Shown: one piece after another, positions 1 through 39,884 of the stretch
How positions within the stretch are numbered: the first letter of the stretch is position 1
How the letters are laid out: each line of letters opens with the position of its first letter
DNA from: a virus
Length of the DNA: 39,884 nucleotides
Virus record (IMG/VR): IMGVR_UViG_3300027881_000036
Coordinates: 1-39,884 of that record
Reading direction: 5' to 3' (one strand)
The notes under the pieces: model-generated
What the model saw: only the letters and a program-made list of their open reading frames with translations
Told to the model about the DNA's origin: nothing
Databases searched by the model: none
Translations under genes and position numbers: made by a program

Positions 1-390
1 AATATTATTGGGCAAACTAATTTGGGCGGTACAGCAGCAACTGATGATGAGCTTTTAATTTATGATTTAAGCACAACAACAAATAAATCTATTACAGTTG
101 CTAATCTACTTGCAGCAGCTCCACAGGGAGACATTACAGCAGTAACTGCTTCAACAGCTAATGCTAAAAAAGGGATTACAGTTGCCACTGGAACTGGACC
201 TATTCCAGATGTTGGTTTAGATATAATAAACCAAACAAATCTTGCTGCTACAGCAGCAGTCGATGATGAGCTTATTATATATGATCTTAGCACAACAACG
301 AATAAATCAATTACAGTTGCGAACTTAATTGCAGCTGCACCTCAAGGAGACCTAACAGGTTTAACAGCAGGAACAGGTATAACTATAACC
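1..390 (+). repeat. Imperfect tandem repeat (219-bp period) in the first fibre gene
   Basis: Two direct copies start near bases 13 and 232. Both encode the unit with core NQTNL, DDEL and STTTNKSITVANL. The period is 219 bp (73 codons), so the frame is kept. A diverged third copy lies in the next gene around 3031-3190 (LLIYDEGVPQNKKITVANL), which shows exchange or shared ancestry between the two fibre genes. Confidence 0.75.
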
Positions 391-1614
391 AGTGCTACAG
401 GGCCTGTACCTACTATAACAAATGCAGGTGTAACCTCAGCGGTTGCAAGCACAGGTATTAGTGTAAGTGGCGCAACAGGCGCGGTAACATTTACAAACAC
501 AGGTGTAACCTCTATAGTAGCAGGTACTGGAATAAGTATAAGTGGAGCTACAGGAGCGGTAACAGTAACAAATACTGTAACTGATACTAACTATACTTAT
601 GCTTTAAGTGTAGGTGCGGTATCTTCAAATGAAAGCACATTAACATTAACTGGTGGTGGAGGTGGTAGTAGTACTACTGCTAAATTCTCAGGTACTACTA
701 ATGAAATTGAAATTACAACTCCTTCTACTGGTGACGGTGGTGATATTACTATCGGTTTACCAGATGATGTAACAATAGCTGGAGAGTTAACAGTTTCAGG
801 AACTGGACAATCAAGCTTTGGTGGTCAAGTAACCGTTCCAACAACCCCATCTGCAGGAACAGATGCGGCTTCAAAAAATTATGTAGACACTTCCGTAACG
901 GGAGCTTTAGTTTATCAAGGAGGCTATAATGCCACAACCAACTCTCCAGACTTAGATAGTGGAAGTAATATTGCTATTACAAAAGGATGGACATATACAG
1001 TTACTGTTGCAGGTGACTTCTTTACTGAGGCAGTAGAGGTTGGTGATTTGTTAATTGCTGAAGAAGATATGTCGGCAAGTGGAGGCAGTACCTTAGCTAA
1101 ATGGACTACTGTCCAAAATAATATTGGAATTGCCACGGCAGCCGCAACAGATGGAGCAGCAGTAAAAGGTATTGCAGGTTTTGATTCTGGAAACTTTAGT
1201 GTAACAGCTAATGGTTGGGTTACTTTAGATACTTCAGGAGTAACTGCAGCAGCTTATGGTTCAGCCTCTGAAACATTAACTGCGACAGTTGATGCTCAAG
1301 GTCTGGTAACAGCCATGGCAGACACCTCTATTTCTATTACAGCATCTCAAGTATCTGATTTTTGTACTGCGGTAGAAACCTGTGCAGATAGTAATTTAAC
1401 ATATGCGGCAAACATAGGAGATGCCTCAGCAGTAACATATACGGTGAATCATGCTTTAGGAACTCGAGATGTAATAGTACAAATTTACGACAACACTACT
1501 TATGACACTATACAAGCTGACACTGTGAGAACCGATACTGCTAATGTTACAATTACAACAGTAACGGCATTAGGTCTAAACGCAGCCAGAGTATTAGTAT
1601 CTAAGTGTGCATAA
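1..1614 (+). CDS. Tail fibre/adhesin-like virion protein, 5'-truncated
   Basis: The reading frame is open from base 1, so the real start lies upstream; the TTG at 22 is only the first start-like codon. At least 537 residues are present. The N-terminal part holds two imperfect tandem copies of a 73-residue unit with the core DDEL(L/I)IYDLSTTTNKS, followed by Gly/Thr/Ala-rich beta repeats of the GTGISISGATGAV type. The middle contains the AASKNYVD motif common in phage fibres. The C-terminus (about residues 480-537) carries the HALGTRDVIVQIYD and RTDTANVTI pattern found at the ends of many marine phage structural proteins. The same repeats appear in the next gene, so the two fibres are related. 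It probably forms part of a host-binding fibre outside the virion. The exact receptor role is unknown. Confidence 0.8.
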   Translation, partial: NIIGQTNLGGTAATDDELLIYDLSTTTNKSITVANLLAAAPQGDITAVTASTANAKKGITVATGTGPIPDVGLDIINQTNLAATAAVDDELIIYDLSTTTNKSITVANLIAAAPQGDLTGLTAGTGITITSATGPVPTITNAGVTSAVASTGISVSGATGAVTFTNTGVTSIVAGTGISISGATGAVTVTNTVTDTNYTYALSVGAVSSNESTLTLTGGGGGSSTTAKFSGTTNEIEITTPSTGDGGDITIGLPDDVTIAGELTVSGTGQSSFGGQVTVPTTPSAGTDAASKNYVDTSVTGALVYQGGYNATTNSPDLDSGSNIAITKGWTYTVTVAGDFFTEAVEVGDLLIAEEDMSASGGSTLAKWTTVQNNIGIATAAATDGAAVKGIAGFDSGNFSVTANGWVTLDTSGVTAAAYGSASETLTATVDAQGLVTAMADTSISITASQVSDFCTAVETCADSNLTYAANIGDASAVTYTVNHALGTRDVIVQIYDNTTYDTIQADTVRTDTANVTITTVTALGLNAARVLVSKCA

Positions 1615-1629
1615 ACACTTAAATAGAAT

Positions 1630-4600
1630 ATGGCAATAAGTTACTTATCAGCGTTAGACATTGACAGTGGAATAACCACTGCAGCTTCATCCACCCTTGC
1701 AGGTGCAACATTTACCTCTGGCTTAGCCATGGGGAGCAATGCTATCACAGGCGTTTCTGTGCCTGCAATGGCAACCGATCCCGATAAATTTTTATGTATT
1801 AATGGAAGTGGAGACATTAAATATAGAACTGGCGCGCAAGTATTAGCCGATATAGGTGCTGGCACGGGAAGTGGTAATGTTTCAAATACAGGTACTCCAG
1901 TTAATAATCAAGTTGCTATTTGGACGGATGCAACTACAGTTGAAGGAAGTGCTAATATGACATTTAGTGGAACTGTTTTAACAGTTACGGGCGCAACTTC
2001 TACAGAATGGAGTACTGCGTACACAGACAGATTTAAATGGAATGGCACATCAACAGGATTACTTGCTTCAACAGGTAGAACATCATTAGGGGCGACTACT
2101 ATAGGAGCAGCTTATTTCATGCTTTCTAATCCAGGAGCAATTACATTCCCAAGACAGAATGCTGATAATTCACTATCTTCTTTATCTGCTTCAGATTTTA
2201 GAACAGCGATTGGAGCAGGAACAGGAGGAGGCTCAATGTCTTCGTGGACATTAGAAACCGATAGTGGTGTTGGAGCAGCTGCTTCAGTTACCAACACAGA
2301 TACTGTCACACTAACAAGTGGAAATAGCACATTAGACATAACTAATTCAGGATTAAGCGCAAGTCTTAATTTAGCAGACACAGCGGTTACTGCAGGTTCT
2401 TATACTTTAGCAAGTATTACTGTCGATGCACAGGGTAGAATTACAGCGGCTTCAACTGGATCTTCAGGAAGTGGAACAGTTACTTCAGTAGGATTAACTG
2501 TGGCTGCGGGATTAGATGTTACTGGTTCACCCATAACAACTTCAGGATCTTTTGCATTGAATTTAGATTTAAGTGAGTTAGCTGATATGACTCAAACTTG
2601 GGATAACGCTGCAGATGAATTTATTGTTTTAGATTCCTCAGAAGCAAGCGGCCCTGATCAACAAAAAAGAAAATTATCTTCAGAGATATTTGGATCAAAT
2701 GCTTTTAATAGCACAACGATTCCTACTAATAATAATCAATTAACTAACGGAGCAGGCTATACAACTAACACGGGTACAGTAACATCAGTTGCTACTGGTA
2801 CAGGATTGAGTGGTGGTACATTTACAACTTCAGGAACAATTACTTTAGCTAATACAGCAGTTACAGCTGGAAGTTATACTTCTGCGGCAATAACTGTAGA
2901 TGCACAAGGTAGAATTACTGCGGCTTCAAGTGGAAGCCCAGGAGATGTTACAGGAGTAACCGCTTCAACAAACAATAGTTATTTAGGTATTAATGTAGCT
3001 AATTCATCAGGCCCTGTTCCAGATGTTGGTATAAATTTAGCTGGTCTAACAGCATTAGCCACACCAGCAGATGAAGATATATTATTAATTTATGACGAAG
3101 GTGTTCCTCAAAACAAAAAAATTACAGTTGCTAATCTAATTGCGGCAGCTCCTCAAGGTGATATTACAGGTGTAACTGCTGGTACTGGAATGTCAGGTGG
3201 CGGAACATCTGGAACTGTAACTTTAACTAATGCAGGTGTAACTTCAAATATAGCAAGTACAGGGATTAGTGTCAGTGGTGCTACTGGCGCTGTTACAATA
3301 ACAAATACTGCACCTAATATTGTACAAACAACTATTACAGGTAATGCTGGTAGTGCAACGGTTTTACAAACTGCCAGAACAATTTCAGGTACAAGTTTTA
3401 ATGGTAGTGCAAATATTACTTTAAATAACTCCAACATCACCAATGGTGCGGGTTATACCACCAACTCAGGAACAGTTACTTCTGTAGCTACAGGGGCAGG
3501 TTTAAGTGGAGGCACAATAACTTCAACAGGAACATTAGTATTGGATGTAGAAGACGCAACCACTACAACAACTTCAAGTAATGCGGATTGGTTTGCTATT
3601 GCTAATACAGCGGGTACTACTTATAAAATAGCTCCAGGAAACATTGATCTTTCTACCATGAATAATGATTCTGGTTGGACATCAAATACTGGAGACATTA
3701 CAGGTGTTACTGCGGGAGCAGGTATGTCAGGTGGTGGAACTTCAGGAACAGTAACATTAACTAATGCAGGAGTAACATCTATTGTTGCGGGTACTAATGT
3801 TACTATAAGCGGTGCAACAGGAGCTGTTACTATTAATGCCTCAACACAAGGTGATATTACAGGAGTAACTGCAGGAACAGGATTAACAGGAGGAGGATCA
3901 AGTGGATCAGTCACATTAGCTATTGATTATGCTGGTTCAGATAATCTTGTAAAAGCAGCCACAGAAGCAACGATAGGAAACACTTCTTCTATATTATTTA
4001 ACCAAAGTGATAATGCGTATAGATCTTTATTAAGCGATATTGGATTATCTAAATTTAGTAATGATTCAGGATTTACTACCAATTCAGGAACAGTAACTTC
4101 AGTAGCTGCATCTGCTGGAACAGGTATATCAATTTCAGGAAGCCCTATTACTACATCAGGAACATTAACCATTACAAATACTGCTCCTAACATAGTACAG
4201 ACAACTGTTACAGGAAATGCAGGAACAGCAACGATACTACAAACCGCAAGAACGATTGCAGGTGTAAGTTTTAACGGCTCTGCTAATATATCATTAAATA
4301 ATAATGCTATAACAAATGGCGCAGGATATACTACTAATACAGGAACTACTACTGCTTCTAATAGCCAGACATTTACTAACAAAGGTGGTAATATTTCTCA
4401 ATGGACAAACAATTCAGGATATACAACTTATGCAGAGCCAGGAATATTTAGTGGTGGAGGAACACCAACTTTAGCGAGTGGTGTAACTGCGGCAGAAGTA
4501 AGAACTTTAATAGGTGCAGGAACTGGATCTGGATCTGGTTCAGTAACATCAGTAGCTGCATCTGCAGGCACAGGTATTACAATTTCAGGAAGCCCTATTA

Positions 4601-6744
4601 CTACTTCAGGAACATTAACCATTACAAATAGCGCTCCTAATATAGTACAGACAACTGTGTCGGGTAATGCTGGTACAGCAACAACACTACAAACCGCAAG
4701 AACGATTTCAGGTACAAGTTTTAATGGTAGTGCAAATATTACTTTAAATAACTCCAGCATCACAAACGGAGCTGGATATACAACAAACACAGGTACAACT
4801 ACTGCTTCTAATAGCCAGACATTTACTAACAAAGGTGGTAATATAAGTCAGTGGACAAATGATAGTGGTTATACCACAAGCGTGGGTGATATAACTGGTG
4901 TGACTGCTGGTACAGGTTTAACAGGTGGAGGCACGTCTGGCACGGTTACATTAAATGTATCTACTACACAATCCCAAAGAATTTCTTTTAGCGCAAACGC
5001 AACAAATAACTGGGACACAATTGCTACATCAACTGGCTCTCAGGGTAGTATAGAAGTTTACAATACCGGCTTAGGTAATGATGCATTTATGTCTTTTCAT
5101 ACTGGAAGTGATTATGCAATATATTTCGGTTTAGACGCAGGAACAAATAAATTATCCGTAGGAGGTTGGTCTATGGGCGCGGTTTCTTATGATATTTATC
5201 ACTCAGGAAATAAACCAACTTTAGCTGCTTTAGGATACACAGGAGCATCTAATGCAAATTATATAACAAATAATAATCAATTAACAAATGGTGCAGGTTA
5301 TACAACAAATGTAGGAGACATAACTGGTGTAACTGCAGGCACAGGAATGTCAGGCGGTGGTACAAGTGGATCTGTTACTTTGAATTGTTCTATTACAAAT
5401 AATAATCAACTTACTAATGGTGCTGGATATACTACTAATACAGGAACAACTACTGCATCTAACTCACAGACATTTACAAATAAAGGTGGTAATATTAGTC
5501 AGTGGACAAATGATAGTGGTTATACCACAAGCGTGGGTGATATAACAGGAGTAACTGCAGGAACAGGTATGAGCGGAGGAGGTACTTCAGGAACAGTGAC
5601 ATTAACTAATGCGGGCGTTACTTCTAATGTAGCAGGATCAGGGATTTCTGTAAGTGGAGCAACTGGTGCTGTTACAATAACTAATAGTGCTCCAAATATT
5701 GTACAAACAACTGTCAGTGGTAATGCTGGTAGTGCAACGATTTTACAAACTGCCAGAACAATTTCAGGTACAAGTTTTAATGGTAGTGCAAATATTACTT
5801 TAAATAACTCCAGCATCACAAATGGTGCGGGGTATACAACTAATACTGGAACGACAACTGCAAGTAATACTCAAACTTTTACTAATAAAAGCGGTAATAT
5901 AAGTCAGTGGACAAATGATAGTGGTTATACCACAAGTGTGGGTGATATAACTGGTGTAACTGCGGGGACAGGTATGAGTGGTGGAGGTACATCAGGTACA
6001 GTAACATTAAACTGTACTATCACAAATAATAATCAATTAACTAATGGATCTGGATATACAACCAATACAGGAACAACTACTGCATCAAATACTCAAACTT
6101 TCACTAATAAATCGGGTAATATTTCTCAATGGACAAATGATAGCGGTTATACCACTAATACTGGAGACATAACAGGAGTAACTGCAGGAACAGGAATGAG
6201 TGGAGGAGGTACTTCAGGATCAGTAACCTTAACCAATGCGGGTGTTACTTCTATTGTTGCAGGAACAGGTATTGATGTGAGTGGTGCGACAGGAGCTGTT
6301 ACTGTTTCTACAGAACAAGACATTGATACTGCTGCAGATGTTCGATTTGATTCTTTTGGAGTTGGAACAAATGCTTCAGGAACTACAGGAATGATAAGAG
6401 CTACAAATAATATTTATGCTTATTATTCTGATGAAAGACTTAAAGACTTTGAAGGAAAGATTCCTAATGCTTTAGATAAAGTTTGTCAATTAGGAGGATA
6501 TTACTTTAGAGAAAATGAATTAGCTAAAGAGTTAGGCTATGATGATGATAAAAGACAAGTAGGTGTAAATGCACAAGAGGTTGAAAAAATACTTCCTGAA
6601 GTAGTACATACCGCTCCTATATCAGACACAGAAGCTGCTAATGGTGTAGAATATAAAACAGTTTCTTATGACAAATTAGTTCCTTTACTTATAGAATCTA
6701 TTAAAGAATTAAAAGCTGAAATTGATGAACTTAAAAAACCTTAA
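1630..6744 (+). CDS. Giant tail fibre with C-terminal S74 chaperone domain
   Basis: This is a 1704-residue repetitive adhesin. Most of it consists of shuffled Gly/Thr/Ser-rich beta units: GDITGVTAGTGMSGGG (about eight copies), ITNGAGYTTNTG, NISQWTNDSGYTT and TARTISGTSFNGSANI. The last is typical of phage fibre shafts. The final ~105 residues are an intramolecular chaperone of the endosialidase type (Peptidase_S74). The Ser1600-Asp-Glu-Arg-Leu-Lys1605 motif supplies the expected Ser/Lys dyad, and a C-terminal coiled-coil helix (LLIESIKELKAEIDELK) follows. In known S74 proteins this domain drives trimer folding and then cuts itself off just before the Ser. The ATG at 1630 follows the upstream stop by 15 bp without a Shine-Dalgarno sequence. 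It is very likely a trimeric host-recognition fibre; the receptor is unknown. Confidence 0.9.
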   Translation: MAISYLSALDIDSGITTAASSTLAGATFTSGLAMGSNAITGVSVPAMATDPDKFLCINGSGDIKYRTGAQVLADIGAGTGSGNVSNTGTPVNNQVAIWTDATTVEGSANMTFSGTVLTVTGATSTEWSTAYTDRFKWNGTSTGLLASTGRTSLGATTIGAAYFMLSNPGAITFPRQNADNSLSSLSASDFRTAIGAGTGGGSMSSWTLETDSGVGAAASVTNTDTVTLTSGNSTLDITNSGLSASLNLADTAVTAGSYTLASITVDAQGRITAASTGSSGSGTVTSVGLTVAAGLDVTGSPITTSGSFALNLDLSELADMTQTWDNAADEFIVLDSSEASGPDQQKRKLSSEIFGSNAFNSTTIPTNNNQLTNGAGYTTNTGTVTSVATGTGLSGGTFTTSGTITLANTAVTAGSYTSAAITVDAQGRITAASSGSPGDVTGVTASTNNSYLGINVANSSGPVPDVGINLAGLTALATPADEDILLIYDEGVPQNKKITVANLIAAAPQGDITGVTAGTGMSGGGTSGTVTLTNAGVTSNIASTGISVSGATGAVTITNTAPNIVQTTITGNAGSATVLQTARTISGTSFNGSANITLNNSNITNGAGYTTNSGTVTSVATGAGLSGGTITSTGTLVLDVEDATTTTTSSNADWFAIANTAGTTYKIAPGNIDLSTMNNDSGWTSNTGDITGVTAGAGMSGGGTSGTVTLTNAGVTSIVAGTNVTISGATGAVTINASTQGDITGVTAGTGLTGGGSSGSVTLAIDYAGSDNLVKAATEATIGNTSSILFNQSDNAYRSLLSDIGLSKFSNDSGFTTNSGTVTSVAASAGTGISISGSPITTSGTLTITNTAPNIVQTTVTGNAGTATILQTARTIAGVSFNGSANISLNNNAITNGAGYTTNTGTTTASNSQTFTNKGGNISQWTNNSGYTTYAEPGIFSGGGTPTLASGVTAAEVRTLIGAGTGSGSGSVTSVAASAGTGITISGSPITTSGTLTITNSAPNIVQTTVSGNAGTATTLQTARTISGTSFNGSANITLNNSSITNGAGYTTNTGTTTASNSQTFTNKGGNISQWTNDSGYTTSVGDITGVTAGTGLTGGGTSGTVTLNVSTTQSQRISFSANATNNWDTIATSTGSQGSIEVYNTGLGNDAFMSFHTGSDYAIYFGLDAGTNKLSVGGWSMGAVSYDIYHSGNKPTLAALGYTGASNANYITNNNQLTNGAGYTTNVGDITGVTAGTGMSGGGTSGSVTLNCSITNNNQLTNGAGYTTNTGTTTASNSQTFTNKGGNISQWTNDSGYTTSVGDITGVTAGTGMSGGGTSGTVTLTNAGVTSNVAGSGISVSGATGAVTITNSAPNIVQTTVSGNAGSATILQTARTISGTSFNGSANITLNNSSITNGAGYTTNTGTTTASNTQTFTNKSGNISQWTNDSGYTTSVGDITGVTAGTGMSGGGTSGTVTLNCTITNNNQLTNGSGYTTNTGTTTASNTQTFTNKSGNISQWTNDSGYTTNTGDITGVTAGTGMSGGGTSGSVTLTNAGVTSIVAGTGIDVSGATGAVTVSTEQDIDTAADVRFDSFGVGTNASGTTGMIRATNNIYAYYSDERLKDFEGKIPNALDKVCQLGGYYFRENELAKELGYDDDKRQVGVNAQEVEKILPEVVHTAPISDTEAANGVEYKTVSYDKLVPLLIESIKELKAEIDELKKP
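2700..6330 (+). repeat. Shuffled direct repeats within the giant fibre gene
   Basis: Several blocks recur almost identically in DNA as well as protein. One block of about 60 bp encoding NISQWTNDSGYTTSVGDI occurs near 4834, 5485 and 5894. A block encoding GTSFNGSANITLNNS occurs near 3389, 4709 and 5765. GDITGVTAG-type units occur about eight times. The similarity at silent positions suggests recent duplication or recombination. Such regions are also prone to assembly collapse. Confidence 0.8.
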
Positions 6745-6746
6745 TT

Positions 6747-7472
6747 ATGGCAGTACCTGCAAGTGGAGTATTAGATTGGTATTCTTTAGCTCAAGAATGT
6801 TATTTAGGAACATACGGTAGCGGAACAATTACTGGTTGTATAGCTATAAAAGAAATGGTTATAGGCGGACAACCCTGTAGTGGAGCTTTTACTTATCCTG
6901 CAGTAAGTGGAAATTCTCCTCCTCCTGACTCAAGCACACCTTATGCGGCAGATGAATTTTATAGTTATGATAAAGATTATGTTGCTTTATCATCTAAGAG
7001 AGTTTATACTACAAGTGTTCCAAAACCCGTATTTGCGTGTAGTCAAACTACAACAACAGTCTGGTATTTTCCAGATTCAACACCAGCAGTAAATGATCAA
7101 GTATATACAAACAGTGGAGGAACAACAACTCCAAGTGCTGGAAATTATGGGTATTGTGCAGCGTGTTTAGGTAATGGTTCTACAGATTATAGGTTTACAG
7201 TTAATAGTAGCGGTGTTATAACCGCGGTAGCATCATGTTCTCCGAGCGATAGAAGACTGAAGAAAAATATAAGATTAATAGGATATTCTGTTACAGGATT
7301 AAAAATATATACTTTTGAGTATTTAGACAAGGTATTTGGCGAGGGAGTTTTCCAAGGTGTAATGTCTGATGAAATACCAAGCTATGCGGTTATAAAGAAT
7401 GGGGTTGGTGAGTATGATGGAGTTGATTATTCCAAAATAGATGTAGACTTTAAAAGAATATATTTCGCATGA
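6747..7472 (+). CDS. Short adhesin with Cys module and minimal S74 chaperone domain
   Basis: This 241-residue protein has three parts. The N-terminus (1-97) is Cys-containing and unrecognised. Residues 98-164 form a Cys-bounded module (W-Y-F, DQVYTNSGGTT, YRFTVNSSGVI, ending in Cys164) that recurs in two tail proteins further along. The C-terminus is a short S74-type chaperone starting at Ser167-Asp-Arg-Arg-Leu-Lys172-Lys-Asn-Ile, with the usual Ser/Lys spacing. Self-cleavage before Ser167 would leave the module at the mature C-terminus. It starts 3 bp after the giant fibre in an AATTATGGC context, and its last codons overlap the next gene (ATGA). It is probably a second, smaller receptor-binding or fibre-tip protein. 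Confidence 0.8.
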   Translation: MAVPASGVLDWYSLAQECYLGTYGSGTITGCIAIKEMVIGGQPCSGAFTYPAVSGNSPPPDSSTPYAADEFYSYDKDYVALSSKRVYTTSVPKPVFACSQTTTTVWYFPDSTPAVNDQVYTNSGGTTTPSAGNYGYCAACLGNGSTDYRFTVNSSGVITAVASCSPSDRRLKKNIRLIGYSVTGLKIYTFEYLDKVFGEGVFQGVMSDEIPSYAVIKNGVGEYDGVDYSKIDVDFKRIYFA

Positions 7473-7987
7473 AGATAGAGGAAAGTAAAATAAGCGAACA
7501 TTCAGGAAGTAGTTTTAGTGTAACTAAAACAGATGGTGTTTCTAAAATAGATTTTGGGGGTAATCACTGGATAGAAAACGCTGATTATTATGGAGAGGTG
7601 TTGTTTGGTGACTGTGAAAGTTGTCCAGAAATGAATGCTTTATATGAGGGCGTTTCTTATGATAACGTATTAGTAGGGGGTTTAGGTTTAGGGTTATTAC
7701 CAGAATATGCTAAATCCGTTAAAAATTCTACTGTAGTAGATGTTATAGAAAATAACACAGAACTTATTGATTATGTAGATTTTATTGATTCGGATATAAA
7801 TATTATAGAAGGAGATATGTATACTTACAATAGTGATAAAAAATACGATCTCATTATAGTAGATTTGTGGTGGTATGAAAATGAAATTACAGATGAAAAT
7901 AAAAACGATCTTTTAGCTAATTGGTCAGACAACTTAAATGTAGGGGGAAAAATTATTTTACCTCTGGTTGTTTTATCATTAAACTAA
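7469..7987 (+). CDS. SAM-dependent methyltransferase / spermidine-synthase-like protein
   Basis: The 172 residues look like a minimal Rossmann-fold SAM-binding domain. Visible elements are a Gly-rich motif I (VLVGGLGLGLLPEYA), an acidic strand-2 end (VVDVIENN), an acidic residue before a short loop (IIEGDMYTY), and motif II/III-like strands (YDLIIVDLWW, GGKIILP). The order resembles the central part of spermidine-synthase-like proteins, but the N-terminal beta domain and the full C-terminal half of real SpeE are missing, so a polyamine role is doubtful. It overlaps the S74 adhesin by 4 bp (ATGA), implying translational coupling. The substrate is unknown; it could be a virion protein or a small molecule. 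Confidence 0.6.
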   Translation: MKIEESKISEHSGSSFSVTKTDGVSKIDFGGNHWIENADYYGEVLFGDCESCPEMNALYEGVSYDNVLVGGLGLGLLPEYAKSVKNSTVVDVIENNTELIDYVDFIDSDINIIEGDMYTYNSDKKYDLIIVDLWWYENEITDENKNDLLANWSDNLNVGGKIILPLVVLSLN

Positions 7988-8000
7988 TAGTATTTTTTAT

Positions 8001-8008
8001 TATCTTTG
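8001..8008 (+). promoter_or_regulatory. Bacteroidetes-type promoter (-7 box TATCTTTG)
   Basis: The box lies in the 53-bp gap between two genes and is preceded by a T-run, giving TTTTTTATTATCTTTG. It matches the Bacteroidetes -7 consensus TAnnTTTG. No good -33 TTTG is visible at normal spacing. The start codon is 32 bp downstream. It probably drives the genes from 8041 onward. Confidence 0.65.
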
Positions 8009-8040
8009 TGAAATAATGTTTAACAAAAAAATATAATACA

Positions 8041-8313
8041 ATGTCAAAAAACTTAACAGACGAAGAACTAAAAAAAGTTCAAAAATTAAATCAAGATTTT
8101 ATGAACGCAAAAGTTGCGATTGCAGACGCAGAAGTACAAAAAAAAGTAATGCTTGATGCGTTAGAAAAAATTAAAGCTGATTTTGCAGAAGTTGAAAAAG
8201 ATTTAACCGTCACTTACGGCAAAAACGCTACTATTAATCTTCAAACAGGAGTAGTCACTGACCCTCCAGAAGAAGAAGAAGAAGAAGCAGTGGTAGTAGA
8301 AGGAAAGAAATAA
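8041..8313 (+). CDS. Small coiled-coil protein with acidic tail
   Basis: This 90-residue protein is not recognised by family. Residues 1-62 are a charged helix with heptad-like spacing (coiled coil). Residues 63-75 look like a short beta pair (YGKNATINLQTGVV). The end is strongly acidic (EEEEEEAVVV). It is the first gene after the promoter at 8001 and lies between adhesin and packaging genes, so a late structural or assembly role is possible. The ATG is preceded by an A-rich leader with no Shine-Dalgarno sequence. Confidence 0.8.
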   Translation: MSKNLTDEELKKVQKLNQDFMNAKVAIADAEVQKKVMLDALEKIKADFAEVEKDLTVTYGKNATINLQTGVVTDPPEEEEEEAVVVEGKK

Positions 8314-8316
8314 ATT

Positions 8317-8844
8317 ATGGCAAAAATAAGTAACACTGGAGCTTACCCTGGTATTTCAACACTTGATGCAGCAGATTATTTTATTATAACTGATGCTGAA
8401 AATGAATTAAAAACCAAGACTGTTACTATTTCCGAAGTGCAAAACTTATTCGGAGTAGATACTAATGTTGCTAAAGTGATACTTAATGAAGCCCAAGTAC
8501 GCGCAATGAATACAACACCAGCTGTTTTAATAGCTGCACCAGGAGCAGGGAAAGTAATAGATATAATGAGTATTGATACTTATTTGGATGCGGGAACGAC
8601 AGTTTTTGCTTTTGGTAATAATTTAGAAGTAAAAATAGGGGCTACAGTTTTTGGAACATTAAGTTTACAATCTGCTAATTTTGCTACTGATTTAGTAAGT
8701 AAAATTGAAACAGGAGGAACTACTAAAGTAATAGATCAAAATACTGCAGTTACATTAACTTCTGCTGCTGATTCAGCAACAGGAAATGGTGTGATGTATT
8801 TTAATATTTTCTACCGTATTTTAACAGTAGGAACAACATTTTAA
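8317..8844 (+). CDS. Probable beta-rich virion protein
   Basis: The 175-residue product is rich in Thr, Ala and beta-type sequence. Its N-terminal segment (STLDAADYFIITDAE...KTVTISEV, about residues 14-45) resembles the DDELIIYD...NKSITVANL unit of the fibres at the start of the window, suggesting a shared structural unit. The rest (about 55-175) is an unrecognised beta domain. It starts 3 bp after the previous gene in an AATTATGGC context. It is likely a minor virion or tail component; no enzyme motif is visible. Confidence 0.75.
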   Translation: MAKISNTGAYPGISTLDAADYFIITDAENELKTKTVTISEVQNLFGVDTNVAKVILNEAQVRAMNTTPAVLIAAPGAGKVIDIMSIDTYLDAGTTVFAFGNNLEVKIGATVFGTLSLQSANFATDLVSKIETGGTTKVIDQNTAVTLTSAADSATGNGVMYFNIFYRILTVGTTF

Positions 8845-8848
8845 TTAA

Positions 8849-9073
8849 ATGGACATTAGAAAAATTTCTATAGGCGCTGACTATAAGTCTGGTGCAATGC
8901 ACTATATAGTAGGGCAAGAAGTATTAGGTGGCGCTCATGTTATTCATCTTATACAAGAAGATTCTAAACATAAATCATTTAAAATTTGGATTGAAAAAAA
9001 TGGAGAGGTTTTGTTATGGAAAGAATTTAAAACCACCTTACCTATTTCGTTAGAATATAATATTAACTTTTAA
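8849..9073 (+). CDS. Conserved hypothetical phage protein, 74 aa
   Basis: The start is MDIRKISIGADYKSGAMHY, followed by alternating strands (VIHLIQ, FKIWIEKNGEVLLWKEF). The pattern suggests a small all-beta protein, and similar short proteins occur in marine Bacteroidetes phage contigs as far as I recall. It begins 4 bp after the preceding stop and ends 2 bp before the next gene, so it belongs to the same transcript. No catalytic motif or membrane segment is seen; the function is unknown. Confidence 0.75.
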   Translation: MDIRKISIGADYKSGAMHYIVGQEVLGGAHVIHLIQEDSKHKSFKIWIEKNGEVLLWKEFKTTLPISLEYNINF

Positions 9074-9075
9074 TC

Positions 9076-9261
9076 ATGCAGGATCTTATTAAACAAGAAC
9101 TTATAGATGAATTAGATCTATACACACTTCAAAAAAAACAATCTAATTTATCTTTTGACTCACAGTTGGAGTTAGCAGACAAAATACATAATATTAAAAT
9201 GAAATTAAATGGAGTTAAACCAACTGATTCAACAATAGATTGTATTGGTTGCGGCTCATAA
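9076..9261 (+). CDS. Hypothetical small helical protein
   Basis: This 61-residue protein is mainly helical, with amphipathic stretches up to about residue 46 and then a short tail ending CIGCGS. The two closely spaced Cys residues could bind a metal or form a disulfide, but a single CxxC pair alone does not define a site. It is tightly packed in the operon (2 bp after the previous gene, 6 bp before the next). Not recognised. Confidence 0.7.
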   Translation: MQDLIKQELIDELDLYTLQKKQSNLSFDSQLELADKIHNIKMKLNGVKPTDSTIDCIGCGS

Positions 9262-9267
9262 CCTTAT

Positions 9268-9834
9268 ATGCAATCACCTTATTCTTTTATAGTTGCCCCT
9301 TTAAAAAATCGTAGATATGATAATATTAAAATGTATGGTGATAAAAAGTTTTATACCAGCGTTTCAGAAGAAGATCATACAGCTGCAAATAGATTTGCTA
9401 CCGTTGTAAATGTTCCTATTAACTATACAGGAGAAATACAAATTGGAGATATATTATTGGTTCATCATAATGTATTTAAATTTTATAATGATATGTATGG
9501 TAAAAGACAAAGCGGTAAAAGCTGGTTAAAAGACAATTTATTTTTAGTTGATCCTGATCAATTTTTTTTATATAAAAGAAATGATGAATGGAAAGGATAT
9601 GATAAATATTGTTTTATAAAACCTATTCCAAAAAAAGATTTTTATTTAGACGGCATGGGGGTTCATGAAGAACCGTTGTGTGGTAAAATTAAATATTCAA
9701 ACCAACAATTAGAAAAATTAGGATTAAATGTGGGGGATGAGGTATCTTATCAACCTGACAGTGAATATGTGTTTTATATAGATGAGGAAAAACTATATCG
9801 TATGTTTACTAATAATATAACTATGTTAATATGA
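9268..9834 (+). CDS. Candidate GroES-like co-chaperonin with two GroES-like halves
   Basis: The 188 residues can be read as two copies of a GroES-like beta-barrel pattern. Half one (about 5-103) runs FIVAPLKNRR ... EIQIGDILLVHHN ... FLVDPDQFFLYK. Half two (about 113-188) runs YCFIKPIP ... CGKIKYS ... LNVGDEVSYQPDSEY ... EEKLYRMFTNNITML. The second half follows the GroES order closely: a Gly-Lys-[I/V] strand, V-G-D-x-V, a charged hairpin, then a regulator-like L-Y-R-M strand near the C-terminus. The mobile-loop sequence cannot be assigned. Phage co-chaperonins (T4 gp31 is one known case) help fold capsid proteins. It overlaps the next gene by 4 bp. This is inference from pattern only. Confidence 0.5.
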   Translation: MQSPYSFIVAPLKNRRYDNIKMYGDKKFYTSVSEEDHTAANRFATVVNVPINYTGEIQIGDILLVHHNVFKFYNDMYGKRQSGKSWLKDNLFLVDPDQFFLYKRNDEWKGYDKYCFIKPIPKKDFYLDGMGVHEEPLCGKIKYSNQQLEKLGLNVGDEVSYQPDSEYVFYIDEEKLYRMFTNNITMLI

Positions 9835-10406
9835 TATATTTAATTGATGATTTTTTAGATTCTACATTTTTACAAATAACTCAAAATTATTTAAATGAGA
9901 GTAAGTTTACGGAGGTTGAAATGGGCGGTGATAGGCAGTGTTATGTTATACCTTCAAACTCTGATTTTGATGACTATATATTAAGCAGATTAGAAGTTAT
10001 GGAGCAACGGGAGCTTAAAAATATTTTAAGTTTTTTTAGAGAAGCTACAGACACTTTAGACACCCAATGGAATATTCATTCAGATTTAAATATTGAAGGA
10101 CAACGTCCTGATCGAGCTTTAGTATTATATCTCTCTCCACGCAAAAGAAATGATTTACACGGAACTGCTTTTTGGGAGCATGAGGTTTATGGTAGAGAGC
10201 TTCCTGTTGATGTAAGTGATGCGGAGTATGATAGAATGTTAGAGGTAGATTCTGAGAAATTAGAAAAATGGAAATTATCTACTGTATTAGGATATGAAGA
10301 AAATAGATTAATATCTTATCCTTCCAGTTATTTTCATAGTAAATACCCGAATGTTGCGTGGCCACAAGGAAGAAAAATTTATGTAATGTTTTATAAAATA
10401 GTTTAA
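9831..10406 (+). CDS. 2-oxoglutarate/Fe(II)-dependent oxygenase
   Basis: The 191-residue protein shows the double-stranded beta-helix oxygenase signature. The metal triad is His83-x-Asp85 (in WNIHSDLN) and His169 (in YPSSYFHSKYP), and Arg181 (in GRKIYVMFYK) is placed to bind 2-oxoglutarate. The length suits a stand-alone prolyl-hydroxylase-like or phytanoyl-type phage enzyme. Family members hydroxylate proteins, nucleic acids or small molecules; the substrate here is unknown. The start overlaps the upstream gene (ATGA) and the stop overlaps the next start (TAATG), so it is translated together with the GroES-like and SET genes. All four key residues are present, so it is probably active. Confidence 0.85.
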   Translation: MIYLIDDFLDSTFLQITQNYLNESKFTEVEMGGDRQCYVIPSNSDFDDYILSRLEVMEQRELKNILSFFREATDTLDTQWNIHSDLNIEGQRPDRALVLYLSPRKRNDLHGTAFWEHEVYGRELPVDVSDAEYDRMLEVDSEKLEKWKLSTVLGYEENRLISYPSSYFHSKYPNVAWPQGRKIYVMFYKIV

Positions 10407-10807
10407 TGGGAGTGAATAATTTAGAGGTTGTTTTAGATTATCTTAAACTACTGCAAGAAAATTCTTTAAGAGAAGAAGATGTGGATAGGTTGATTAATAG
10501 TAAAGAGTTTGATGAGCGTGTAGGAGAAGTTGTGCCTGAAAAAACAAATCTTTATTGTATAAAAAAATCTTCTATTCATAAAAAAGGAATTTTTTCTAAT
10601 CAAAAAATATTAAAAGATTCACTGATAGGATATGCTATTAAAGAAGATCATAGAACATTGTTAGGTAGATATACTAATCATTCTCCCTATAACAATGCTA
10701 TATTTGTTGAGGATGGTAGAAATATGAAGGCTATTGCTACGCAAGATATAGATGTAAATGAAGAAATAGTTGTAAATTATAGAAATCACAGTTATGGATA
10801 TAAATAA
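10406..10807 (+). CDS. Minimal SET-domain protein (putative lysine methyltransferase)
   Basis: The 133 residues comprise a short N-terminal helical segment (1-45) and a compact SET domain (about 48-131). Hallmarks are SSIHKKGIFS (residues 55-64, the entry strand and Gly-x-Phe motif), the Asn91-His92-Ser93 motif followed by Asn96-Asn97, the Ala-x-x-Asp-Ile segment, and Glu119-Glu120-Ile with Tyr125 in the pseudoknot and active-site region. No post-SET zinc cluster is visible. The size and layout resemble the minimal chlorella-virus vSET type. SET proteins usually methylate protein lysines with SAM. It is coupled to the oxygenase upstream and overlaps the candidate small terminase by 14 bp. The substrate is unknown. 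Confidence 0.8.
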   Translation: MGVNNLEVVLDYLKLLQENSLREEDVDRLINSKEFDERVGEVVPEKTNLYCIKKSSIHKKGIFSNQKILKDSLIGYAIKEDHRTLLGRYTNHSPYNNAIFVEDGRNMKAIATQDIDVNEEIVVNYRNHSYGYK

Positions 10808-11069
10808 AATAAAAGAAGAAATAATAAAAGCTGGAGAGAAAGCTGTTACTCAGTTAATAAAAGTGGCTAAAGAGGATATTATTAAATATGACAAAGACGA
10901 TGCCTTGGCTGCGGATAGATTAAAAAATGCAGCGGCCACTAAAAAATTAGCTATCTTTGATGCGTTTGAGATACTCAAAAGAATTGAAGAAGAAAGAGAT
11001 AAAATAGACGGGAAAGAAAATGTAACCAATAAATTACCTAAAGGCTTTGCAGAATCAAGATCTAAATAG
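10794..11069 (+). CDS. Candidate terminase small subunit
   Basis: This 91-residue, highly helical and charged protein lies directly upstream of the large terminase and overlaps it by 23 bp. Small terminase subunits are normally short helical proteins in this position, and residues 40-75 form a plausible helix pair (ADRLKNAAATKKLAIFDAFEIL). No helix-turn-helix can be assigned with confidence, so the call rests mostly on position and size. It overlaps the SET gene by 14 bp. It could instead be an unrelated small packaging or assembly protein. Confidence 0.5.
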   Translation: MDINKIKEEIIKAGEKAVTQLIKVAKEDIIKYDKDDALAADRLKNAAATKKLAIFDAFEILKRIEEERDKIDGKENVTNKLPKGFAESRSK

Positions 11070-13296
11070 CATATATACTACGGAAAAAAATAAAATTCCT
11101 AAAAGTGTTTTTACGCGTAAAAATAAAGCGCGTACGTGGTTATACGGTTACAACGAAAAATATGATTTTATTATTATTTCAAAATCTGGTCAAATAGGAG
11201 AAATTATAAATATCTCAGGATTAAAAGTGGCGTTACCATTACAGCCAAAAAATATTTATAAACGCTCTAAAAAAAAAGAAGATCAATATTGGGAGGCTCA
11301 AGAAACTCCTAAAGCTATTAGTCGAATCCCTTCTATATTTCATTGGCATGACGCTCCTTTACCCTTTAAAAAACAATGGATTGATTATATTGAAACTGAA
11401 TTTGATAGACGAGAACAAGGACATTGGTTTTTAAATAATGGTATTCCTACTTATATAACAGGTACACATTATATGTACCTTCAATGGACTAAAATTGATG
11501 TAGGACATCCTGATTTTCGTGAAGCTAATAGAATATTTTATATATTTTGGGAAGCTTGTAAAGCCGACAATAGATGTTTTGGTATTTGTTATTTAAAAAT
11601 TAGAAGGTCTGGGTTTTCTTTTATGAGTTCATGTGAAGGGGTTAATACCGCTACTATAACTAAAGATGCCAGAGTCGGAGTTCTTTCAAAAACAGGGGGA
11701 GATGCTAAAAAAATGTTTACAGACAAGATTGTTCCTATATCCCACAACTATCCATTTTTCTTTAAACCTATACAAGATGGTATGGATAAACCCAAAACAG
11801 AATTAGCCTATAGAGTTCCAGCTTCTAAGATTACCAAGAAAAATATGTTTGATGTAGAACAAGACACATTAGAAGGTTTAGATACTACTATTGACTGGAA
11901 AAACACATCAGATAATAGTTATGATGGTGAAAAATTACAGTTGTTAATACACGATGAAAGTGGAAAATGGGAAAGGCCTGAAAATATTTTAAATAACTGG
12001 CGAGTAACTAAAACATGTTTACGATTAGGAAGTAAAATTATTGGTAAATGTATGATGGGTTCTACGTCTAATGCTTTAGAAAAAGGAGGGGGAAATTTTA
12101 AAAAATTATTTTATGATTCTGTTTGTACTAACCGAAATAATAATGGACAAACAAAAAGCGGGTTATATAGTTTGTTTATTCCTATGGAATGGAACATGGA
12201 GGGGTTTATAGATAGATATGGTATGCCCGTTTTACATACACCTTCTACATATGTAAAAGGTATAGATAATGAAAATATTTATAAAGGCGCTATTAATTAC
12301 TGGGACAATGAAGTGGATTCTTTAACTATTGATCCTGATGCTTTAAATGAATTTTATCGTCAATTTCCTCGATCTGAGTCTCATGCTTTTAGAGATGAGA
12401 GTAAACAGTCTATTTTTAATTTAACAAAACTCTATCAACAAATAGATTATAATGATTCTTTAATTAAAGAACATTTTATAACTCAAGGTTCTTTTAGTTG
12501 GAAAGACGGTATTAAAGACACTAAGGTAGTTTGGACTCCAAATAAAAGAGGAAGATTTTTTGTAACTTACATACCACAAACTCCTTTACAAAATAATGTT
12601 ATTAAAAAAGGAGGCAGATTTTATCCTGCGAACGAACATTTAGGATCATTTGGGTGTGACTCTTATGATATTTCAGGAGTAGTAGTAGGAAGAGGATCGA
12701 ATGGATCTTTACATGGATTAACTAAATTTTCTATGGAAGAGATACCAACAAATCATTTTTTCTTAGAATATATTGCGCGTCCTCAGACCGCAGAAATATT
12801 TTTTGAAGATGTGTTGATGGCGTGCGTTTTTTACGGCATGCCTATTTTATGTGAGAATAACAAACCTCGTTTGTTATATCATTTTAAAAACAGGGGGTAC
12901 AGGCCGTTTTGTTTAAATAGGCCTGATAAACGATTTAACAAACTTTCTAAAACAGAAAGAGAGTTAGGTGGTATACCTAATACATCGGAAGATGTAAAAC
13001 AATCTCATGCCGCTGCAATCGAATCTTATATTGAAAAACATGTAGGGTTAGATTTAGAGGGAACATATAGGTCTGTTGGAGATATGGGTGAAATGTATTT
13101 TCAACGTACTTTAGAAGATTGGGCAAAATTTGATATTAGTAATAGAACAAGGTTTGATGCTTCTATAAGTTCAGGATTAGCTGTTATGGCAAATCAAAAA
13201 CACTTATATACACCGACTAAAGAAAAAACAAAAATAAGCGTTAACTTTGCCAAATATAATAACAGCAATATTGTTAGTCGAATAATTAATAGATGA
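11047..13296 (+). CDS. terL: Terminase large subunit
   Basis: The 749-residue protein is the DNA-packaging motor. The ATPase domain has a variant Walker A (Arg187-Ser-Gly-Phe-Ser-Phe, after LKIR), a Walker B (LLIHDE, Asp303 with catalytic Glu304) and a coupling motif (Gly338-Ser-Thr-Ser-Asn342). The C-terminal RNase H-like nuclease shows acidic candidates Asp538 (GCDSYDISG) and Glu603 (ILCENNK). The N-terminal 130 residues are an extension before the usual ATPase start. The only start upstream of conserved sequence is the TTG at 11047; no in-frame ATG occurs for over 130 codons, and an in-frame stop lies at 11023. It overlaps the small upstream gene by 23 bp and the portal by 4 bp. Confidence 0.9.
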   Translation: MQNQDLNSIYTTEKNKIPKSVFTRKNKARTWLYGYNEKYDFIIISKSGQIGEIINISGLKVALPLQPKNIYKRSKKKEDQYWEAQETPKAISRIPSIFHWHDAPLPFKKQWIDYIETEFDRREQGHWFLNNGIPTYITGTHYMYLQWTKIDVGHPDFREANRIFYIFWEACKADNRCFGICYLKIRRSGFSFMSSCEGVNTATITKDARVGVLSKTGGDAKKMFTDKIVPISHNYPFFFKPIQDGMDKPKTELAYRVPASKITKKNMFDVEQDTLEGLDTTIDWKNTSDNSYDGEKLQLLIHDESGKWERPENILNNWRVTKTCLRLGSKIIGKCMMGSTSNALEKGGGNFKKLFYDSVCTNRNNNGQTKSGLYSLFIPMEWNMEGFIDRYGMPVLHTPSTYVKGIDNENIYKGAINYWDNEVDSLTIDPDALNEFYRQFPRSESHAFRDESKQSIFNLTKLYQQIDYNDSLIKEHFITQGSFSWKDGIKDTKVVWTPNKRGRFFVTYIPQTPLQNNVIKKGGRFYPANEHLGSFGCDSYDISGVVVGRGSNGSLHGLTKFSMEEIPTNHFFLEYIARPQTAEIFFEDVLMACVFYGMPILCENNKPRLLYHFKNRGYRPFCLNRPDKRFNKLSKTERELGGIPNTSEDVKQSHAAAIESYIEKHVGLDLEGTYRSVGDMGEMYFQRTLEDWAKFDISNRTRFDASISSGLAVMANQKHLYTPTKEKTKISVNFAKYNNSNIVSRIINR

Positions 13297-15728
13297 AAGA
13301 CGTAAAAATAAACTTACAAGCGGCTGCTTTCCCAGATCAATTTGTTTCAGATGCACAAAAAGACACATGGGAGTATGGTTTACAAGTTGGGCAGGCAATT
13401 CAATATGAATGGTTTAGAAAAGATGGATCAACTTGTAGGTTTTTTAGCCAATGGGCTGAGTTTAATAAATTAAGACTTTATGCTCGTGGAGAGCAATCGG
13501 TAGCAAAATATAAAAATGAAATTTCTATAGATGGAGATCTGTCTTATCTAAATTTAGATTGGACTCCTGTTCCTATTATCCCAAAGTTTGTTGACATTGT
13601 AGTAAATGGTCTAAACGATAGGCTATTTAAGGTAACTGCTTTTGCGGAAGATGCGTTGTCGGCAGAAAAAAGAGATGAATATCAAAAAAAGGTAGAAGGT
13701 GAAATGATTGCCAGGCCTATCTTTAATCAAATAGAGCAAGATTTTGGTGTGAATGTATTTCAAATGGAAGAGTCAGAATTACCTGAAACTGATCAAGAAC
13801 TGGAACTCTTTATGCAGTTAAATTATAAGCCTGCTGTAGAAATAGCTGCAGAAGAAGCTATCGATACAATGTTAAGTCAAAATCATTATGCTGATACACG
13901 TAAAAGATGTGATTATGATTTAATGACTGTAGGTGTATCTATGGTTAAGCATCAGTTTTTGCCAGGACAAGGTATTCAAATTGATTATGTTGATCCTGCT
14001 AATGTGGTTTATAGTTATACTGAAGACCCATATTTTAAAGATTGTTTTTATTGGGGAGAAATAAAAACTGTTCCTATGACTGAATTAGTAAAAATTAATC
14101 CAGACATTACTAATGAGGATATGGAAGAAATTGCTAAATATAGCCAGTCATGGTATAATTATTATAACACTGCCCAGTATTATGAAAACTCTATGTTCTA
14201 TAGAGACACCTGTACTCTTTTATATTTTAATTATAAAACCACACACACGTTTGTATATAAGAAAAAACAAATGCCTGACGGAACATTTAAGGTAGTAGAA
14301 AAAGATGATCAGTTTAATCCTCCAGCAGAGATGCAAGAAGAAGGAAATTTTGAAAGGGTAGAGAAAAAAATCGAAGTATGGTATGATGGAATAATGGTAA
14401 TGGGAACAAATTTAATGTTAAAATGGTCCTTAGCTGAAAACATGGTTCGTCCTAAGTCTGCAAGTCAATATGCTTTACCTAATTATGTAGCTGTTGCGCC
14501 AAGATCTTATAAAGGAACGTATGAATCTTTAGTGCGTAGAATGGTTCCTTTTGCTGACTTAATACAAATGACGCATTTAAAAATTCAACAAGTAGTAACA
14601 CGCGTTGTCCCTGATGGTGTTTTTATCGATGCTGACGGGCTTAACGAGGTGGACTTAGGGACTGGTAATGCCTACAACCCTGAAGACGCTCTAAGACTTT
14701 ATTTTCAAACAGGTAGTGTTGTGGGTAGAAGTTTCACTCAAGATGGGGAATTTAATAATGCAAAAGTTCCTATTACGCAGCTTACTTCCAGTACGGGGGG
14801 CGGAAAACTACAAATGTTAATTGCAAATTATAATCATTATTTAGATATGATACGTACCGTTACAGGATTAAATGAAGCCAGAGATGGAACTTCTCCAAAT
14901 CCTGATGCGTTAGTGGGAGTACAAAAATTAGCTGCATTAAGTTCTAATACAGCCACACGTCACATATTAAATGGTAGTTTATATTTAACCAAGCGTCTTT
15001 CAGAAGGAATAATGATAAGAACGGCAGATGTATTAGAATATTCTGATTTTAAAGACCAATTAGCTATGCAGATTGGAAAGTATAATTTAAGATTATTAGA
15101 TGATATTAAAAATTTATACTTACATGATTTTGGAATCTTCTTAGAGTTAGAACCTGATGAGGAACAAAAAGCTGTTTTAGAAGCTAATATTCAAATGGCT
15201 TTATCTAAAGAAAATATTAGTTTAGAAGATGCTATTGATATTAGATTAATAAATAATATTAAAATGGCGAATCAGTTATTGAAGGTTAAAAGAAAACAAA
15301 AACAAGAAGCTGAAATGGAACAGGCAGCTCAACAACAAGCAGCTCAAGCAGAAATGCAACAACAACAAATTATGGCTACTTCTCAATTAGAGCAGCAAAA
15401 AATCCAAATGGAGACTCAGTCTAAAATGCAAGTTAAACAGGCGGAAATTGCTATGGAAATAGAAAAGATGAAAAATGAAGCTCAACTTAAAGTTCAATTA
15501 ATGGAAGCTGAATTTGGATATAATATGCAACTTAAAGGGGCCGAACAAGCACAAATTGATAAAAGAGAACAAGCAAAAGAAGACGGTAAATCTCAACGAA
15601 TAAGTCAAGCTAATTCTCAACAGTCTAAATTAATAGAACAACGTAAGAGAAATTTACCTCCTGTTAGTTTTGAATCTAATGAAGATACTTTAGATGGTTT
15701 TGATTTCTCAGAATTTGATCCAAGATAA
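13293..15728 (+). CDS. Portal protein
   Basis: The 811-residue protein follows the large terminase with an ATGA overlap, the classic portal position. The body (about 1-650) is mixed alpha/beta with portal-like sequence, including PIIPKFVDIVVNGL near residue 95 and the charged segment EIAAEEAIDTML. From about 660 to 770 it turns into a long Gln-, Met- and Glu-rich coiled coil, then a short acidic tail (DGFDFSEFDPR). A long C-terminal helix that could form a barrel inside the head is known from podovirus portals such as P22. It should form the twelve-subunit vertex through which DNA enters and leaves and to which the connectors attach. Confidence 0.88.
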   Translation: MKDVKINLQAAAFPDQFVSDAQKDTWEYGLQVGQAIQYEWFRKDGSTCRFFSQWAEFNKLRLYARGEQSVAKYKNEISIDGDLSYLNLDWTPVPIIPKFVDIVVNGLNDRLFKVTAFAEDALSAEKRDEYQKKVEGEMIARPIFNQIEQDFGVNVFQMEESELPETDQELELFMQLNYKPAVEIAAEEAIDTMLSQNHYADTRKRCDYDLMTVGVSMVKHQFLPGQGIQIDYVDPANVVYSYTEDPYFKDCFYWGEIKTVPMTELVKINPDITNEDMEEIAKYSQSWYNYYNTAQYYENSMFYRDTCTLLYFNYKTTHTFVYKKKQMPDGTFKVVEKDDQFNPPAEMQEEGNFERVEKKIEVWYDGIMVMGTNLMLKWSLAENMVRPKSASQYALPNYVAVAPRSYKGTYESLVRRMVPFADLIQMTHLKIQQVVTRVVPDGVFIDADGLNEVDLGTGNAYNPEDALRLYFQTGSVVGRSFTQDGEFNNAKVPITQLTSSTGGGKLQMLIANYNHYLDMIRTVTGLNEARDGTSPNPDALVGVQKLAALSSNTATRHILNGSLYLTKRLSEGIMIRTADVLEYSDFKDQLAMQIGKYNLRLLDDIKNLYLHDFGIFLELEPDEEQKAVLEANIQMALSKENISLEDAIDIRLINNIKMANQLLKVKRKQKQEAEMEQAAQQQAAQAEMQQQQIMATSQLEQQKIQMETQSKMQVKQAEIAMEIEKMKNEAQLKVQLMEAEFGYNMQLKGAEQAQIDKREQAKEDGKSQRISQANSQQSKLIEQRKRNLPPVSFESNEDTLDGFDFSEFDPR

Positions 15729-15730
15729 CT

Positions 15731-15937
15731 ATGACTAAAAAAACTAAAAAACACAGGGCTGTCAGAGAAGCTCTAAGATCTGGACTCCGAAGAGTTGGTA
15801 AAAAATTCTTATCTAAAATAGTAGGTGTGGGGGGAGCTTTACTTAATACACAAAAAGCTCATGCGCGCTCTAAGAAAAAGCAGAAATTTATAGATACTAA
15901 AAATGATGGAAGCCCACTACCAAAGTGGGGAAAATAA
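15731..15937 (+). CDS. Small highly basic protein
   Basis: This 68-residue protein is very rich in Lys and Arg (KKTKKHR, RSGLRR, RSKKKQK), with one hydrophobic, possibly amphipathic stretch (FLSKIVGVGGALL). It starts 2 bp after the portal stop. The charge suggests nucleic-acid or capsid-interior contact. A packaged DNA-binding protein or small head protein is possible, but the family is not recognised. It is the last gene before the promoter-like site at 15967. Confidence 0.65.
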   Translation: MTKKTKKHRAVREALRSGLRRVGKKFLSKIVGVGGALLNTQKAHARSKKKQKFIDTKNDGSPLPKWGK

Positions 15938-15966
15938 GTGGCTAAAAATGTCAAAAAATAATTGTT

Positions 15967-15974
15967 TAATTTTG
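15967..15974 (+). promoter_or_regulatory. Possible Bacteroidetes-type promoter (TAATTTTG)
   Basis: TAATTTTG fits the TAnnTTTG -7 consensus and lies 17 bp before the scaffold start in a short intergenic gap. It lacks the TATC core and T-run of the other sites, and no -33 box is seen, so it is the weakest of the five. It would drive scaffold and capsid. Confidence 0.4.
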
Positions 15975-15991
15975 TATAAAAATTTAATCTA

Positions 15992-17170
15992 ATGGAAATA
16001 AAAGTAAAAGCAGTGGGCGGCAACACTCAAAAATCAACAGCCGAAATTGAAGAACAACTGTTAACTAAACATCAAGAGAGTTTAGATAATAGTTCCGAAG
16101 GAGCTGAATCCCAAAAGGATACAACCAAGGATACAGTTCAACTAACTAAAGCTGAGCCTGTCGAAGAGCAGTCAAAGCCAGAAGAAAAAAAGGAAACGCC
16201 TGTAAAGGTGGAAGAAAAAACTCCCTCATCAGAGTTAAATGATGAAAATGTTCTTTCTTTTTTAAAAGAGAGATATAACCGAGACATAAATTCAGTTGAG
16301 GAATTGTTTGAGACTACGGAATCGAACCCTGATTTACCTGAATCGGTGTCAAAGTTTTTAGAGTATAATAAAGAAACGGGGAGAGGGATTAATGATTTTG
16401 CAAAGTTGCAAAAAGACTATGACTCCCTTGATGACGATTCTTTATTAGCTGACTACTACGGTATTCAAGAGGAAGCTCTTGATGCTATAGACATTCAAGA
16501 TATTCTTGAGGATAAATTCGGTTTCGATGAAGATACTGAAGAACCTAAAGATATTAAGAGGAAAAAGTTAGCTAAAAAACGAGAGCTTGCGAAAGCTAAG
16601 AAGTTTTTTATAGAACAGAAAGATAAATATAAAGTTCCCCTTGAGTCAAGTGGGGGTGGATTATCTGATGAACAAGAAAAAAATCTTAATGCTTACAAAA
16701 AGTATGTAGACGACTCTAAATCTCTTGAAGATCAACAAGCGAAAATAAGAGATTATTTTGTAGATCGTACTGAAAAATTATTCACCAGTGATTTCAAAGG
16801 TTTTGAATTTACTGTAGGAGACGATAAAAAAATAACTTTTAAGCCTGGGACTAATGAAGAATTGAAAAACAAACAAGTTGATGTCAACAACCTTTTAGGC
16901 TCATTTATGGACGAACAAGGTTTAATGAGTGACACAACGGGGTATCATAGGGCTTTATCGGCAGCTATGAATCCTGATAAGTTTGCACAATTTTTCTATG
17001 AACAAGGCGTTGCTTCGGCAATAGATGATGTAGCGAGAAAATCCAAAAATATAACTATGGATATTCGCAAATCGCCACAATTATCTACTAAAGACGCATT
17101 AAAAATAAGATCGGTTGGTGATCAATCAAGTGGTAGAGGACTCAAAATTAGAAGTATTAAAAAAGTTTAA
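15992..17170 (+). CDS. Probable capsid scaffolding protein
   Basis: The 392 residues are charged and mostly low-complexity or helical. The N-terminal ~85 residues are Glu/Lys/Ser/Thr-rich and probably disordered. The middle (about 85-260) contains acidic helices and coiled-coil-prone Lys/Glu stretches. The C-terminus ends in a basic segment (LKIRSVGDQ...GRGLKIRSIKKV), as expected for scaffolds that contact the capsid through a basic helix. It lies directly before the major capsid gene, the usual scaffold position. No protease motif is seen. It probably guides procapsid assembly and is then removed. Confidence 0.7.
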   Translation: MEIKVKAVGGNTQKSTAEIEEQLLTKHQESLDNSSEGAESQKDTTKDTVQLTKAEPVEEQSKPEEKKETPVKVEEKTPSSELNDENVLSFLKERYNRDINSVEELFETTESNPDLPESVSKFLEYNKETGRGINDFAKLQKDYDSLDDDSLLADYYGIQEEALDAIDIQDILEDKFGFDEDTEEPKDIKRKKLAKKRELAKAKKFFIEQKDKYKVPLESSGGGLSDEQEKNLNAYKKYVDDSKSLEDQQAKIRDYFVDRTEKLFTSDFKGFEFTVGDDKKITFKPGTNEELKNKQVDVNNLLGSFMDEQGLMSDTTGYHRALSAAMNPDKFAQFFYEQGVASAIDDVARKSKNITMDIRKSPQLSTKDALKIRSVGDQSSGRGLKIRSIKKV

Positions 17171-17190
17171 CAATTTAAAATTTATTTATT

Positions 17191-18681
17191 ATGGCAGTAA
17201 ATGCAACACCAACATACGATTTACAACCTTCTGCGCAACAGGTTCCGACCGAGCAGAATTACATGAATAACTTTGATTTCTTGAATCAGTATCTACCCGA
17301 TACTTATGAAAAAGAATTTGAAAGATATGGTAATCGTAGCGTAGCTTCCTTCCTTAGAATGGTAGGAGCTGAAATGCCTTCAAACTCTGACCTTATAAAA
17401 TGGGCAGAACAAGGAAGGTTACATGTAAAGTATGCAAGATGTACATCTGGAGCAGCAGCGGCATCACTAACGGCAGTATGGACAGTACCAGGAATTGGCT
17501 TAGCGCCAGGAGCTGGAGCTAACGATCCTGCAAACTATAACCCACAATTAAATGCGAACTCAGGAACATTGTCAGCTATTAGAGTTGGACAAACAGTTAT
17601 GATTTCGGATAACACTGCGGGTTCTACGCTTTCTAATAAAGCGATAGTAACGGTAGCGCCAACATCAGCAGCACCAAATGTTTTCACAGTAGCTTACTAT
17701 GAAACTGGCGGACAAACGATGGCAGCAGCAGTATCTTGTGATATATTTATTTATGGATCAGAATTTAACAAAGGAACAAACGGAATGGTTGGTTCTCTTG
17801 ATTCTGATGACATATTCTTTGATAACAAACCAATTATTATTAAAGATAAATACTCTGTATCTGGTTCTGATATGGCTCAAATTGGATGGGTCGAAGTAAC
17901 AGGTGAAGACGGAGTAAATGGATACCTATGGTATTTAAAGTCTGAACATGACACAAGACTAAGATTTGAAGACCACATGGAAACAGCAATGATAGAAGCA
18001 GTTCCTGCAGGAGCAGGTTCTGGAGCTGGTGACTTTTTACAAGGCACTGGTGCAGGTCTATCTGCAGCTGATCTAAATGGTTCTGATGGAATCTTTTTTG
18101 TAGTTGGAAATAGAGGTAATGTTTGGGGTGCTGGAAACCCTGTAACTTTAGCTCAGTTTGACAGTGTTATTCAAAGACTGGATAAGCAAGGCGCTATTGA
18201 AGAAAACGTGATTTTCGTTAATAGACAATTTTCATTTGATATAGATGATATGTTAGCTGCACAAAACTCTTATGGAGCGGGTGGCACATCATATGGTTTA
18301 TTTGATAATGATGAAGAAATGGCCTTAAATCTTGGTTTCTCAGGATTTAGAAGAGGTTATGATTTCTATAAAACTGATTGGAAATATCTAAACGATCCTA
18401 CTATGAGAGGTGGTTTAGTAGCTGGTAAAGTCAACGGACTATTAGTTCCTGCTGGCTCTACTTCAGTATACGATCAGATTCTTGGCAAAAATGCTAAGAG
18501 ACCGTTCTTACACGTGAGATATAGAGCTTCTGAGACAGAAGACAGACGTTATAAAACTTGGATTACTGGTTCTGCTGGTGGTGCAAGAACATCTGATCTG
18601 GATGCAATGGAGGTTAATTTCTTAACTGAGAGAGCAGTTTGTACTTTAGGTGCAAATAACTTCTTCTTATTCCAAGACTAA
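17191..18681 (+). CDS. Major capsid protein (HK97-fold, crAss-like type)
   Basis: The 496-residue protein sits after the scaffold and before a strong terminator, as a highly expressed capsid gene would. The N-terminus has YLPDTYEKEFERYGNRSVA and VGAEMPSNSD, and the C-terminal half has KQGAIEENVIFVNRQ, NSYGAGGTSYG and YRASETEDRRYKTWI. I associate these with major capsid proteins of crAss-like and related marine Bacteroidetes podoviruses. Residues about 90-200 form an Ala/Gly/Thr-rich beta insertion (VGQTVMISDN, IFIYGSEFNKGT), probably a surface insertion domain. The start context is TTATTATGGCA, with no Shine-Dalgarno sequence. The HK97 fold is inferred from family, not read directly. Confidence 0.85.
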   Translation: MAVNATPTYDLQPSAQQVPTEQNYMNNFDFLNQYLPDTYEKEFERYGNRSVASFLRMVGAEMPSNSDLIKWAEQGRLHVKYARCTSGAAAASLTAVWTVPGIGLAPGAGANDPANYNPQLNANSGTLSAIRVGQTVMISDNTAGSTLSNKAIVTVAPTSAAPNVFTVAYYETGGQTMAAAVSCDIFIYGSEFNKGTNGMVGSLDSDDIFFDNKPIIIKDKYSVSGSDMAQIGWVEVTGEDGVNGYLWYLKSEHDTRLRFEDHMETAMIEAVPAGAGSGAGDFLQGTGAGLSAADLNGSDGIFFVVGNRGNVWGAGNPVTLAQFDSVIQRLDKQGAIEENVIFVNRQFSFDIDDMLAAQNSYGAGGTSYGLFDNDEEMALNLGFSGFRRGYDFYKTDWKYLNDPTMRGGLVAGKVNGLLVPAGSTSVYDQILGKNAKRPFLHVRYRASETEDRRYKTWITGSAGGARTSDLDAMEVNFLTERAVCTLGANNFFLFQD

Positions 18682-18693
18682 TAAGAAGTGTAT

Positions 18694-18734
18694 AATATGT
18701 GAGGGGAGGGTTTCCTCCCCCCTCATATTTTTTT
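18694..18734 (+). terminator. Strong intrinsic terminator after the capsid gene
   Basis: A hairpin with left arm ending GGGGAGG (to 18709), loop GTTT and right arm CCTCCCC (from 18714) extends outward through two mismatches to 18694/18729. A run of seven T follows to 18734. This is a G+C-rich stem in an AT-rich genome, as expected behind a highly expressed gene. Confidence 0.9.
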
Positions 18735-18756
18735 AATCTAATTTAATTTAAATAAA

Positions 18757-19515
18757 ATGAAAAAAATAAAAGAAAAGTACGTTGAAAAAGCGTACAAGTT
18801 AACAGGAGCTAAGACTCCTTTAGCATATATGTTGGCATCTCGCCACTCAAACCGATTTCCCTTATTATATTTTGATGAAGACACAGGAGTAAACAGACCT
18901 CTTAGGTATGCTCGAAATCAAAAATCTCCTTTTGAAGATGAACAGGATGGAAATGCGGTGTTAGAACCTATTGTTTTTGAAGACGGCATGTTGGTTGTAA
19001 ATAAACAAAACCAAGCACTACAAGAATTTTTATATTATCATCCTCAGCGAGATAAAGTGTTTGAGGAGATAAATAGAGAGAAAGATGCTTCTCATGAGTT
19101 AGAATTTGTAGAAATGGGCTTAGACGCTCAAATACAAGCTAAAAACTTAAAAGGAGAAATGCTTCTTACAGTTTGTAGAGTGTTAATGGGGGCTTCGGTA
19201 GATAGAATGTCTATAGCTGAATTAAGAAGAGATATTTTAATTTATGCTAAACAAAATCCAACGGATTTTTTAGCCGTTCTTAATGATCCTATGTTAGAAC
19301 TTCAAAATGATGTAGTACAGTTTTTTAATAAAAGCTGGTTAGTGTTAAAAAATTCAGGTAAAGACGTATATTATAATTTACCTAAGAATAAAACTAAAAT
19401 GCTAACTGTTCCTTTTGGTGAGGATCATTACTATATTGTTTCATCTTATTTTCAAGATGATGATGGAGTGGAGACTTATAAGCTATTAAAAAAACGCTTA
19501 AAAAATAAGAAATAA
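18757..19515 (+). CDS. Conserved hypothetical protein between capsid and connectors
   Basis: This 252-residue protein has no function I can name. The N-terminus has FPLLYFDEDTGVNRPLRY and SPFEDEQDG, then EPIVFEDGMLVVNKQNQ, a helical middle (about 110-205) and a C-terminal beta segment (LTVPFGEDHYYIVSSYF). Related proteins occur, as far as I recall, in environmental phage contigs beside capsid genes, so it is probably a head or neck component. It follows the capsid terminator with no recognisable promoter, so it may rely on read-through. Its start lies in an A-rich leader. The end is very Lys-rich. Confidence 0.8.
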   Translation: MKKIKEKYVEKAYKLTGAKTPLAYMLASRHSNRFPLLYFDEDTGVNRPLRYARNQKSPFEDEQDGNAVLEPIVFEDGMLVVNKQNQALQEFLYYHPQRDKVFEEINREKDASHELEFVEMGLDAQIQAKNLKGEMLLTVCRVLMGASVDRMSIAELRRDILIYAKQNPTDFLAVLNDPMLELQNDVVQFFNKSWLVLKNSGKDVYYNLPKNKTKMLTVPFGEDHYYIVSSYFQDDDGVETYKLLKKRLKNKK

Positions 19516-19521
19516 GATTAG

Positions 19522-19529
19522 TATCTTTG
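19522..19529 (+). promoter_or_regulatory. Bacteroidetes-type promoter (TATCTTTG)
   Basis: The box is TATCTTTG in the 47-bp gap after the 252-aa gene, 33 bp before the next ATG. It matches TAnnTTTG exactly. The upstream T-run seen at three other sites is absent (GATTAG instead). It appears to serve a single gene that has its own terminator at 19915. Confidence 0.6.
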
Positions 19530-19562
19530 TATTATTGTTTAACCCCATAAAATTTTTTAACT

Positions 19563-19892
19563 ATGGTAAAATATCTTAAAATCAGTTTAAGTGATGCTTA
19601 TCACTTGATTCCTATTAATAATATTTTAGGAGTCGAAGTAGGTGCAAACACAAAAGTCAACATCCTTTCTAATGTGACAGGACACACAGCTACAGGCGCT
19701 TCTGAAGTTTTAGGTTATGAAATCACTGCTACTACAGCAAGTGATGCAGCTAAAACTAAAGAGCAACTGAACAGTATTGTGGCGGCTATTGAAAATGCTA
19801 TGGCAACCAGTTGGACGAGTTCAACTTATCTACTTGAGCCTAAATACGCTATTACAGCGGTAGGTCAGATTGAAGTAGAGTGGTCTGCATAA
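19563..19892 (+). CDS. Small, separately transcribed probable virion protein
   Basis: The 109-residue protein begins MVKYLKISLSDAYHLIPI and alternates beta strands with Thr/Ala-rich loops, then a helix (KEQLNSIVAAIENAMATSW) and final strands. The pattern fits a small, many-copy virion protein such as a head decoration or minor capsid component. It has its own promoter-like box (19522) and its own terminator (19915-19949), which separates its dosage from its neighbours; that is typical of an abundant product. Family assignment is uncertain and no enzyme motif is visible. Confidence 0.75.
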   Translation: MVKYLKISLSDAYHLIPINNILGVEVGANTKVNILSNVTGHTATGASEVLGYEITATTASDAAKTKEQLNSIVAAIENAMATSWTSSTYLLEPKYAITAVGQIEVEWSA

Positions 19893-19914
19893 GATTACTT
19901 AACAGCAAATTAAG

Positions 19915-19949
19915 AAGAGGTTTAAAACAATTAAGCCTCTTTTTTTTTT
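19915..19949 (+). terminator. Intrinsic terminator fused to the next promoter
   Basis: An 11-bp stem (AAGAGGTTTAA paired with TTAAGCCTCTT, one G-U pair) with loop AACAA is followed by about ten T. The T-run leads directly into the promoter box at 19952. Confidence 0.9.
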
Positions 19950-19951
19950 AT

Positions 19952-19959
19952 TATCTTTG
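19952..19959 (+). promoter_or_regulatory. Bacteroidetes-type promoter (TATCTTTG) for the connector/tail genes
   Basis: The box lies 15 bp before the ATG at 19975 and is preceded by TTTTTTTAT, which is shared with the terminator. The predicted transcript start leaves a leader of only about ten bases. No -33 box is possible outside the terminator stem. Confidence 0.65.
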
Positions 19960-19974
19960 TTTAAAAGATAATCC

Positions 19975-20943
19975 ATGATAGACTCGGTAAGAAAAACTGT
20001 TCAAGCAGTAGCTAATAAAAATAATTATGGCTACATATCTCCGCAAGATTTCAATCTGTATTGCTTACAAGCACAGATGGATATATTTGAAGATTATTTC
20101 TATCAATATAATGGGTGGATAAATAAAGAAAACGCAAGAACAGCAGGCACAGGATATGCAAATGTTGTTAAAGGTTTAGAAGAGGTAATAGAGATGTTTT
20201 CTGCTGAAGTTTATTTAGCACAACCTACCGCTAATGTCAACAATAATTACACATTACCAGCTGATTATTATTTGATCAACAAAGTTTATTATTATCCTAC
20301 CCTTAAAGTTAGCGGAACAACAACAGGGGTTAATGGTTATGAATTAATTGATGCTGCCCAAACTTTTACTACTTCAGTCGTTGTAGGAGATTTAATTACT
20401 AATACGACAGATAGTACTTCTGCATATATTACAGCTATAACAAATGACACCACTTTAGTTATTAGTGAAAATATTATGGTTGCTGCAGAAGCTTATAGTA
20501 TATATGATAAAAATAATATTACTGAAGTCGAAAAAGTAAATCAAAACAAAATATATAAATTAACCAGCTCAAACATTACTGCTCCATCTATAACTTATCC
20601 CGCGTATGTATTAGGAGGAGCCAGTTCAAACATTACTGGGGCAAATAGTAATACAGGAAATACCATAACAGTTTATCCAAGCACTATAATACAGGGTGGA
20701 GCAATACAATCTCAATACATTAGGTATCCTTTAGAGCCTAAATGGACGTATTTATCAACTACTGGTAATGATCCAGTATTTAATGAAGGGGCTGCTGACT
20801 ATCAAGATTTTGAACTACCTAATTCCGATGAACCAGGATTAGTAGCTAAAATTTGTCAATATATAGGAATTGAAATTAGAGAAAGAGATGTCTATGATTT
20901 TGGACAAAAAGAAATAGTTGAAGATAACCAAATACAAACATAA
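19975..20943 (+). CDS. Probable connector/neck structural protein
   Basis: The 322 residues begin with a helical segment (MIDSVRKTVQAVANKNNYGY, QDFNLYCLQAQMDIFEDYF). Residues about 119-178 form an inserted small beta domain (ELIDAAQTFTTSVVVGDLI ... YSIYDK) of a kind that recurs in phage structural proteins. The C-terminal part contains ITVYPSTI and a helical end (PGLVAKICQYIGIEIRERD). It starts the transcript that also encodes the connector-like and tail-hub genes, so a head-tail joining role is likely. The family name is not certain. Confidence 0.75.
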   Translation: MIDSVRKTVQAVANKNNYGYISPQDFNLYCLQAQMDIFEDYFYQYNGWINKENARTAGTGYANVVKGLEEVIEMFSAEVYLAQPTANVNNNYTLPADYYLINKVYYYPTLKVSGTTTGVNGYELIDAAQTFTTSVVVGDLITNTTDSTSAYITAITNDTTLVISENIMVAAEAYSIYDKNNITEVEKVNQNKIYKLTSSNITAPSITYPAYVLGGASSNITGANSNTGNTITVYPSTIIQGGAIQSQYIRYPLEPKWTYLSTTGNDPVFNEGAADYQDFELPNSDEPGLVAKICQYIGIEIRERDVYDFGQKEIVEDNQIQT

Positions 20944-20945
20944 AA

Positions 20946-21866
20946 ATGGCATACATAAATCAATACGAATATTATACTAATTCAGAGATAGCTCCTACGG
21001 ATTCAAATTGGGGGTCGTATCAATATGTGTCTTTAAAAGATATAGTCAATAATTTTATGTTGATGTATCAAGGAAACCACGAATTAATAAATAATATAAA
21101 TCGTTATCAGGTCTTATTTCATGCTAAAAGAGGTATACAAGAGTTGAATTACGATGCAATGAAAGAAATTAAAATTCTTCAGTTAGATCTCGATAGTTCT
21201 TTGCGTTTTATATTACCAAGCGATTATGTTAATTGGGTAAGAATATCACAGTTTAAAAATGGGCTTCTCTATCCTTTAACTGAAAACATTCAAACCAGCT
21301 GGAGTAAAGCTTACTTACAAGACAATGAGGCTAATGTATTGTTTGATCAAAACGGAAATGCTTTAAGTCCAGAATTTTCTGAAGTAGATTTAGAGCGTAT
21401 GTCTGGGGGAAAAACAATATACTTAAATGAAGGAAGTATTTTTAATAACGAAGAAGGATGGTGTGTGGATGGTATATGGTATTTTGCCTATTCTGTTGGA
21501 GCAAGATTTGGTTTAAATACAGAAACAGCAAATGCTAATCCTACTTTTACTATAGACAAAAAAGCAGGCGTTATTAATTTTAGTTCAACTGGAGGAACTG
21601 GCTCTATTGTTCTTGAATACATTTCTGATGGAATGGAAAACGGTAATGATGCTGAGGTTAGTGTTAATAAATTATTTGAAGAATATATTTATGCTTATAT
21701 TAAATATACTATTTTGAATGGTAGATTAGGTGTTCAAGAATATGTGGTAAGACGCGCAAGACAAGACAAGTCTTCATTATTGCGTAATGCTAAATTAAGA
21801 TTAAGTAATATACATCCTGGTCGACTTTTAATGAATTTAAGAGGCCAGAATAAATGGATAAAATAA
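20946..21866 (+). CDS. Head-tail connector / tail adaptor (T7 gp11- or P22 gp4-like role)
   Basis: The 306-residue protein has an N-terminal helical part (DIVNNFMLMYQGNHELINN, VLFHAKRGIQELNYDAMKE), a strand-rich middle (LRFILPSDYVNWVRI) and a helical C-terminus (EYIYAYIKYTILNGRLGVQ, RNAKLRLSNIHPGRLLMNL). I associate this pattern with an adaptor protein of environmental and crAss-like podoviruses that sits under the portal. It starts 2 bp after its upstream neighbour and is followed 1 bp later by the tail-hub gene, so the three are made together. A T7 gp11-like position is an inference. Confidence 0.75.
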   Translation: MAYINQYEYYTNSEIAPTDSNWGSYQYVSLKDIVNNFMLMYQGNHELINNINRYQVLFHAKRGIQELNYDAMKEIKILQLDLDSSLRFILPSDYVNWVRISQFKNGLLYPLTENIQTSWSKAYLQDNEANVLFDQNGNALSPEFSEVDLERMSGGKTIYLNEGSIFNNEEGWCVDGIWYFAYSVGARFGLNTETANANPTFTIDKKAGVINFSSTGGTGSIVLEYISDGMENGNDAEVSVNKLFEEYIYAYIKYTILNGRLGVQEYVVRRARQDKSSLLRNAKLRLSNIHPGRLLMNLRGQNKWIK

Positions 21867-21867
21867 T

Positions 21868-24800
21868 ATGGCGATAACTACTACTAATTTTATTTTAGGA
21901 CGGATGAATAAATCCGTTGACGAAAGACTTCTTCCTAAAGGAGAATACATGGATGCCATGAATGTTCGTTTAGGTGCTACTGAAACCACTGAAATGGGGG
22001 CGGTAGAAAATTCTAAAGGCAACGATCAGCTAACTACTTTACAATTTAGAGGATCAAATCTTAGTGCTAATGCTACATGTATTGGTGCGTATGATGATGG
22101 TGCAAACGAAACAATGTACTGGTTTGTTCATGACCCTGTTAATCCTGCTGTTGGAAAAATAGTAGATTTAATTGTTTCTTATAACACTAATACAGCAACT
22201 CTACGTTACCATGTTATTACTTTGTTTACATTAAATTTTGATCCTGAATATTTAATTACAGGAGTAAATAAAATAGAAGACTTATTATTTTGGACAGATG
22301 ATAAAAACCCTCCACGTAGAATTAATGTAAATTCTGCTTATTTAGAACCTACTGATCCAGGAAATGTAGATCAAACTGTTCCTGAAGATTTAAATGTTAT
22401 TGTAAAACCCCCTGGATACGAGGATGTTGTGGGGGGAAGTGTACCACTACCTGCTCCTACTTTTGAATTAGCTTCTGTTCCTGGTGGAGAAAATTATATA
22501 GAAAATAAATTCGTATCCTTTGCATACAGATATAGATATGCAAATAATGAGTATAGTGCTACATCGTTATTTACTAATCCCGCATTTCAGCCCAGTGCTT
22601 TTAATTTCTCAGTTAGGGAATATAATAATGAAGGGATGCAAAACAAATATAATGCAGTAAATGTTACATTTAGCACGGGAAGTAAGCGTGTAGAAGAAAT
22701 AGATTTATTGTATAAAGATTCTAATACTGCAAGTATATATGTAATTGAAAATTTCAAAAAAGCTGATTATGGATGGGCAAATAATTCCACTCAGACCTAT
22801 ACCTTTACTAATAGTAAAATTTATTCTGTTTTAGGAAGTGATGAATTATTAAGATTATATGATAATGTTCCTCATGTAGCGAAAGCTCAAACGATGATGG
22901 GCAATCGTTTAATGTATGGAAATTATACTGATGGGTTTAATATAACCAATGTAAATGATCAGAGAATTGCTGTGGATTTTAATACTGCATTAACTACAAA
23001 ATATATAGCATTTTTAGAATTAACAACTCCTACATTAAGTAATGGCACTTCTTATACTATTGATCCCAATAATACAATAGCTGCTACTAATAGCGTTATA
23101 AATTTTGATTTAACTGAAATTGCAGATAAATTAAAAAAAGGATCTTCCCTTACTTTAGATTTTGAATTTGAGCATATGACATTAAGCGGCACAACTGCGC
23201 AAAGTTGTTATATAGATAATGTAGACTTTAAAACTGCTAATTTTGAACTTCAGATATTTATAACCTTAGAATCTGATTTTAATTCTGTATTAGATTTTGC
23301 TAATAGCTCACAGTTTGCTTCTGCTATAGGGACTATATTAAACACAAATTTTAATCCTATTGCTACTGCGGCAGATGGAACATCTTTAACAGATAAATTT
23401 AATGCTTCTCTTGTTCCTCCTGCTATTACCTGTACTTTTACTAAAACTAATAGTAGTATTACGGATGCTACTGCTCAACAAGGATTTACAATAAGTGCTG
23501 CAGGCAATATTATTTCTATTCAAACTATTGCAATGAAATATAGTAGTGTGACTGGCCCAACAGATATGTATGAGTATTTTAGATTTGGTGCTGGTGAAGC
23601 AATTTTTAGTACTGATGCTGATGTATCTTCTCTGCATAGTAATAGAGATTTTGAAACAGGAATAGTTTATTTAGATGAATACGCCAGAGCCTCTCAAGTA
23701 TTGGTGTCAGAGTATAACACTATTTATGTTCCTCCAGCAAATAGCACTACTCAAAATCGTATTAAAGCCACCATACAAAGTTATGCCCCCTCTTGGGCAA
23801 AGAAATATAAATTTGTAGTAAAACCAAGTAAGGGAGGATATGAGACTATTTTTTGTAATTTCTATTATGTACGCCCTTCCGATAATATGACCTTTTTTAA
23901 ATTAGAAGGAGACAATCAAAATAAAGTAAAGACAGGAGATAGATTGATAGTTAAAACTGATGTAGCAGGCCCATTACCTAATTTAGTAAGAACTACTGTT
24001 TTAGGAGTTGGTGCGGAAGCGCGAGATTTTTTAACAGATGCTGAGGAAGTAGGTTTAGATGAAAAGCAATTAGCTGGATTATATATGCAAGTAAAGGTGG
24101 CTAATTTTAGTATTGAAATAGCTGAGGATTCTGTAATAGATCATGGAGAATATACTTATAGCTCAAGGACGCGCCAAGAATGTCAGCCTAATGTAAGTTA
24201 TCCTGCTGTAACATGGACATGCGATACTACTGGAGGAGGTACAGCCACTACTCCTGTGGTTTATGATGTACCATCAGGCTCTATTATTGATATAAAAGTT
24301 AGAATAAGCAGAAATGAAAGAGGCAAAAAATGTGATGGATATGACTGGGAATGGAATCAAAGCTTTACCGCTCAAGCTGATTATACAAATCTTAGAGATT
24401 GGTGGGTAAGCGATAATATTAATCCTGCTTTAGCTTCTCCTGGAGCTTTAGACGGCGGTGATTGGCAAGGTGTTTATGATGATACAATATATCAATCTAC
24501 ATCTGCATTTTCTGGAGGTTGTTCTACACCAGGAAATCAAAAAGCGGGAAACATGGTATGTAGTGCTTGTACTTCAGCTTCCTGCGCGATATTTGCATGG
24601 GTTGCTGATGATCCTGCCGATCTTACTCAACCTTTTTATTTAGGTATAAAAACCAATAGAAAAGGATGTAGAAATCCTAATGGAAGAAAGGTAAGAATAT
24701 CAGCAGAAATCGTAGTAACTCGTGCAGCACAAATGGTTGTTTTTGAGACAGAGCCAGCAGATGCTAATTCAGAATTGTATTATGATGCTTCAGAGGCTTT

Positions 24801-26676
24801 AGATGTAACTTATAATCCAGGTACAGGCAGCGGATTTCATCAAGCTGCAGGGGGAGCTGACGATCAAAACCAAACCGCATCAGTTCCAGCAGTGGTTGTA
24901 TTGCCATTTATGGATTGTTATACGTTTTCTAATGGAGTAGAGAGTTATAAAATAAATGACAGGTTAGCAGGAAAATCTGTAGTAATGGGACAACGAACCT
25001 TATCTGTTTCTGATGATGAAGCTACGGAGATGGATAGATTTGCAGATATAACATATAGTGGAGTATATAGTAGTAATGCAGGAGTAAATAATCTTAATGA
25101 ATTTAATTTAGGGTTAGCTAATTGGAAAGAATTAGAAAATAGCTTTGGTCAAATACAATTATTGCATGCTCGTGAAACCGATATATTAGCAATACAAGAA
25201 GATAAAGTGAGTTATGTATTAGCTTCTAAAAATTTAATTAGTGATGCCGCAGGAGGGGGAACAATAACTACATCACCTACTATATTAGGAACTCAAATTG
25301 CACGTATAGAAGAATATGGAATAAGTTATAATCCTGAAAGTTTTGCGGCCTATGGAAAAAACTTCTATTTTACAGACACTAAAAGATTAGCGGTAATAAA
25401 GTTAACTGGAGGTGGACAAAATGAAACATTAGAGATTATCTCTGATACAGGGATGAGAAGCTGGTTTAGAGATCAATATATAACCCAACAAAATACACAG
25501 AAATTAGGAGGTTATGATCCATATATGGATGAATATGTGTTAGGAACAAACGATATTAGCGTTCCTGTTCCTCCTGTTATTTTACAGTGTGGTGTAAGTA
25601 TAACTCAAGCATCTTGCACGGACACAAAATCATTTACTATTGAGGTAGGTTCTACTATTGGAGATGCCACTGTAAACTATACCATTTCAGGAGGAAATGC
25701 TATTATTAATGCAACTTGGAACGCTATTGCAACATCTTCGGGAGTAGTAACTGGAAGTGGTAGTTTTACTTGGAGTAAGACAGCTCAGACTCCAACTACT
25801 GCAACTATCACCGTATACCCACAAGGTGGTGCTTCCATAAATTATGACATAACTCCTGATTGTATTGACGAGGTTACAATTACTGTAATAAAATGTGTAA
25901 TCAATTCAGGAAGTGATAGCGGTGACACGATTCATGCAGAATATCAATGGAGTGATTCCACAGCTATTAGCCCTACTGATTCAAGTTCAGCACAATTTGG
26001 AAGTGATTCTACTATTTTTAGTTTATATGAATCACAAACAGGAATTAGATCACAAGGTGTATTTCCTTATAATGGTGCTAATTTAAAAATGACTTCTAAT
26101 AAAATTAATTATGATAATTATGATTGGGCATATCCAAATGATAATTTTAGATTTTTATCTTCTAATACCTTATACCAAAATAATGCAGCAAATGTGTCTA
26201 CTCTTTTAGGATTAGCCAGTACTATTCCTGATGCTATGGTAACTAATCCTGCAGCAGGACAATTTACAGCTACAGTAACTACAGCCACTACTCCTGCATT
26301 TACTTTACCAACAAATAATCAATACTTATATTTGATATATGATTATAGAACAACGTCCGCTTCTCAATTATGTTATAATTCCACATTAACTGGAGCGTGT
26401 TGTGAGTGTACTTGGACGTGTACGAGCTTTAGCTGTAGCCAACAAAGATCTACTTCTGCAAGTGCTTGTCAACAAACACTAACAGAAACCTATTATCATA
26501 ATGGATCTGCAGCATTACCTGCGGTTTATGATTTGGTATATAGTAATAGTGATTGTGCGGGTACTAATGTAAAAACTAATGTTGTATATTTAAGTGCAGG
26601 TTATTATAAAATGAGTGCAACTCAATATATGAGAGTAAATAGTTATGGTGTGGTAATTGAAATAAACACCTGTTAA
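21868..26676 (+). CDS. Large tail-hub/ring protein (P22 gp10- or T7 gp12-like role)
   Basis: The 1602-residue protein starts with FILGRMNKSVDERLLPKGE and DAMNVRLG, a beta-propeller-like signature of tail hub or stabiliser proteins in environmental podoviruses. Further marks are LLFWTDDKNPPRRINVN (about 140-157) and GYDPYMDEYVLGTN (about 1212-1225). Family proteins normally continue into a GW-(P/V)SF domain; here that domain is a separate gene at 28038. Instead the C-terminus (from about 1230) has Ig-like Thr/Ser-rich sequence and a Cys-rich segment (Cys1511, 1512, 1514, 1518, 1523, 1534), then a Cys-bounded module with VYDLVYSN, LSAGYYKMS and RVNSYGVVIEI, ending at Cys1602. It probably forms the tail hub, with an exposed C-terminus. 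Confidence 0.8.
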   Translation: MAITTTNFILGRMNKSVDERLLPKGEYMDAMNVRLGATETTEMGAVENSKGNDQLTTLQFRGSNLSANATCIGAYDDGANETMYWFVHDPVNPAVGKIVDLIVSYNTNTATLRYHVITLFTLNFDPEYLITGVNKIEDLLFWTDDKNPPRRINVNSAYLEPTDPGNVDQTVPEDLNVIVKPPGYEDVVGGSVPLPAPTFELASVPGGENYIENKFVSFAYRYRYANNEYSATSLFTNPAFQPSAFNFSVREYNNEGMQNKYNAVNVTFSTGSKRVEEIDLLYKDSNTASIYVIENFKKADYGWANNSTQTYTFTNSKIYSVLGSDELLRLYDNVPHVAKAQTMMGNRLMYGNYTDGFNITNVNDQRIAVDFNTALTTKYIAFLELTTPTLSNGTSYTIDPNNTIAATNSVINFDLTEIADKLKKGSSLTLDFEFEHMTLSGTTAQSCYIDNVDFKTANFELQIFITLESDFNSVLDFANSSQFASAIGTILNTNFNPIATAADGTSLTDKFNASLVPPAITCTFTKTNSSITDATAQQGFTISAAGNIISIQTIAMKYSSVTGPTDMYEYFRFGAGEAIFSTDADVSSLHSNRDFETGIVYLDEYARASQVLVSEYNTIYVPPANSTTQNRIKATIQSYAPSWAKKYKFVVKPSKGGYETIFCNFYYVRPSDNMTFFKLEGDNQNKVKTGDRLIVKTDVAGPLPNLVRTTVLGVGAEARDFLTDAEEVGLDEKQLAGLYMQVKVANFSIEIAEDSVIDHGEYTYSSRTRQECQPNVSYPAVTWTCDTTGGGTATTPVVYDVPSGSIIDIKVRISRNERGKKCDGYDWEWNQSFTAQADYTNLRDWWVSDNINPALASPGALDGGDWQGVYDDTIYQSTSAFSGGCSTPGNQKAGNMVCSACTSASCAIFAWVADDPADLTQPFYLGIKTNRKGCRNPNGRKVRISAEIVVTRAAQMVVFETEPADANSELYYDASEALDVTYNPGTGSGFHQAAGGADDQNQTASVPAVVVLPFMDCYTFSNGVESYKINDRLAGKSVVMGQRTLSVSDDEATEMDRFADITYSGVYSSNAGVNNLNEFNLGLANWKELENSFGQIQLLHARETDILAIQEDKVSYVLASKNLISDAAGGGTITTSPTILGTQIARIEEYGISYNPESFAAYGKNFYFTDTKRLAVIKLTGGGQNETLEIISDTGMRSWFRDQYITQQNTQKLGGYDPYMDEYVLGTNDISVPVPPVILQCGVSITQASCTDTKSFTIEVGSTIGDATVNYTISGGNAIINATWNAIATSSGVVTGSGSFTWSKTAQTPTTATITVYPQGGASINYDITPDCIDEVTITVIKCVINSGSDSGDTIHAEYQWSDSTAISPTDSSSAQFGSDSTIFSLYESQTGIRSQGVFPYNGANLKMTSNKINYDNYDWAYPNDNFRFLSSNTLYQNNAANVSTLLGLASTIPDAMVTNPAAGQFTATVTTATTPAFTLPTNNQYLYLIYDYRTTSASQLCYNSTLTGACCECTWTCTSFSCSQQRSTSASACQQTLTETYYHNGSAALPAVYDLVYSNSDCAGTNVKTNVVYLSAGYYKMSATQYMRVNSYGVVIEINTC

Positions 26677-26686
26677 ATAAAAAATT

Positions 26687-28024
26687 ATGGCAAGTATAGG
26701 AACATATTATTTTGATGGTCAAAGTTTTGCGAACGCTTCGGCTATATATACTGATGCAGCTTTAACAACTTTAGCTCCTGATGGTTATTATTCTCAAGGA
26801 GGAATTGTGCGTCAACAGCTTAATGGAGTGTTGCTTAATGCAAATGATTGTACTGAGTGTTATGTGGCTTGTGGATCAGGTATTTCTGCATCTATTTCTC
26901 AAAATGGGGTATTTAATGCGGATATAGATATGGCCAATTCTGTAGGTGCGATAGTAGCGTATTTTTATATGACAACCTCTATACCTGATGGGGTCGTGGC
27001 TACATATAATGCGGTAAACTATAATCGATTAACAGCAAAAAACAATCATAATGGTGTTGTTTTAAGAGACGGATCTCTTTCTATTGTTGATTATGCGGGT
27101 ATCGGAAATCAAGGAACAGGAAAACCTACTTATGTAGGTAATCAAAATACTGGGTTAGTGGGTAGTTCACCATATAATAGTGTTACAGCTGCGTGTCCCA
27201 CTGAAGGAGGTCGACCAGAAAATTATAATTATGTAAATTCGGCTTACGTGGCCTTAGGCACATATACACCCACAACAGTAAGCAATGCACAGGTTGGTTT
27301 TGCGACAGACAACGTAACTCCAGCTTTAAATAGTCCTGTATTTACTATGGTTATTCCTAAAACCCTAACAACACCTACCCCTGTTAATGTTACTATATCT
27401 GCGCCAATGTGTAGCACAGCATTTAATTGGGAAATAGCTTGTCCTGCGGCCTTACCAAGTTTTAGCGGAACAGCGCTTCAAGCTACTGCAGCCTGTGGTT
27501 TTGCTATTACAACGTATTATTTTGTTAGAAACGCGACAGGGACAACACTCCCTTTTACTAAAGATACTAATGCTATACCAGAAATAGGAAACTTTGTGTT
27601 TACCGATGTTAATGGTACAACATATTTAAATGACACTGTGACTTTACAATATGTGGTTGTTAATAATGCTACAGCAATAGGAATACGAAACGGAGTAGTA
27701 GTTTCTTCTGCGGCTTGTACGGGAAGTAATCCACCAACCAATGAATTTTATGTAAACACTACCACTATGGCAGCTTGTAATACCTGGTGTGATGGAACAA
27801 ATAGAACTATATCTGTACCAAAATCAACTACAAGTGATCATGTCTATTCAAGTGTAATAGAAGGTGACTATATTTATGGTAGTCTTTTAGGTGCAGGATT
27901 TTATGCTTATGCAGCAACAAGCACAGATACTGATGCAGGAAGCTTCACTATTATGGAGTTAGATTCTGCTAATCAAGTAGTAGCAAGATATCAATGTACT
28001 GGAGCAAATTGTGTAATATTATAA
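26687..28024 (+). CDS. Cys-module virion protein (putative tail-surface protein)
   Basis: The 445 residues contain several copies of the same Cys-bounded module. The N-terminus (about 1-60) has TYYFDGQSFANASAIYTDA and APDGYYSQGG. The middle copy (Cys270-Cys344) has TTYYFVRNATGTT, GNFVFTDVNGTTY and IRNGVVVSSAAC. The last copy (about 354-437) has FYVNTTTMAACNTWC, GAGFYAYA and NQVVARYQC. An unrelated beta segment (TVSNAQVGF ... VTISAPMC) lies between. No catalytic motif is visible. It sits between the two parts of what is normally one tail-hub polypeptide, so it is probably attached to the tail. The start context is AATTATGGC. Confidence 0.75.
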   Translation: MASIGTYYFDGQSFANASAIYTDAALTTLAPDGYYSQGGIVRQQLNGVLLNANDCTECYVACGSGISASISQNGVFNADIDMANSVGAIVAYFYMTTSIPDGVVATYNAVNYNRLTAKNNHNGVVLRDGSLSIVDYAGIGNQGTGKPTYVGNQNTGLVGSSPYNSVTAACPTEGGRPENYNYVNSAYVALGTYTPTTVSNAQVGFATDNVTPALNSPVFTMVIPKTLTTPTPVNVTISAPMCSTAFNWEIACPAALPSFSGTALQATAACGFAITTYYFVRNATGTTLPFTKDTNAIPEIGNFVFTDVNGTTYLNDTVTLQYVVVNNATAIGIRNGVVVSSAACTGSNPPTNEFYVNTTTMAACNTWCDGTNRTISVPKSTTSDHVYSSVIEGDYIYGSLLGAGFYAYAATSTDTDAGSFTIMELDSANQVVARYQCTGANCVIL

Positions 28025-28037
28025 AAAATAAAAAATT

Positions 28038-28808
28038 ATGGCAAGTCACACTTTAACATATAATGATAATGCGGTAGGATGGCCTTCGTTTTATAGTTAT
28101 CATCCTGAATTTATTAGAGGTATGAATACTTATTTATATACTTTTAGTGGAGGAAATTTATGGAGACATAATACTAATGATAATAGGAATGAATATTATG
28201 GAGTAGCAGGAAACTTAGCTCCATCTACAATTACCAGTGTATTTAATCCTGAGCCTACGTTAAGCATTAAGCTTTTTAAAACTTTATCTTATGAAAGCAA
28301 TGCTGCCTGGGATTGTACAGCTTTAACATCTGACTTGAGTCAAGGAAATGTAGATACCATCTATTTTGAACAGAAAGAAGGGGAATGGTTTTCTTATGTA
28401 AGACATGATGACGGGGTAACAGATTTTACATTAAGATATACTAATGGTATTTCGACATGTACTGTAGCAGGCCCCGCTAATGCTACGGTCTGTACGTTTA
28501 CGGTAGATGTGGGTCATGTAGTTACTATAGGGGCGGTTGCTTATACATTGGTAAATAATGCAGCGCCTGTGTTAGCTGGAACTATAGATGCGATAGATAG
28601 AAATGCTAATACCATTACTATTGATACGACTACTCCTGGAGGAGCAACTGCGCCAGTTAATGGAGACTTTATTATGTATACTAATAATACGGTTGCTGAA
28701 TCTTATGGAATGAGAGGATATTATATGGAATTTACTTTAAGCAACAACGATACTACAGCTGTCGAGTTATTTTCAGTAGGTAGTAGTGTGATGAAAAGTT
28801 ATCCATAG
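28038..28808 (+). CDS. Detached C-terminal domain of the tail-hub protein family
   Basis: The 256 residues carry GWPSFYSYHPEFIRGMN, LYTFSGGNLWRHN, STITSVFNPEPTL and IKLFKT, and end in ESYGMRGYYMEFTLSN and VELFSVGSSVMKSYP. In related hub proteins, as I recall them, these segments follow the GYDPYxDEYVL segment in one polypeptide. Here they form a separate gene, 1.36 kb after the 1602-aa gene, which ends in other sequence. Residues about 143-228 form an inserted beta domain (VVTIGAVAYTLV, GDFIMYTNN). It starts in a clean AATTATGGC context. It probably assembles with the hub protein in trans. Confidence 0.75.
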   Translation: MASHTLTYNDNAVGWPSFYSYHPEFIRGMNTYLYTFSGGNLWRHNTNDNRNEYYGVAGNLAPSTITSVFNPEPTLSIKLFKTLSYESNAAWDCTALTSDLSQGNVDTIYFEQKEGEWFSYVRHDDGVTDFTLRYTNGISTCTVAGPANATVCTFTVDVGHVVTIGAVAYTLVNNAAPVLAGTIDAIDRNANTITIDTTTPGGATAPVNGDFIMYTNNTVAESYGMRGYYMEFTLSNNDTTAVELFSVGSSVMKSYP

Positions 28809-28816
28809 ATTTTTAT

Positions 28817-28824
28817 TATCTTTG
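28817..28824 (+). promoter_or_regulatory. Bacteroidetes-type promoter (TATCTTTG), nearly leaderless
   Basis: TTTTTATTATCTTTG ends at 28824, only 7 bp before the ATG at 28832. A transcript starting at the normal distance would begin at or next to the start codon. It drives the GNAT-like and ejection genes. Confidence 0.65.
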
Positions 28825-28831
28825 CTATTAA

Positions 28832-29239
28832 ATGGAATTAAATATACGGAAGCTTACAGGAAGCGATTGGGACACTTTAATGTCTTGGTGGAATGAGTGG
28901 CCTGAATGGGAAAATCCTCCAAGAGATTTTTTGCCTGATAATGGAACTGGAGGCTTTATGGTAGAAAAAGGAAATACCCCTATTGTAGCGGGATTTATCT
29001 ATTTCACTAATTCTAAAGCAGTTTTATTAGAATGGATAGTTTCTAATCCTAAATATAGGGAAGAAGATAGGCAAGAAGCAATAGAATTTTTAATTCTGAC
29101 GTGCGAAGAATATACAAAATTAGATGGTAAAAAATATATATTTAGCATTGGAAGAAATGAAAGTTTAATAAATATACATAAAAGATTAGGATATAATGTG
29201 GATACCAAAATTTCACGAGAAATAATAAAAAAATTATAA
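28832..29239 (+). CDS. GNAT-like acetyltransferase
   Basis: The 135 residues have GNAT layout: an N-terminal strand-helix (MELNIRKLTGSDWDTLMSWW), central strands (IVAGFIYFTNSKAVLLEWIVS), the pyrophosphate-loop region followed by a helix (YREEDRQEAIEFLI), and the end strand-helix (INIHKRLGYNVDTK). The usual R-x-x-G-x-(G/A) acetyl-CoA loop is replaced by REEDRQEA, so activity is uncertain. The WPEWENPPRDFLPDNGTGGFM segment suggests a phage-specific branch. It heads the ejection-protein operon, one base from the next gene. A role in modifying virion or host proteins is speculative. Confidence 0.7.
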   Translation: MELNIRKLTGSDWDTLMSWWNEWPEWENPPRDFLPDNGTGGFMVEKGNTPIVAGFIYFTNSKAVLLEWIVSNPKYREEDRQEAIEFLILTCEEYTKLDGKKYIFSIGRNESLINIHKRLGYNVDTKISREIIKKL

Positions 29240-29240
29240 T

Positions 29241-30161
29241 ATGAGCGCAGTTACAGCGATAGCAGCAACAGGTTTAACCATTTCAGCAATAGGGGCTGGA
29301 ATGTCTTTTAGTGCGGCTGCTAAAGCAAAAAAGCGAGCAGCTAAAGCCGCTAAAGAACAGAAAAAATTAATGGCATCCGCCAGAAAGAGAGCAGAAAAAA
29401 ACTTTTATGCAGGATTAAATGTTCCTTTGGATGCGTTTGGTGAAGAATATCGTCAAAATATAGCGGCCAATCAACAGATGATTCAACAATTACAAGAGGG
29501 AGATCCTCGTAATTTAGCTGCAGGTGTAGGCGCATTAGGTCAAGCAACCGCAGAAGCTAATGAAATGACGCGTATAGGTATGCAAAAAGATCTATATGAA
29601 AATGCAGAAATGAAAGCGAAGGCAAAAGATACAATAAACCAGCAATTAGTAAACATGGATGTGGGTGCAGCAGCTGATGAAGCAATGAGAGAAAGAGACT
29701 TACAAAAAGAACGCGCACAATCTATTCAATCAGGTGTAAGTAATTTAGGCAGTATGGTTTCTCAAGGAGCGTCAATGGTTCCTTTATTTTCTGGAGGTTC
29801 AGCTAATCAAACAACATTAGACAAGGCTTTAGAGCAAAAGGTAGAGGGAGGTCCAACGGGTGGAGAAACAGTATTAATGGAATCAGACGGTAAATATAGT
29901 ATTTATAATCCAAATGATGTAGTTCCAAATCCAAAGTTTGCTACTGATCCAACTCAACCAGAATTTATACCAGGATATCAAAAGATTCAAGTAGGAGGTC
30001 AAGATGCTACTAAAGCTCAAGTGTTGCAAATGATAGGACAACAAGGGTTAACAAACCAAGATGTAAGCCGATTAGGACGTGGTAAATATGACTTCGGTGG
30101 TAGTGGAAAAAGAGGCTCAGGAGGATGGGGTGGTTATGATTGGAGTTTCTTATATCAATAA
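29241..30161 (+). CDS. Internal virion / ejection protein (T7 gp14-like role)
   Basis: The 306 residues start with an Ala/Gly-rich hydrophobic stretch (about 1-28, VTAIAATGLTISAIGAGMSF), followed by a basic, Ala/Lys-rich helix (KAKKRAAKAAKEQKKL) and long amphipathic helices to about 165. The rest is Gly-rich, ending GSGGWGGYDWSFLYQ. A short protein with a membrane-seeking N-terminus, placed first in a trio of small, medium and very large internal proteins, matches the gp14-gp15-gp16 pattern of podoviruses. In T7 that set forms a channel across the cell envelope. It is a good functional match but not a sequence proof. Confidence 0.7.
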   Translation: MSAVTAIAATGLTISAIGAGMSFSAAAKAKKRAAKAAKEQKKLMASARKRAEKNFYAGLNVPLDAFGEEYRQNIAANQQMIQQLQEGDPRNLAAGVGALGQATAEANEMTRIGMQKDLYENAEMKAKAKDTINQQLVNMDVGAAADEAMRERDLQKERAQSIQSGVSNLGSMVSQGASMVPLFSGGSANQTTLDKALEQKVEGGPTGGETVLMESDGKYSIYNPNDVVPNPKFATDPTQPEFIPGYQKIQVGGQDATKAQVLQMIGQQGLTNQDVSRLGRGKYDFGGSGKRGSGGWGGYDWSFLYQ

Positions 30162-30169
30162 AATAAATT

Positions 30170-32341
30170 ATGGCAGACAATAAACCTTCAGCAGCGAATA
30201 AATATTCTATATATCAACAGCGCGACTTAGAGTCGGAAATGGTAGATTGGGGAGCGATTGCCCTTGATATAAATGCAGGCATAAAAGGAGTAATGGCTGA
30301 TAGAGAAGCCAGGAAAGATGCTATTACTAAAAACACTCAAGAGGCATTAGATAAATTAAGTGAAGTTCAAGATGTCGATAATACAGACATACAATCCTTA
30401 TTAATTGACGGATCCGATAATTCTAAAAAAGCTTTAATGGAAGCTAATTATCTCCTAAAACAGGGGTTGATGACAGAAAAAGACTATGCCTTAATAGTTC
30501 AACAGCAAAAATCTGGATACACTTCTTTAAATAATTTAGCCAAAAATGCAGACGCAAAATATAAAGATGCGATGACTCGTCTGGCTGCTGGTGATTCTTC
30601 GGCTATAGAAGACTGGAATAACGAGACCATTTTAGGATTTGGTAATTTAAAAAATACAAAACTTGTTTCTAACCCTTTAACAGGTGAACTTCAAATGGTT
30701 AGACTTATTAAGAATGAAAATTATGTGGCAGGATCTACAAAGGCAGGGGAAATAGAACAATGGATTATGCCTGATCCTAAGACTCATCCAGAAAATTATC
30801 AGAGTCCTAATCAGATGACAAAAGCTTCTACTTTTAAATTAGATAAAGTAACTACAAAAGGCTTAGCTACAACACAAACTGAAGGATTAGCCTCCGTTAT
30901 AACTTCTACCATATCTAATTATTCCGTGTTAAGTGGAGGTGGAGATGTTACGAAAGTAACCAACTTTAGACAACTGTTTGATTTAGACGGAGGATTAGAA
31001 ATTGATGGTAAGAAAGTTACTTATGATGGCTTTATGGATGCACAGGTGGATGCAGTCGTTGGGCCAGCTGATCAGACAAGTAATATGAATGCTGCTCAGG
31101 TATTAGGGGAGATGGGATATGAACTTGGAGGATCTTGTGAGGAGGTAAAAGCACGTACAAACAATACAGCTTTTGATTGTAGTAAGTGGATAAAAGCCAC
31201 TAACTCTTCAGGAACTCCTGTCGTTACTTTAAAACCAGAACAACAAAAAGCTGCTCGTGATCGTGTCAGATTAGAAATGGAAGCACACTTAGACAATGAG
31301 ACTAAGATAACTGCAGGAAAAGCAGGCCAGCAAATCAGCTCTCAAAATCAAGGACGAGCAGATGAAATAAGGAACACCAAATCATATATTGGAGATTTAA
31401 ATACTGTATTAACAGGAGATTTAGCAGCTGCTGAGACAACCTTAAAAGGTATGATAGAGACAAAAAACAAGCAAAATCTTGCTCAAAACCCTCCATTACC
31501 TACCATTACAGACTTTGATTTAACAGATGATAAAATTGTGTTCTATATGAGTGATGGAACGCCTATTACAAGAGACAGATCTATATATGCTGAAACAGAT
31601 GTAAACCAAGATGGTGTTGTTGATTCGCGTGATCTTACTTCTCAAACAGGAGTGGGTCAAGATATTGCGGGAATCTTTGATTTATTAGTTCCTGGCGGTG
31701 AAGGAATTAAAACAGGAATGGCTGATACGGAAATATTATCCTTTATAAAAAATCAAGGCGTCACTTTAGGTGCAAGAGGCACAGACAGAGCATTAAGTTA
31801 TCGTGGTGAGGATAAAGTTCCTGCTAAAAGAACATCTAAAACTAAACTTTCTGCTGCTCCAGGAGCTGAATCAATGTTAGAGGTATTTGAAGGATCAAAT
31901 AGTAATATTTCTAAAGTAGTAGATTGGCACGATAGTGATAATGGATTACGTAAAGACTTAGAAAGGACATTTACAGACTTTTTTAGTGGTGCAGACGAGA
32001 AGAGATTCAGTGATGCAAACTTTGAAAATATACAGTTTATAAATGAAAAAGGAAGTAATAGGCAATTAATATCCTTTATGGATAAAAATGAAGAACCACC
32101 TAAAGAAGTAATAATAGAGATAGGAAGTGATATAAGTGAAACCTCAACTAAGTCTGGAGAGATAACTACAGCACTGGCTAATGCTATTAATGAGATTAAT
32201 TCTATGGCGTATGATAAGGTAAAAGGCGGTAAGAGAGGAACGAAGCTAAATTATACTCAATGGTCAGCGGCAAATAAGCAGGGGAAAGATGAAACTTTTG
32301 CTGAATATATGGCGAGATTTAATAAACAATTTCAAAAATAA
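30170..32341 (+). CDS. Internal virion / ejection protein (T7 gp15-like role)
   Basis: The 723-residue protein is largely helical and charged, with an N-terminal coiled-coil-prone region (about 25-135). An EF-hand/dockerin-type calcium loop is visible at Asp477-x-Asn479-x-Asp481-x-Val483, with Asp488 at the last ligand position (DVNQDGVVDSRDL). It sits between the gp14-like and giant proteins, shares the TAATG overlap with the latter and starts in AATTATGGC. The middle-sized member of such a trio normally lines the inner core of the ejection machinery. Family sequence similarity to gp15 cannot be shown here. Confidence 0.65.
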   Translation: MADNKPSAANKYSIYQQRDLESEMVDWGAIALDINAGIKGVMADREARKDAITKNTQEALDKLSEVQDVDNTDIQSLLIDGSDNSKKALMEANYLLKQGLMTEKDYALIVQQQKSGYTSLNNLAKNADAKYKDAMTRLAAGDSSAIEDWNNETILGFGNLKNTKLVSNPLTGELQMVRLIKNENYVAGSTKAGEIEQWIMPDPKTHPENYQSPNQMTKASTFKLDKVTTKGLATTQTEGLASVITSTISNYSVLSGGGDVTKVTNFRQLFDLDGGLEIDGKKVTYDGFMDAQVDAVVGPADQTSNMNAAQVLGEMGYELGGSCEEVKARTNNTAFDCSKWIKATNSSGTPVVTLKPEQQKAARDRVRLEMEAHLDNETKITAGKAGQQISSQNQGRADEIRNTKSYIGDLNTVLTGDLAAAETTLKGMIETKNKQNLAQNPPLPTITDFDLTDDKIVFYMSDGTPITRDRSIYAETDVNQDGVVDSRDLTSQTGVGQDIAGIFDLLVPGGEGIKTGMADTEILSFIKNQGVTLGARGTDRALSYRGEDKVPAKRTSKTKLSAAPGAESMLEVFEGSNSNISKVVDWHDSDNGLRKDLERTFTDFFSGADEKRFSDANFENIQFINEKGSNRQLISFMDKNEEPPKEVIIEIGSDISETSTKSGEITTALANAINEINSMAYDKVKGGKRGTKLNYTQWSAANKQGKDETFAEYMARFNKQFQK

Positions 32342-35300
32342 TGGGTGAAGATAATTTAAAAGCTTTATTTAGTATTATTCCAGAGGGCATGTTTGATTCC
32401 CCTGAAGATCTCCTTGAGCTTATCAAGGAAGAAGGGGTGGAAGGATTATATCCTCTTATTCCTGAAGGGATGTTTGAAAGCGAAGAAGATTTTGTAGCCA
32501 CCTTTCAAGGTGAAAAAAAAAAAGATTCTTCTGGAGATTCTCCTATCCCACCTACGGAATCTCCTATGTCTCCACCAGCCGATCAGGCAGGGAGCGATCC
32601 TTTTTCTTCGGACTTAACTACGGATTTAACCGTAGATCAAAACCAACCAGGCTTACAAACTGATTTACAAAATGACTTACAAGTTGATATGGGTCAAGGG
32701 ATTGAACCTTATGTTCCTAAATCTCCTGTAGGCACACGTTATGGTGCTAATGTTACTAAAGGTGAAAAAAATACTTGGCTTGAAGAAATGCTGGGAAAAA
32801 ATGTAGTCACCGATTTTTTTGGTGATATATGGCGTGCAGGAGCGCAAGGTATGAGACAAGGAGCTACCATCGATGATGCGCGTAGGTTGTTTATTCAGGG
32901 AAGTAACACCTCTGAAGCAGATGTGGCAGAATACATAAGAGCGGTGAATCAGATGGATGATGTAGGTATGTCTGATGAAATGAAAGATTTTAACAGAATT
33001 TATGAAAACCATGGAGGGGGGGTTTTAGGATTTGTTTTAGGCCTTGGACAAAACCCTTCAGTAATAGCTCAATTATTTATATCCTCTATAGCTTCTATGA
33101 TTAATCCTGATGTTGTAGGAATAGGTGTGGCTTCAGCAGGTGCAGGAGCGCTTGCAGGAGGAGGTGCTGGAGCAGCCGCTGGTTCAATAGGAGGCCCTAT
33201 TGGTTCAGCTATAGCAGGTAGTGTATCTGCAGTAGGTGGAGGAATAAGTGGAGGAATACTTGGAGCAAGTGCGGCTTTAGAGACAGGATTAGGATTCACG
33301 GAATTTATGAAAGAAGCGGTAGAAAGGAAAGGCCTTGCTTTTGATGAAGAAGGTATAAGAGCTGTTCTTAGTGATCCAGGGGCATTACAGTCAATTAGAA
33401 ATAAAGCAGCCGCCAGAGGTTTGGTAATTGGTTCAATAGATGCTTTTACAAGAGGTTTAGCCAGTGGAATGAGCAAGCCTGTTCGAGTGTTAAAAAAATT
33501 AGGTAAAGAAGTGCCAAAAAAATTAGCTGCCAGACAAGGATTAAAAGCTGTTGGTATAGAAGCAGCAGGTGGTGCTGGTGGAGAGGCAGTGGCAAGAGCT
33601 GTTACAGGACAAGAAATGGATGTGGCAGAAATTGGATTTGAAGGTATTACAGGACAAGCCAGTTCTGTGTTAACCGTACCTCAAGCAGTAACAGGAAAAA
33701 GTTTAACTGATATTGCAAAACTAACAGTTGGAAAAGGTAGGAATATTTTTAAACCGCCTAAGTATGGTATACTAACAAAGGATGGGAAAAACCAACAGCA
33801 AAGCAAAGCGGAGATAGAGGCAATGTTAGACTCTATGACGGATCAAGAAATAATTGATACGCAGTTTGATATTAAAAATGATCCAGACCTTCAAGCTCAA
33901 ATAGATGAAAGGAAACAACAAGCTCAAGCTGAAAAGGATACTCCCGACAATCTAACAGGAGATGATAGAAAAAAATATATTGAATTATTGTTAGAGAGGG
34001 ATAATATGCAAGATCCTGATACGCCTGAAAATCAAGAGCGGTTAAATAAAATAAAAGAAGAATTAGGTCTTCTGGCTGAAGAAGCTGAAGGCGCATTAAT
34101 TGAAGAGATAACTTTTAAAGATGATCAAGGAAAGACTTATCTTTTAAAAAGAATAGGTGTTACCATGGGTGAAGCTCGTGCGGCATTAGAAAAAGAAGGT
34201 ATTACCAATCCTTCTGACAAACAGGTTAAAGCAAAGCAAAAAGAATTGCTTAAATTAGCAATAGAAGCAGCAAGAGCAGCAGCGAAAGCAGGAAACAGAT
34301 TAAGTAGTACCAAAGGATTAATTGAAGATGAAGAAGAGTTAAAGAAGCTTGCTGTTGATGAGTTAGCTTCTGAAGGAATTGTAAACCCAACTGAACAACA
34401 AATAAAAGATAAAATAGATGCCAGTAAGAAGTCAAGCGCAGTGGAGGAAGTTAGCCAAGACCAAGCCAGAGGTACTGAGGGTGTGGCTGAAGGAGTATCC
34501 CGTGGCGTACAACCAACTCCCAAAAAGGGTGACACCAAAGCAAAAGGTGAAGATGTCGCGACAGCGCAAGCGGAAATAGATTCTCCTTTAACACCTGAAA
34601 ATTTAGCGGAAAATGAAACAATAGTAGAAACTGAAACAGATTCTAAAGGAAGAAAAATAACCCGTCTTAAACAAGTCTCCGAAAAAGACGGGGTTACAAC
34701 CACTGATTATGTTTTTAATAGAGATGATAAAGCCGCGGATCAAAGATCTACAGGTGTGGTATCAGAAGAGGTTGCTTTAAAAGATACTAATCTTGAGATT
34801 AGCCCAGATGAGAAAGCTGAGGTAGAAGCAAATCTGGAAAAAGGACAGACGGTAGAGTATCGTATCAGTCAAACAAGAGAAGGTAAAACGGGAGCATCAG
34901 CTACGGTGTCTCTTTTAATTAAAGATAAAAACGGAAAGATGGTAAGACAACTTTCTCAGGATATGGGCTTAGTTGAAAAGACTGAAGCTGCTCCGCCATC
35001 TAAACCCTCTAAACCATTTAAGAATGTATTAGCTCCAATTAAAAAACCACATATAGTCCCTGGTGTTAAAGGAAGAGAAGGAAGAACAGAGATTAAACTT
35101 ACGGAAGATGGAAAGGTAAAGAGTATAGTTAAGAAGGGAACTAAAAATACTCCAGCCAGTAAAATGCAACAAAATAAAGCTGCTGATTTTTATTTAGAAA
35201 GCATGACCGATGTAAATTCTGGTGAGCGTGCTGATATAGATGCAGAGGTTACTAATCCTAATGAAATTAATAATATTATATCAGAAACCAGCAATAATAT

Positions 35301-38300
35301 AAGAGAAGTATCTGAAGCAATAGATGCGCAAGAAAAAGCGATAGCTGAAGAAAGTGATGCTCGAGGAGAAGTAGCTAATGAGGCGGGAGCGGGCGCTTTA
35401 GCTAATCCTGATGGTTCTACAAATATCAGATTTACTCCTGAAAGTTTTATGCGGGTAGTAGGTAGGTCGTGGAAAGAAATGGGAGTGAGTAGGATGTGGA
35501 TTGCTTCTAAAGAAAAAGGTGGTGTAAGTATGGAAGACGGGGCTTTTACTGGAGGAATAGTGGATCCGAATGTAGCAGGTTTAGAAAATATAGTGGATTT
35601 TGTTTTAGAGAATCGAACTAAAGCCGCTCTTATAGAAAATTTAGGAGCAAGGGTAGAATCCACAAATATATTAGAGAGTTTAAAACAAAGATTCAAAGCA
35701 TTAACAGGATTAGAGGCTACAGCTCGTAATATAAGAACGGTATTAAAAATAGATCCTAAACGCCCACCTAATGAGTATTATGCGGAAATGAGTTTAGCGG
35801 AAGATCGTGCAACTGAAGGGAAACCTGGAGTATTTTCTAAGAAAAAACGTGGGCCATCAGCTAAAAAGGTTATTGGAGCGCCAAAAGATAAGCAAGTAAC
35901 TGTTAATGAGAGGACAGCTTTAAAAGATCAAATTAGAATGGAGGCTAAAGCAGCGAGAGACTCTGCAAAAAATTATAAAAATTCCATGAAAAATATTGCT
36001 ACGGCAATAAAATCAATGGGAAAAAAATTAGGAAAGGTTGCTCAAAATAAGGTTACGGCTATTACTTCCAGGTTTGCTACTGTAAATATAAATAACCCTA
36101 AGTCGGTAGAGAATTTCTTAAAATTTGTAGATGATGTTTTTACTAAAGCAGACTATGTAGAAAAAATTAAGCAAGCAAAAAATAAAGCTAAAAAAGCAAA
36201 GAAAAATGTAGGTGGTGCTAAGACAGGGGTAATGAATAGGGGTTTACAAGCGGCTTTAGAAACCTTATTTAGTATAAACCCATTCTTAATTCCTTCTAAT
36301 ATGCTTGATAGTTATTTAGAATTAGCAACAGAATTTTCAGCTGGAAGAAGAAGTCTTTTAAATCCTCCAGATATTACAATGTCTAAGGCTATAAAAATAT
36401 TAGACGCTGTAGAAAAAAATACAAGTGAGGAAATGGATGCTGGCCCTATAGAAAAAACTCCTAAAGACTATGATGTAGATGCGGAAGTGAAAGAAATTAA
36501 AAGCATAAAAATTACAGATGAGGAGATTAGTAATATTCCTGATGAGCGTACGAGAGAGAACGCACGAACCCTTAGGTCTCTTACTGCAAAAGAAATTAAA
36601 GAATTAGCCAGAAAAAGAGAAGACGGCACAATGAATTATTCTCTTATTGAAGATTTAAAGAGTGTAATGCTAAATATGAAAAACGGCTGGGTAGGTAAGC
36701 CAGCTTTAGATATTATTATTGCCATTAATGCTAACCGTAGTATGCAGGCGGCAAATCCGATTCTAAGTAAAGTAACTGTTCCAGGAATGCTTCGTAATCT
36801 AAAAAGTTTTTATACCAAGATTAAGACTTTTAGAACAGATAGAAGTTTTCTTAACGAACGAATTAGAAATTTATCTACATTTTTTATTGATGATGTTTTT
36901 GGAAACTTTAACAGCAAAATACTATATAATAATTTCTTTGGCAAGCTTGCGCGCGCCCATGAAACTTTTAAGGCTAAGGTATCTAAAATACAAGGGATAG
37001 TGGAGGCTGCTGATAAACTTTTAGAATTTGATGGTGTAAGTAAGGCAAGAAAACTTACTCAAGTAGGTATATCTCAATGGGCATTAGTTAAAAAGAAATA
37101 CAAACTAAGAATGTTACAGCTTCAAAGAGAACATGAAGCTAACATAGTAGACGGTAAGCCTAATGCTAAAGCTGCTTCAGCCATGGCGTTTGCTAAAGCT
37201 ACTATTAAAGCTATTCGTTCTGTAAAAAGACCTATTTTAAGTGAGCAAGATGCTGTATTTTTAGAGGAGTTAATAAAAGAATTTGAGGTAGATGGAGAAA
37301 TAAATTTACAAAAAATAGAAGCTTCATTAACAGCAGCTGAAAAGAAAGCTTTAGGATTATATGATGAAGCTAATAGTTCGTTAGCCCAGGAAGCTCTTTA
37401 TATTTCTGCCAACCTACATGGTAATAAAATTAATTTATTAAACGATTATACTCACCATGCGGTATTATTGGATAAAGAGGGAGATTTAGCGAGTGTGTTA
37501 GAAAAATTAAATAGGTTTACTAATGTTATAAATACTAAGTCAGGAACTGTAGTGGAAAGACAAAACGGTGCGAGAGCGATTAGTTTTGATCCTTCATATT
37601 CGGCCAGACGTGGAGCGCAAGAAACTTTCTTAGATTATGAAATGACTCAAGTCATGAGAGAAGTGGATGCCACACTAAAATTATTAACTCAAGAAATTGA
37701 AGAAAACGGAAGTAAAGGAGCAAGAATGGCGATTGGGGCTATTGATTCTGCACTCTCAGAAATAAATGGAATTATATTTAAAAACTCTTTTAGTGATTAT
37801 AGTAAATGGAATATCATAAATACTAAGGCCCAGCGTTTAGGGTATCAAGCTGCATTAGGATCTATTGTCAGATCAACAGCTGAGATTGTAGGGAACTTAG
37901 GTATAATGTTAAAGAATCCTAAAATGGCTATGAGAGGATTTAAAGAATTTGGAAGCTTTGTACTTAATCCTAAAAATTTAAATGAAATGGTAGATTTTAT
38001 GACTTTTGTAAAATCTTCTCAAACCTCTAAGCTTTTTGATACTGATGCTTTAAGCTCGAAACATTCTCAAATGACAGATTTTGGAGGAACTTCGTCTAAG
38101 AGCGGTGCTGCTACCAGTAGAATGGAGAACCTTATTGGGCAGCTTTTAAAGTTTACGGGAGTAAAACAAACAGCATCTGCGGTTAATAAAATTGCTTCTA
38201 AAATAATTACTTATCCTGATCAAATGATGTCAAGACCACTATGGGCATCCGCGTGGGCAACTACATTCGAGGCGGCTGTAAAAAAAGAGTTTGGGGAAAC

Positions 38301-39315
38301 TGTAAAAATAACTCCTGCCGAAATGAATAAGATGCAGCAGGGCAAATCTAAATTTAATGCCCCTAAATATTCAAAAGCTCTTAATGCTGCTACAATTAAA
38401 GCAGATAGTAATGCGGTGACGTTAGCTACCTCCAACAATCCTTATGATGCTATTATTAAAAATATGAGAAGATTAGATGATGGTGGTGGGATGCAATTAT
38501 ATAGAATGGCAAATTCATATATGGCACGATTTAGTTTGTATGAGTATGGATCAGCGCGTTATGCTATTGGCGCTTTAGTCAGAAGAGGAGATATGCCAAA
38601 GGCAGAAGCAGCAGCATTATTAGCTGGTATAACTTTTAGAATGACTGCATATATGGTGACTTACACTATGCTTACAAGTTTACTTGATGATGAATTATTT
38701 GATGCTGATGATTATAAAGAGGATGATTTAGAAGATGTAATAGCAAGACAGCTGATTGGTTCAATGGTAACTTTACTTTCTCGTGGATCTTTAGGAAACA
38801 TTCCAAATATACCTGTGGCTTACTCTATAGAAAATTTACTTAATGAACCTCTATTAGGAGATTTAAGAGATAATAAAGAATATGATCCTTATCAACATTC
38901 AATGGTGTTTAGTTTAATAAATAAAGAAGATTTAACTAAAGGAAGCCCTTCAGAACTATTTTTTGAAATATTTTCAGGCCCATATGGCCCTGCTATAAAA
39001 TCTCTTGCTCGCGCTCTTGAATTAGGACAAAAAACACAAAGTGGTAACAAGAAAACCCGAGAGAGTGCAGTAGAAGAGTTAGAAGAGAGAATGACTATAG
39101 AAGCTATGGGTAATTTAGGGTTACTTCCATTTTATAAAGATATAAGAAGAATTATCTTAAAGAAAAGATTTGCCAAGAAACCGAGCAAGTATACCAAAGA
39201 ACAGCTAAAATGGATGAAAGACAATGTTGATTATATTGAGGATTCTGACTTTATGGGAGAAGGTGATTATATGGACGATGGAGATTATATAGACGATGGA
39301 GATTATATAGAATAA
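32341..39315 (+). CDS. Giant internal virion / ejection protein (T7 gp16-like role)
   Basis: At 2324 residues this is the largest product. The N-terminus has two copies of an IPEGMF(D/E)S motif (residues 13-20 and 40-47). Residues about 225-320 form a Gly/Ala-rich hydrophobic zone (SAGAGALAGGGAGAAAGS), able to insert in membranes. Two helical units with EGI-NP-(S/T)-x-(K/Q)Q occur at about 615-700. A long Lys/Glu-rich helical part follows, and the C-terminus (about 1830-2200) has further hydrophobic helices (AYMVTYTMLTSLL). The end is a triplicated GDY(M/I)DD unit. No lysozyme or transglycosylase motif was recognised. Its position after gp14/gp15-like proteins suggests an envelope-spanning ejection protein; a tape measure is unlikely without other long-tail genes. 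Confidence 0.65.
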   Translation: MGEDNLKALFSIIPEGMFDSPEDLLELIKEEGVEGLYPLIPEGMFESEEDFVATFQGEKKKDSSGDSPIPPTESPMSPPADQAGSDPFSSDLTTDLTVDQNQPGLQTDLQNDLQVDMGQGIEPYVPKSPVGTRYGANVTKGEKNTWLEEMLGKNVVTDFFGDIWRAGAQGMRQGATIDDARRLFIQGSNTSEADVAEYIRAVNQMDDVGMSDEMKDFNRIYENHGGGVLGFVLGLGQNPSVIAQLFISSIASMINPDVVGIGVASAGAGALAGGGAGAAAGSIGGPIGSAIAGSVSAVGGGISGGILGASAALETGLGFTEFMKEAVERKGLAFDEEGIRAVLSDPGALQSIRNKAAARGLVIGSIDAFTRGLASGMSKPVRVLKKLGKEVPKKLAARQGLKAVGIEAAGGAGGEAVARAVTGQEMDVAEIGFEGITGQASSVLTVPQAVTGKSLTDIAKLTVGKGRNIFKPPKYGILTKDGKNQQQSKAEIEAMLDSMTDQEIIDTQFDIKNDPDLQAQIDERKQQAQAEKDTPDNLTGDDRKKYIELLLERDNMQDPDTPENQERLNKIKEELGLLAEEAEGALIEEITFKDDQGKTYLLKRIGVTMGEARAALEKEGITNPSDKQVKAKQKELLKLAIEAARAAAKAGNRLSSTKGLIEDEEELKKLAVDELASEGIVNPTEQQIKDKIDASKKSSAVEEVSQDQARGTEGVAEGVSRGVQPTPKKGDTKAKGEDVATAQAEIDSPLTPENLAENETIVETETDSKGRKITRLKQVSEKDGVTTTDYVFNRDDKAADQRSTGVVSEEVALKDTNLEISPDEKAEVEANLEKGQTVEYRISQTREGKTGASATVSLLIKDKNGKMVRQLSQDMGLVEKTEAAPPSKPSKPFKNVLAPIKKPHIVPGVKGREGRTEIKLTEDGKVKSIVKKGTKNTPASKMQQNKAADFYLESMTDVNSGERADIDAEVTNPNEINNIISETSNNIREVSEAIDAQEKAIAEESDARGEVANEAGAGALANPDGSTNIRFTPESFMRVVGRSWKEMGVSRMWIASKEKGGVSMEDGAFTGGIVDPNVAGLENIVDFVLENRTKAALIENLGARVESTNILESLKQRFKALTGLEATARNIRTVLKIDPKRPPNEYYAEMSLAEDRATEGKPGVFSKKKRGPSAKKVIGAPKDKQVTVNERTALKDQIRMEAKAARDSAKNYKNSMKNIATAIKSMGKKLGKVAQNKVTAITSRFATVNINNPKSVENFLKFVDDVFTKADYVEKIKQAKNKAKKAKKNVGGAKTGVMNRGLQAALETLFSINPFLIPSNMLDSYLELATEFSAGRRSLLNPPDITMSKAIKILDAVEKNTSEEMDAGPIEKTPKDYDVDAEVKEIKSIKITDEEISNIPDERTRENARTLRSLTAKEIKELARKREDGTMNYSLIEDLKSVMLNMKNGWVGKPALDIIIAINANRSMQAANPILSKVTVPGMLRNLKSFYTKIKTFRTDRSFLNERIRNLSTFFIDDVFGNFNSKILYNNFFGKLARAHETFKAKVSKIQGIVEAADKLLEFDGVSKARKLTQVGISQWALVKKKYKLRMLQLQREHEANIVDGKPNAKAASAMAFAKATIKAIRSVKRPILSEQDAVFLEELIKEFEVDGEINLQKIEASLTAAEKKALGLYDEANSSLAQEALYISANLHGNKINLLNDYTHHAVLLDKEGDLASVLEKLNRFTNVINTKSGTVVERQNGARAISFDPSYSARRGAQETFLDYEMTQVMREVDATLKLLTQEIEENGSKGARMAIGAIDSALSEINGIIFKNSFSDYSKWNIINTKAQRLGYQAALGSIVRSTAEIVGNLGIMLKNPKMAMRGFKEFGSFVLNPKNLNEMVDFMTFVKSSQTSKLFDTDALSSKHSQMTDFGGTSSKSGAATSRMENLIGQLLKFTGVKQTASAVNKIASKIITYPDQMMSRPLWASAWATTFEAAVKKEFGETVKITPAEMNKMQQGKSKFNAPKYSKALNAATIKADSNAVTLATSNNPYDAIIKNMRRLDDGGGMQLYRMANSYMARFSLYEYGSARYAIGALVRRGDMPKAEAAALLAGITFRMTAYMVTYTMLTSLLDDELFDADDYKEDDLEDVIARQLIGSMVTLLSRGSLGNIPNIPVAYSIENLLNEPLLGDLRDNKEYDPYQHSMVFSLINKEDLTKGSPSELFFEIFSGPYGPAIKSLARALELGQKTQSGNKKTRESAVEELEERMTIEAMGNLGLLPFYKDIRRIILKKRFAKKPSKYTKEQLKWMKDNVDYIEDSDFMGEGDYMDDGDYIDDGDYIE
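39262..39315 (+). repeat. Three 18-bp tandem repeats at the 3' end of the giant gene
   Basis: Three in-frame units of 18 bp encode GDYMDD, GDYIDD and GDYIE-stop; the stop codon falls inside the third unit. A diverged fourth unit (DFMGE) precedes them. This looks like slippage-driven extension of the C-terminus. Confidence 0.85.
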
Positions 39316-39316
39316 G

Positions 39317-39649
39317 ATGCAATATTTTGATGAACATAAGTGTATGATGAACAGTTATAAATTATTAACTGGTAAGGAGTCATATGATGAAATGTTAGAA
39401 AAAGAGAAGCAGCCTGCATTTATATTTAATCCCACTAAACCTGTAGTAACAATGGAGGATGATGTTTTCGATGTTTTGATGGATTACTTTGCTTCTATAG
39501 AAGAGTACGAAATCTGTGTTGAACTTAGAGATCATAAAGAACTTAATTCTTTTTATAGTTTATCCGCTCCGCTTGTAACTTGTAAAAATGGAATGCTCCC
39601 ATTCCGTTCAGATGGCTATCGGTTGGGAAAAAATACTTCCACCCCTTAG
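39317..39649 (+). CDS. Hypothetical small protein, overlapping a minus-strand gene
   Basis: The 110 residues start one base after the giant gene's stop. The N-terminal part (1-78) looks genuine: MQYFDEHKCMMNSYKLL, then VVTMEDDVFDVLMDYFASI and a helix EEYEICVELRDHKEL typical of small phage regulators or assembly proteins. Residues after about 76 are encoded opposite the minus-strand gene and look less natural (CKNGMLPFRSDGYRLGKNT). Either the two genes truly overlap by 107 bp at their 3' ends or the plus frame has drifted. Function unknown. Confidence 0.55.
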   Translation: MQYFDEHKCMMNSYKLLTGKESYDEMLEKEKQPAFIFNPTKPVVTMEDDVFDVLMDYFASIEEYEICVELRDHKELNSFYSLSAPLVTCKNGMLPFRSDGYRLGKNTSTP

Positions 39650-39860
39650 ACATACCATTAGGTATATAATAAAAGAAAGCTACTCCTATCTTCCCTGTAT
39701 TTTTTTTAAAATAAACGGCAGCTGTATGATCTGACATGGGTATTACCTCATTTACTTCAAATGTTTCGTTATTAAAATTTTGCTCTCTATCTGATATAGA
39801 GAATTTTTTGGCTACATCTTCTGCAGCTATCTTTAATTCTTTTGCTATTATTTTTTTCAT
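39543..39860 (-). CDS. Conserved hypothetical protein on the minus strand
   Basis: From the ATG at 39860 (MKKIIAKELKIAAEDVAKK) the product has 105 residues; an upstream TTG at 39878 would add six. The sequence has a helical start and then beta strands with PMSDHTAAVYFKKNTGK and IGVAFFYYIPN, then GWKYFFPTDSHLNGM and a final helix (FHFYKLQAERINYK). I recall similar short proteins, with the strand pair followed by Y-F-F-P-(S/T)-D-S-H, in environmental and crAss-like phages. It is the only minus-strand gene in the window and probably marks the edge of an early or regulatory region. The start context (CTTATAATG) is A/T-rich with no Shine-Dalgarno sequence. Confidence 0.7.
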   Translation of the reverse strand: MKKIIAKELKIAAEDVAKKFSISDREQNFNNETFEVNEVIPMSDHTAAVYFKKNTGKIGVAFFYYIPNGMSKGWKYFFPTDSHLNGMGAFHFYKLQAERINYKKN

Positions 39861-39884
39861 TATAAGTCCATTAAACAATTTATT

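Follow-up and report, generated by a model that had tools for sequence, protein, structure and literature searches.

The muzzle of crassviruses is a hexameric gate at the tip of the tail, the term “tail hub” being applied to other proteins, THA and THB (PMC10172136). The muzzle is highly conserved among these viruses, and its length varies through insertions in the crass and IG2 regions (PMC10172136), which lie away from the cuts described here. It was a single chain in every true crassvirus read (crAss001, cr108, phi14:2, cr1_1 and cr109), and the muzzle of Flavobacterium FpV4 is also single-chain. Full-text searches covering papers outside subscription journals yielded no account of a muzzle or nozzle in split form, and a two-chain muzzle has apparently not been described before.

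The window, meaning the whole stretch of DNA analysed here, is a viral record of 39,884 bases (IMGVR_UViG_3300027881_000036) in which the terminase, portal and other virion genes precede a run of tail genes. Three ORFs on the plus strand are considered: A (21868-26676, 1602 aa), B (26687-28024, 445 aa) and C (28038-28808, 256 aa). The nearest named relatives belong to Pachyviridae, Pervagoviridae and Elemovirus, all three of which are placed outside Crassvirales in their records; the phages with a two-chain muzzle form a large marine and freshwater group, kin of the gut crassviruses. A first-pass annotation of the window had described A and C as the parts of a tail-hub protein split by the insertion of display genes into a single ancestral gene. 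The split affects the crassvirus muzzle and not a tail-hub protein.

The core of A (residues 1-1226; 21868-25545, plus strand) includes the ring-joining start, the propeller blades and the IG/crass-type insertions, and runs up to the motif GYDPYMDEYVL, where the muzzle match ends and where the first-pass annotation had already seen the protein leave its family. A matches phrog_14478 (E 5e-236), and its core is colinear with the single-chain proteins of phi38:1, elemo and Gundel. A did not reach PF25731 (crAss_MUZ); the A protein of the relative L071 obtained 35.8 bits (cut-off 27), and the two A proteins align lengthwise to one A profile. The missing segment had been assigned to the separate gene at 28038, and C does match PF25729 (crAss_MUZ_C; 38.6 bits, cut-off 27), together with phrog_38031 (E 5e-49) and phrog_18548. 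On the basis of PF25729 and the gp44 alignment given below, the first part of C (residues 1-137; 28038-28448, plus strand) completes the propeller hairpin and the last blades; the second part (residues 138-256; 28449-28805, plus strand) comprises a small beta-barrel and the terminal strands. C is not a duplicate, because the A proteins of split loci contain no match to it. The starts of B and C are identical over 21 bases (26675-26695 and 28026-28046; AAATAAAAAATTATGGCAAGT), probably through a common A-rich leader and chance; a duplication scar was considered and rejected, as the match is missing from relatives and A-rich leaders are frequent in the window.

The space between the two muzzle parts was originally said to hold a Cys-rich extension of A and a Cys-module protein. 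The Cys-module gene, B, does lie there, but the extension of A consists mainly of two beta-rich domains (25546-26400, plus strand), and closes with a single Cys module of 90 aa (residues 1512-1602; 26401-26673, plus strand; module profile E 1e-26). It sits exactly at the expected turn of the propeller hairpin. The extension profile was found in the A proteins of Baltivirus phi13:2 (E 2e-36), L091 (1e-36) and MW202828 (2e-58), and was absent from single-chain loci and from those of the second split lineage (break 2, see below). The extensions of the window clade and of Baltivirus are homologous, over 260 aa. The Cys module ending A recurs in many B proteins, in one to five copies, and as a single copy in another window gene (6747-7472), which matches phage structural and tail-fibre families. 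The product of this last gene is tail-fibre-like, its Cys module (residues 89-164) being followed by an SDRRLKKNI-type end similar to the intramolecular chaperones found in tail fibres.

The equivalents of A and C form one chain in three cultured groups, represented by phi38:1 (1324 aa; host Cellulophaga), elemoF (1493 aa; Flavobacterium) and Gundel_1 (1386 aa; Tenacibaculum), and likewise in locus L111, so the proposed homology to single-chain forms held on alignment. The regions matched by A and C are 3 residues apart in phi38:1-like proteins and 16 apart in elemo proteins; in the analysed segment of L111, the A profile extends to residue 508 and is followed from residue 513 by the C profile (408 and 255 bits, respectively). 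Judged by sequence, the continuity of A and C in these homologues is far beyond chance. On crAss001 gp44, the A profile aligns to residues 28-160 and 1049-1168, before the C-profile match at 1202-1289, a sequence match limited to ~90 residues; the break is therefore located between positions 1168 and 1202 of gp44. In a structural model of L111, it corresponds to a turn of 4 residues separating two predicted strands, the confidence of the model being low (mean pLDDT 60.9, with 63-68 for the hairpin blocks). The top PDB match of this model was nevertheless 7qok_A (Foldseek E 1.9e-8), with 7qol at 5e-8 and other phage tail structures thereafter, and the comparison with 7qok gave a VIA Z of 9.7 over gp44 residues 1025-1371, spanning the break site. 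The muzzle was not found among PDB sequences by phmmer (A, C) or with the C profile, because it is too distant in sequence; the link was provided by the fold and the gp44 profile alignment.

C is an ORF of its own (251-282 aa) in all 80 of the nearest loci, in three of which A lies beyond the retrieved stretch, indicating that the split is old. Among the 147 loci with both parts, a count that takes in near-copies and records duplicated across two collections, 116 are split as in the window (break 1), 12 are split elsewhere and 19 are single, although five of the rows scored as single (L099, L100, L103, L160 and L161) show the first part of C only. Bohxovirus, a candidate for a multiply split muzzle, was left out of these counts because its numerous short ORFs hint at recoding of stop codons. 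Two contigs, IMGVR_UViG_3300030101_004148 (105 kb; L020 and L055) and IMGVR_UViG_3300046002_004363 (99.6 kb; L116 and L117), each carry two distinct muzzle loci that share an orientation and lie ~60-65 kb apart, as if two phage genomes of ~60 kb had been joined.

The first-pass annotation supposed that both parts are kept functional. Both are kept in every split locus in which both are visible, and the identities of A and C correlate (Spearman 0.82, 36 loci). In Baltivirus phi13:2, phi19:3 and phi18:3 and in Bacelvirus phi46:3, the two genes are separate and only 3 bases apart. For phi18:3, gp114 (A) and gp115 (C) are both listed in the record as detected experimentally by MS/MS, and both halves are therefore virion proteins in an isolate. 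It is extremely improbable that the split is artefactual or that frameshifting, an intron or an intein restores a single protein. Splits in single contigs can in general be assembly errors, and nothing specific to that effect was found here; the 116 split loci come from many samples and include isolated phages, and the MS/MS proteins of phi18:3 are annotated separately. A and C have independent start codons, and the frame of C relative to A is 0, +1 and +2 in 23, 15 and 17 non-redundant split loci, respectively; with all three frames occupied, the split is not a frameshift artefact. Within the window, no Rfam family, intron or other RNA, reached the gathering score, and no intein was present among the Pfam matches.

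Phylogenetic trees were estimated from a profile alignment of the muzzle. Several branches around the split clade have single-chain muzzles, and fission is favoured over fusion, with the single-chain state ancestral by outgroup, because crAss001, cr1_1, cr109, Fpv4 and the solved T7 and SU10 nozzles are all single-chain. An ancestral two-gene form, with the single chains produced by fusion, would fit the majority of split loci (116/147), and the A extension common to the window clade and Baltivirus could reflect one early split, with later fusions in phi38:1, Gundel and elemo. It is nonetheless improbable, given the uniformly single-chain state of the true crassviruses read and of Fpv4, the single chains of the T7, SU10 and Pa223 nozzles, whose solved structures were matched by the L111 model, and the scatter of single-chain forms around the split clade. 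Separate coding of the two parts throughout the close relatives, which the first-pass annotation held to count against an ancestral single gene, was indeed observed (80/80), but the wider tree still has single-chain outgroups. An ancestral single gene thus remains favoured, but gene insertion is not required for the split: no gene lies between the parts in Baltivirus (gap of 0-4 bases), in L130 and L134 (4-6 bases) or in most of L136-L147.

Break 1 takes at least two changes on these trees. A single break-1 group was recovered in 0 of 200 bootstrap trees, and the AU test of such a group gave a borderline p value of 0.0485 (LG+G4). One origin of break 1, Baltivirus included, is still a substantial possibility, if somewhat short of even: the homologous A extension (260 aa) of these phages and the window clade speaks for it, but the common domain could also have been passed from one lineage to another.

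The muzzle has also been cut at a second position. In 12 loci, A is continuous with the first ~145 positions of C in one very long protein (1488-3099 aa); the remaining ~100 positions of C are encoded on their own, by a gene of 107-144 aa (35-62 bits). This second break lies near a “QGIG”-type motif, before the small beta-barrel, at the point at which the second part of C begins in the window. Its gap contains one or two genes (276-1131 aa). The 12 loci form one clade in the trees, and break 2 is an independent second split, at a different loop.

B begins with a conserved N-terminal domain (residues 1-68; 26687-26890, plus strand; profile E 5e-34), followed by a beta-sandwich domain (26891-27439, plus strand; AlphaFold2 model of B, mean pLDDT 87.8) and by a Cys module (residues 252-344; E 1e-14) with a variable C-terminus (27440-28021, plus strand). 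One or more genes with a B-type N-terminus of 60-68 aa lie between A and C in 87 of the 116 break-1 loci; four loci have three such genes in the gap, and in five (L071-L074 and L079) the N-terminal piece is the whole gene (58 aa). Behind the N-terminus and beta-sandwich, B-type proteins carry 0-5 copies of the Cys module (~85 aa). Their length and module number differ between close relatives, the length even where A is ≥85% identical, and the part behind the N-terminus is less conserved than A and C at every distance. No reverse transcriptase of a diversity-generating element was found within the window. The model of B matches uncharacterised viral proteins (Foldseek, E down to 6e-25), and no PDB entry was matched under E 0.001 (best E 0.012). 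Its middle part comes closest to widespread beta-sandwich folds, among them the binding domains of collagenases; the match to the ColG collagen-binding domain is middling (VIA Z 7.1, rmsd 2.4, 93 residues).

From its position, modularity and variability, we infer that B is a tail-tip adhesin. B could instead be unrelated cargo, a moron or soluble factor housed in a tolerant intergenic site and not part of the muzzle tip, as the clear enzymes (glycosyltransferases and 2OG-Fe(II) oxygenases) in the same gap of some relatives and the lack of a PDB fold match to a known tail protein might suggest. We consider this rather unlikely, as an N-terminus of 58-68 aa, kept in 87/116 break-1 loci and sometimes forming the whole gene, fits a docking part, and the Cys module is common to B, the C-terminus of A and the tail-fibre-like gene. 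The gap between the muzzle genes has become a landing site for fast-changing proteins, predicted to lie on the surface and probably to bind receptors.

The gaps of L092, L094, L124, L127, L129 and L131-L133 (e.g. L129:2270-8231) contain enzymes of sugar transfer and hydroxylation, including a 2OG-Fe(II) oxygenase (PF13640), a GlcNAc transferase (PF11397), PF04488 sugar transferases, an epimerase and PIG-L. One gap gene matches the hydroxyproline O-arabinosyltransferase family PF23452 (28.8 bits versus 23.9), and the adjoining tail proteins bear Pro/Thr/Ser-rich stalks. Enzymes and stalks together look like a hydroxyproline glycosylation cassette for the phage tail; no paper on such a cassette was found. 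In L148 (5871-8411), a gap gene overlaps the end of A and has a weak match to the BACON domain (18.2 bits, cut-off 25).

Continuous homology, the position of the cut between predicted strands, the single-chain outgroups and the co-inheritance of A and C lead us to consider it likely that A and C are the two chains of one hexameric tail-tip muzzle, produced by an old fission in the turn of a propeller beta-hairpin, and that the gap serves as a port for the A extension and the adhesin B. An old single muzzle gene would have been cut in this turn. C would pair in trans with the edge strand of A, closing the propeller and the ring-joining region, and the gate would work as usual despite the break in the chain. 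The free chain ends at the hairpin may have provided a permissive port, at which the C-terminus of A grew its beta-rich and Cys-module domains. The gene for B, in the same operon slot, would combine a fixed N-terminus for attachment to the virion with a variable Cys-module tip. Displayed at the tail tip, the A extension and B would contact the host, providing a receptor-contacting surface replaceable without disturbance to the gate. Whether crassvirus-type muzzles in general are repeatedly broken in trans at tolerant loops of the gate (at least two sites), with the breaks acting as ports for exchangeable tip proteins and the gate and a fast adhesin evolving apart, is a proposal to which we give even weight.

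A muzzle cut at two loops reveals tolerated cut points in a phage gate, and split muzzles constitute natural experiments on how this gate holds together. Isolates with split muzzles exist (phi18:3 and phi13:2), so assembly in trans is directly testable. B suggests that marine relatives of flavophages have a class of tail-tip surface proteins not recognised so far.

Of the described systems, gp44 of phicrAss001 (7QOK/7QOL; PMC10172136) resembles the window proteins in the order of its parts, with profile matches on both halves, in its fold, matched via a single-chain relative, and in its similar neighbourhood by synteny, with a ring-like protein upstream and cargo-type genes downstream. However, gp44 is one chain of 1371 aa, whereas the last blades and ring-joining end are encoded by a separate gene in the window, where A has also acquired a Cys-ended extension. 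The muzzle homologues of phi38:1, elemo and Tenacibaculum Gundel_1 can be aligned with the window proteins over nearly their full length, but are single chains, with neither the extension nor the gap gene. The nozzles of T7 (gp12), SU10 and Pa223, beta-propeller tail-tip gates found among the fold matches of the L111 model, are single chains without the crass/IG region (general knowledge and PMC10172136). The Baltivirus pair phi13:2 and phi18:3 has the same hairpin cut, a homologous A extension and, as established by MS/MS for phi18:3, both parts in the virion; unlike the window, it has no gene between A and C, and its two proteins are annotated merely as separate structural proteins.
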